Positions 1-64,000 of a stretch of DNA of 64,000 nt are shown one piece after another. Position numbers and translations under genes: made by a program. Below the pieces are notes generated by a model. That model saw nothing but the letters and a program-made list of their open reading frames with translations, did not search any database and was not told the origin of the DNA. Within the stretch, counting starts at the first letter, position 1. Each line of letters begins with the position of its first letter. This DNA comes from Eucommia ulmoides (Eukaryota; Streptophyta; Magnoliopsida; Garryales; Eucommiaceae): assembly GCA_016647705.1 (NCBI GenBank), contig CM028328.1, forward strand, positions 7,264,114 to 7,328,113. The letters run 5' to 3'.

Positions 1-1738
1 GCTCATTCAGTTGATTAAGCCATAAAGTTCTGACTGCACTAAGAATGTCAGTCTGTCTGTCAGATATCAACGTGACCTCCGCCCGATCTTTAACAATATG
101 ACGCTTCAGCATCAAAATAAAACAAGACCAACAGTAAAGGTCCTCCGTGAGTACCACCGCGAACGCCAAAGGATAACACTTATTGGATGGTGTCATCCCA
201 ATAGCGATCAAGATCTTTCCTTCGTACTTACCGTACAGATGGGTCCCGTCAATCATGAGGACAAGTTGACAATATCTCCATCCGACCACAGAAGGTTCGA
301 ATGCCAAAAATACCATGTCAAATGTCGAATAACCAGCTGCTATAGTCGGAACAATACTCCATTCGACAATAGTCCCAGGATTAAAGTGTTGCAATGCCGA
401 CATGAATTTTGGCAACTTTCGATACGATTCATCCCAATCGCCGAACAAGGTCTCGATGGATTTAGATCTAACCAATCAAGCCTTTCGGTAGGAGATAGTG
501 AATCCCCGAGACTCTTTCACAGACACAACGATAACACCCATCTTCACTTTTGGATCCTCTTCGACCTGTCCAAGTATCATGTCAGAAATTACACCCGAAT
601 CCAAGTTTTCATGATCCAAGGCCATATGATTATAGAAACACGTATGTCGCCCGTTGTACTGCGTAATCTGGAACATTCCGTGACTCTATTTTAGATTCGC
701 CTGCATCTGCCACCCGTAACCATGCTTGCATTTAATCGACCAAATTTTCTAGTTCGTCTCCACCACACGATACTCTTTATTTTTCATAACATGGTAATAT
801 TTCACGGTATTTTGAATATGTCTCTTGTCCTTAAAGACCATGCCACAATTGAATTCGTCCATTTCCGGGGTCCAAAAATTCTTTCGCAACTTTGGCTCAT
901 ACTTTACCATGTCATCATCATCACCCCATTCCAACTAATTATAGAATGAAGGAACCTTGTGTAACGATAACTGTTCACTCCCTTCCATTGTCGGCTCGAC
1001 ATCCATATCTTCATCTTCATCTTCATCCCCACCTTTCTCCTCTTCCTCTAACGCAAAAGCATTATCTAACTCTGTTTGTTCGATATCGTGAAAACTATCG
1101 ATTGTATTCGTTCCACCCTCCACATTCTCATCATACCTACCGCAATTGTTGTCGTGCGGTAGACATTATAGCGAATGATACTAATGTGGAACGGCAGAAT
1201 TGGTACATGCATCATGATTAATCACTGTGTGGGGATGATATTCTTCAGGAATGCAAGGCGATCGGTCAATGTAACTGGATTGAACAACTTGAGGGTTGAA
1301 CATAGGAGATAACGCGGTAACATAAGGATTGAAATTTTGACTTAAAAATTGGGTAAAAGAACCAGGTTGAGAAGAAAATATTGGAGCGTGATTAAAAGTT
1401 CGTTCTACCTCCACATACACCTCAACACCAAGTAGTAAGGGCACCCTAAGAGGTAATTGAAGCACATGGTCTAGTGCCGCGTCGTCACCGATTGAATACA
1501 ACATGTGTTTATAATTCCCAAGACCAATAGTAGCTATCGGCAACCTACATTGTAACTTTAAAGTTCCATCAACTCCATCCTTGAAGATATAAGGTTGTAA
1601 CATCGCAATTAATTCGTTTAACATAATCTCCTGACAAACATCCAACGATTTGACCGTAGACATGCTATACGGCACTCCAAACTCAATTCCTTCCAATATC
1701 TTTCCACCTCAATACAGATATAATGTAATATTCTCCAT
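1..1738 (-). pseudogene. MULE (Mutator-like) transposase, N-terminal two thirds, decayed
   Basis: The minus frame from ATG 1736-1738 to the window edge reads as a plant MuDRA-type transposase with no frameshift. In order: an N-terminal MULE region (about 1738-1190), an acidic stretch near 1060, the DBD_Tnp_Mut-type domain (about 900-690, with DEFNCGMVFKDK), a segment with ITQYNGRHTC (about 670-640), then the DDE domain with LMIDGTHLYGKYEGK (first Asp codon 248-250) and LISDRQTD (second Asp codon 59-61). The catalytic Glu and SWIM zinc finger would lie beyond base 1. Seven in-frame stops interrupt it: TGA 1709-1711, TAG 1181-1183, TAA 1166-1168, TAG 935-937, TAG 749-751, TAG 686-688, TGA 476-478. 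The element's TIRs were not identified. The family is certain; the copy cannot make transposase. Confidence 0.9.
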
Positions 1739-1927
1739 TTCAAACAACTACAATTTCACAAATCAAAATAAAACATGTAACATATTATTATGATTATCAA
1801 TTATGTTACTAAAAAAAAAAATTGTCCAATCAAAAAACTTCATAAAAATTATAGAACTTAATTATCATTAGTTAAAACCGAACAAACATAAATAGTTAAT
1901 AATTAGCAAACACAAACTTTAAATCCT

Positions 1928-2006
<79 letters not shown>

Positions 2007-2479
2007 AAACCGGAAAAACCGGAAAAAAAAAAAAAGAAAAAAACCAAAAACCCATAAGAAAAAAATTGTTTTACATCTACATTTCTAGATCTAGATCTAC
2101 ATTACGAAAAAAACCGAAATATAAAAATAAAAATCGGTTTACTAACCAAAATGAGACGAACAGCGGTGGAGGAGCTAGATCGGCGGTGGAGGAGTGGGTG
2201 ACGGCGACGGAGGGCCGATATATCTACATTTCCAAAAAAAAAAATTGAAAAAATGCAAAATAAACAAAAGATACAAAAAATCCATATATACACACATACA
2301 TCTCGTATACGCACACATACTTAATGAAAATCAGACGACGACCGAACGACTGGAGAAGTGACGGCGATGGCGGTAGATCGGCGGAGGGCGGCATTGGGTC
2401 ACTATAAAAAATCCTTCTGTTTTTTTACCCTCAGTAAAACGGACGCAGCAAATGAGAAAGAAGAAAGGTGGGTGGGGCA
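1739..2479. other. AT-rich flank of the MULE with (AC)n and A-rich runs
   Basis: No gene is visible. It holds an (AC)n microsatellite at about 1934-1984, then A-rich sequence to about 2060. A short GC-rich patch at 2155-2220 is echoed at 2345-2400 (both contain GATCGGCGG), so it may be a diverged direct repeat. The left TIR of the MULE should lie here but I could not delimit it. Confidence 0.5.
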
Positions 2480-2775
2480 TTCAAGTTTAAAAACGCAGAG
2501 GCGTTCTGCGTTTTTAAAAAACGCAAAACGCTTCTGCGTTTTTCACTTTTTAATTTTTTCTTTTTTCTTTCGGAAAACGCAAAAGGGAAATGCGTTTTTA
2601 AAGAAACGCAAATCCCTTTTGCGTTTTCTTACCTTTAAATACGCATTTGCGAAATGTGTTTTTATAAAAACGCAAATCACTTCTGCGTTTTACTTCAACC
2701 CTGTAAATAAGTTTCAACCCTATTGTTTTCAAAAATTAAGTTTTTAATATACATTTTTTATGTCAATAACTCATT
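2480..2775. repeat. Tandem array of short imperfect palindromes, AAACGCA/TGCGTTT type (copy F1)
   Basis: Six consecutive units of about 27-30 bp begin near 2489, 2515, 2572, 2600, 2637 and 2666. Each is an inverted pair of AAACGCA and TGCGTTT arms around a short variable centre. The tail (about 2690-2775) matches, in direct orientation, the right end of the foldback at 2893-4294. This is therefore a partial relative of that foldback. An open frame that runs through the array is a by-product of the repeats. Confidence 0.75.
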
Positions 2776-2807
2776 TCATTTAGGCACACTTTTTTTTCGA
2801 ATTTTCA

Positions 2808-2810
<3 letters not shown>

Positions 2811-2894
<84 letters not shown>
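2811..2894. repeat. Compound microsatellite (AT)n(AG)n
   Basis: Alternating AT to about 2858, followed by AG to 2894, abutting the left end of the foldback. Confidence 0.9.
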
Positions 2895-2900
<6 letters not shown>

Positions 2901-4294
2901 AACATAAAAAATACATTTTTAAAACTTAATTTTTGAAAACGTTTGGTTGAATCTTATTTACGGAGATGGGGTAAAACGCAGAATGGAAATGTGATTTTAT
3001 AAAAACGCATTTCCAAAATGCGTTTTTAAAAAACAAAAAAAAATGAAAAACGCATTTAGAAAATGCGTTTCTCAAAGAAAACAAAAAAAAAAAAAAAAGA
3101 AGAAACGCATTTCAAAAATGCGTTTCTCAAAAAAAAAAAAAAAAAACCGCAAACCCCCCCCCCCCCCCAAAAAAAAAAAAGTTTTGGCCCAATAAAATTT
3201 TAAAGTTTTCGGCAACTTTGAGTTGATTAACGGTGGTCTATCGATATTTTAAATAAATATAATTTTTTGTTTGTATAAATTACGTTCAAAACACTTCATA
3301 ATACTTTTTACAACACTAAAATAGATAAGTGGATGAATTTCAAAAAAATCGCCAAAGTTGACCAGATGAGCTGATTCGATAACGGCGGAATTGTTTTGGA
3401 CAATTTGGAATTAACAAAAGACTGCATGTTTGTAACAGAAATAAACCAAATTTTTTGTAGATAAATTATGTTCATAACACTACATAACAAAATTTAAAAT
3501 ATTAAGAATGGACTAGTGAATAATTTTTAAATAATCGTCAAAATTGGTCCGATCATTTAAAAATTATTTAAAAATAATCGGACCAACTTTGACGATCATT
3601 TAAAAATTATTCACTAGTCCGTTTTGAGTGTTTTAAGTTTTGTTATGTAGTGTTATGAACATAATTTATCTACAAAAAATTTGGTTAATTTCTATTACGG
3701 ACATACAGTCTTTTGTCAATTCCAAATTGTCCAAAAAAATTCCGCCATTATTGAATCAGCATATCTGATCAACTTTGGCGATTTTTTAAAATTCATCAAC
3801 TTGTCCGTTTTTAGCGTTGTAAAATATATTATGGAGTGTTTTGAACTTAATTTATGTACAAAAAAATTAGATTTATTTAAAATATCGATAGACCACCGTT
3901 AATCAACTCAAGTTGCCGAAAACTTTAAAATTTTATCGAGCCAATTTTTTTTTTTTTTGGGTGGTAAACTCTGTTTGCGGTTTTTGTTTTTTTTTTTTTT
4001 TTTTTTTTTTGGAAAAACACATTTTTACATTTTTTTTTGGGTAAACCCTGTTTGTGTTTTTTTTTTTTTTTTTTTTTTTTTTTTGAGAAACGCATTTTTA
4101 AAATGCATTTCGTCTTTTTTTTTTCTTTTTGGTTTTTTTCTGAGAAACGTATTTTCTAAATGCATTTTTCATATTTTATTTTTTTTTTAAAACGCATTTC
4201 CATTCTGCATTTTATCCCATCTCCGTAAATAAGATTCAACCACCATGTTTTCAGAAATTAAGTTTTAAAAATGTATTTTTTATGTTAAGAACTC
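2893..4294. repeat. 1.4 kb foldback (long inverted repeat)
   Basis: Bases 2893-3553 are nearly the reverse complement of 3577-4294, with a spacer of about 23 bp at 3554-3576. The outer ends pair as GAGTTCTTAACATA with TATGTTAAGAACTC. The inner ends pair as GGTCCGAT with ATCGGACC. Pairing continues throughout, for example the GTGTTATGAACATAAT segments near 3470 and 3655. Both arms contain AAACGCA/TGCGTTT palindromes near their outer ends (about 2975-3125 and 4080-4205) and homopolymer runs that differ in length. A transcript through it would fold into a very long hairpin. No coding capacity is visible. A foldback-type DNA element or head-to-head duplication would both fit. Confidence 0.88.
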
Positions 4295-4299
4295 CCACA

Positions 4300-4558
4300 C
4301 AGTAAATATACTTTTGAAAATAAATTTACAACTCAATAAGTAATAGAACTAAGCAAATTACAAAAAATATCCGTTTATCATTTTCATAAGAGCGACTTGA
4401 ATATGTGTGCTTTAGTTAGGAAGTCTTATAATTTTCATACTTTTAGGCAAGTTTCTTTACGAGCAATTACATGAGTAAAAATGACATCTTTATGTGCACA
4501 AGGGGTTAGTTATGTCAAAAATTTAGAAAATCCCCCTAGTTGGTTGTATTTATATTTA
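4300..4558 (+). repeat. Block A left fragment (paralogous to 36822 and 60320)
   Basis: The segment with GAGCGACTTGAATATGTGTG and AAGGGGTTAGTTA matches block C (from about 36825) and block D (from about 60320). It breaks off at ATATTTAGGG. In C and D the same place runs on as ATATTTAATTG. That continuation reappears in A at 9988, so everything between 4559 and 9987 is inserted relative to C and D. Confidence 0.75.
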
Positions 4559-5109
4559 GGGTTTTTATTCAGAGTCCTAAAATTTAAAAAAAAAAAAAAA
4601 TTTAAAGACTATTAAAATTAGACTTGTGTCAAAAGTATCAAAATAATTATCATTCCAAATTATCCCTCATTTATCTATACAAATTCTACTTAATTTTTTA
4701 AATTTCATTAAAATTTTATTTTTTAATAATTTTTTTATTTAATTTTATTTTCTATTAAAAATTTATAGTTCATTTTAAAATGACATAAATACTCTTATGA
4801 AGGGGCAATTTTGTCATTAAAAATACGAAAACTTGGTGAGAGATCCCATGAGTGAAAAACATCACTTTCTAGATTTCATCCCAAGAGTAAAAAGATACCT
4901 TGGATGAGACTCCCATAAATGATATTTTACACTTATGGGACCTTTAGAGGAATTTTCCTTAAAAATATCAGTAGGAGTTGTTGCATTTTATTTTTTTTTT
5001 TAATTTTAAATAAGACTTGTGAACAATGTTTTATTTGAGTGGGTCTCAAAAAATTGTTGCGTTTTAAAATAGGAGTCATGGAAGAAAGCTTCTTGCACGT
5101 GGGGGTGGG
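4559..5109. other. AT-rich inserted sequence, possible degenerate TIR element at 4559-4957
   Basis: No gene. The start (GGGTTTTTATTCAGAG) and the reverse complement of the sequence ending near 4957 (AAGGAAAATTCCTC) resemble the AGGGAAAATT ends of the elements at 9070 and 20616. The match is weak. From about 5041 the sequence is shared with 51175 in the segmental duplication. Confidence 0.35.
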
Positions 5110-5357
5110 TGCTAGAATCTCACATCGAATTTGTGAGGCTTTCTAAAGTAGTCTACATATGAAATGAGTTACTCCACTTGACACCATATGGTTTTAAGTT
5201 GGAACCTCCTAATATGGTATCAGAGCTAGATTTGGGAAGTCTCATTTGTTTGTCTCTGATTGTTTGAATGTTTGTCTTGTCTTTTCCGTTATTTGATCGC
5301 ATCACGTGTAAGACAGGATTGCAAGTGAGGATGAGTACTAGAATCCCATATCGAATT

Positions 5358-5460
5358 AGTAATGACCCGATTTCCCAGGGCCGTCACTAGATTTCTCCCA
5401 ATGAAGAATAGAGCCAAAATACAAATCACTCAACCACCACGTTTCTATTACGCCACTCTG

Positions 5461-5519
<59 letters not shown>

Positions 5520-6744
5520 TATTTTTTCCATTTAAATTTTTTAGCTTTTATACAAATCATCTATTTTGTAACAAGATTACAAAAAATATTTCAACCACTC
5601 ACTCCCAACAACTGTCCTGACAGCCTCCAAAATAAAACTCACTACATCCTCTAACTCTATCTAGCGCCAGTAGTGGACTCGCCTCTAGTTGAGATATCTG
5701 AGACTAAATATTTTATCGGTATACTATCTTTATAATATAATAACAATTTATGGATCAAGTATAATTATCAAATACCACTTTTCGAACATAATATAAATAT
5801 AACCGCACCAGAGTTGAAATAACATTCCACAACTATCATTGTAATAAGAGAATGTATTTAAACCAACCAATCAAATTATTCTGATATATAATTAAATATT
5901 GCACACATATTTTTCTACTAACCATAGGATCATTTCACCTCACGATCGAAATTTTTGATAGTATCGTAACTTGTACAACTATGTCATCTAAGGTAATTAT
6001 CAGTGTTAGAGCCATTTAATATCTCTAATGGTAGGAGCAACTACTCTGCAAGACTTGTCTGACAGATAACAATATATATCCAACATGAAAGACTTGTCTG
6101 ACATGTAACAACATATATCTGACAGGTAACAATACATATCCACATCTTATAGGACATACTCTCTTGACAAGAAGACAACCCTGGCATAGTAGGATAATAA
6201 AACAATTTTCTACATTTAAAAATTTATTTGATCTGCGTAATGTTATAAAATAATTCATTTTAATAAACCCATTTTTTTTCCCACATTTTTATACAAAAAT
6301 ATAATTTGACAATTTCCAAAGAAGAAAGTAAACTCACCTCGATTTTTGCGCTACTAAAAATACGCTATTGTCGTAACACTGACGTGGTCGATGTTGCCTA
6401 TAAACCTAACAACGACAAAGCCTAAACTAAAAATTTGTCTAAATAATCTAAAATGACATGCAATACGTGGAATGCATAAATGCACTAAAATACCAAAAAT
6501 ATTATTCTAATCAAATTTATAATTTTTTACTTTAATTAAAATTCTTTACAAATTCATTATATCTATGTGTTAATATAGACTCCTTATATTTTTCGAACCC
6601 ATATATCTATATAATAAATTACCTCATTTACATCCAAGGCCGTCAGATCAAGAGACAAACATCAACCATGTTTGTAGCCGTTGGATCATTTTTACCTTAC
6701 ATATAAGTTAAAAATCAAAATTAGGGTTAGCCGCCTCACCCGTC

Positions 6745-6780
<36 letters not shown>

Positions 6781-8885
6781 TCGACACCATGCGCCATCGC
6801 CATCACTGTGAGTCCATCCACCCCCACATTTTAGGGTTAGAGCTGCCACACCTGCATCGCATCTCTCACACACTGAGCCTCTCTCCTCGCTCTCGTACTT
6901 CTTTTCTCCTCTTTGTAGGCCGTCCCCACCGCCACAGCCATCAAACATTGTATCTCTCCATCTCGCATCTCTATCTCTCTCCATCAGTCCGGTTTGGATG
7001 TCGCCGCCGCTACCACCGCCGACTCTCAGGTTCACCACCACCGCCGTCACCTCCTTTTTTCTCTCGCTCACTCACTCACTTCTGAAATGGAAACCTAAGT
7101 CATCCCCAACCCAACCTTTTTTTTCTCTCGCTCACTTACTGTCTTTCTTGCTCCATCCTCCATCATCGAAATGAAAACCCTAAAGCCCGTCGCACCATCG
7201 ATAATGTCACTTCCCCCATCTCCACCACTGTAGTCCGTCCCCGTCCAACTGCCCTTCTAGTTAAACCACTTCGATTCGAAAGAGTTGGCTCTGGATCGCG
7301 ATGGACCTGACCTCGAAGCTGGCAGCGAAAGATTAGTGACAAATAGTAATACCAAATAAACAGCTTCCGGCAGTTCTAACGCCGAACGAACATCAGATCC
7401 GGTACTCATTCACTATCTCTCTTTCTCTGACTGTGATTTTGCATTGAGAAATCTGAACTTCAATTTCAATTTGCAGCTACCAATTACTGTTTTGCAGCAT
7501 TGTTTTTCTAACGTGACTAATTCTAGCAATGCCAATGTTGGTTGAATTGGCCCTCGATTTTCACTATTTTTTTTTTTTGTTGAATTTCATTATTTTTTAC
7601 ATTTTCTTTTGCAGTACAAGCTTTACATTTTTTACAAGTGCAAGCCCTCGATCTCGCTTTCTATTTTTTGAACAGAAGATATTTGCAATGAGAGATGGCG
7701 AATCAAATTACCAATTTGCTATGTTTTAAGATCTGCACTCTTTTGTAATTTCAATTCTCTTTTATTCTAAGCCTTGAATTTCAATTTGCTATGCTTCCTT
7801 AGGTTCTAATGGAATGTTGTTGTTTCTGTGTGTAATGTGGATGGTAATGTTGTCATTGTTTGTTTTTTATCCCATCTTTAGATTTCATGTTCGGCTTTGG
7901 ATTGGGTTCGGGTGAAGATGGTGAGTATGTAGCCTCCGTTGATGACATGTTCGCACATGGACAAGCCCTTTGACTCTAAGCCCTCTCCGTCTTGATCTTC
8001 CTTCAAACATGTAATCTCTCTCAACTTTTTTTTTAAAAAATTTCAGAGATTGATTTCTGTTCTGAACATACTGTTTATGTTCTGTTCTGTTCCGATTTCA
8101 GGTTTGCCCATGTCTATCTTTTGGTCGATTTCTTGTCTCCTTACAAGTTTGTTTGATTTGGGAAACTTCATCCAGGTTTTAATTATATTTCTACAAATTT
8201 GATGTTGATTTTAGTCGGTGGCTTTTGCTGCACTTTTTGGAGTTTATGCGTTTCTTTGCTGGTATAATTTCTTTATTTTGTTTTTGTTATTTTACACCCG
8301 TGCCTTCAGGCACGGGTTATACACTAATATATATATATATAATGAAAAAAAAAATACAAAAATTAAAGAATTCACCTGCTGGATGAAGAAGAGGATTCGT
8401 CAAGAGGGTTTTGAAAAGAAAAAAAAATGGAGAATCCTCGAACCTTGAACAAGTGTGTGTATAGATATATATGTATATACACACATATGTGTATATGTAT
8501 AATATATGCATTAAATGCTCAGATCACTCCACTGCTTCAACAAGTTTGTCTTATCTCTTATTGATTAAATACACTTATCACCCCATAAGATCAATAATAT
8601 TTTATTTCAACCCACAATTCTTAAAGATCAATTTTTAAAACTTTCTTATCAATGTTTAGTCTCCTATGATAAGTTACACTAATTCCTCCAAGAATCTTTA
8701 AAAATTTTATTCAAGTTCAAAGGTAAAAGTTAACATTTTTTTTTAAATAGCAATTGTACCCACGAAATTTTAAAATCTAAATTAAATTAACCTATTAACC
8801 CCACAAATTTCTAAAATCAAAATTTTAAATACCAAAGTGACACATAAAAGTTCTAATTATAATATTTAAATGACCCTCTATACCC

Positions 8886-8931
<46 letters not shown>

Positions 8932-8973
8932 TCTAAAATGCAATTAAAAATATACACATGGTCGGGTCTTATA
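5358..8973 (-). mobile_element. LTR-type fossil nested in the TRIM
   Basis: Inserted in the second TRIM repeat; target copies GAATT flank it at 5353-5357 and 8974-8978, and the duplicate at 51478 shows the unoccupied site. Its ends (AATGACCCGATTTCCC on the left, TCGGGTCTTATA on the right) resemble those of the LTR element at 41284-42479, so I read it as a gypsy-like LTR or solo LTR on the minus strand, about 1.9 kb without the Helitron at 6606-8327. It carries (TAA)n at 5461-5519 and (ATT)n at about 8888-8930. No coding region seen. The direct match extends 3 bp further (GAATTAGT), so an 8 bp target site cannot be excluded. Confidence 0.5.
6606..8327 (+). mobile_element. Non-autonomous Helitron with gene-like cargo
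   Basis: The 5' end reads TCTATATAATAAATTACC after an A at 6605. The 3' end has a perfect 8 bp stem (CCCGTGCC 8297-8304, GGCACGGG 8309-8316, loop TTCA), then 11 bases ending in CTAA at 8324-8327, followed by T. This is the plant Helitron signature: TC start, hairpin about 11 nt before CTRR, insertion between A and T. No Rep/helicase is encoded. The interior holds gene-like sequence: a (CT)n-rich leader at about 6750-6780, a GC-rich stretch (about 6790-7330), intron-like T-rich tracts ending in TTTGCAG (about 7475 and 7613), and short coding-like pieces to about 8200. I do not recognise the source gene. Confidence 0.75.
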
Positions 8974-9069
8974 GAATTAGTTAGGCTTCCCGAAGTAGTC
9001 TACATATGAAAGGGGTTTCTTCACTTGACACCATATGGTTTTAGGCTAGGAACTCCTAACAATATTAAA

Positions 9070-9987
9070 GGGAAAATTATCGAGTGGACCCAAAGTAAGC
9101 GTGTAATTACCAATTGATTGCAATTGTTTAAATTTGAACAAAGCAATCCCATTGTGCATATATTCCGAACCATTTAGTTCCAATTTCAAAAAATGCTGAA
9201 ATTAACATAACTAATTTGCCCATTCGTGAATTGCAAGATTGAAATTTTTTATATTTAACGATTCACAACAAAATTATTTTATTAAAATCAAAATAACTAT
9301 TGTTATATACATTTTTTTCACGATCCAATTATATATTCAAATTCATCTGAATAAAATCTTCAAAATGATATCACATTTGTTATTTTTCTGATTAGTTTAT
9401 TCGTACATTTATGTTACATTCAACATGGTATTTTCAGAATTTTTTATTTTTGCATTCGTATTATATTTAACACGATCTAATATATTATCAAAATACACTT
9501 GAGTATTGTTACATTTAACGTCCACATTACCTTTATCATTAAGTCATGTTACATTTAACACCTTCAAACAATTTGTGCTATTATTAACACTAATTAATGG
9601 TATTTCTATTGAATTGAATGTTATATTTAACACTTATGGGGGTACACAGATTATAGTGTTGTTATATATAACATTCACATGCATCCTAATCCAGAACTCC
9701 AAAAAAAATTTATAATTCATTTTGAAAATCATGATTTATAGAATATTGTAGTGCAAAATATCATTGAACAACAATCATAGTAGGTTTCGTTTTCAGTTTC
9801 ATTGTAGTTTATTATCATATTCTATTTCGTGTTTTTAAAGATGACAACGTGTATTGAATGTAATGATTTATTAATATGGGCAAATTAGTCCAAGAAATAT
9901 CAGTTGGAGTAATCGGTGCAAAATAAAATAAAATAGATTGATTAGGTAGTTTCTACACCAATTTGAGAGTTGGAGGTAAGTCTCTCT
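9070..9987. mobile_element. hAT-like TIR element E1 (copy A)
   Basis: Flanked by ATATTAAA (9062-9069) and ATATTTAA (9988-9995). The duplicate at 51580-52505 has a perfect 8 bp pair. Ends are imperfect inverted repeats (GGGAAAATTATC against AGAGAGACTTACC), with more inverted similarity inside, including ACTAATTTGCCC words in both arms. The interior repeats a degenerate word, GTTACATTTAACAC, about ten times between 9410 and 9690. No transposase. Blocks C and D have a single ATATTTAATTG here, which is the empty site. Confidence 0.65.
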
Positions 9988-10271
9988 ATATTTAATTGCG
10001 TTGATTTTAGTGCATTTTGAATCCAAATATACTAAAATATTAAATGACTATGTACTTGGCATGTATTGTTGAAATACCAATACCGTCAAATAGTATTCAT
10101 GTGCTATACGTTTGATATATCATGTAGCATTAAAAAAATATACATATATTAATGAAATTTAAGAAAACCAAAATTTATTTATTTTTATTTAAATTAACAA
10201 AGGATTTGTTAAAAAATATTATTTAGTTACTAATTGTATGGTAAATCAAACATTGTAATAAGATTGAAATT

Positions 10272-11335
10272 TCAATGTTTATATGGGTTGGTTTTTTTAG
10301 TAATCGCTTTCAAGTAATCATAAAATACTTTTGAATCTCCACAGTAGAGGTTTTTTTCATATTCCTCCACATCATTATAGGTAGGCGCCTGAAGCTCATT
10401 ATGTAAACCAGGAGTAGGAGTCGTTTCACTTTTCTTCTCTTTTCCTTTATCTGAAAGTTCAATCTCCTTTTGTTTTCCTTTATCTGAGCTGGTGGATGCA
10501 TTTCCAGGTTTAGTCTTCTTGTCATTGTTTGGCAATGCAACTTCTATTATAGTTTTCGTCTTCTTTTCCTTCTTTCCTGAAATTAATTTTTTCAGGGTAA
10601 TAATAATATTAATCTTCTAACCTTTTTGGGGGGTTACACTTTGAGATACTAGAGAACATTTAGTATGGAACATTAGAGACTATAGGATGTACAGTATAAT
10701 TTTTCCACAGTCATGATGTTTTTGACAAAAACTGAAATTTTAGACACTATAAAAAAAATGTTGACGCCATTTATCTCTCTTGTCATTTGACATATTATCA
10801 CATGACCCCCACCATTTTACAAACATCACGGATAGGGGTATAAATAGTTTGATTTGATTCAGTTTTGGAAGTTAAGAAAATCAAACCAAACATTTCAAAT
10901 TCTATTATTTGGAATTGAACCAAACTATTGGGATTCTGTTTGGTTCAGTTCAGATTATGTTTTTTTAAATTCAACTACATATTTTGCAAACATTTAATTT
11001 ATATGATACAGTTAGAAAAAAAATAGCAACAAATCCGAAACAAAGTTAATTAGTTTACTATCCTTGAAAAATATATAGCCATAAAAAAGTCATGTTACAT
11101 CTCTTAATCTTATATATTTTATCTTAACAAATCAATTCATAAAATATAAAGCTTAAATTAAACCAATAATTGTGACAATATTTTCTATTGACCAAAGAAA
11201 TTCCATTCTTAGTCATTACTTGTAGTTAACTATTTGAATGCACGATATATAGTAAATATGATATTTTACTTCAATTCACTTACAATTTTTAAAAGTTAAA
11301 AATTAGAACATACCAAACAACTTGCTGAGACTCAT
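10272..11335 (-). CDS. Two-exon Lys/Glu-rich small protein, intact copy A
   Basis: Exon 1 (11335-11314) encodes MSLSKLF plus one base and ends at a GTATGT donor. Exon 2 (10576-10272) begins after TTAATTTCAG and stays open to a TGA, giving about 108 aa after splicing. The protein has a short hydrophobic start, a basic stretch (GKKEKKTKT), a low-complexity middle with two copies of a unit like SDKGKEKEIEL, and a C-terminus conserved in three of four copies (YNDVEEYE..LY.GDSK.FYDYLKAIT). No signal peptide or membrane segment. A TATA box lies about 75 bases upstream of the ATG. Conservation of frame, splice sites and C-terminus among the paralogues argues that it is or was a real host gene. I do not recognise the family; function unknown. 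Confidence 0.6.
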
Positions 11336-11339
11336 TTTC

Positions 11340-12204
11340 TTCGTACAAGTTTAAAAAATATTTTGTTTTGACGGATTATAAATTTGTTGTATTTGGATAG
11401 GTGAGAACTGTTTATATAGACTTTTATTTCTTCAATATTCATCAACTTGAACAAAGAAAAAAATCTTTATTTTTCATTTCCATTAATTTCACAATATTCG
11501 AGTGATTATATTTGTTTTCAATATTTTTTAGAGAATAAATGGGTTTAATGTCATTTATTTCTCGTCATTTGCCATGTTACCATAGACATGTCCTATATTT
11601 AGCAAATAGCACGGGATTTTCTTGTCAAACAAAAAAGTGTGGTCAAAAGTCCAAATTATCCTCATTTCAAATAAACCAAATAAGAGATAGAAAAAGGAAA
11701 AACAATACGAATTCGAAGACATATAAACATAAAACAAAATGAGCTCATTGATTATAAGTCAAATGATAGGGAATGTAAGTCAAATGATAGGGAATGTAAG
11801 TGATAATAACCCATTGAAATAATTCAATATTAATTAATTTGTGTGCATGTGTTTTTTTCAATAGAAAGTAATTTGATTTATTGATTCCATGCCAGTGAGA
11901 TACAAAAAGACGATCAGACAATGTCAGAAATATGAATTTATCGCATAAGAACTAAAGGAAACGAATTGTTGAAAATTTATAAATGCTTAATTTTATCATT
12001 CATTTTATAAAATGGATGAATACTTAGTGTTTCACAATTGTTATCCTAAAATAATAGTGTATTTCAATTTTTTATTATTTATTTTAAATATTTTAAATAA
12101 TAAATATACAAACTAATCTTATAAAATCTAAAATTATTAATTCATTTATAAAATTCCAACATACTATTTTGGTGGCGATGGGAAACAAGGGGGTGGGGTA
12201 TTGA
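11340..12204. other. Upstream region of the block A small gene
   Basis: AT-rich promoter-side sequence conserved with block B (to about 54670) and partly with C and D (to the GAGAATAAATGG tract near 11531). A 20 bp motif (AAGTCAAATGATAGGGAATG) is repeated in tandem at about 11757-11798. No open frame has support. Confidence 0.5.
11409..11419 (-). promoter_or_regulatory. TATA box of the small gene, block A
   Basis: Minus-strand TCTATATAAAC lies about 75 bases upstream of ATG 11333-11335. The same motif sits at the equivalent place in block B (near 53898), and weaker forms occur in C and D. Confidence 0.5.
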
Positions 12205-12212
12205 CCGCAAAG

Positions 12213-12329
12213 CAATGTTTTCAAACCCGGACCGAAAATCGAACTAGAAAAATCACCGGATCATGGGTCACTGATTCCACCGGTAGGCGAACGATGGTTG
12301 AACCGTGATGTCATAATTACGTCATTAAT

Positions 12330-12360
<31 letters not shown>

Positions 12361-13171
12361 CGACAACATATATAAAATGTATTGAATGCAATGGCAATTT
12401 CGAAATATTGAGGTTTTAATTTTGTCCATTTTTATTTGGCATTTGAGTAATTTTCCTCAAAAATTGGGTGTTAGGGTAATTACGCACATCTTATGGCAAT
12501 TTTGTAATTCTCTTTAACCTCTGTCCACATGCGTTATTTATTATAGCAGTCAAGCTCCTTATTCGTAATTTGAATGCTAACCTCAGCTATACATGATACC
12601 CTAATCACTAATGCTTTATATCTTCATTTCATTAGTGTTCCATGACATCCATTACTGGCGGCCCCCAAACATTAGGGATGACATCCATCCTATTCCCAGT
12701 TGTCGTCTGTCTGTTTCTCTCTCTCTATCTATCTATATATCTATCTCTACATAGGAGGATCAGTCGCCGCCTCTGATAAATCTTACGAGCGGCGTATCGT
12801 GATTGCTTGAGAGTTCATAAATCCTCCTACTGGAAGCCGAAAGAGAGGTTTATACGAGCCTTGTCGAGGAGAAGGCATCTTTTTTGTTATCTGTCTCTCT
12901 TCTTGCAATTTACCCCTGTATCATCTCTTTCTCTCTCTACCAACTCTACAGGGTTCGAGCACAAGAGACTATGGATGGGAAATGGTAAAAATCCGGCCGG
13001 TTCGACAAAAACCGGAACGATTCACCGGTTCACGGTTGAACCGGTTCGAACCGGCTGGTTGAGTGGTTGTTAGTGGTAAATGGGTTTTAGGGGTTGATCG
13101 GACTGGAATTAGAGCCGGTCGACGATTCAACCAGTTCGACCGGCCAATGCGATTCGATTTTTAAAACATTG
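12213..13171. mobile_element. hAT-like element with gene-like interior (copy A)
   Basis: Perfect 8 bp target duplication CCGCAAAG at 12205-12212 and 13172-13179. Ends are inverted (CAATGTTTTCAAA and TTTAAAACATTG). Subterminal regions are rich in GGTTGAACCGG and CCGGTTCGAACC words on both sides. The middle (about 12640-12960) is a leader-like stretch with (CT)n and (TCTA)n runs, perhaps captured from a host gene I cannot identify. No transposase. The same element at the same site in the duplicate (54678-55595) shows it predates the duplication. Confidence 0.75.
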
Positions 13172-14267
13172 CCGCAAAGGGTGCCATCGGAGAAACCCAA
13201 TGGGATCGGGGACCGGAGGAATTTTAAGAAATTGCTATTGAATTTTTTAAAATAAAACGGTTAAAAATTCTAGTGTTGTGAATTTTTGTCAAAATAAAAG
13301 AATAAAAATATATATTTTTAATATATAAGTGAGGAATAATGGCAAAATACTTGGTCCAATAATTTACCTGGTATATTTCAAATGAAAGAAGAGACGATCG
13401 ATTTATCAAATGACGGGAGAAAGAATTAACAAAAACCAAACATACCCACAAAAAAGTCCATATTTTTCTATTTTCATTTTTTTAGTTTTTTGCAAAAGGT
13501 GTTTACAAACCTGTACAAATACTTTTATTAATCACCTACCAGTCGATCTGACGCATTCTCCTCACATCATTCTGGTGCAATTAAAATTAAATTTAAGATT
13601 TAATTTCTAGAGTACTCCTCAAGAGAGTCAAATCCTAAATGACAAGGAAATAGAACATCTCTCTTGCCAACCGAACTAGCGACTCTTGGGTAAATCCATA
13701 TTTTTCAGTTCGATACCAAACTGTCAACTTCTTCCTAGCGATGCTACACAAAGAAGCCCTTAATCCCATCAGAAAATCCAACTACAAGAACTACATGATC
13801 ACACACATGAAAAAATAAAATACCAATTAGAAAACTTCAGAGGAGAATCATTAAGATATCAAAACCTAAATGAATCCCCATACTTGTTCCTCATACTGTA
13901 GTGATCAAACTTTCGGTCCCTGCCGTAATCCTCCACCCCTGCTGCCGGTTTCACCTCTCCGAAAACCGCCTCACCGTCGTTGCCGGCCTTCTGGTGATGC
14001 TTCGGCCTTTCTTTCTGACTCTTGGACCATTATGCTTTGGATCTTTCAAACTGGCCGATCGCATTTTCACCGGTTTATTAATTTCTTGATAATTTTCTGA
14101 CAAATTCGGGTTATGGACATGCCTAGGACCAATGGGTGCCCATTTTGATCTTCTTGGGGCATTATAAGGGAGTCTTTTAATGGGGTGAGGTTGTTTTTGG
14201 AGGGTTTTGGTTTGAATCAAAAGGGGATGAAGTTTAGGAATAGAGTACCCAAAAATTCGAGCCCAAG

Positions 14268-14456
14268 TGTTAGAGATTATTAGTTGTTATAGTCTGTTTT
14301 GCTTGTTGCATTCTGTTAGAGCTGTTAGAGCTGTTAGTTGTATTCTATTAGAGCTGTTAGGATGTTTGTTAGCTCAATTCTCATTCCTCTTATATATATA
14401 CTGTAAAGATTGGTGAAATGAATTAACCTATCATAAAAGAATATTCTTCTCTAATA
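14268..14456 (+). repeat. 5' LTR of Copia-1
   Basis: 189 bp, followed at once by the primer site starting TGATATCAGAG. Contains a short tandem of GTTAGAGCT and a TATATATA promoter-like run. Confidence 0.9.
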
Positions 14457-17400
14457 TGATATCAGAGTTTGATTGCATCACCCGTTGACTTCAAAACCTC
14501 TATGGCCTCTTCTACCTTTTCCCCAATTACTTTTACTCATTCCATCTCTGTTAAACTTGAAGAGCAAAATTTTCTGCTCTGGAAACAACCAGTCTTCACT
14601 GCCATCAGAGGCCATCGCCTTCAAGTCTATATTGATGGATCCGATCCACCTTTAAATTTTTTATCTGATACTGATGTCAAATCTGGTAATGTAATCCTGC
14701 TTTTTCAAATTGGGATTAGCAGGACCACCTTCTCTTCTCATGGCTACTTTCTTCTATGAGTGAGTCACTGTTAACTCGGCTTGTTGGTTGTGACACTTCT
14801 TCTCAAGTTTGGTCTACTCTTGAGATGTACTTCACCACTCAGACCTCTACAAAGGTCTCCCAGCTGAAAACTAAACTTCAAACCACAAGCAAGGGTGATC
14901 TAATCCTAAATACCTACCTTCTTACCATCAAATCCCTTGTGGATCAACTTGCTTCTGTTAGCCATCGTCTCTCTGTCAAAGAACACATTGATACAATTTT
15001 TGAAGGTCTTCCTCAATCTTATGACACCTTCATTGTGTCTGTTACATCCAAGTCTGACTTATACACTGTTGCTGAAATTGAATCTTTCCTTCTAGCTCAA
15101 GAAGCTCGTATTGAACGCCACAGTCAACAGTTAGACATTAATGCCTCAGCCAATATGGTTCATAGTACCTCATCTCACCAAAAACGTTTTGACTCTTCAT
15201 ATTCTCAATCTTTTGGGTATCCTCATTTTCGTCCTCCACACTCAAGATCTCGAGGTTGTTTATACTCTCCTTCAGGGGGAAGACGTGGTGGTAGATCTTC
15301 ATGGTCCAACAATTCTTCTAGTGGCTCCAACAGACCACATTGTCAGATCTGTGGCAAGCCTGAACATCAGGCCTATAAGTTCTATGAAAGGTTCAACAAT
15401 GCTGTGCAAGGTCCTTGGCAATATCAACGACAATGGTCTTGTTCCCAGCAACCCTTGTTTGCACTTGTTGCCTCAGCTAAGTCCCTCACTGATACCAACT
15501 GGTATCCAGATTCTGGAGCTTCTAACCATTATACTCTTGATCTTCACCATCTTGGCATATCTGAACCTTACCGTGGCCACGAACAAATCCATGTCGGTGA
15601 GGGTTCTGGTTTAGAGATTCAAAACATTGGTTAATCTTCTTTTTCCTCTCATTCCTCTCCCAAAGTCCTATTTCTTCATAATCTTTTGCATGTTCCTAAA
15701 ATTACCAAAAACCTCGTTAGTGTTTCCAAATTTACTCAAGATAATCATGTATTTTTCAAGTTTCATGCTGATCTTTGTTTTGTTAAAGATCAGGTCACCA
15801 AGAATATTCTTAAGGAAGGGAAGCTTAAAAATGGCCTCTATGCTTTTGCTTCTTCAAGCCTGTTGCTCCAATCTGTCTCAGCTCAGCAATACAGCTTCAA
15901 GCCTACTTCTCCACTATCTGTTCAAGTTACTCAATCTTGTCGTAACTTTACTTCTGTTAGCAAATTATGGCATTAGAGGCTTGGCCATCCCTCAGCCAAA
16001 ACTTCGAAAAATGTATTATCTACTTGTAATGTTCCTTTCAGTCATAATAAAATCATCCTTGATTTTGTTCTGACTATTGTTTAGGGAAAATTCATAAGTT
16101 CCCGTTCCTTAATTCCACTACTGTTTATTCACAACCTCTCGAACATTTTCACTCGGATCTCTAGGGCCTTTCTCCTGTGTTATCCTCTTGTGGTTATCGA
16201 TATTATATCCATTTTGTTGATGCACATACTTGTTTCACTTGGGTTTACTTGTTGCAACACAAGTCTGATGCATTTACCATCTTTCTCAAGTTCAAATCAC
16301 AAGTTGAACTTCAATTTGGTTTACCAATTAAGAGCATTTAATCTCATTAGGGTGGAGAGTACCAGTCCTTCACTGATTATCTTGAATCCAATGGTATTAT
16401 TCACAAACTAGCTTGCCCAACCACACATAAACAAAACGGGGTAGCTGATAGGAAGCATAGGCACATCATTGAATTAGCTCTTACTCTTCTTGCTAATGCT
16501 TCTTTACCTTTTAAATTCTGGGATGAATCTATTCGTACTGTAGTGTATCTGATTAACCAGCTACCATCTTCTGTTTTATCTGGAAAAACACCTTTTCAGG
16601 TTCTTTTCAACAAACCACCTGACTAGCCAACTCAAGGTGTTTAGCTGCTCCTGTTTTCCTACTATCAAGCTATATAACAAGCATAAGTTGCAGTTTCGTT
16701 CTTTGGAGTGCACATTTCTTGGCTAAAGTATAAAACATAAAGGTTACAAGTGCGTGGACCCCAAGGGCAGGATCTACATCTCTCGTGATGTCATATTCCA
16801 TGAACACAATTTTTCCTATGCCACTAAGCCCCCTGATTCCAATCCACCACCCTGTGTACCTGAGTCATCAATTAACCCAACAACTTCTCTTTCTCTTATT
16901 CCCTCACTACATAGTAGCCATCATGACTCCACTCCATCTCTAAACCTTCCCATGCCACCCTCTTCTTCACATCCTGTTGCAACATCACTACCTACTCCTC
17001 CTCATCAACCATCACCCACACCTTTACATCCTACTCCCACTTCTCCCATACCTGATACAACCATAGCACCAACCTCCTCTCTTGCTAATGCCCATGGTAT
17101 GCGAAATTGTGCCAAAGCAGAAGTTTTCAAGCCCAAAGTATTCATGACCAGCAAAAAACCATCTACAGTCACTGCAGCCCCTCTTATCCCTCATTGGAAA
17201 TCAGCTATGCAGGATGAATATTTGGGTTTGCAACGGAATCACATATGGTCTCTTGTTTCCCTCCCACCAAATCGAAAGCCTATCGGCTGCAAATGGGTTT
17301 ACAAAGTGAATGAAAACTCTGATAGAAGTATACACAAATATAAAGCCCGATTGGTCGCTAAGGGTTTTCATCAACTCCCTGGTTTTGATTTTACTAAGAC

Positions 17401-18711
17401 ATTCAGTCCAGTAATTAAGCCCACAACAATCCGAGTTGTTTTGGTCATTGTTGTATCTAAAGGTTGGAATATTCAACAACTTGATGTTAACAATGCATTC
17501 CTTAATGGCAAAATTCAAGAAGAGGTATACATGGTGCAACCACCTGGTTTTGAGGACAAGAGTGCTCCTAATGCAGTGTGCAGATTACATAAAGCCTTGT
17601 ATGGGCTAAAACAAGATCCAAGGGCTTGGTTTGACAAACTCCGGAGTGCTCTCACTGCTTTTGGCTTCACCTCCACTAAATTCAATCAGTCTCTCTTTAT
17701 CAAACACTCTTCTCATAGTACTTTGTTTGTCCTAGTATATGTCGATGATATTCTTGTTATTGGAAGTCGCGCCACAGACATTACCCAACTTGTTCAACAC
17801 CTCAACACCAAGTTTGCTCTGAAAGACCTTGGCTATATCAGCTACTTCTGATGGACTTCAAGCTGAAGCTACTTTTGATGGACTTTTGCATACTCAGAAA
17901 AAGTACATTACTGACCATATATGTCGAGCCAAGATGCAATTTTCCAATAGCTTACCCACTCCTATGAGTAGCGGTGAAAAACTCTCATTTACTGGTAGTG
18001 ATCCCACTCAGGACGTGCAACCTTACAGGAGCATCGTAGGAGCACTACAATATGTCATGATCACTAAACCTGAAATTGCTTAATCAGTTAATCGCGTATG
18101 TCAATTTATGCAGCAACCACTTGAATCCCACTGGAAAACAGTAAAGAGAATTTTGCGTTATCTCAAGGGCTTACTCAACTTAGGGTTGCATCTCACTCGC
18201 TCAAATCAACTTCAAGTCACTAGTTTTGGTGACGCAGACTGGGCCTCCAACCCTGATGATCGTAGATCTACTACTTGTTATTGTCTCTATCTTGGCAATA
18301 ATTTGGTCTCATGGTCATCAAAGAAGCAAAGCACAATTTCCAGGAGTAGCACCGAGGCTGAGTATCGAAGCATGACTGCATTAATTGCTGAAGTATCTTG
18401 GCTTCAATCTCTGTTACAAGAGCTACATACTGATCAAGTTAGCCCACCAGTTTTGTGGTGTGATAATCTTAGCTCTGTGTTGATGTCTGCAAATCCTATT
18501 CTTCATGCCAGGACAAAACACATTGAACTAGACCTATACTTCGTGCATGAGAAAGTTATACAAAAACAGATCATTGTCAAACATGTCCCCCCCTCTTGTG
18601 ATCAAGTCCCTGACATTTTTACTAAGGCATTAAGTAACTCTCGATTTCTTCTTCTTCGTGACAAACTTAGAGTTACAACTCACAAAGTATCCCACTCTAA
18701 GTTTGAGGGAG

Positions 18712-18891
18712 TGTTAGAGAATATTAGTTGTTATAGTTTGTTTTGCTTGTTGCATTCTGTTAGAGCTGTTAGTTGTATTTTGTTAGAGCTGTTAGAATGT
18801 TTGTTAGCTCAGCTCTCATTCCTCTTGTATATATATTGTAAAGATTGGTGAAATGAATTAACCTATCATAGAAGAATATTTCTCTCTAATA
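18712..18891 (+). repeat. 3' LTR of Copia-1
   Basis: 180 bp, preceded by the purine-rich tract and followed by target repeat CCGAG. Confidence 0.9.
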
Positions 18892-19054
18892 CCGAGCTTG
18901 GAGAGGTCGATGATGAGTTGGCTGAAAGATGGTCAAACCACTTCTTCTTCAGTGTTTATTGATTCCACGATCGGAGGAGTCGATTTCTCGTGAATTTGAT
19001 GTTGTTCCTGAGATTCAATCCCAGCCGTCAGTTGTTTTTGTACCTGGACATATT

Positions 19055-20399
19055 GGAGGAGTCGGTTTCTCTGATTTCTGTTTCTGTTTCGGTTTTAAGT
19101 TTTTCTTTTTTGCAAACAGAAATAGAAATCCGGGAAAAAAATCGTTTTCTTCACGGAAATTTGTTATTAAAACTTTTGGGAGCATATCAAAAGTAGATTT
19201 TTTTTTTTTTAATTATTTCTGATTATGTTCCCAGTTTTCTAGGACGGGAAACAGTAAACAAGGAGCCTAAGTCGGGAACAGAATCTCGCTTTCTCTCTCT
19301 CTATAAATCACATTTATACTTTTTCAAATTTTCAAATTTTCAATCAGACACATCACATCTCATTTTAATTTTCAAAGATTCTATTTTAAAAAATTTCAAA
19401 ATCAAAGCCAAACAAGTTTTCACAATTTTCAAACATTATTTTAAAAATAATTTTTACAATTTTTGAAAATTCATTTGTAGTTCAAAACCAAACAGACTAG
19501 GGATGAAGATGACAATTGAACCCGAACCGGCGGGTAACCGAACCGAATGGTTTGGTTTGAAACCAATCAAATAGTTTCGATTTCGATTTTGCTTTCAGAA
19601 TTGAAAAGCAGAACAGTTCTTTTTTATTTTAGGATAATAACCGTAAAACCAAACTATCTAATCAAACCACGTAACCGTTATTTTAGACCTATTATATATA
19701 TATATATATAATACCCCTACTTATGTATTGATTTACAATTTTTCCTATAGTATTGTTCATTTTTTATGTATTGTTTGTTTTTTATTACATGTTTCATACT
19801 TAAATTATAACTGAGATGTTTATTTCAACAATTAATGATTTGGTGGTTCAATTGTGATTTTGCTTGAAATTTGTGTATTATATTTTAGTGTTTTTTCCCC
19901 CATTTTACGAACTTGCATCGCTAGTAATTAGTACTTACAATAGAGAAAATTAATAAATAAAAAATAAAAAACTTAATGGGTTAGCGGTTTTGTGAGTTTG
20001 GTTTTGATTTTGGTTTTGGTTTGATAAGTCTTGATTTTGACCTTTTTTTGTGTGTGAGTTTACTATTTTATCTTCCCTAATTCTATTAAAATTTATCAAT
20101 CGATGCTCCTCCGATGAATCTGCACCTTGATTTTCAATTTTAACCACAATTTGTTTCGAATATATTGGAAATCGCTAAACCCTTTTGTTGTTCTTGATTC
20201 GATTTCAAAGTTTCAGACCCAAACCTAAAGAACTTTGATTTTGAAATCTCGCCGCCGATATATCTCCAATTGTTCCAACTACTAGTTCCCTTTCTTAGTT
20301 TTGGAAAATTTACGATGACATTTTATGTAAATGTTGATTTTCAGTTACTGCTGTAATATTTTGATTTTTATTTGCTACAATATTTGACTGGGAATTGTG
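19055..20399. other. AT-rich interval with hAT-like scraps
   Basis: No gene supported. Sequence near 19498-19690 (TAGGGATGAAG start, GAACCCGAACCGG words, then ATACCCCTA near 19712) resembles the ends of hAT-type MITEs but no target duplication could be fixed. The rest is AT-rich. Confidence 0.35.
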
Positions 20400-20615
20400 T
20401 GTGATTTTTTTTTTTCTTTTGGTGGTAGTGGTGGTGGTCGCGATGGTGATAGTGAATTTTTTATGATGGCGATAATAGTTATTTTTTATTGTGGTGGTTA
20501 TGGTGATAGTGGATATTTACTATGGTGGTAATCGTGATGTCGAATATTTATTGTTGGATGATGGTGATAAAAATATTTATTGTGTTAGTGACGGTTGTAA
20601 TAGTAAATAATTACT

Positions 20616-22085
20616 AGGGGCGCTAACCGAATAGTCCTAAAAGGCGCAAGAAACTACCAATTAAACCCTCTCATCTTTTCATGCATTAAGCAGTCCTTTT
20701 GCCATTTTTTTATGAAAATACCTCTCCTATGTAACTTTCAATGTTAACATCAAAACATATGAATTTTTTCGTAGTTCCTGATGTCGTAAAACTAATATTT
20801 TTATATTGTATTAATCGGTAAAATGTCATCTTTTCTATGATATGTTAATCATATTTTTAAAACGTGTGGATCGTATTATGCGTGGATGTTACATGTAACA
20901 TCAAATGTAACACTGTCTAATATTGACCAATTTCAAAAAATATTTTCAATGGATGTTATGTAACATCTATAATCAATGAATATTTTAAAACATATTTTCA
21001 ATGGATGTTACAAGTAAACATCTATATCAATAATTATTTCCAGTTGATGTTATATGCAAAACATATTTTTATGTAGATATTATATGTGACATTTATATTT
21101 CAGGGAATGTTACATGTAACATTAATGCGGTTTCTAATATTTCTCATTAACATACTTATAACATCTATATTTCATAGGATGTTGCATGTAACATTAATGC
21201 AATTTTTAATTTATCTTATTAACACATGTAACATCTATATTTCAGAGGATGTTACATGCAATATTAATGCGATTTTCAATTTTTATCATTAAGACACATG
21301 TAACATCTATATTTCAGAGGATGTTACATGTAACATTAATCTAATTTTTAATTTCTATCACTAACACATACCATTATATTTCAAGGGTCAGAGGATGTTA
21401 CATGTAACATTAATCTGATTTTCAATTTCTCTCACTAACACACATATAACATTTATATTTCAGAGGATGTTACATGTAAAATTAATCCGATTTCCAATTT
21501 TTATCATTAACACAGACCACTATATTTCAAGGGTCAGAGGATGTTACATATAACATTAATCTGATTTCTAATTTCTATCACTAACATGGACCACTATATT
21601 TCAAGGGGTTGTTACATGTAACATTGCAGGGGTGCAATGTGTAAATAGTCAAAAAGAAACTCCAAAGGCTTTAATACCCAGTTTCCCATTTCTCTCTCTC
21701 TAAATAAAAAAAATCTCACCAGATTGAAAACAGAACATAAATAAGGTGAAAACATCCATTGAAATACTCGAATCTGAGTTGCGAAAGTGGTGGAGAAACC
21801 GAATCTGGACGGCGACGGTGGAGAAGGTATCAATGACGATGGGAAGGTATTAGATCTGGACAGTGACGGCAGGAGTGCGTCGAATCTTGACAGTGATAAT
21901 GGCAAGGCGATACTCTCGCAAAATCATGGGAGGAGCATTTCGGTAATCTCGTCGATGACCATTTTTTAAAAAGGGACCAATCGGTGCAATAAATCGCCGG
22001 CATAGGAGTTCTCGATGCAAGAAAAAGAAATGTGGGTTTTATCGGTAGTTTCATGCTAAATGTGGGATTACCCGGTAATTTTCCC
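20616..22085. mobile_element. hAT-like TIR element E2 with palindromic minisatellite
   Basis: Perfect 8 bp target duplication TAATTACT (20608-20615 and 22086-22093). The ends pair imperfectly over about 55 bp: 20616 onward reads AGGGGCGCTAACCG then AAACTACCAATTAAACCC, and the reverse complement of the right end reads GGGAAAATTACCGG then AAACTACCGATAAAACCC. The interior has about eight tandem units (21090-21630) and, at 21660-22020, a GC-richer stretch with coding-like but unrecognised sequence. No transposase. End structure is similar to E1 (9070, 51580). Confidence 0.75.
20880..21630. repeat. 72 bp minisatellite with a 16 bp palindromic core
   Basis: Palindrome ATGTTACATGTAACAT or close variants recur near 21107, 21179, 21249, 21321, 21394, 21466, 21541 and 21609, spaced 68-76 bp. 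Between them is a conserved stretch with TCTATATTTCAGAGG and CACTAACACA. Looser copies extend left to about 20884. Confidence 0.85.
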
Positions 22086-22210
22086 TAATTACTATTGTGG
22101 CCGTGGTGATAGTAAATATTTATTATGGCAACGGTGATAATAAATATTTACAATATTGATGGCGGCAGTGATAGTGAATATTTGTTGAGGTGATAAGAAT
22201 ATTATTGTGG

Positions 22211-22729
22211 TTGTGACGGAATATTGAATTTCTGGGATGATTAATATTTATTATCAAAATATTAATTAAGGGGTATTTTTGACATAAAAATAATATATTT
22301 TTAGTAGTGGGGTTTCATAAAATAAAATAAAAAAAATAGTTGGGGAGAAACTTAAGAAGTTATGGACGTTTGGGGCTCATAAAAAATTATCCATAAATAA
22401 AATAATAATTAAAGAAATATATTTGGCAAAAAGCTTGTGCATATAAAATGATTCAAAAGATACATAAAGACATTTTAACAAATCCAAGGGATTTGACAAA
22501 TTTGTTTTATCAAGTGGATTAAAAATAAATTCAGTGAATAGGTAGGAAATTTGACATCTTATTTATAAGAAATCAGTTTATCAAATAATTTGTTAATAGT
22601 AACTGAAAATAATGTGTAAAATATTTTTATCCACACACACAAAGAAAATCCCGCATCTATTAATTTTTCTTTTTTTGATTAAAAAAAAAATTAGAAGAGA
22701 GAAGCAAAAGAAATTGGAGAAGAGAGATA
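22211..22729. other. AT-rich interval before the LINE
   Basis: No gene seen. About 22424-22610 is loosely similar to intron sequence of blocks C and D (AAAAGATA.ATTAAG...TTTGACAT), perhaps a very old block relic. Confidence 0.35.
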
Positions 22730-22804
22730 GAACAAGAGAGTCTTGCCACCTTCCAAAAAAAGAAAAGAAAAGGGGTTACCCATCGCCCGTGTCCCTAAAG
22801 AAAA

Positions 22805-24910
22805 ATGAGGATGGCAAAACTAGAGAGAGAAGCTCCTAAAGCAAAGCTAAGCGAAATCACTTCGGAAGAAGAAGATGGGATTGAACGCAGCAAGAAGAAG
22901 ATCAAGAACAGCCATACTACTCCGGATCCTACCACTGAGATGGAGGAGTCGGATGATTCGGAAGAGGAAGAGGATATGGAAAATGAGGAAGAAGCAAGGG
23001 AGGAAACTGGGTTTCAAGTGATGTCGATGGCTCCACTTATGCATATCCAGACATCGCCTTCCATAAATATCCAGAATGAGATAACCATGCAAGACAAAGA
23101 AACCCCCATGCAACCGCAGATTAAATCGTTCAGAGACGCCTTAAAAGGGAGCAATGATCTTCCAAAAACAATTCTGGAGGAGGTTTACTTTGTAGAAAAA
23201 GAGGAGGACCCAATTGAATAGGAAAGCCCTTCGAAGGAGAATGAAACTGCTCAGGGGGAAGGCATTCCGGAAGTTTTCATATCGGACTCTGTTCTATCCC
23301 AAATCAGGGAAAGATGGAAGGACACACTCATTATCAGGCTCATGGGGAGATCAATTGGATACAAAATTCTCTGTGACAGGGCTAGGGCTATATGGAAACT
23401 ACAAGGTGACTTTGAACTCATTGATCTCAATTATGGTTTCTACTTAGCAAAATTTGATCGGATCACAGATGCGCATCGAGTGCTCACTGAAGGCCCCTGG
23501 GTGATCTTGGATCATTATCTAACAGTTAGAAAATGGGAACCGGATTTCAGACCGGAGTTTGCGACTGATTCCCGTACGGTTGTCTGGGTCAGGTTACCAA
23601 ACATTCTATTTGAATATTATGAATCCCCTATTCTATATAGCATCGGAAAGAAAATTGGGAGACCAATAAAGATAGACGGCAACACGGCGGCAACATATAG
23701 AGGCAAGTTTGCGAGAATTTGTGTGGAAATTGACCTCAACAACCCTCTAGTTGCTCGATTCCGAATGAGGCGGATGGTCTTTAGAATTGAACACGAAAGC
23801 TTACATGGGCTATGTTACAGTTGCGGGAGAGTAAATCACAGGATGGAGATGTGCCCATATGAAAATTCTAAGGTGGAGCAGAATATCACTTCGCCAGAAA
23901 AAAAGTGAGAAGCAAACGGAGAAGACAACCGGAGAAGGGGCCGGCAATCCAACGGGTGTGAACTCTGGGCTCGAGGCTATGTCCAATCAAGAAGTCAGTC
24001 CTCCAGTTGCAGTTAAGGTCCTAGGGGCAAATGAACCTACCGTGGTTTCGGATGAGGATGATGGGTATGGGCCATGGTTAGTTGTCAAGAAACAAAGGAG
24101 GTTTGGGAAGCCCAAAACAAAAAGGGACAACCAGGGCATAACAAAGGGGCCTAATAACAGTGGATTCTCTTATAGAGGAGTTGGGGAACAAGACAAGGCC
24201 AAGGGAGCCCAGGAAACTAAGCCCAGGAAAAATGGGCCCAAAGGGGATATTACCACAAAAGAGACGGGCAAACAGAAACAAGCCCAAGGGAACAAAATCT
24301 GGTCAACAACCCTAGTCAAAAGGGATGGTTCCAGAAGGCGTCTGGAACCAGGATGGTCATTTACAAAGGGGAGTCTCATCTTATGGGTAATGAAGGAGAT
24401 CGTGGGGCTCGAGAAAAGGAGATGCAACCTATTCCCAAGATCACGTCGAACGTCTTGATTGATCAAAGTAACGGCAGAGTAATGATGGGGGAGTCTGTGC
24501 AGAGACCGCCCAATCAATCAAACAAAGGTACTCTCGATCTTCTTTCCAGCCCTAAAGATACGGTCTACTCATCAAATTCGTCCAAAGCCACTCCATACTC
24601 AAACCCCACCCCAACTTCAACTCTGACCCGAAAATTGAAACCTCCAGACGATCAACTAAATCTGAGACCGAATTATGCAAGAGATATGAACAAGTCTCCT
24701 CCAAAACTGGCCGCTGTCGTTGCTATTGGAGAAAGAGGAGGATTTGATACAATGTGTAGAAGTGATCTTGATGATGGGAGAGGTAAGATTAACCATGGAA
24801 ATCATGGAGAATCAAGCACCAAGAATATCATCCATGAAAATGGTGATGGAAAGTGTGGAAGCATGGGACATGCTGGTGATAAGGTGCATGAGCCTTCTGA
24901 AGCTCAATAA
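22805..24910 (+). pseudogene. LINE ORF1: DUF4283-type protein with CCHC knuckle
   Basis: Starts at ATG 22805 with an acidic N-terminus. The DUF4283-like domain spans about 23280-23740 (DRITDAHRVLTEGPWVI, then YYESPILYSIGKKIGRPIKI). A CCHC zinc knuckle CYSCGRVNHRMEMC is at about 23815-23856. A YGPWLVVKK motif, usual after the knuckle in plant LINE ORF1, is near 24068. Breaks: an in-frame TAG at 23219-23221, a frame change near 23900, and a change back between about 24330 and 24450. Ends at TAA 24908-24910, 43 bases before ORF2. RNA-binding protein of the retrotransposition particle by family knowledge. Confidence 0.85.
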
Positions 24911-24953
24911 TCAGGCGTTTCTGTTTTCCCAATCTATCCCTCTTAATTTTTTT

Positions 24954-27900
24954 ATGCGGATCCTTGCCTGGAATTGTCGTGGTGCTGGTAACAACCAGTT
25001 CCAAAACTCGTTTCAGGACATCTTTAACTCCAAAAAACCTGATATGGTGATTTTGTTAGAGACTAAGGTGAACTTTGATAATATGGGGAATTTTTTTACT
25101 ACCTTGGGGCTGAAAGCTGTGACCTATATTGACCCTATTGGCCGGTCTGGTGGGATATGGATGTTATGGAACCCAGATGAAGTTTCGGTAAATCAAATCC
25201 ATGCCACTAACCAGGTGATTCATGCTAAAGTTACAAAAGTGGGTTTTGACAACTGGGTGCTTTCAGCTATCTATGGAAACCCAAACCCCAGTCGGAGAAG
25301 AGAACTCTGGGAAGAGATGAAAAGATTTTCCCAGATCAATGATTCTCCCTGGTTGGCGATGGGTGACTATAACGATATCTGTTCCCACGCCGAGAAATTT
25401 GGAGCTGCTAGTACACAGGACATTTGTCGCATTAACATATTCAATGCCAACATTTCCTTCTGTGGTTTGAATGATCTGGGCGCCAGCGGGCCTGCTACTA
25501 CTTGGTCTGGAATGGCTCAAAACGGGCTTCGGATCAACAAAAGGCTGGACCGTGCTTTAGCCAATGCTCAATGGTGTACCTCTTTTCCTAATGCTAGGGT
25601 GGAAAACCTCCCACGTACGTATTCAGATCATTCTCATATTCTCATTCATGCTCTTGGGATTAGCTTAAACAATTACTCCCGCCCGTTTAGATTTGAGGCT
25701 ATGTGGCTTGAACATCCCTGCTTCAAATCTTTTCTGGAGGATAATTGGTCTAACGAATACAGTAATTTGGTAAATAATTTAGATAACTTCAGAAAGGAAG
25801 TTCTCATATGGAACCGAAATGTTTTTGGTAACATCTTCAAAGTCAAGAAGCATCTTCTGGCTAGAATCTTTGGGATTCAAAGGTACTAGGACACTAAGTA
25901 TTCTAGCTGGTTAGATGCTTTGGAAAAAGATCTTAAAAATCAATATGCTGAGATTTTGCGCAAAGAGGAAATTCTATGGTACCAAAAATCTAGAATAAGC
26001 TGGCTTAATGTTGGGGATAAGAACACTAAATTCTTCCATGCTACTACTAATCAGAGACGTAGGAAGAATAGAGTGTCTATGATTAAAAATAATCACAATG
26101 AATGGCTGGATAGTTAGGAGGACATTAAGAACCATGTCAGGGGATATTTCCAGGACCTTTTCTGTAAAAACTATCCTGTGCAAATTAGCCCTCTCTTTGA
26201 CAATCAGCTCTGTGTCACCCCTATCCAGTCTAGTGATCACCCCTTCCTTTGTTCGGTACCAGATGATGGGGAGATAAAATTTAACTTATCTAATATGGGG
26301 GACCTTAAAGCCCCAGGCCCTGATGGCTACCAAGCCATCTTCTATAAAAGGAATTAGGAGAAGGTGGGTAAAAACCTATGTGATTTTGTTAAAGCCTGTT
26401 TTAATGATAGGAATTTGCCACCTAAGATGAATGAGACATTTATAGTTCTTATCCCCAAAGTTGATATTCCAGAAAAAATCAACCAATTCCGTCCGATTAG
26501 TCTATGTAATGTGCCTTACAAATTGATTACAAAAATTCTGGTTACTAGACTAAGACCCTACTTGCCTAATATTATTGGTCCCTTCCAAAGCAGCTTCATT
26601 CCAGGCAGACAAACTATAGACAACATTATTATTGCCCAAGAAATTATTCATAAACTCAAGAAATCTAAGAGCAAGAAAGGGGGAATGACCTTAAAAATAG
26701 ACTTAGAAAAAGCTTATGACAAATTGAATTGGGAATTCCTTGAAAATACTCTTGTATTCTTCAACTTTCCCTCTAATTGGATTAATCTTGTTATGAACTG
26801 TGTTAGGAAAGCTGTGGAGAGAGTTCTTTAGAACGAGGAACCCCTTGAGGAGTTTCCTCTCAAAAGAGGTCTCCGTCAGGGGGATCCCCTATCCCCGTAC
26901 TTGTTTGTTCTATGTATGGAAAGGTTATCTCTCCTGATATCTGAAGAAGTCTCAAAAAAAAGGTGGAAAGGCCTAAAAGTGGCTAAAAAGGGACCTGTTT
27001 TATCCCACCTCTTTTTTGCTGATGATATTCTGTTATTTGCTAAAGCTGATAAAGAGACTTGCAGGGCTATTCAAACTACTTTCGAGGCTTTTTCTGCAGC
27101 TTCTGGTCTGACTATTAACTTTGATAAATCGAAATTGTTTGTTGCCCCTAGAGTCAACAATTCACTTGCTCGGGACATTAGCAATAAATTAAATATCCGG
27201 TTGTGCAAGGATTTGGGAACCTTCTTAGGTACCTCTCTCATTTTGGACAGACTAAAAGGGAGTCAGGTTAATGTTATATTAGAGAAAATGCAAAAAAAAC
27301 TCTCTAATTGGACAGCTAAAAATTTATCTATAGCTGGACGTGCCACTCTGATTAAGTCAGTGCTAACGTCGATTCCTTTATATTATATGCAAACCATTCC
27401 CCTTCCCCTGTTATTTTGTGATAAGATTGACAAACTGGTCAGAAGCTTTCTCTGGGGAGATTCGGAGGGTTGCAGGAAATACCACCTTGTCGGCTGGGAT
27501 AAGGTATGTGCTCCTACTAGCATGGGAGGCCTAAATATTAGAAAGGCCAGACTTATCAATGCTGCTTTTATGGCTAAACTCACTTGGAATATTACGTCGA
27601 AAAGAAAAAACTTACTGTGGGTTGATGTTTTTATGAATAAGTATAATATTGATAGGAACCCAAAAAATTGGAAGAAACATATTGGTGGATCTCATATTTG
27701 GAGGGGAGTTTTTCATTCCCGCCCCATCATTGCCAAAGGTATTAAATGGAGAATTGGAAATGGTGTTAATGTTAACCTTTGGACTGATTGGTGGTGTGGA
27801 AATGGTCCCCTAGGCAATGATGAACTCCAACAAAATTTTGATCTTAAAGTTGCCGATATTTTGGATGATTCGGGTAGTTGGTTTCTTCTGCCAATCATTC

Positions 27901-29048
27901 ACCTTGTTTCGGATGATCAAGTCAATGACATCCTGAGTTCTGAGCCCCCAAATTTTTTGGAAGAAGATGTAGCCATCTAGCTTCCGGAAAATTCGGGAAA
28001 ATTCACAGTTAAATCAGCCTATTCTTTAGCTGCGAATTTCAATGCTCCTAATTCCACTCTCAAATGGGAATGGATTTGGAAGTTAAAAATACCGCAATCA
28101 ATTAAATTCTTTTTGTGGAAAATATTCCACAAGCGGTTATTGACAAATGAGACGAGAGCTAAATGGTCTATGGATTTGTCGGCTATTTGCAAGAGGTGTA
28201 ATGGAGCCACTGAATCCATTGACCACGCCCTCAAAAATTGCCCTAAGGCTTGGACTGTTTGGGCCATGTTCCTTGACAGGAATAGCTTGTGGCGCGAACA
28301 TGACATGAATATCCAAAATTGGATTGCTAAATACACCAAAGGAAAATCCATCAATCCCTCGTCATTTTACTTGTTTGTGGCTATCTTATGGAATATCTGG
28401 AAAAGTCGCAATAAAGAAGTCATTGAAGGGACCAATCTGGATTCCTACGTTGTCGCTTCCAAAATTAACCGTTGTGCGCGGGACATGTTGGAAGCGTTTC
28501 ATCCTCCCAAGTCCCACAATGGCACTATTTTTATTCCAGACACTAAATGGACTCCCCCTATTGCAGGTCAGATCAAACTTAATACGGATGGTAGTGCGCG
28601 TGGCAATCCAGGGAGAGGCGATTTTGGAGGGCTGTTCAGGAACAAAGAAGGGGTTTGGTTGATCGGCTATTTTGGGCATCTTAGCACTTGCACTAGCTTG
28701 GAGACAGAGATAAGAGGTATACATGCGGATATGTGCCTGGCGATTTCCAGGGGATTTGAAAGAGTCATAGTCGAATCAGATTCTCAGGAAGCCATCGATC
28801 TTATAAAAGGGGACTGCCCGGATACTCATCTTTTAAGATGATGGATTATGGACTGCAAATTCATCGCTGAGAATCATGACTTTGAGTTTCGTGCTGTTAG
28901 AAAAGAGAGCAATCGATGTGCGGACTTTCTCGCTCGAATGGGAACTAACAACATATCAGATATGCACTATCTTGAAGAACCTCGGGAAGGCATCAAGAGC
29001 ATCCTGCTAGCAGATATGGAGGTTGAAGGCATCTCGTCTAGTTGCTAG
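24954..29048 (+). pseudogene. LINE ORF2: AP endonuclease, reverse transcriptase, RNase H
   Basis: One uninterrupted frame from ATG 24954 (MRILAWNCRG) to TAG 29046-29048. The endonuclease has LLETK, GDYND and SDHSHIL. The RT domain has PISLCNV, LKIDLEKAYD, GLRQGDPLSPYLF and catalytic FADD (27015-27026). The zf-RVT region (about 28050-28250) has CKRC and DHALKNCP. The RNase H has NTDGS, ETEIRG and ESDSQ. Six in-frame stops break it: TAG 25887, 26115, 26355, 26829, 27978 and TGA 28839. There is no frameshift. Most stops sit where the family has Trp or Gln, so each can be explained by a single C-to-T or G-to-A transition. About 1365 codons, usual length. Confidence 0.92.
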
Positions 29049-32000
29049 TTTTTTTGTGTCATCTTTTTTCTACCAAAAAAAAAAATGAGGAATTCTCCAA
29101 GCCTTACGTCAACAACTGTCTACGCGAAAGATAGGGGGTGCAATGCGCACCCATACTAAAAAATCAAGGTAGCGGCCAAGTTTCTTTTTTTTTTTTTTTT
29201 TTTTTTTTGGCGATTTTGTATTTTTTTTTTTTTTTAATTCCTACATTTCCCTACAAATAGAGCGTTTATTCTGTTAAGATAATCAAAAAATTGGGGAACA
29301 TGAATAGTGTATTGATATTATGAGAAAAATAGACAAAGAATACAACACTATACACAAGTATTTATAAAGGAAGTAGGGGTTAGGATTTTACTTTAATGGG
29401 CCAAGTGGGTCAAGTCCATTATTACATTAAAATTAAGGTGGTAAATCGGAGATGAACTTGAGATTGGAAACAAAAGAGTGAAAGCGTTCGGGTAGATGAG
29501 CTTTAATGAAAATGTCTGCTGTTTGATCGGCAGAAATGACGGATTGTAAACAAATTGTATTCTGGAGAATGTGATGACGGATGAAGTGATAATCAATCTC
29601 GACGTGTTTTGTACGCTCGTAAAAGACATGATTGTGAACGATCTAAATAGCATTCATATTGTCACAGTGTGGGGTAGTGATAGTAGGAGAAGAGATGCAC
29701 ATGTCAACGAGTAGCCATCGAAGTCTGAGAAGTTCATGAGTTGCATCAGCAATAGCACAATATTCAGTTTCAGTGATGGAGCGAGCAACCACATTTTGTT
29801 TCTTACTATGTCAGGAAACGAGAGAGTTACACAAAAAGAAACAGTAACAAGTAGTTGAATGTCTGTCGATGGCGTCTCCGACCCAATCGGCATCAGAATA
29901 AACTTGTAAGATCGGAGCAAACTGAGCTCAGAAATGAAATCCATGAAATACAATTCCCTTGACATACCGAATGATGCGAAGAATAGCTAAGTAATAGGTG
30001 GTCCAAGGAGAGGACAAGAACTGACTGACTTGATGAATGACATAGGTAATATCGGGTTGGGGTGAGAGACAATGGGATATACAGGACTTCCAACCAGTTG
30101 ACGATATAGAGTGGCATCTTGAAAAGGTGAACCATCGAGTGGAGTAAGTCTGACATTCGACTCAAGAGGAGTAGTGGTAGTAGTTGAGTCAATGATCCCA
30201 ACATTGGAAATGAGATTCGAGGCATATTTGGCCTGAGACAAAAAATATTCATCTGAATCGGATGAGACTTCGAGGCCAAGAAAATAGGTGAGTACGCCAA
30301 GATCTTTCATCTCGAATTATCTGCTGAGAAACTTTTTGAGTTCAGAAATAACGCGTAGATCATCTCCAATAATAACCATATCATCCACGTACAACAAAAG
30401 AAGAATAATATCGTTGGAAGTGTGGCAAATAAACAGAGCCGAATCATGAGCACTAGGTATGAACCCAAACTGATGAATGATAGTACTAAATTTGGTGAAC
30501 TAGGCACATGGAGTTTGTTTCAAACCATATAGGGGACGGCGAAAGCGACAAACTTTATTTTGAAGGGTAGCTAGGCCGAGAGGGGTATGCATATAGATGT
30601 CCTCAAGAAGATCACCATAGAGAAATGCATTTTTTACATCCATTTGAAATAGAGTCCATTTTCGAATGGCGGCGACGGCAAGAAGTGTTCGGACAGATGT
30701 GAGCCTCGCCACTGGAGCAAATGTTTCTTTGTAGTAAATACCATATTCCTGAGCAAATTTCTTGGCAACAAGTCGGGAATTATATCGTTCAACAGAGCCA
30801 TCAAAAAGCGTCTTGATCTTAAACATTTATTTGAACCCAATAAGAGTTTTTCCAGGGACAAATCAACAATATCCCAAGTGTGAGTTTTAATGAGGGCTTG
30901 AAATTTTTTATCCATTGTTTTTTGCCAAAGAGGATTAGTACTAGTCTTCTTATAGAATTAAAGCTCATGCAGATGAAGTATAGTAGAAAAGCAATGAAAA
31001 TTAGTAAGGTAAGGTGGAAGATAAGTTACCCTAGTAGAGCGGTGAGAGTGATCTAGAGCATGGGTCTCAGAGGCAATCGGTATAGAATCATCGGCCACAG
31101 GAGAAATCTCAAGCATGGTCGCTGGAGTTGGAGAGGTGAGATCAGCTGGTGGTTCTAAAGTGGGTTTAGCTGGTGGTTCTGGGTGGACTCAGTATAAGGT
31201 TCAGGACTGGGCTCAACTAGTAGTGCTGGAGTGGACTCAACAGTACTTGGAACTGTAATCTCAAGAAACAACTCAATGGATGGATCTGTAAAGAATCTGA
31301 AGTTGGTGATAGTTGACATGTCATATGACCGTAAAAAAGAAAGCATTTGATATTTCTAAAAAACGACATGTCAAAAGATACGAAGAGTTTTAGAAATGGG
31401 ATCCCAGGACCGATAACCTTTATGTTCGATGCCACATCCAAGAAAACAACATAGATGAGCCATTTGTTCCAGTTTGTTGTGTTCATGTGGTTTGAGAAGA
31501 ACAAAACAAGCACAGCCAAAGACTCTGAGTTCAGAGTAATCGAGAGGTTTACCAAAAAATACTTAAATAGAGACTGGTTTTGGATTATCGCGGAAGGGAT
31601 ATGGTTTATTGTGTAGACGATTGTGAAGGCAGCATCACCCCAAAAATGCTTAGGACATGATGAGAAAATGAGGAGAGCACGAATTGTGTCAAGAACATGT
31701 CTAGGTTTACGTTCGGCTCGTCTATTTTGTTGGGATGTAATAGGGCACGAGCTGTAAGGAAGCGTGTAATTTTTGTGAAGCACGTTAAGAAAGGCACAAT
31801 CCTTATATTTTATTGCATTATCTGAGTGAAAAATTTTAATATTTCTAGAAAATTGGGTTTGAATCATAGAGGAAAACTCATAGTATATTTAGAACAGTTT
31901 GGATTGATGTTTCATAAGAAACAACCATATATATTGAAAGAAGTCATTCACAAGATAACAAAGTAATGACAACCACCTATCGAGGCATGAGGAGAAGGCC

Positions 32001-32395
32001 CCCAAATATCAGAATGAATTAGATCCAAGGTTGTAAGAAAAATAAACTGACTCTCTTTGAAAAGTAGGGCTGGTTGTTTTGCAAGTTGACAATGGATATA
32101 TTTAAATGGCTCATGTTGAACTGAACCTAAATGACTGTTAGAGTTAAGCGATTTACGTCGGCTAAATGAAGTGTGGCCTAACCGAGAATGTCAAATTTGG
32201 GATAGTGATAGAAACACTGGTGGCTATGGAGATAACGATGAGGAGGAGGAAGAGGATACTGATGGTGAGGTTTCACAGGTTGATGAAGGGACATGTGGTT
32301 GTAGTGGTGGTGGTGGAGGTAGAGATGGAAGGTGCAAATTGCTGAGTTCAAATAAACGTCCAACTTTACAACCGTCCCAAGGATTTCTCTTGTCT

Positions 32396-35300
32396 AATAA
32401 GAAAAACGTTTTTTAGCGAGAAAAAAAAATTGACGCTAAAAGTAGTTGATTCGTCACTAAAGGTTTTTTAGCGAGGAAATGGGTTGGTCGCCACAGTCGT
32501 TGCAGAAACCTCGTCGACAAAATTCTTTAGTGACGAATTTTGAATTCCTCGCTAAAAAGTAAATATTTAGCAAGGAATTATTTCGTCACTAATTTTCTCA
32601 CTAAATGAACTAGTTGGACACTAAAAATCAACTTTTGTAACAAAATTTATTTGAATAATTTCATCGCTAATAATTAACGACCAACTAAATTTCTTGCTAA
32701 AGTGAGAGTAAAAATTTAGCAACAAAACATCATTCCTCACTAAAACTAGAATTACAACATTTAGCAACAACAATAAATTTCCTTATTAAAAGCATATATA
32801 TTCATTATCACTATAATTTGGGACAAATATTTAGCATAATACCTATTTATCACATCCAAAATTCAAAAGTTCATAACAATAACGTACATTCTAAACATAA
32901 GTAAATAAAACACCCATAACAAACAAATATGCCTTAATTAAATCTCATAATGTAAAAGTATCGAAGTACATGAACTTGTTTTTTTTTTTCCTTTCAAATC
33001 CTTAAAAGGAAGAAGAACAGTTAAATAGTTGTATCAAATATCTTCCCTTGCATAAAAATATAGTCTTCATAATTTCAGATCGGCGAGCCAACAATCTGCA
33101 TCACAAACAAATTAGACAAATCAATAACTCATATCTTACTTCACTTAAATAATTCAGATAATCTTACTCCAGTCTGCTCTCCAACAAAAAAATTGAGAAC
33201 ATATCCATGAAAGTGAGATAAATTTACATTTTTTTTCTCAGTTCATTTTTTTTTCTATTTCTCTATCCTAGCTTTTTTTCTGTTATTTTTTTTTATTTCA
33301 TTCAGTTCGATTTCTTTTTTTTTTTTAATTTTCAGTTACTGATTTTTATTTTTATTTTGGTTCTGTTCTGGTTTTTTTTTTTTTTTTTTTTTAATTCTAT
33401 TTTCTGGTTTCTGTTTTAAAAAAGTAGGTATAGATGGTAGTTTCTTCACAGAAAATAGAAGTATGCATTCCTTTAACTGATTGGAGTTTTATATAAAGAG
33501 TAAGACGAACTCTTCATGCACAAAAATATACAAGAACACCACAACCTATAACCGTGCAAAAACATAAGCAAGCCATACCATGGAGTTATCAATCCAACCA
33601 TCCCTACAGGCTCCCTAAGAACATGGCATTTAACAGTCTCCATTGGAAGAGAAATAAGAGTCTTCTGCTTATGAGCAATTCAGGAGCTTGGAACGGGAAC
33701 TACTTTCTCTCAAGTATCAATTCAGAAGAGCATGTTTTCCACCAATCTCAATATCAAAGTATATTCTGTTGATCACTTTTTCTAAATCATCTTCTGATGT
33801 CTTTGACTTTATCTATAGGAGATAAATTAATGTAAATAGAATTGAAAAACAACTTATTGAGCTTCACATTCATCAAAATAATTAGTGGACTTGTGTTTTG
33901 AAATATATGCAGAGAGCAAATGTATTTTCATTCCGCTGATGGCCGCATCATTTCCTTCACTATCGATAACTTCTTTATGCCCTAGAGAGACTCCGACCGC
34001 ATTCAACCAAATCTGGAAGTAATTGAAAATCGATTGAGTACCAAATCATTTCAACATGAGAACTAAAGATATCAACAATTGGAATTTAATGAACAAAGAG
34101 AAGTTCAACAATGAATTGAACAACGACAAAACTATGTTCCTCAAGAGGCTGTTTGTCATTATTGAGCTTTTCTTATTCCCTCCGTGCTTTCTCCCAATCA
34201 ACCAATGATTTTATCCCATTCACGACACACTAGAAAGGTCATTGAAGAGAAATCAAACAACAAATCTCAAGAATTTTCTTCAAGTTAATTCACAAAAATG
34301 CAGCACCATAGATAGTTTATGATTGTATGAAACTTATTGTAGAAAGAAAGCAGATAGATTAAAATACCTGAAGGGATAATCCTTTAATCAATCCCGCCTG
34401 ATATACATTAGTGGAGTTCGGATCAACAGTCTGTTTACCTTGAGCAATTTTTTGACAGAGTTCTTCTCTTTTTTGGGTGTCTATTCGGTTTTTCCCTTTA
34501 ATTTCTGTTATTTTTTGGTCTGTTCCCAAGTTTATCTTGCGTAGCTTTTGGTAACATGGAATTGAATCCTTGGAATTGGAACTAGAAACAAACGCAAGTC
34601 AGGGTTCACTTCTAATTCCAATCCTGAAACTACCATTCCATGAAATTCCCTTTTTGTAGATCAGAAACTGAAATCCGGGAATCAATCAAGGATGAATCAA
34701 ATGTTAGAATTAATTTTCTAAAAAACGAAGCAATTCCAAATCACGGGCAACAAAATCAAACCAAATCGGCTGAAACAAGGAAATAGGTGCAAATCGATTT
34801 CAAAAATCGAGATATATGTTCATAAGATTTAGCCAAAAAGGGAGAATAAACATACTTGAGGACCATGGAGGCAACAATTTTTCACTTGACGAAAACCCTA
34901 AGCTCTAATTTTTTCAGATTGTGAAGACAGGTACCAACCCTAAAGTTCTCCGTCGTCATTGACTTCGAGACTCACTTCGCGGCCACCGTTGTCTGCTCGC
35001 AGCCATGCAATTTTGATCGGCGGCAGGGGAAGAAGCGAAGGGGAAGGAGGACCGAAGCAATCGTCGTCTCCATGTGTTCTTTTTTCCCAAAAATTGAAAG
35101 AAAGTGAAAAATCTATAATTTTTTATTTTTTAGGAATATATTATTAATATTTTAACCATTAGTCAGGAATTATTTGGTGACTATCCAATTAAAATTTTAG
35201 CCACAAAACAAAATGGTCCCTATTAATTTTTCCTTTCTTGCTAAAAAATGAAATTTTAATGGTAATGTATTTGTGACTAATTTAGTGACAAATTTGATAT

Positions 35301-35462
35301 TTAGTCACTAAAAAGAATTTTTAGTGAGAAATTTTTTATGTCGTAGCTAATAGTCATTCAGTTTTAGCGTCAAAATTAAATTTCGTCGCCAATACTACTC
35401 TTTTGCAAGGAATTTTATTTTCGTTACTAAATTTGGTCGCTAATACAACTTTTTCTTGTAGT
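32396..35462. mobile_element. CACTA-like TIR element ending ACTACAAGAAAAA, in Copia-3
   Basis: The right end reads TTTTTCTTGTAGT and the left end AATAAGAAAAAC, an imperfect inverted repeat of the CACTACAAGAAAAA type, with TCT on both sides (32393-32395 and 35463-35465) as a 3 bp target duplication. Both subterminal regions (32405-32770 and 35160-35450) are packed with TTTAGCGAGGAA, GTCACTAAA and CGCTAAAA words in both orientations, as subterminal transposase-binding repeats are in CACTA elements. No transposase. The interior carries gene-like pieces, including the exon at 33717-33812 and a leader-like GC-rich stretch at 34930-35080. Confidence 0.65.
33717..33812 (-). pseudogene. Captured exon, possibly from an ER cyclophilin
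   Basis: After a plausible acceptor (CTCCTATAG) the minus strand reads SEDDLEKVINRIYFDIEIGG, then KHA and a stop. ER-type plant cyclophilins have an acidic/basic linker followed by (K/R)VYFDVEI.GK.AGR at the start of the isomerase domain, and this matches about 15 residues of it. The resemblance ends before the catalytic core. Too short for certainty. Confidence 0.35.
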
Positions 35463-35908
35463 TCTGATCGGTATGAGTAACATGCATTTGAGAACCATCA
35501 GCGATATGAATATTAGGGATCTTCAAACTGGAGAGTTTGGTTGAAAAAATATTGGGATAGGATGTCATATGGTTATAATAGGCAGAATCAAAGAATCAAG
35601 AAGAATTACTTGTAGTAAGTGAGAGAGCAGGGAAAAGGTTTGTACCATTTTTGGAGAAGATGTGATGAAGAAGTGAAGTCAAATCTGTAATAGACATGGT
35701 TATAGTAATGTAAGTAGAATCTGAACCCTCTTTGGCATTAATAATGAGCGAAGAACCCACAGACATCAATGTTGAACCCACAGACATTGTCCTCCTCCTC
35801 CTTCCTTTGGCCATCGTCTTCATCATCTTCTGTTATTCGTCGTTCCTCCTCGATTTCACCTGTCCGTCATTTGTTCATCTTCTTTTGCTGCTCGATTTCG
35901 TGGCCTCA

Positions 35909-36360
35909 TACTTCATTTTGATTTTGATTTCGATTTTGATTTCAATCTCGATTTCGATTTCTTTGCGTGGTTAGGATTTCGATTTCGAAATCGAAATCGA
36001 TTTCTTCACGTCTTTAGGGTTTCGATTTTGAAATCGAAATCGATTTTGTGGTTAGGGTTTCAATTTCAAAATCAATTTCGTGGTTAGGGTTTCGATTTCG
36101 AAATCAAAACCGATTTCTTTGCATGGTTAGGGCTTCAATTCCGAAATAGGGCTTCAATTCCGAAATCAAAATCGATTTCGTGGTTAGGGTTTCGATTTCG
36201 AGCTGTAATCGATTTCGATTTCAATTTCTGTATCGGTTTCAATTGGGGTTTAGGATTTCAATTTCGATTTCAATTGGAGTTTAGGATTTTGATTTCGATT
36301 GGCTTTATGATTTCAATTTTGATTGGAGTTTAGGATTGATGATTTATTGATTGTGGTTTA
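35909..36360. repeat. GATTTC-based minisatellite with TTAGGGTTTC units
   Basis: Irregular units of about 40 bp made of GTGGTTAGGGTTTCGATTTC followed by GAAATCGAAATCGATTTC. Each contains a palindrome GATTTCGAAATC. It follows directly after the broken end of Copia-3. The TTAGGGTTT motif resembles plant telomere repeat but is embedded in a longer unit and not in tandem by itself. Confidence 0.7.
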
Positions 36361-36824
36361 AGATTCGTTCTTGATTGTTAGAATAAAATTATTACCAAAC
36401 ACAATTTTGTTCCCAGAACAAAAAAAAAAAAAAAATTGTTACCAAACGCGATTCTGCTTGTACGAAAAAACATAATTCTTATCCCATTCCAAGTGGGATG
36501 GGAACGTTACCAAATAGGCCTTTAGCATATCACTTCTCTAGGCACGCTTTATTATAAAATAAAATAAAAAAGTAATGAAGAAACATAAAAATAAAAATAA
36601 AAAATATTTTTTTCATATTTCAAAAGAAAGAGATAATGGTGAAGGAAAAAAATATAAAAAAATATATATATATTCTTCCATGTTTTGATTCAATGAGATA
36701 TTAGAAGAATATAAATAAACGTCTCCCGAAGATTGATCTTATCTTTTTTATATATTTGATAATTGATCGTGCTTGGGGACATTTAAGAAGAATTATACAA
36801 ATACAGTTTTGGGCATATCACAGT
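36361..36824. other. AT-rich interval, possible MITE end
   Basis: No gene. TTACCAAACGCGATTCTG and CGTTACCAAATAGGCCTTTA (about 36435-36525) look like the ends of small hAT-type elements, but no partner end or target duplication was found. Confidence 0.3.
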
Positions 36825-38476
36825 AAATATACTTATAAAAGTAATCGAATTAAGCACATTAAGAAGTGTGGCCATTTAGAGCGACTTGAATATGTGTACT
36901 TTTAGTTAGGAAGTCTTATAATTGTCCTATCTTTATAAGCAATCACATGTGCAACAAAGGGTTAGTTACGTGAAAAATGAAGAAAATCTCTCTATTTATT
37001 TGTATTTATATTTAATTGGTTTGATTTTATTGCATTTTGAATACTTAGCATGTATTGTTGAAACACCGATACTGTCAAACAATATTCATGTGTTACATGA
37101 TATATCATGTAGCATTCCAAAAGACCGAAAAAATTAAGAAAATTAAAATTCAATTTTTTTTCTATTAAAATTTACGAAGTATTTATTAAAATATAATTTT
37201 TTGTGTAGTTACTAATTGTATGGTAAATCAAACATTGTAATATGATATAAATTTCAATATTATTTATATCGGTTATTGTGTAGACTAAGAGTAAGAGTCA
37301 TTTCACTTTCTTTATTTCTCTCTTTATCTAAAAGTTCAATTTCCATTTCTTTTCTTTTATCTGATAGCTCAATCTCCTCTTTTTCTTTATCTGAAAGTTC
37401 AATCTCTTTTTCTTTATCTGAGTTGATGGATGTATTTGTAGGTTCAGTATTTTCGCCATTGTCTGACAATGCAACTTCTATTATAGTTTTTGTCTTCTTT
37501 TCTTTCTTTCTTGAAATTAATTTTTTCAGAATAATAATAATATTAGAAGATCTTCTAATATTTTCTTAGGGTTACTTTTTAAGATACTTGAATACATTTA
37601 CTATGAACATTCAAAACAATAGGATGTGCAATATAATTTTTGCATTGTCGAAATGTTTCTAACAAAAACTGAAACTTTAGACTACTTTACAAAAAAAAAT
37701 ATGGATTCCATTTAATTCTCGTGTCATTAGGCATATTATCACATGAGCCCGTAACATTTTACAAACATCATGGAGAGGTATATAAATGATTTGATTTGGT
37801 TCAGTTTTGGAAATTAAGAAAATCGGATCGAACATTTTGAATTCTATTATTTAGAAGCTAAAAAATTGTTGGGATCCAGTTTAGTTTAATTCAAGTTATA
37901 TTTTTTATAATTCAACTAAATATTTTGTAAACGTTTAGTTATATAATACACTTGGAAAAAAATCAACATAGCCAAAATATTAATTAGTTTATTATGATTG
38001 AAAAACAAATAGCCATAAAAAAGTCTCGATACATCTCTTAATCTTATACATGCCTTAATCTTAAAAAATCAATTCCTAAAATCTAAAGCTTAAGTTAATG
38101 CAATAATTACACCAATATTTTGTAATTTGATTCTTAATCATTACTTATTGTTAATGATTCGCATACAGTATATCCGTATAGAAGTATATATTAAATAACA
38201 TAAATATACAAAATAAATATTGTGTCACTTCAATTCACTTCTTAAAATTATGAAAAGTTAAAAACTAGAACCGAGCCATTTAAGAACGATTAGGTTTAAT
38301 AACCAAACCGAACCATTGTTTTTAGGGATTCACTACTGGCAAGTAGTTACTAAAGAAGGAAGTAGGGGAAAGGAAGAAAATGAAACGAAAATAAAAAAAA
38401 AAAAAAAAAAAAAAAAAGATAAATGTGTTGATAACATAAAGGTTGAAGTTATAGTAATTAAATATAATATTTTTTT

Positions 38477-40144
38477 GGGTAATTGTTTTTTTTTTCCTCT
38501 ATAGATAGCCTATTAAGAAATCAGACCTCCACTAGCTACATTTAAGTTTTCAATCTCTCAAGAAACTTTAGGAAAAAGTTCCTGCAATTTGGCCATCATG
38601 TTCACACATATTTATGATTCTGTCATTTTGTCCTATGTAATAAGACAAAAGTATGCAAATAGAGCGTTAACATTAACTGTTCAAGCAAAGCACATTGCCT
38701 ATATTACAAAACTACAATTGAATTTCACGTTAACGTTATTGCATTTCATGTTCTTTTTTGTGTGTTCACGTTAATTCATCGTGTTCGTTAACGTTAACGC
38801 ATTTTCACCGCCAGACTATGAGTTTTATCGTTAATGTATTTTGTTTTTTCCTTAGATATTTAACATATTTTGCTTAAATATTTACGTTAACGTTATGTTG
38901 CAAACTTTTAACTTGTGCGTGTTAACGTTAATTACCATATGTGGTATTTTTTTCATTTTGAGCTAATGTGTGTTTGCGTTGGATTTATGTTAATGTTAAT
39001 GCATATTTTTGGGTTCTCTTTTGTGTTAACGTTAACGAGTTTCACATTGTCTGAAAGAAACATGTGTGTGAAAATCACGCAAACACTAGCGTTAACGTAA
39101 AATTGAACACTCCATCCACCTCCACCACCATTCATATCACCACCATCAACACCGAAAGTTTCTAACAGTTGTATACGTTGTTCCCGTCGTCATCGCCATT
39201 GGAAACTGTCGCTCTTCCCGCTGCTCCCTTACGAACCTGATGTTAGGTTTAGAGAGAGAGAGAGAGATGTTATGGGTTTCCAGATCTGAAAAACCAAATC
39301 TCAAATAGAGAGAAAGAAAGAGATAGAAAGAAAGTTAACCGCCGGATCCATGAACATCATTACTACTAAAGTAAAATAGAGGACGTGGTGACGGTGGAAA
39401 GAACCGGCGACCCATCAAAGCTCGTCGTCGTTGCAGATGGAGAGGGAGAGAGATTTTTAACGTCATTGTCGCAAAGAGCTCGTCGCCATCGCAAAAAGCT
39501 TGCCTCCGTCACTCATTTCATACTCCCCTGGTTGCCGTCACAAGCTCTTCGCCGTTGAAAGGTCGGAGTGTTTGAAGTGGTTGGAGCAGCATCAACGACA
39601 GTCAGTGATCTATCATTTGGCAGTGGTGGGACTCTCTCTAGCGAGCAGCTCAACGAATTGGCCATGGGATTGGAGATGACTGGGAATAGATTTCTCTGGG
39701 TGGTGAAAAGCCCCAACAAGAAGGCTTCTCACACCACTTACTTCACTGCCCGGAGCTCCGACGACCCACTGAAATTCTACCTTGCTGGATTTTTTGGACT
39801 GCCACATATGATGTTAAGTTTAGACTTTAGAGATATATAGAAAAATAAGAGAGAGAGAGAGGGTCTGATTTCTTTCACGCGATGCTAGGTTTAGAGAGTG
39901 AGTGAGAGAGAGAGAGAGAGAAAGAGTTTAGAGTAAACAATTAACGTAAATAAGAGAAATATGGTTTGTTTCAGGGGTAAATGTGTCTTTTTACTATCTT
40001 CTTTGTCTGCCAAAGGACCAAAAACTTAATTGATTGTACATGGAGATCTGATCTCTAAACAAACTGTTCAAAATAATTTTTTTTCTACATAACCTCTTGA
40101 ATGAGGACTAAATAATAAAAATCTCTATTTTTTATTTTTTATTT
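38477..40144. mobile_element. TIR element E3 carrying a UGT72 fragment
   Basis: Block D is the empty site: D runs AATATAATATTTTTTTATAAG, and C has E3 between ATTTTTTT (38469-38476) and ATTTTTTT (40145-40152). The arms pair imperfectly near 38520-38555 and 40025-40065 (AAATCAGACCTCCA against AGATCAGATCTCCA). At 38660-39100 the word GTTAACGTTAAC or halves of it recur eight or more times. At 39120-39840 a GC-richer region includes a host gene fragment. No transposase. The target repeat is low complexity, so exact ends may be off by a few bases. Confidence 0.65.
39560..39807 (+). pseudogene. Captured fragment of a UGT72-type UDP-glucosyltransferase
   Basis: Plus-strand translation gives [15 protein letters not shown] in one frame, then, after one frame change near 39615, [35 protein letters not shown] and then [12 protein letters not shown]. 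This is the start of the C-terminal domain of family 1 glycosyltransferases of the hydroquinone/arbutin glucosyltransferase group (S(F/V)GSGGTLS.EQ..ELA.GLE.SG.RFLWV). The PSPG box that binds UDP-sugar lies downstream in the family and is absent. About 80 codons; not a functional enzyme. It sits within E3. Confidence 0.8.
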
Positions 40145-41283
40145 ATTTTTTTATAAGAGATATATTGGGGAAAAAAACACATAGAATGACCCAAAAGATA
40201 GTTAAAGTAACTTAAAATAGATTAAGTAAATAGTTAGAAATTTTGACATAATTTATTGACAATAATTGAAATTATTTTTAGGTGTCTGCACAACTACACA
40301 AAATATTATGTATACCTTTTTGTAAAAAAATTCCTCTATTTATCAATATTTTTTATGAACATGTAGTAATTCTATTTGATAGAATAAGAATTGGCTTTAA
40401 GAAGGCATCTACTTAAATTTTAATTTGAAGAAAAACAAAATCCTTTAAAATAAATTACTTTAAATTTTTTTTTTTAAATATTTAAGAAAAAAAAAAAAGG
40501 ACTAGAAATAATACCAAACAACTTGTTGAGACCCATTTTCTTCGTACAAGTTTTGGATTATAAGTTTGTTGTATTGTTGTAATATTTTGATAGTTTAAAA
40601 CTATTTAAATAGGCTTTTATTTCTTCGATATTTATCAATTTGAAAAAAAAAATCATTATTAATTTCCAATTTCCATTAATTTTACAATATTCGTTTGACC
40701 ATATTTATTTCAATATCTTTTAGAGAATAAATAGGTTAAATAAAGGTTTAACATCATTGATCTTCCTTCCCATTTGGCATGTTACTTAGGGAATTGAATA
40801 TTAAATTTATTAGATTAACGTTGCAGAATGTAAAAAAATAAATCACTTTTAATAAAAATTTCTCTAAGTCGTAACTATCCATAATAATATTAAAATAATA
40901 AAACATTCATCAATTAAATAATAAAACATGCATCAATTAAATCACGTATACCTTCTTTAGACGATTAAGGCTTAAACTGCTAGTTTCCGAGACATGATTT
41001 AAATAAGCTCTTCCGAAGCGCAACTAGTCATGATTACAAATAGGTAATCGACACTGATTCTCTCAAAAGTAACTCTTCAATTGTATCCCAATTTCATATA
41101 TCTCTTGAATAACATAAAAGGGTATATATAGCTTGGTTTTAGGGCATCCCTAGAATCAAGTTGTGACAAAAATCGTCTCCCCAATTACAACATAATAAAA
41201 TCTCTAAATTAGGAAGGCAACAATCACATATAATTTTAACCTTATTTAATACTCCCCCTCAAGTTAGTGCATGGATATCCCAC

Positions 41284-42479
41284 TGTAATGATCCGGTTTC
41301 CTAATGCCACTACTTGGTTTCTCCTATAGAGAATTCTACCCCAAATACTCTAACATTTATAATTAAATTAGTTTTTCTAATAATTTCGCTTCGATACCAC
41401 CTGTGACGACCTGATTTCCCAAGACCGCTACACTCGGTTTCTTCCATTGGAGAATTTAGACCAAAATCCGATTGACCAAACTTTTATTCTATAAAATCTG
41501 GTAAATTTATATTGCGATGGTGTCAAGTAATTAATAATTCATCTTATGAAAATATTTTAATTTACAATGCAGGGACGAAAATTATTATTATCGAATTAAC
41601 CGATTACAATAATAAATAATAAATATAATTTTTACAAATAGAAATTTAAGTAGATTTCACATCGTCGTTTCCTTCTCACCGGCCCTACAATCAAAACTCT
41701 GAGGTTGTGAGACAACACTCATTAGAACTTCAATCCCTCTGATACATGTATTTAATTAACGCGACAAATAAAACACATAAACATGATTTTTACATAATCA
41801 CAATTATTTCATAAAACTTAACAGTTAAAATTCAATAACAATAACCACATAAATCTCACAATAGAAAAATTAAATACATATATTAAAAAAGTTAAAAAGT
41901 CTACCTGAAATCCGAAACCGAAATTTGAACCGGAATATTCCGAACCGGAGGCATATATGTTTTTTTTTCCGTCACCCTGTTTTCGCCAAAAGAAACTCCA
42001 AAAACTTATATATATTATATAATATTTATCATATATATCGCCCCTCAAACTCCTCAAATGATCAACCTCGCATAGCATATATTATAATATGAGTTTTTTT
42101 TTTTTTTTTTATTATTATTATTATCATGTTGAAACGTGTCATGTTAAGCATATATATATATATATATATATAATTTTATTATGTGTTGTCTTCATTGCAT
42201 GAAGACAACACATTTTAATATTTATATTATTTTTTTATTATTTATATAAATATCCTCCTTAAAATAAAATAAAAATCTTAATTATACCTCAAAACTCTAA
42301 AAAATATTTTTTAAATAACATATTAGTCCCCAAAACTTCTAAAATCAATTTAAAATAAATATTTAATTTCAAAAAATTATCAAATATTATTTATACCATA
42401 AATTTGCAAAATCGTCCTAAAAATATTAAACTTATATAAAATAAATTTTTTTTTGAATATAAATTTTCGGAGTATTACA
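41284..42479 (-). mobile_element. Short LTR-type element nested in Copia-2
   Basis: Perfect 5 bp target repeat CCCAC (41279-41283 and 42480-42484). The ends are TGTAATGATCC and GGAGTATTACA, so TG...CA. On the minus strand an LTR-like unit (42479-41402) begins TGTAATACTCCGAAAATTT and ends in CGTCACA, followed by a Met-tRNA-like primer site (TGGTATCGAAGC). After about 65 bp comes a 45 bp stretch resembling the end of the LTR again. This is an LTR, primer site and second LTR end with nearly all of the interior missing. No coding region; a deletion derivative. The perfect target repeat suggests it is fairly young. Confidence 0.7.
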
Positions 42480-45447
42480 CCCACATTCCCAACTTGTCTA
42501 AATTTTTTAAGAATATCTTATTTGAGAATGCTTTGGTGTGGATATCAATTAATTGATCCTCTGATTAAATCTTAGGTAATTCTACAATCTTTCCATTCAA
42601 CTTTTTCTTAATGAAAAATTTGTCGACCTCGACGTGTTTTGTACGGTCATGTTGAACTGGATTATGATGTCATATGATGTTTTATTGTCATAAAACAATT
42701 AGATAGGTTGTTGAGATAATTAACCAAATTCCTGTAAAATGAGTCTGAGCCATAATGTCTCATAGAGTATTTTTTTCAAACCTCTAAATTCAGTTTCTGC
42801 ACTTGAGCGAGCTACAACATTTTATTTCTTGCTTTTCCATGTTACAAGGTTACCTCCTAGAAAGGTAAAGTATCCAAAAGTAGACTGTCTATCACCTACA
42901 TCACCAACCTGATTAGCATCAATATAGGCTTATATGCTTTGATGGTCTGTGTTGTTCGTGAATAATACTCATTTTCCTGGAGCAGACTTTAGGTATCTCA
43001 AAATGCAAATAACTGCATTTATATGTTGTTCTCCAGGATTATGCATAAATCGGTTGACAATACTCAAAGCATAAGTTAGATCTGGTCTGGTATGAGATAA
43101 GTACAATAATCTCTCTACAGTTTTTGGTATCTTCATTTGTCAATTGGTACCTCGTTGGGCTCAACACATAGCTTTAAACCTTCTTCTATTGGTATATTAA
43201 CTGGTTAACATGTTGACATACCAATATCTTGTAATAGATTTAGACCATATTTTCTTTAAGATTAAACTATTCTTTTGTTAAATCGGGATACTTCAATACC
43301 ACGAAAATAATTTAGAGGGCCTAGATCTTTCATTTCAAATTCTTTGGACAAGTAATTTTGCAAGACCTTCCTGTCATTAAGATCATTCCTTGTAACCACT
43401 ATATCGTCTACATATACAATTAGCGCAATTATCTTACCTTACTCTCTTTTTAGGAAAATAGTATGATCTGAGTTGCTTTGATGGTAGCCAAAGGCTATCA
43501 TAGATTTTGTAAATCTTCCAAATCAAGCTCTAAGAGACTCCTTCAGCCCATACAATGATTTCTTTAGTCTGCAAACCTTCCAACTGTGTCTTTTGGGTAT
43601 CATGCATCTCGGTGGGAGATCCATGTAGACTTATTCAGATAATTGACCATGTAAAAATGTATTATTCATATCAAATTGTTGTAAGGGTCAATCCAAGTTT
43701 GTAGCTAAAGACAACAGAACATGAATTGTGTTAATTTTGGCTACAGATGCAAATGTTTCTGTGTAATCAATCCAGTAGGTTTGAGTGTATCCTTTTACCA
43801 CCAATCTCTTTTTAAAGCATTCAATTATGTCATCAGCCTTGTACTTCATGATGTAAATCCACCGACATCCAACTCGTTTCTTTCTTGATAGAGGATCAAC
43901 TAATTCCCATGTTTTATTTTTTTTTTCCCAGAGATTTTATCTCCTCGTTCATAGGTGCTTTCCACCTAGGATTAGATAAGCGTTCTTGTACACTGTTAGA
44001 AATAGATACAACAGATAATTGATTCACAAATAACATATTTGATTCTGACAAATGATGGTTAGACACGAAATGACACATGTGATATTTCACTTTAGTAGAG
44101 AGTTCAGGTTCATATGTGGATTTAGGAATACCTCTCATGTAATGTAGTGGTAATTATCTTCTGTGTGGCTCAGGAACATCTTCAGTAGATGATTGGTGTG
44201 ATATGTCGACCGAGAATGGAGCCATATTTTCTAGAATCTCAGTTTCTGGCTGAGTTGGAGATAAATCCACATCTTCAGTTATTGGGTGCTGATCACTTAC
44301 TTCTTTGATTATTCGGTGCTCATTACCATTTTGATCTAATGTCATACCACTTAAGTCCAATTCACCCATTTTATCATTTATTCGAGTCTGTGAGTCATCA
44401 CCACTAGAATCCAACGTCATACCAGTTATATCTTAGTTGCCCACATCTTGGTTATCATATTCTAGACTTTGAATTTTCTTTTGGTACTCCCCTTGAAATT
44501 TAGGTTTGGAGAAATACATTATATCTTCATGGAAAACAACATCCGTAGTGATAAATAATCGTCATGTTGGAGGATGATAGCACCGATATCCTTTTTAATG
44601 TGTGGCATACCCAACAAAAGCACATCTCAATACTTGAGAAGTTAACTTGGTGCGTTGATGGTTATGTAGATGTACAAACACCACATATCCAAAGACATGA
44701 GGAGGTAAACTTGAGACAGATGGAGCCACAATCCCATTATTGAGAGTTTGGAACGATGTTTGGAAATTGAGGGTGTTGGAATGTACCTGATTGATTAAAT
44801 AAGCTGTTGAAGTTAAAGCTTCTCCCCAATAAGACAAAGGTATATGGGCTTCAATTGGTAAAGCTCGAAAAACTTTGCTCGGCTACTCCATTTTGCTGAG
44901 GTGTGGTGGAGCAAGTTGTGTGATGGATCATTCCTTGTGCTTACAAATAATGTTGAAATTAAGTACTATGATATTCTCCACCATTGTTATTGCGAATAAC
45001 TTGAATCTTTCTATTGTACTGAGTTTTAATTCTTTTATCAAATTTTTGGAGTATTGAATTCACTTTACTTTTAGATTTCATCAAGTAAAGCCATGTCATC
45101 CTAGTACAATCATCAATAAACGTTATAAACCAACTGACCCACCCAAAATAGTGACTTTCGATGGACCCTAGACGTCAGAATGAATAATCATAAATGAAAG
45201 TTAACTTTTATTCAACCGTAATGAAAACGAAGCATGATGGCTTTTTGCAAATTCACAAGTATCACAGTGAAAACTAGAAACATCGACTCCAGTAAATAAA
45301 CTAGGAAATAATATTTTGAGATATCCAAACGAAGCATGTCCAAACCGGCGATACTATAACCATATTTTTTTTCATCTTCAGAATCAGCTACTGCCAGAGC
45401 TTATCGTTGGCTTTCAGTACTTTTTGATTTAAAGTCCAAGTAATATA

Positions 45448-45738
45448 CACTACAAGATAAAATACTTTTCATCACGCTTAGTAAATATAATTTATCTCGG
45501 TTTTTTAATAAACTGTGATTATATAATTATACATGACATTTAATCTCATTTGAAAACAATTGTGTGATAAAAAAAATCTTCTTATCTCATAATTTTAATC
45601 AACTGTGATAGTATGTAATCCGTTTTCACCACGGTTTTTTTATTTTAATGGAGATAATAAGTTTCTTTTCACTTTTTTTTTACTTGTTAAATCCAACATC
45701 TCTTCATTCACTCCCATACCCTAGAAACCGCACAGCCA

Positions 45739-45777
<39 letters not shown>

Positions 45778-48700
45778 GATCGATGTAGCCTCTCTTTCTC
45801 TCTCTCTCTCTCGAAATCGACATCACAACTTTGGGGATCTCTCTATCACCTTCGCCATCGCCATCACAGCTCTGGCGATCTTTCATCTCGAAATCGCCAT
45901 CGATCTCGAACTCAAAATCGAAATCGCCATCGCAAATTTGCCATCGCCATCGCTAAGTTTTCTCTCGATCTCGAAATCGCTGAGTTCTCTCACTCTTGAT
46001 CTCACTATTGATTTCTCTTTCTTTTTCTAGTACTGCTCTATCACAGCTTCCGGTGTTGTTCCCTTGGTGTAGGAAGATCGCAGTCAATCCGCAACTGTGA
46101 AGCATCCGGCCAACGATGAAGTCGTCTTCAGCAGATGCTACCTCAGATCCGTGGCAGTTCGAGCTTCGTGGTTCAATCCATGCCTTCAAATCAGGACGTC
46201 GTGCTCCATTTTCATAAGCTCCTTCTTCTGAAATTTAATTTCTACTTCAGGGTTTTAATTTAGATCTTCATTGTCATTGAAAATACGTTAAATACCATAA
46301 TTGTTAGTGTTAAGATCTTTTAACATCGTTTAATGGTTGTTTGAAATGTTTGAAATTCAGAACTGAAGATGAATGTGAAGGATTCCTTTGTGCTTTCTAT
46401 CTGATTCTCCTCCCTACTTTTCAATTGTTCTTTTTTATTCGTCCTTAACTAATGGTTGATTCATATGATTATGATGTACAACACCAAAGAAGGAGGATGA
46501 GCTTTGAAAATCTCTGAATAATGCTAAAAATTCCACTTAATATATTGATGGATACTGTTATGCTTTTGTCTCTTGAATTAGGCTACATGACTGCATGTCA
46601 AGATAAATTTCCAATGAGAGAACAGATTGGAATAATGAATTCTACCTAATTCAATTATGTTTACAACTCCCTATTTTTCTTTCAATCACAGGTGAAGGTA
46701 CTAGCCTGCTTCACCTACACAGTACATATCATCATGATCTCAAAATATATAGTTCAGATGAGGGTCGTGTACAGGTTAGCTTCTGGACCCTGAAATACAT
46801 GTTTATGTTGTTATGAGAGCTGATACCAAATTGGTTGTTTGGGGTCTTCTTGTTCCCAAATACCCAAATAGTTTTCTGTAAGAAGGCTGCACATTTCAAA
46901 ATCAGATTTTATGAGTCCCATAGGTAAAATTAAAATATCACTCCTTTGGTTTATTCCCTTGGGTTTGTGTATTATGAAGGGAGGGTATGAGGAGTGTGTG
47001 TCTACCACTGTTAGTTTGGGGCACATTGAGGTTGTATATAACAGTACAACTAAGAGGTGATTTCTCTCTTATATCTTACTTTTGAATTGGATGCTTCTAT
47101 GAATTTTTTGGATTTGTTTGAGCTTTTCTCCTATTTGTCCTTCAAAATTTCAGGGTATTTGTATTTTGATCTTGATTTTCCAATTGGGTGCTTGAATTTC
47201 CTTTTGTGCATGTTCCTTGATCTCCATTTTCATTGTGCAACCTGTGAGCATATCCCTTTATTAACTCCATGACTTTGAGTTGTGTATGCCTTACATTTTT
47301 AACAAACGTTTGCAGCAGAATTTGCTAAAGGCCTTATTGTCTTGAAAGGACAATTAACACCGATCTTGGTATTTGAAGTTGTTTGATTTCTCTCTTGTTC
47401 TGTTTATTCATATAACTGAGATGGCTGACAATTTTTATTTTAAGGTTTCACTAGTTAGCAAGGACTCCTCTATGTTGATGGACTTGACAATGCTAGTATT
47501 GAGATGGAAGATGTAAAGGTTTTTGTTTTTCATTTACCTAGTTCCAACGTATTGTATTATATTTGTGTCAAAAATCAAAAGGTTAAATTGATGAAAATTA
47601 TCATATCCATCAACTTTGAACATCATTTGATTTTGGTTGAATTAAGTTTGACATGTAGCATACAAGTTATATGTTATAACTCATTTCATAGTTATTTCTT
47701 CTACAGTTCTACCCACTTCTTGCCTCCATCATGCCTAGACTAGTTTGGTTCCTTTTTTTTTTTTTTTTTTTATCAAGGATTACTCATAGAGATATTCTAA
47801 AGTGAAGAATCAACGATGGCTTTCTTGATTGATCAAGAGTAGCACATTATGCTTGTGCCCCTTGTAAAGGGAGCGGTGTTAGTATCAATAATCCAGAAAA
47901 ATGCATCCAATAATTGGTTCAATTTCAATTGTAGTGTAAATTTTACGTGAAAATCTAAATGAGCATCAATTTTACCCTAATGTTTCATCAAGTAATTCAA
48001 TTTAGTAGGGGAAAATGGTTATTATGTTTTAATTAGGTGTTAAGGTATTTAGAAGTAAAAAATTTAGGTCGATTGCATGTTCTATTTTTCTATAGTAGTG
48101 ATTCTTTTCCCCATCTTTTTCCCCAGACTCATTTGAATGAGATGATAACTTCTGAAGTGAAGACAATTCATAATGGCGGATCATCTGGAAACCCTTGGAT
48201 GGTTGATGGGGCTGGACTTCTCCCAAATGCTTCTCAACTTCTGCCTAAACTGGTAATAACTCTTGATATGTCTTGTACTGCTACCTAGTTTCATTTGTTT
48301 ATACTCGGAAATCATAATCCTTGATAAAGAATCAGTTATCTATCACATGTTTTATTTCGACTAATTCAGGGCTACTTTATGCAATTATAATATGTAATAT
48401 CAACGCTAGTTTGCTTCAGAGTCCTAGCTTTCAAAAAAATGGTTAGGAATTGCATGTTAAGAAGAAAGAATGAAATAATGTAAGTGAACGAGAAAATTTT
48501 CTTTAGTTAATTGACCTTTGGTTTGTTTTCCTACTTTCAAATCTTTTAACTAGGTCAAACTGACTAAAAAGGTCACCGAACAAGTGAGACTACTTGCCAA
48601 GGATGAAGATGAGAAACTTGCAGAGACTGGCTCATATGATGTAATACCTCCATATGATCAAGCAAGGGCACTTGGTAAAACAAATATAGATGTTGATCGT

Positions 48701-49239
48701 ATTGCTGTTGGATTACCCTGTGGCAGTGAGAGTTTCTTTTTGATGTTTGCTCGGTGGAGAAATCTTGAAAGAGACTTGTATTTTGAACGTAAAGGGTAAG
48801 TGTTTATGCTATATGACATTAGTTGTTTTAGAAATATAAAATTCATTTTTAGCTAATTTTTGGTAGTATTTTTTTTTATATAATAGTGCTGCGTTTCTTT
48901 TCTCTTTTTGTAATTTTTTTTTTAATATATATATGAGAAACCATCACAGTTTTTAAATGTAATAGAAAATAGGAAACTATCTCGGTTTGATACAAAACTG
49001 AAATAAATATTATCCAAATAATCATGTTTTTTTTAAATTTCATCACATATATATGATATTTTAATCACATTTGAAAACTGAGATTATATGTACTAAGCAT
49101 CTCGGTTTTTAACTGTGATAAAAAGTCCTCCATCTCGATTTTTAACTGTGATAGAAAGTCTACTTTTAATCACACCGCATACTATCACGGTTTGATTTGG
49201 GACCAAAAACAGTGATAAAACGCCATTTTTCTTGTAGTG
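45448..49239 (+). mobile_element. CACTA (En/Spm) non-autonomous element carrying VIH gene exons
   Basis: Starts CACTACAAGATAAAA and ends TTTTTCTTGTAGTG, the canonical CACTA terminal repeat, with 3 bp target duplication ATA (45445-45447 and 49240-49242). Subterminal regions repeat AACTGTGATAG/ATCTCGGTTTTTAACTG-type words on both sides (45480-45650 and 48950-49220). No TnpA/TnpD-type gene is seen. The middle is filled with host-derived sequence: a (CT)n leader-like region (45740-46200) and five exons of an inositol pyrophosphate kinase gene. Confidence 0.9.
46692..48795 (+). pseudogene. Captured PPIP5K/VIH (VIP1-type inositol pyrophosphate kinase) exons
   Basis: Five exons with introns kept. 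(1) 46692-46774: [14 protein letters not shown]. (2) about 47316-47368: EFAKGLIVLKGQLTPIL. (3) 47445-47518: VSLVSKDSSML, then a one-base loss shifts the frame. (4) 48127-48252: THLNEMITSEVKTIH and DGAGLLPNASQLLPKL. (5) 48554-48795: [50 protein letters not shown]. Introns have GT donors and AG acceptors. These match the histidine-phosphatase-like half of plant VIH1/VIH2, which make and break inositol pyrophosphates in phosphate signalling. The N-terminal ATP-grasp kinase and the rest of the phosphatase are missing, so this is a transduplicated fragment. Confidence 0.88.
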
Positions 49240-49870
49240 ATAGGTTCCCCCGTCTAATACCACAACTAATCGTCATCCTGGTTTTGTTGTTCTTAAACAC
49301 AAAAAAATCAGGCAAAAAAATTACAACATAAGATAAAGTAGTGGTTATTTGAGAAACTGACAAAACGGTTATAATCTAAAGATAGAACAACTAAGACAGA
49401 CTCTAAATTTAATGTACTGGTGAGAGTTAAAGATCCTTCCCCAATAACTGAGGTCGAAGTTCCATTTGTAGTTGAGACAAATTTTTGGGTGAAGTGATTG
49501 AGTGGTGAGATTTTTCTAGAATTATTTGTTATGTGATATGTTGTACAGAAATCAATTATTCATGCATTATTCAAAACATGTGTAGAAATGTTTAAAACTT
49601 TACTACCATTGTCTACAGCTATTACCAATGCTGAGGCATTGTCAATAATTTCATCTTCTGTTTTTCTTTTTTATTTATTTTTTATTTATTTTTTTGACAA
49701 CTACTGCAGTGGAAGGCTATTGGTGATTTTTATTCGCGCAACTATGATCCTACTATTTTGGATCGCCCACCAGTTCAAAACAATAACTTTTGGTATGGCC
49801 AATCGTATGGCAATAAGTACATTTGCGTAAAGACTTGTCAACACCGGTGAATCTACCATTGTTAGGTTAT

Positions 49871-50865
49871 ACTCTATATTTTGACTCAATAAGATAATGG
49901 AGGATTTGAAAAGAATAAATTATTTCCATTTTTCTAAATCTCATTCCATAAGATAGCAAGAGAACGTAAAGTAAAAATAAAATTTTATGAATCCTCTATA
50001 TTTCAATTCAATGAGATAATGGAGAGTTCTTGAAATGAAGCAATAATAAATTGTTGTTGTTATTCTAAATCTTATTATCTAACTCAAAAATATTTTCTTA
50101 TGAACTAAATTTAATTTCAATCTACTTTGAGCGAATTTATAAATTATTAAGTTAAGGGAGAGATCTTTATACAACAATTATTCATTCTCCCAAATTATAT
50201 ATATATTATTTTATTTTTTTAATCATTCTTTGGGCCTGGCCAGGCTGGGTCGGGCCTAAAATATTTTGGCATTGCCCAAGTCTGGTTCTAAAATTCATCG
50301 GGCCCTAAAATCTAGGCCCAGGCTTTGCCCATGGGCTCAAAGCCAAAGTCCAAGTCCTAAAAAAATAAGGTCGAGTTGGGCGGGCCCCCGAGCCCATGAC
50401 CACCCCTACTCTTAACTATAGTTGGATGCACCACAATTTATAATGGAGCTATTGATTTTGACTAAGGTGTCGAAAACTATACATATTTTATAAAAAATCG
50501 TAAAGGTCGAAAAAATAGTATAGAAAAACCCTTTACATCCTCTTAAAAATAGTTGGGTGCATGAAAGTTTATAATGGAGCTATTGATTTTGACCGAGGCG
50601 GAATAAAAAAAATTCATATGAAAGTTTATAATGGAGCTATTAATTTTGACTGAGGTGGAATAAAAAACTTCAAGGTGTCTTGCGTTCAAGTTGAAATTAT
50701 AGCGACAAATTTGAAATAATGGTCAAAATTTAGGGGAAAAAATGTCAAAATTCCTTACTATTTTTCTTCTCCTTTTTGATTTTCACGCTTCTGCCTTCTG
50801 CTCCTTCCATTTATCTTCTCTCTCGCGCTCTCTCCAAAAACACAAAAAGCATGGATTTGGAATCT
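49871..50865. other. AT-rich interval with short direct repeats and a hAT-like end
   Basis: No gene. Two loosely similar segments (49880-49960 and 50000-50085, both with CTCTATATTT and AATAAGATAATGGA-type text) form a direct repeat. About 50217-50409 is GGGCC-rich and ends GAGCCCATGACCACCCCTA, the reverse of a common hAT-MITE end; no left partner was found. Three copies of TTATAATGGAGCTATT lie at about 50435-50650. Confidence 0.45.
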
Positions 50866-51150
50866 CAGACAAGAAACGCAACTTGGTGTTCCGGTTCTCT
50901 TTGAGAAACGCATTTCAAAAATGCATTTCTCAAAGAGAAACGCCACACCAAGTTGCATTTCTGTCAAAAAAAAATATATATTTTAAGAAAATCATATAAA
51001 CGCAACATCTTTCTGCGTTTTACGCTTTTTTTTTTTTTTAAGAAATGCATAAAGCAAATGCGTTTTTATGAGAAACGCAATCCCTTTCTGCGTTTTATCA
51101 TCTTTTGGTAATTAAGTTTCTGTATACCATTTTTCATAATTTATTTATTT
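50866..51150. repeat. AAACGCA/TGCGTTT palindrome cluster (copy F3) with an 89 nt hairpin
   Basis: The same palindromic words as at 2480-2775 and in the foldback. At about 50873-50961 they form a nested hairpin: AAACGCAACTTGGTGT pairs with ACACCAAGTTGCATTT, and inside it CTCTTTGAGAAACGCATTT pairs with AAATGCATTTCTCAAAGAG. Further palindromes follow at about 50998-51020 and 51045-51100. Confidence 0.75.
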
Positions 51151-51240
51151 AAATTATAATTAATGTGTAAAAAACTCTAAAAAGTTGTTTCGTTTTAAAA
51201 TAGAAGTCATAGAAGAAAACTCCTTGCACGTGACGGTGGG

Positions 51241-51571
51241 TGCTTGAATCTCACATCAACTTTGTGAGACTTCTCAAAGTAGTCTACATATGAAAGGAGT
51301 TACTCCACTTGACACCGTATGATTTTAGGTTGGAACCTCCTAATATGGTATCAGAATTAGGTTTGGGAAGTCTAATTTATTTATCTCCGATTGTTTGAAT
51401 GTTTGTTTTGTCTTTTCCGTTGTTTGATCGCATCACGTATAAGGCGGGGTTGCATGTGAGGATGAGTGTTAGAATCTCACATCGAATTAGTGAGGCTTCC
51501 TGAAGTAGTCTACATATGAAACGAGTTACTTCACTTGATACCGTATGGTTTTAGGTTGGAAACTCCTAACA
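51241..51571 (+). mobile_element. TRIM-like mini-LTR element (copy B), uninterrupted
   Basis: Terminal repeats 51241-51345 and 51467-51571 (about 105 bp; the second begins TGTTAGAATC and ends CTAACA), a primer site (TGGTATCAGA) from 51346, and about 110 bp of interior ending in a purine-rich GTGAGGATGAG. Non-coding. The flanks do not show a clear 5 bp repeat. The sequence just left of the first repeat resembles the interior's purine tract, so a tandem or recombined TRIM is possible. Confidence 0.7.
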
Positions 51572-51579
51572 ATATTTAA

Positions 51580-52505
51580 GAAAAAATTACCGTGTGAACA
51601 TAAAGTAAGCATGTAATTACCATTTGATTGCAATTGTTTAAATTGAACCAGGTAATCCCATTATGCATATATTCCAAACAATTTAGTCCCAATTTCAAAA
51701 AACACTGAAATTGACATGACTAATTTGCCCATGCGTGAATCGCAGGATTGGAATTTTCCGTATTTAATGGTTTCACAACAAAATTATTTTATTAAAAAAA
51801 AAAAATTATTGTTGTATACATTTTTTTCACGATATAATTATATATTTAAATTCGTCTGAATAATATCTTCAGAATGATATCACATTTACTATTTTTCTGA
51901 TTTGTTTATTCGTACATTCATTTTACATTCAATATGGTAATTTCAGAATTTTCTGTTTTCACATTCGTATTACATTTAACACGGTCTTATACATTATCAA
52001 AATACAGTTGAGTGTTACATTCAACATCCAAATCACATTTATCAATAAGTCATGTTATATTTAACACCTTCATACAATTTGTGCTATTATTAGCATTAAT
52101 TGATGGTATTTCTATTGAATTGGATGTTATATTCAACACTCATTGGGGCACACAGATTATAGTGTTGTTATATACAACATTCACATGCATCCTAATCCGA
52201 AACTCCAAAAAAAATTAATAATTCATTTAAAAGATCATGATTTATAGATCATTATGATGTAAAAAATTATTGAACAACAATCACAATTGGGAGAAATTAT
52301 AGGTTTCGCTTTCACTTTCATTGGTAGTGTATTACTATATTCTATTTCGCATTTTTAAAGGTGACAACGTGTGTGGAATGTAATGATTTATTATTAAGGG
52401 CAAATTAGTCCAAGAAATGTCAGTAGGAGTAATCAGTGCAAAAAAAAAAAAAAGATTCATTAGGTAGTTTCCATACCAATTTGGGAGTCGGAGGTAAGTC
52501 CCTCT
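51580..52505. mobile_element. hAT-like TIR element E1 (copy B)
   Basis: Perfect 8 bp target duplication ATATTTAA (51572-51579 and 52506-52513). Ends GAAAAAATTACC and the reverse complement AGAGGGACTTACC. The interior repeats TTACATTTAACAC-like words (51915-52190). No transposase. Twin of 9070-9987. Confidence 0.7.
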
Positions 52506-52788
52506 ATATTTAATTGCGTTGATTTTATTGCATTTTGAATCCAAATATACTGAAATATTAAATGACTATGTACTTGGCATGTATTGTTGAAATACCAATA
52601 CCGTCAAAGAGTATTCATGTGCTATACGTTCGATATATCATGTAGTATTAAAAAAATATACATATATTAATGAAATTTAAGAAAACCAAAATTTATTTAT
52701 TTTATTTAAATTAACAAAGGATTTATTAAAAAATATTATGTAGTTACTAATTGTATAGTAAATCAAACATTGTAATAAGATTGAAATT

Positions 52789-53820
52789 TCAATGTTTATA
52801 TGGGTTGGTTTTTTCAGTAATCGCTTTCAAGTAATCATAAAATTCTTTTGAATCTCCACAGTAGAGGTTCCTTTCATATTCCTCCACATCATTATAGGTA
52901 GGCACCTGAAGCTCATTGTGTAAACCAGGAGTAGGAGTCGTTTCACTTTCTTTTTCTTTTCCTTTATCTGAATGTTCAATCTCCTCTTCTTTTCCTTTAT
53001 CTGAGCTGGTGGATGCATTTCCAGGTTTAGTCTTCTTGTCATTGTTTGGCAATGCAACTTCTGTTATAATTTTCGTCTTCTTTTCTTTCTTTCCTGAAAT
53101 TAATTTTTTCAGGGTAATAATAATATTAATCTTCTAACCTTTTTGGGGGGTTACTCTTTGAGATACTAGAGAACATTTAGTATGGAACATTAGAGACTAT
53201 AGGATGTACAGTATAAGTTTTCCATAGTCAAGATGTTTTTGACAGAAACTGAAATTTTAGACACTTTATAAAAAAAATGTTGACGCCATTTACCTCTCTT
53301 GTCATTTGACATATTATCACATGACCCCCACCGTTTTACAAACATCACGGATAGGGGTGTAAATGGTTTGATTTGATTCAATTTTGGAAGTTAAGAAAAT
53401 CAAACTAAACATTTCAATTCTAAGTTCAGATTATGTTTTTTGAAATTCAACTACATATTTTGCAAACATTTAATTTATATGATACAGTTAGAAAAAAATA
53501 GCAACAAATCCGAAACAAAGTTAATTAGTTTACTATCCTTGAAAAATATATAGCCATAAAAAAGTCATGTTACATCTCTTAATCTTTTATATTTTTTCAT
53601 CTTAACAAATCAATTCATAAAATATAAAGCTTAAATTAATCGAATAATTGTAACAATATTTTCTATTGACCAAAGGAATTTCATTCTTATTCATTACTTG
53701 TAGTTAACTATTCGAATGCACTACATGGATATAGAGATATATAGTAAATATGATATTTTACTTCAATTCACTTATAATTTTTAAAAGTTAAAAACTGCAA
53801 CATAGCAAGTTGTGACCCAT
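52789..53820 (-). pseudogene. Two-exon Lys/Glu-rich gene, block B, splice donor lost
   Basis: Exon 2 (53093-52789) is open with the same acceptor and phase as copy A and differs from it by about eight residues. Exon 1 starts at ATG 53818-53820 but the sequence after it reads GGTCACAACTTGCTATGTTGCAG, where A has the TTTGGTATGT donor. No GT remains at the position. The TATA motif is still present near 53898. So the coding exon looks fit but the transcript could not splice as in A, unless another upstream exon is used. Confidence 0.6.
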
Positions 53821-54677
53821 TTTCTTTGTACAAGTTTAAAAAGTATTTTGTTTTGACAGATTATAAATTTGTTGTATTTGGATAGGTGAGAACTGTTTAT
53901 ATAGCCTTTTATTTCTTCAATATTCATCAACTTGAAGAAAGAAAAAAATCTTCATTTTTCATTTTCATTAATTTCACAATATTCGAGTGATTATATTTGT
54001 TTTCAATATTTTTTAGAGAATAAATGGGTTTAATGTCATTTATTCCCCTTGTCATTTGCCATGTTACCATAGACACGTCCTATATTTAACAAGTAGCACG
54101 GGATTCTCTTGTCAAACAAAAAAGTGTGGTCAAAAGTCCAAATTATCCTCATTTCAAATTAACCAAATAAGAGACAGAAAAAGGAAAAACAATACAAATT
54201 CGAAAACATATAAATGTAAAACAAAATGAGCTCGTTTATTATAAGTCAAATGATAGGAAATGTAAGTGATAATAACCCATTGAAATAATTCAATATTCAT
54301 TAATTTGTATGCATGTGTTTTTTTAATAGAAATTAATTTGATTTATTGATTCCATGCCAGTGAGATACAAAAAGACGATCAGACAATGTCAGAAATCTGA
54401 ATTTATTGCATAAGAACTAAAGGAAATGAATTGTTGAAAATTTATAAATGCTTAATTTTATCATTCATTTTATAAAATGGATGAATACTTAGTGTTTCAC
54501 AATTGTTATCCTAGAATAATAGTGTATTTCAATTTTTTATTATTTATTTAAAATATTTTAAATAATAAATATACAAACTAATCTTATAAAATCTAAAATT
54601 ATTAATTCACTTATAAAATTCCAACATACTGTTTTGGTGGCGACGGGAAACAAGGGGGTGGGGTATTGACCGCAAAG

Positions 54678-55595
54678 TAATGTTTTCAAACCCGGACCGG
54701 AAATCGAACTGGAAAAATCACTAGGTCACGGGTCACCGGTTTCACCAGTAGGCGAACGATGGTTGAACCGTGACGTTATAATTACGTCATATATATATAT
54801 ATATAATGTAGTGAATGCATTGGCAATTTCGAAATATTGATGTTATTAATTTTGTCCATTTTTATTTGGCATTTGAGTAATTTTCCTCCAAAATTGGGTG
54901 TTAGGGTAATTACGCACATCTTATGGAAATTTTGTAATTTTCTTTAACCTCTGTCCTCATGCGTAATTTATTATAGCAGTCAAGGTCCTTATTCGTAATT
55001 TGAATGCTAACTTCAGCTATACATGATACCCTAATCACTAATGCTTTATATTTTCATTTCATTAGTGTTCCATGACATCCATTACTGGCGGCCACCAAAC
55101 ATTAGGGATGACATCCATCCTATTCCTAGTTGTTGGTCTGCCTCTCTCTCTATCTATCAATCTCTACATAGGAGGATCAGTCGCCGCCTGTGATAAATCT
55201 TACAAGCGACATATCGTGATTGCTTGAGAGTTCATAAATCCTCCCACAGGAAGCCGAAAGAGAGGTTTACGAGCCTCGTCGAGGAGAAGGCATCCTTTTT
55301 GTTCTCTCTCTCTCTTCTTGCAATTCACCCCCGTATCCTCTCTCTCTCTCTCTCTCCCTCTACCAACTCTACAAGGTTTGAGCACAAGAGACTATGGATG
55401 GGAAATGATAAAAATCCGACCGGTTCGATGAAAACCGGAACGATTCACTAGTTCCGCGGTTGAACCGGTTTGAACCAGCTAGTTAAGTGGTTGTTAGTGA
55501 TAAACGGGTTTTAGGAGCTGACCAGGCTAGAATTAGAGCTAGTCGACGAGTCAACCGGTTCGACCGGCCAGTCCGATTCGATTTTTAAAATATTG
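54678..55595. mobile_element. hAT-like element with gene-like interior (copy B)
   Basis: CCGCAAAG target duplication (54670-54677 and 55596-55603). Same ends, same GGTTGAACCGG words and same leader-like core as 12213-13171. Confidence 0.75.
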
Positions 55596-56269
55596 CCGCA
55601 AAGGGTGCGGTCAGAGAAACCCAATGGGATTGGGGACCGAGGAATTAATTTAAGGAATTGCTATTGAATTTTTTAAAATAAAATGGTTAAAAATTCTAGT
55701 GTTGTGAATTTTTGTAAAAATAATAAAAAAAAAATGTATATTTTTAATATATAAGTGATGAATAATCGAATAATTTATCTGGTATATTTCAAACGAAAGA
55801 AGAGACGATTTTTCAAATGATGGGAGAAATAATTAACAGAAACCAAACATACCCAGAAAAAAGTCCATATTTTTCTATTTTCATTTTTTTGGTTTTTTGC
55901 AAAAGTTGTTTACAAATCAGTACGTATACTTCGATTAATCACCTACCAGGCGATCTTAAGTACGCATTCCTCTCACATTATCCTAGTGCAGTTAAAATTA
56001 AATTTAAGATTTAATTTCTGGAGTGCTCCTCAAGAGAGTCAAACCCTAGTCGATAAAGAAAGAGGACACCTCTCTTGCCAACCGGACTAACGAGTCTTGG
56101 TTAAATCCATATTTTTCGGTTAGATACAAAACTGTCAACTTCTTCCTAGCGAAACTCCAAAAAGAATCCCTTAATCCCATCAGAAAATCCAACTACAAGA
56201 ACTACATGATCACACACATGAAAAAAGAAAATACCAGTTAGAAAACTTCAGAGAAGAATCATTAAGATG

Positions 56270-57121
56270 TCAAAACCTAAATGAATCCCCATAGTTGCTC
56301 CTCATACTGTAGTGATCAAACTTCCGGTCCCCGCCGTAATCCTCCGCCCCTGCCGCCGGTTTCACCTCCCCGAAAACCGCCTCACCACCGTTGCCGGCCT
56401 TCCGGTGATGCTTCGGCCTTTCTTTCTGACTCTTGGACCTCACTGGAGCCTCCCCAGAACCACCGTAATACTCCGAAAACTCTTGCCGTCTCGAAGACCT
56501 ATGCTTTGGATCTTTCAAACTGGCCGATCGCATTTTCACCGGTTTGTTAATTTCTTGATAATTTTCTGACAAATTCGGGTTATGGACATGCCGGGTTTCG
56601 ATTATCGGAGACGGGTTTCGTTTTTTTTGGACCAATGGGTGCCCATTTTGATCGTCTTCGGGCATAATAAGGGAGTCTTTTAATGGGGTGAGGTTGTTTT
56701 TGGAGGGTTTTGGTTTGAATCGGAAGGGGATGAAGTTTAGAAAGAGAGTACCCAAAAATTCGAGCCCGAGCTTGGAGAGGTCGATGATGAGTTGGCCGAA
56801 AGATGGCCAGACCGCTTCTTCTTCAGTGTTTATTGATTCCACGATCGGAGGAGTCGGTTTCTCGTGAATTTGTTGTTCGTGAGATTCGATCCCAGCCGTC
56901 GGCTGTTTTTGCACCTGGACATGTCGCAGATTAAGGTCAAATGGTTCAAAACATACTCATTGTCATCCCTAAAATGGACCGTAAACAGATAGAAGATGAA
57001 CAATGGTGTAAAGAGTTTATATATTACCATTCTAGAGATAAAGGAGGGTCCAAATCCTTGGCGAAGCATGCAGGAGGCATATCTTATCAAAACAGCACCA
57101 ATCACCATAAAAATATCTGCA
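56270..57121 (-). CDS. Conserved host gene, last exons, function unknown
   Basis: The last exon (about 56914-56270) is open for 214 codons to a TGA: basic C-terminus, a hydrophobic segment (LSKLGLEFLGTLFLNFIPF) and the stretches VHNPNLSENYQEINKPVK and MRSASLKDPKHRSSR. Upstream, an exon at about 57121-57038, bounded by TTTTGCAG and a GTAATA donor, encodes a hydrophobic piece (MVIGAVLIRYASCMLRQG). Its phase joins to the next exon after a 123-base intron ending TGTCCAG. The 5' exons were not found, because an inverted-repeat element and SINE lie upstream from 57230. Codon content, splice signals and lack of stops suggest a host gene, perhaps 5'-truncated. I do not recognise the family. Copy A at 13859-19054 is dead. 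Confidence 0.6.
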
Positions 57122-57229
57122 AAATGACAACCAAAATTGTTGTTAATTTCACATGCATTAAGAGGTTGGAGATCAATGTTGGGTTGGGTACAAAGGGAAA
57201 ACGAGAATATGGAAGAAAAAAGGGGAAAT

Positions 57230-57695
57230 TACATTTTTCGGTGGCAGTCTATGTGGACCTGAGATTTGTCAAATTGCACATTTGATCCTCAATTTTCACA
57301 TTTGTTTTAGTCCCGCAAAATGAAAAATGTTATTACTAATTTTGAAGAAAAAATGAGTTGTTCTCAACACGTGGTCTTCTAACGGGGATACATTTATTAT
57401 TTCATCACTCCATTAAATTTAAAACGTTTTTTTATCTAACAGTTCAAAATTTTCTCTCTCCTTCAAAACAATCATTTCTGGAAATAAGGTCAGAGAAAAT
57501 GTTTAGTTGAGGGATGAAATGACTAAAATATTAGAAGGTTGTCTTGCTAAATAAAGTTCATTTTCCATCCAAAATAATCAATAATGCTTTTAATTTTTTG
57601 GGATGGGATTGAAACAAATGTGAAACTTGAGGGACCACGTATGTAATTTAGGGTCCACCTAGACACCCACCACATACTTTACGGACGAAAAACAA
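57230..57695. mobile_element. Inverted-repeat MITE-like element upstream of the host gene
   Basis: The left arm (TTTTTCGG, then ATGTGGACC, then CCTCAATTTTCACATTTG) pairs with the reverse complement of the right arm (TTTTTCGTCCGT, then GGTGGACCC, then CCTCAAGTTTCACATTTG). Arms are about 90-110 bp with a 250 bp centre. The target duplication was not resolved. Non-coding. Confidence 0.6.
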
Positions 57696-57696
57696 A

Positions 57697-57800
57697 AAAT
57701 TAAAAAAAAAAAAAAAAAAAAGGCAGCTCGGTGCTTAGGGGTTACTAAGCTCCCGCTATGCATGGGGTTCGGGAAGGGTCAGACCACTTTAGGGACAAAA
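57697..57800 (-). mobile_element. Au-type SINE fragment
   Basis: On the minus strand: GGTCTGACCCTTCCCGAACC, then ATAGCGGGAGCTTAGT, then CACCGAGCTGCC and a T run. This matches the 3' part of the plant Au SINE (GGTCCGACCCTTCCCCGGACC, CATAGCGGGAGC, GGGCTGCC, T tail). The Pol III promoter part is missing, so it is a 5'-truncated copy of about 100 bp. Confidence 0.65.
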
Positions 57801-58979
57801 ATATAATTTTCCAAAAAAAAAAAAAAGTATCTTTCTTGTGCTTGGCATGTATGCAAAATGGGAGAAGAAGGAAAAACAAGTGGTGAAAACTACCCATTTC
57901 CGATTTTGAACATTCCTCCCGAACAAGAGAAAAAAAAAGAGGAGGAAAAATGGGTTTTTCCTCGAATGATGAAAATTTCGTCCTTCCTAGTTTTTAAGGC
58001 TTCCATTTTCGAAACAAACAGAGCATAAGTCACTAGGGTGGCATTTGGTTTGTTTCTAGTTCCGTGTTTCTTTTTCCCTTCCTAGGATTGAAATTTGGGA
58101 AATGAGAAAATATATATGTATGTATGATTATGTTCCCGAATGTTTAGTACAAATTTTAGGAAACATATAATTTTTGTTTCTATTCCAAACTATGAAAAGA
58201 AACAAAAGAACAGAAAACGGAACAGTGAACACTAAGGGCCTATTTTGTTGTATAAATTATTATTTTTTAGAAATCATCTTATATTTCGAATAACAACAAC
58301 AATTAAGTATTTGTTCCACTTCAGTAGGGCCGGCAACATGAATCTGTTTACACCATAATGATCGATCAAAGGTCATCCCCTCAGTTAATTTCAATGTCAT
58401 CAATTCAATTCTAATAGTCGCATCCCAAGTCTTCTTAGGCCTACCCCTATATCATCTTATATTTTAGATCTCGACCATATATATATAGATATAAATGGGA
58501 CACATTTTCTCTTCAAATCTGGTTCTCTTTCTATTACTGCATGTTGGAATATTTTTTATGGGCTAACATTAATTGAATTAATTGTTTTACAAAAACGGGT
58601 TAATGACTAGTTTATTATTTTAAGCAGCTCAAATAATAAGTGATCATATTTTGATATGGGTTGTGGCATCTTTTATGTAGAAGCTCAATTAAGTGATAAA
58701 TGTAGGTTTAGGGTTTCGTTGAAATTCGTTATGGGAGAGCTCAACGTGAAAACCCTAGTATATATAACTAGATCCCCTCCTTAATCTAGAATATAGGGTT
58801 TCTTTCCATTGAGAGCCGCCACCACGAAATCTAGATCATAGGGAGGAAGACCTAGTTAATAATCCGCTGCAACAGATTCAATCTCCTGTGATGGTTGAGA
58901 CAGGTACGTTTTCGATTACTGTTCTTCATTGTTGTGTCCTATAATCCATATATGTTTACGATTATTAATTAATTTCGTT
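57801..58979. other. Interval with possible hAT scrap and possible LTR piece
   Basis: No gene seen. About 58033-58245 has loosely inverted ends (GGTGGCATTTGG, GTTCCGTGTTTC; right side CAGTGAACACTAAGGGCC). About 58542-58905 begins TGTTGGAATA, contains TATATATAACTAG and a leader-like run, and resembles a copia-type LTR with promoter. The primer site was not found, so this stays tentative. Confidence 0.35.
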
Positions 58980-60310
58980 TTATTATACTTATGTAAAATA
59001 ATCAACACTACATACTCAGATGCAGACTGGGCTGGTAATGCTCTAGATCGGAAGTCCACCTCTGGTTATTGTGTTTATCTTGCTTCTAACCTCATTTCTT
59101 GGGGCTCTAAGAAGCAACAAACTATGGCATGCTCATCTACTGAGGCAAAATACAAGTCCATGGCAAAAACTGTTGCTGAAGTCAGTTGGCTGAAATATTT
59201 ACACCAAGATCTTCATGTTGTTCTTTTTCACACTCCAATACTATGGTGTGACAATGTGTCTACACTTCATTTAACTACTAATATGGTCTTTCATGCCAGA
59301 ACCAAACATATAGAAGTGGAATATCATTTTATTCATGAGAAAGTTATGGCTAAGCAACTTCAAATTGGTCATGTTTCTTCTTCAGATCAGATTGCAGATG
59401 TGTTCACTAAAATTTCGTCTATTTCTCAGTTTTACTTGCTCAAAGACAAATTCATGGTTCAACTACTCATAAGTTTGAACGGGAATGATGAGAATATTCA
59501 GTATATCAGTTCAAAAGATTTCAAAAACACTGCAACTAATTCTACTTAATAGTTTGTTGAGTTGTTAGTTATAAGTAGTCTATATATACTCCCTTCTAAG
59601 GGTATTCATAGGGCTGGCAAAATAGGTATTTATACGATGACACGACACGAGACCGACACGAAATTAGCAAGTCTAGGTTTTGCTTATCAGGTATCGGATC
59701 GTTATCGTGTGAAACCCGATAACCTGATAAGAAATAATGCAGGTTATCAGGTTGACCTGATAACCAATACGTTACACGATAAGATACGATAAGAATTTCG
59801 TGTATTCAGGTTACACGATAACCTGTGACTCAATAGGTTACCCGTTAATTTAATAAATTATTTTTACACTCCCAAATTATCAAATATTACAAATTAGTAC
59901 TTAATATATATAATAATTTGTTAAGATGGTTTTAAATTAACAGATTAACAGGTCGTTAACCGGTCATTAACGTATAATGGGTTAACGTGTAATGGGTAGA
60001 TTAATGTATAATAGAAACCTATCAGGTCTTATCATGTCGTGTTTACCTGATAGGTTTTGTGTCATCGTGTGACACGAAAAATTATCGTGTCATGTCGTGT
60101 CGACACGATAATTTTCGTGTTGTGTTCGTGTTTGAGTAGTCTGACACGATAAGCTTATCGTGTCGTGTTCGTGTTTGGGTCTTATCGTGTTTCGTGTTAT
60201 CGTGTAATGACCTGTTACATGACCTGTTACCTGTTTTGCCAGCCCTAGGTATTCATATGTAATCAATAAAATTGAATGATGATTCAATCTTCTTCGTATT
60301 CTCTTGTTTA
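58980..60310 (+). mobile_element. Copia-4: 3' fragment of a Ty1/copia element
   Basis: RNase H region (about 59018-59450) with SDADWAGN, STEAKYKSMA and DQIADVFTK motifs, then about 0.1 kb of terminal sequence interrupted by a hAT element. It resumes with an AATAAA signal near 60265. Gag, protease, integrase and RT are absent. The fragment itself has few breaks. Truncated fossil. Confidence 0.8.
59609..60247. mobile_element. hAT-type MITE nested in Copia-4
   Basis: Perfect 8 bp target duplication GGTATTCA (59601-59608 and 60248-60255). The TIRs are 19 bp, TAGGGCTGGCAAAATAGGT and ACCTGTTTTGCCAGCCCTA, with one mismatch. The interior is dominated by TTATCGTGT/ACACGATAA words in both orientations. 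639 bp, non-coding. Confidence 0.9.
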
Positions 60311-60777
60311 ATTTCAATAGATAAGTAATCGAATTAAGAACATTAAGAAGTGTAGCCATTTAGAGCGACTTGAATATGTGTACTTTTAGTTAGGAAATCT
60401 TATAATTTTCATAGCTTTATAAGCAATCACATGTGCAACAAGGGGTTAGTTATGTAAAAAAAATGGAGAAAATCTCTCTAGCTGATTATATTTATATTTA
60501 ATTGTTTTGATTTTACTGCATTTTGAATTCAAATATATTGAAATATTAAATGACTAAATACTTGACATGTATTATTGAAATATAAATACTGTCAAACAAT
60601 ATTCATGTGTTATATGGTAGATATATCAGGTACCATTTCAAAAGACCAAAAAAAATAAGAAAATTAAAATTTAATTTTTTTTATTTAAATTAACAAAGTA
60701 TTTATTAAAATATAATTTTTATGTAATTACTAGTTTTATGGTAAATCAAACATTGTAATATGATATAAATTTCAATA

Positions 60778-62385
60778 TTATTTATATGGGTTAGTTTTTT
60801 CCGTAATCGCCTTCAAACAATCATAAAATTCTTTTGAATCTCCATAGAAAAGGCTCCTTTCATATTCTTCCAAATCATTGTAGATAGGCACCTGAAGCGC
60901 ATTGTGTAGACAAGAAGTAGGAGTCATTTCACTTTCCTTATTTTTCTTTTCATCGAAAAGTTCAATCTCCTTTTCTTTTTCTTTATCTAAAAGTTCAATC
61001 TCCTTCTCTTTTTCTTGATCTAAAAGTTCAGTCTCCTTTTATTTTCCTTTATCCGAGCTGATGGATGAATTTGCAGGTTCAATTTTCTCGCCATTGTCTG
61101 GCAATGCAACTTCTATTATAGTTCTTGTCTTCTTTTATTTCTTTCCTGAAATTAAATTGTTTAGAAAAATAATAATATTAATCTGCTAATAGTTTCTTAG
61201 GGTTACTATTTAAGACACTGGAATACATTTACTATGAACATTCAAAACTATAAGATGTACAATACAATTTTTGCATTGTCGAGATGTTTTTAAAAAAATT
61301 GAAACTTTAGACTACTTTACAAAAAAAATTTGATTCCATTTAGTTCTCGTCAAAGGTATATTATCACATGACCCCATACCATTTTACGAACATCACGGAG
61401 AGAGATATAAATGGTTTGATTTGGTTCAATTTTGGAAATTAAGAAAATTAGAACTAACATTTTGAATCCTATTATTTGGAATCTAACAAACTATTGGGAT
61501 TCAGTTTGGTTTAGTTCAGGTTATATTTTTGAAATTCAACTAAATATCCTGTAAACATTTAGTGATATAATACACTTGGAAAAAAATTAACAAAGCCAAA
61601 AAGTTAATAAGTTTATTATCATTGAAAAACAAATAGCCATAAAAAAGTCTCGGTACATCTCTTAATCTTATACATGCCTTAATCTTAAAAAATCAATGCC
61701 TAAAATCTAAAGCTTAAATTAATGCAATAATTACACCAATATTTTGTAATTTGATTCTTAATCATTACTTGTTGTTAGCGATTCGCATACATTAAATTCG
61801 TATAGAGATATATAATAAATAACAAACATATACAAAATAAATAACGTGTCACTTTAATTCACTTCTTAAAATTCTGAAAAGTTAAAAACTAGAACCGAAC
61901 CATTATTTTTAGGGAAGAAGTAGAGGGGGGAAAAAAAAGAAAAAAAGATGCATGTGTTGATAACATAAAGGTTGAAATTATAGTAATTAAATATAATATT
62001 TTTTTATAAGTGATATATGGGGGAAAAAAAGAGTGCAAATAAAATGACCCAAAAGATAGTTAAGGATCTCTTTTTTAAGTGTCTTATCAAGTTACTTAAA
62101 ATAGATTAAGTAAATAGTTAGAAAATTTGACATAATTAATTATTAACAGTAAGTGAAATAATTTTTAGGTGTCTACACAAAATATTATGTATACCTTTTT
62201 GTAAAAAAATTCCTCTATATATTAATATTTTTTATGAACATGTAGTAATTCTACTTAATTTGTAATTTGATGGGAAAAAAATCCTTCAAAATGAATTACT
62301 TTAAAATAACATTATTATTTGTCAATATTTAAGGAAAAAAAAAAAAAGAGCTAGAAATAATACCAAACAACTTGTTGAGACCCAT
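60778..62385 (-). pseudogene. Two-exon Lys/Glu-rich gene, block D, with stops
   Basis: Exon 1 (62385-62364) reads MGLNKLF with a GTATTA donor. Exon 2 (61145-60778) starts after TTAATTTCAG in the same phase as A. A TAA interrupts the third full codon of exon 2 and another TAA follows SSISSDKGK. Otherwise the frame is preserved to the end: expanded repeats (LLDQEKEKEIE, LLDKEKEKEIE, LFDEKKNKESE) and the conserved end IYNDLEEYERSLF..GDSKEFYDCLKAIT. Likely dead, though decay is light. Confidence 0.65.
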
Positions 62386-62609
62386 TTTCTTCGTACAAGT
62401 TTTAAAATATTTTGTTTTGCCGGATTATAAGTTTGTTGTATTGTAGTAACATTTGAATAGTTTAAAACTGTTTATATAGGATTTTATTTCTTCGATATTT
62501 ATCAATTTGAAAAAAAAAATATTCATTATTAATTTCCATTAATTTTACAATATTCGTTTGACTATATCTATTTCAGTATCTTTTAGAGAATAAATGAATT
62601 AAATGAGGT

Positions 62610-62837
62610 GGCATAAATTTTCCTAGGGTGGAAAAAAATTGCATAGAAAGGCGGCCAATAGGTTTCCTTCCTAGTTAAATATTCTGTACGAGGTTCAAAA
62701 TCCTATATCTCTTCTTTTCGTAATTGTATTTTGGCCCCTAAAGATCTAAAGTTCAACATTATTTTCAATTCCTTTTCAAGGACTTTTCTAACTTCTACTT
62801 TTCAACGTGTGTGACCCATTAAATTCAACCGAAAGCT
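62610..62837. other. Right edge of block D
   Basis: Similarity to blocks A-C stops near 62605 after GAGAATAAATGAATTAAATG. The following sequence is AT-rich with no feature recognised. Confidence 0.4.
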
Positions 62838-63720
62838 AAATGGTGAATATAATTAACTAATTAATTCATTAATCTATTAAAATTGGAACAATTCTAAATT
62901 TTTCCTTCTAGAAGAAAATACTTTTCTCCTAAGACATTTTCTTCGACTGTGCATCACGTCTACCCATATGTCACATCCATGTCCAGTTGGTAGGAATTTC
63001 ATCACGAGAATCTCCTCAAATATTATTTTTGTATTATATGATATCTCTATCTTATATTCCCGAAAGGACTAACAATGTATATTGTCAAAAAACCCTAGTT
63101 CAATCATACATATATATATCAAATGATAATGTAATTTCTTGTGACACCAATTGAAATCTCTTCCCAATCGTCATACACCCTTGCCCAAAGTATTTATTGA
63201 ATTATATTAAATCTAATTACATAGCACACGTCTCTCTTTGCTGAGAGTGATAGATCCTATCTAGCACACCAAAAGCTAGAATGTGAAATTAATTAATTAA
63301 TTGATTAATTTATTAGTCAATTAATCAAATAATATTAGAACAATTTTAATTTTACCCTTCCGAAAGGAAATACTTTTCTCTTAAGGCATTTTTCTCCAAC
63401 TGTGTGTTGCATCTACCCATATATCACGGTTATGTCCAGTTGGTAGGAATTTCACCAAAAAAACCTCCTCAGGTATGATTCTCGTAGTATACGGTATCTC
63501 TATTTAGTGTTCCCGAAAAGACCAACTGGATATGTATAAAATAAATAAAATTCTAGTTCAATCATATTAAATCGATTAATAAAATATTTCCTCGTGACAC
63601 CGATAAGACTCGCATCCCAATCGTCATAAAACCATGTCCAAAGTATTTATTGAATTACATAGGATGCATTCCTCTTTGTTGAGAGTGATAGATCTTATCT
63701 TACATACTCGAATGGTCACA
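62838..63720. repeat. Tandem direct duplication of a 0.44 kb unit
   Basis: Unit 1 (62838-63276) and unit 2 (63277-63720) share, in order: TTAATTAATT runs, AAATACTTTTCTC, CATCTACCCATAT or GTCTACCCATAT, TGTCCAGTTGGTAGGAATTT, CCCAATCGTCAT, CCAAAGTATTTATTGAATTA, and TTGAGAGTGATAGAT or TGAGAGTGATAGAT. Diverged, perhaps 80% identical by eye. No coding frame. Origin unknown; it could be LTR-derived. The sequence from 63721 to the end shows nothing recognisable. Confidence 0.65.
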
Positions 63721-64000
63721 TATATGTTTCACTCTACCCAATAAATATATTTGAAATTTCATGGTTAGAATACAACACTTAGTACTATATGTGATACCCA
63801 ACACCTCAAGTCTGAAGATCGCAAGTACCATTACAACTCCGATATTTCATTTTGATATTGAATAAAACTACAATGTGGAATATTTAGGAACATTTAGATA
63901 TAAGTTACCAAAATGTCTATGATCTCACTGCTTTTAATTACCATTAAAGGTTAAGATATTTTCAACTTAATATCGAGGGTTATACAACAACATGATATAA

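Follow-up and report, generated by a model that had tools for sequence, protein, structure and literature searches.

Within a 64,000-nucleotide stretch of Eucommia ulmoides DNA, the whole of which we call the window, five plus-strand segments between positions 46692 and 48795 read as consecutive sequence of the VIH/PPIP5K phosphatase domain, and they lie between two sequences resembling the ends of a CACTA transposon. The locus thus raises the question whether these exons are part of a host gene or were brought to this place inside a mobile element. An earlier note on the same DNA had proposed that a CACTA transposon captured five VIH/PPIP5K exons here, and its count of five captured segments is borne out by our analysis. 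The features on which the following argument is built are collected in Table 1.

Table 1. Coordinates of the element, its ends and its cargo; position 1 is the first nucleotide of the window, and a dot stands for features without assigned strand.
Feature	Position	Strand	Remarks
Whole non-autonomous CACTA element	45448..49239	.	3,792 bp; TIRs, TSD, copia on either flank
Left target-site duplication (TSD), ATA	45445..45447	.	
Right target-site duplication (TSD), ATA	49240..49242	.	
Left terminal inverted repeat (TIR), CACTACAAGA	45448..45457	+	
Right terminal inverted repeat (TIR), CACTACAAGA	49230..49239	-	
Left sub-terminal repeat region	45458..45660	.	Units like TATCTCGGTTTTTTAATAAACTGTGAT; inner limit approximate
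Right sub-terminal repeat region	48930..49229	.	Inner limit approximate
GC-richer, C+T-rich leader-like module	45661..46230	.	Limits set by eye
Probable captured VIH intron 5′ of exon 1	46231..46691	+	Ends in acceptor TTTCAATCACAG; composition intron-like
Captured VIH exon 1	46692..46774	+	
Captured VIH exon 2	47306..47368	+	Homologous acceptor AG lost, reads AA
Captured VIH exon 3	47445..47518	+	One base lost, frameshift
Captured VIH exon 4	48127..48252	+	
Captured VIH exon 5	48554..48795	+	Open throughout, 81-codon ORF

Elements of the CACTA kind typically carry a 3-bp TSD, and the ATA duplication that had been reported for this element is present on either side of it. The ends had also been described as perfect, which holds for the first 10 bases, where the inverted match is exact, but not for the longer arms of 28 nt, which are 79% complementary. 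Exact copies of CACTACAAGA, counted on both strands, occur twice in the window and coincide with the two ends of the element, with none elsewhere; the mean expected number is 0.14, and two copies were reached in 1 of 100 shuffles. When one mismatch is allowed, the window contains nine matches, seven of them outside the element ends, against a mean of 3.5 expected. As a control for chance pairing we drew 300 samples from a first-order Markov model of the window, which yielded one convergent exact pair at a distance of 0.5–20 kb and no instance of a 3-bp flanking duplication beside a chance pair. Inside both ends, sub-terminal repeats such as ATCTCGGTTTTTAACTGTGATA occur in direct and inverted order, and all three exact copies of AACTGTGATA in the window fall within the element. 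Compared with itself, the element gives a sole match at E ≤ 0.01, a pair of direct copies of 31 bp in the sub-terminal regions. When the right sub-terminal region is folded as a single strand, the z-score is −1.96, with 5 of 100 shuffles equally good or better; as this only slightly beats the shuffles, we do not claim a hairpin there. The element thus combines a TIR starting with CACTA, a 3-bp TSD and direct and inverted sub-terminal repeats at both ends, the features of the CACTA (En/Spm) superfamily, the last of them following the definition in the available text of PMC8978399. A search for a second copy in the rest of the window returned 12 matches at E ≤ 0.1 with lengths of 20 to 60 bp, none of which is element-like.

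The surroundings of the element are those of a decayed copia retrotransposon on the minus strand, in which the element sits between the Pol_BBD (polyprotein beta-barrel domain) and the integrase. To its right, Pfam recognizes Pol_BBD with an E-value of 5e-6 and 27.2 bits versus a cut-off of 27; to its left lie an SH3-like domain (E 9e-9), which exceeds its cut-off, and the integrase core rve, which does not (E 5e-4). The minus-strand order Pol_BBD, rve, SH3 is what we take to be the domain order within one copia element. Stops and frameshifts interrupt this copia copy, its three domains lie in different frames, and two of the six flank pieces compared with Pfam gave no match, including the peptide adjoining the left end of the element. 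If the flanks are joined and one TSD copy is removed, a minus-strand open frame of copia-like polyprotein sequence spans the site, which on its own is a weak test because a 3-bp duplication leaves the frame unchanged. The matching TSD together with copia sequence on both sides indicates that the whole unit was inserted here as one piece, and hence the CACTA element entered the copia copy as one unit. Since both flanks are copia retrotransposon, the VIH exons end within the element; a continuation of the exons beyond 45448–49239, the finding that the earlier note had named as speaking against its reading, is not seen.

Further repeats and open frames are found elsewhere in the window. Another copia element lies on the plus strand at 14720–18851, with Retrotran_gag_2 at 14720–15634 and RVT_2 with an SH3-like domain at 16727–17851, and in this copy SH3 and RVT_2 adjoin. 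A LINE-like element on the plus strand (23222–28841) carries DUF4283, a weak zinc knuckle, an endonuclease, RVT_1, zf-RVT and RVT_3. To the eye, the ORF at 58899–59549 is similar to the RNase H tail of a copia element, and its best Pfam hit (E 0.12) stays below cut-off, while a 228-codon open frame on the minus strand at 56270–56956 looks like an exon of a host protein by eye and matches no Pfam family at E ≤ 1.

The identity of the cargo is best seen when the segments are read together. Their joined translation matches the Pfam family His_Phos_2 with an E-value of 1.5e-8 and 34.9 bits versus a cut-off of 23.6, covering profile positions 84–212 of 354; exons 1 and 2 alone reach 2.8e-4 in the same test, and exons 4 and 5 taken alone give no meaningful Pfam match. 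Aligned to Arabidopsis VIH2, a comparator sequence not taken from a database record, the cargo scores 274 bits with 146 of 198 residues identical (74%) over residues ~525–720. The numbering of this AtVIH2 comparator was compared with 12 residues given in the available text of PMC11836120: anchored at C696, all six further residues within reach fit (K598, R722, D724, T726, H741 and E882), and the remaining five (K498, G500, G501, H505 and H975) lie outside the comparator stretch. A human PPIP5K2 segment, likewise not taken from a database record, aligns to the cargo with 91 bits and 67 identities in 195 positions, and none of 200 shuffles exceeded 23 bits. The human segment in turn matches the solved chains 9grn, 9gro and 9grh in the PDB at E-values of about 2e-5, all three being named inositol hexakisphosphate and diphosphoinositol-pentakisphosphate kinase, and it therefore belongs to the right family. 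These comparisons agree with the previous statement that the translation matches the phosphatase half of VIH1/VIH2. Judged by these comparators, the element contains what reads as host coding DNA, one of the features of a Pack-CACTA element.

Several other searches for relatives gave no match or one that was discarded. Searching PDB sequences with the 195-residue cargo returned nothing at E ≤ 1, and a 74-residue piece of it matched only two sequences of the unrelated Tako8, a hit we rejected, as single stretches fail to pass. For exon 5, none of 16 pattern matches in IMG/VR contigs and none of 78 in prokaryote genome contigs was confirmed, neither collection being meant for plant genomes. Rfam found no match at gathering scores over the whole window.

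The VIH exons are still separated by their introns, and the claim of the earlier note that capture took place at the DNA level, rather than through a retro-copy, follows from this retention. The same note had called the GT-AG introns intact, which is correct for three of the four complete introns, where GT and AG stand at the homologous places, but not for intron 1. The latter ends with ...TTTTTAACAA before ACGTTTGCAGCAGAATTT, with AACAA where the homologous exon 2 starts, and its acceptor AG is absent; the first AG after this point stands 10 bases into exon 2 and shifts the frame. At the outer borders of the captured stretch, the acceptor of exon 1 and the donor of exon 5 are canonical, and from the acceptor and composition of the sequence upstream of exon 1 we regard 46231–46691 as probably a further captured VIH intron. 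The one-base loss in exon 3, from which it had been concluded that the copy is not translated in full, is real and switches the VIH reading from frame 47430 to frame 47432, and the lost exon 2 acceptor adds a second break. Moreover, the cargo differs at 11 of the 74 columns that are identical between the two comparators, AtVIH2 and human PPIP5K2; ten of these changes fall in exons 1, 2 and 4 and one in exon 5, three of them replace arginine by histidine, and they may have arisen either before or after capture. To judge from these lesions, the VIH cargo is decaying inside the element.

In comparison to plant VIH1/VIH2 proteins, with which it shares the exon sequence for residues ~525–720, the fragment lacks the kinase domain, the RHxxR motif (372–376), H741, E882 and H975, and its frame is broken; RHxxR and E882 are given here as AtVIH2 residues named in the available text of PMC11836120. 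A functional VIH/PPIP5K phosphatase would be expected to show RHxxR and E882 in a continuous open frame, and neither the residues nor such a frame is present. A VIH2 phosphatase domain carrying an RH/AA change retained residual activity in vitro, as reported in the available text of PMC6731061. Even so, with an interrupted frame and the greater part of the phosphatase domain absent, phosphatase activity of this fragment appears very unlikely. The element's cargo as a whole would seem to be without function.

To the left of the VIH piece lies a sharp-edged module, absent from the earlier note, which is C+T-rich, contains TCGCCATC-like repeats and resembles a gene leader. It has a GC content of 0.465 and a CpG o/e of 1.21, compared to a GC content of 0.235 on its left side and 0.299 on its right, where CpG o/e is 0.29; the short left end beside it has a CpG o/e of 1.38. 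No second captured coding gene was recognized in 45661–46230, as no Pfam match there exceeds the curated cut-off. Weak matches to DUF3915 (0.004) and Atrophin-1 (0.013) fall in a low-complexity minus-strand frame below the cut-off and were set aside. The module may derive from a second captured gene, as its 5′ end, or be a 5′ leader belonging to the element itself.

Among the ORFs overlapping the element that have at least 40 codons, 40 in number, Pfam recognizes no transposase family. The below-cut-off matches in the element's ORFs (Pannexin_like 0.0019, RamS 0.095, PH_PRMT_N 0.2), as well as one to Arteri_env (0.02) in a frame running across the element's right border, were set aside as chance. 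In the CACTA superfamily, it is established that non-autonomous elements are moved in trans by a transposase that recognizes their ends. Taking the evidence together, we consider it highly probable that the locus holds a Pack-CACTA element which is non-autonomous and moved in trans, and whose VIH sequence was captured at the DNA level and is decaying. An autonomous CACTA element at another place in the genome would supply the transposase that recognizes the TIRs and sub-terminal repeats and moves the 3,792-bp element by cut and paste. A lone copy is no proof that the element has ever transposed together with this cargo. The element would have taken up genomic DNA with five consecutive VIH/PPIP5K exons and their introns and would then have inserted into the resident copia retrotransposon, and its cargo would have decayed, presumably in this order. 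Capture itself may have proceeded through fusion of neighbouring elements or through faulty gap repair, between which one copy cannot discriminate; fusion of neighbouring insertions is put forward as a capture route in the available text of PMC8903248 and described for Pack-CACTA in that of the review PMC13317346.

Similar elements have been characterized in other plants. The capture of gene fragments by CACTA elements is described for Chenopodium (PMC8978399) and for Arabidopsis and maize (PMC8903248), and an intron-keeping capture for soybean (PMC1947982), in each case as far as the available text of these sources goes. The soybean element Tgm-Express1 likewise has CACTA-family inverted repeats around host exon and intron stretches with canonical splice sites kept. 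However, it measures 5.7 kb, carries fragments of five unrelated genes and resides in intron 2 of the expressed gene F3H, whereas the present element measures 3.8 kb, carries one recognized donor gene plus the module 45661–46230 and resides in a broken copia copy. It departs from Tgm-Express1 in cargo gene and site and is of the same kind. With the Pack-CACTA elements of Arabidopsis and maize, as presented in the available text of PMC8903248, it shares a TIR starting with CACTACAA, the TSD, host coding DNA and the lack of a visible transposase domain. It resembles the Chenopodium CACTA-like elements in harbouring a captured fragment within an element with sub-terminal repeats, but in the latter, according to the available text of PMC8978399, the fragments lie upstream of a transposase-associated coding region, and none is seen here. 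A limited literature search found no report of VIH capture.

Other readings of the locus have to be weighed against that of a decaying cargo. The VIH fragment might have been at the locus already, with CACTA-like ends flanking it by chance or through two separate insertions. The matching TSD and the copia sequence on both sides indicate insertion as a single piece, and no chance pair with a TSD arose in the 300 samples, which leaves this reading scarcely credible; an origin from two insertions is nevertheless a matter of degree, since the proposed capture route itself fuses two neighbouring insertions (available text of PMC8903248). Alternatively, the element could give rise to a chimeric transcript in which the module 45661–46230 is spliced to the VIH exons and from which a short protein is made. 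The leader-like module upstream of the exons, the 81 open codons of exon 5 and the splicing of Tgm-Express1 cargo exons into host transcripts (available text of PMC1947982) would all fit. On the other hand, the exon 2 acceptor is lost, exon 3 is out of frame, the fragment has no catalytic motif and the module no Pfam match above cut-off. In addition, all isolated Tgm-Express1 transcripts are said in the available text of PMC1947982 to have started at the promoter of the surrounding host gene, whereas the surroundings here are a broken copia. We therefore regard such a transcript as very unlikely.

The VIH piece could also be a working regulatory transduplicate whose transcripts or small RNAs act on the donor VIH and hence on phosphate signalling. 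In maize, siRNAs are reported to arise from captured donor-gene sequence in Helitrons, Pack-MULEs and Sireviruses (available text of the review PMC13317346), and deletion of VIH1/2 results in constitutive phosphate-starvation responses according to that of PMC6731061. However, the cargo does not form an inverted repeat with itself and it is decaying, the small-RNA idea applies to transduplicates in general, and selection may remove siRNA effects on essential donor genes, as the available text of the same review points out. To us this makes a working transduplicate decidedly improbable. The wider proposal is that the element or a sister family is transcribed and that the resulting small RNAs or chimeric transcripts adjust the donor VIH, which would place a transposon in phosphate signalling; this we consider highly improbable.

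The element that we describe as a Pack-CACTA carrier of VIH sequence thus looks like a clear instance, though an ordinary one, of the transposons long known to capture genes. An action of its small RNAs or transcripts on the donor gene, if shown, would be the sole thing to raise its importance. It adds one more case, with well-defined borders, of a CACTA element whose cargo is a contiguous, intron-bearing stretch of five exons from a central nutrient-signalling gene. It is also a warning for annotation, as these exons could be called a VIH gene or pseudogene, yet the copy is transposon cargo.
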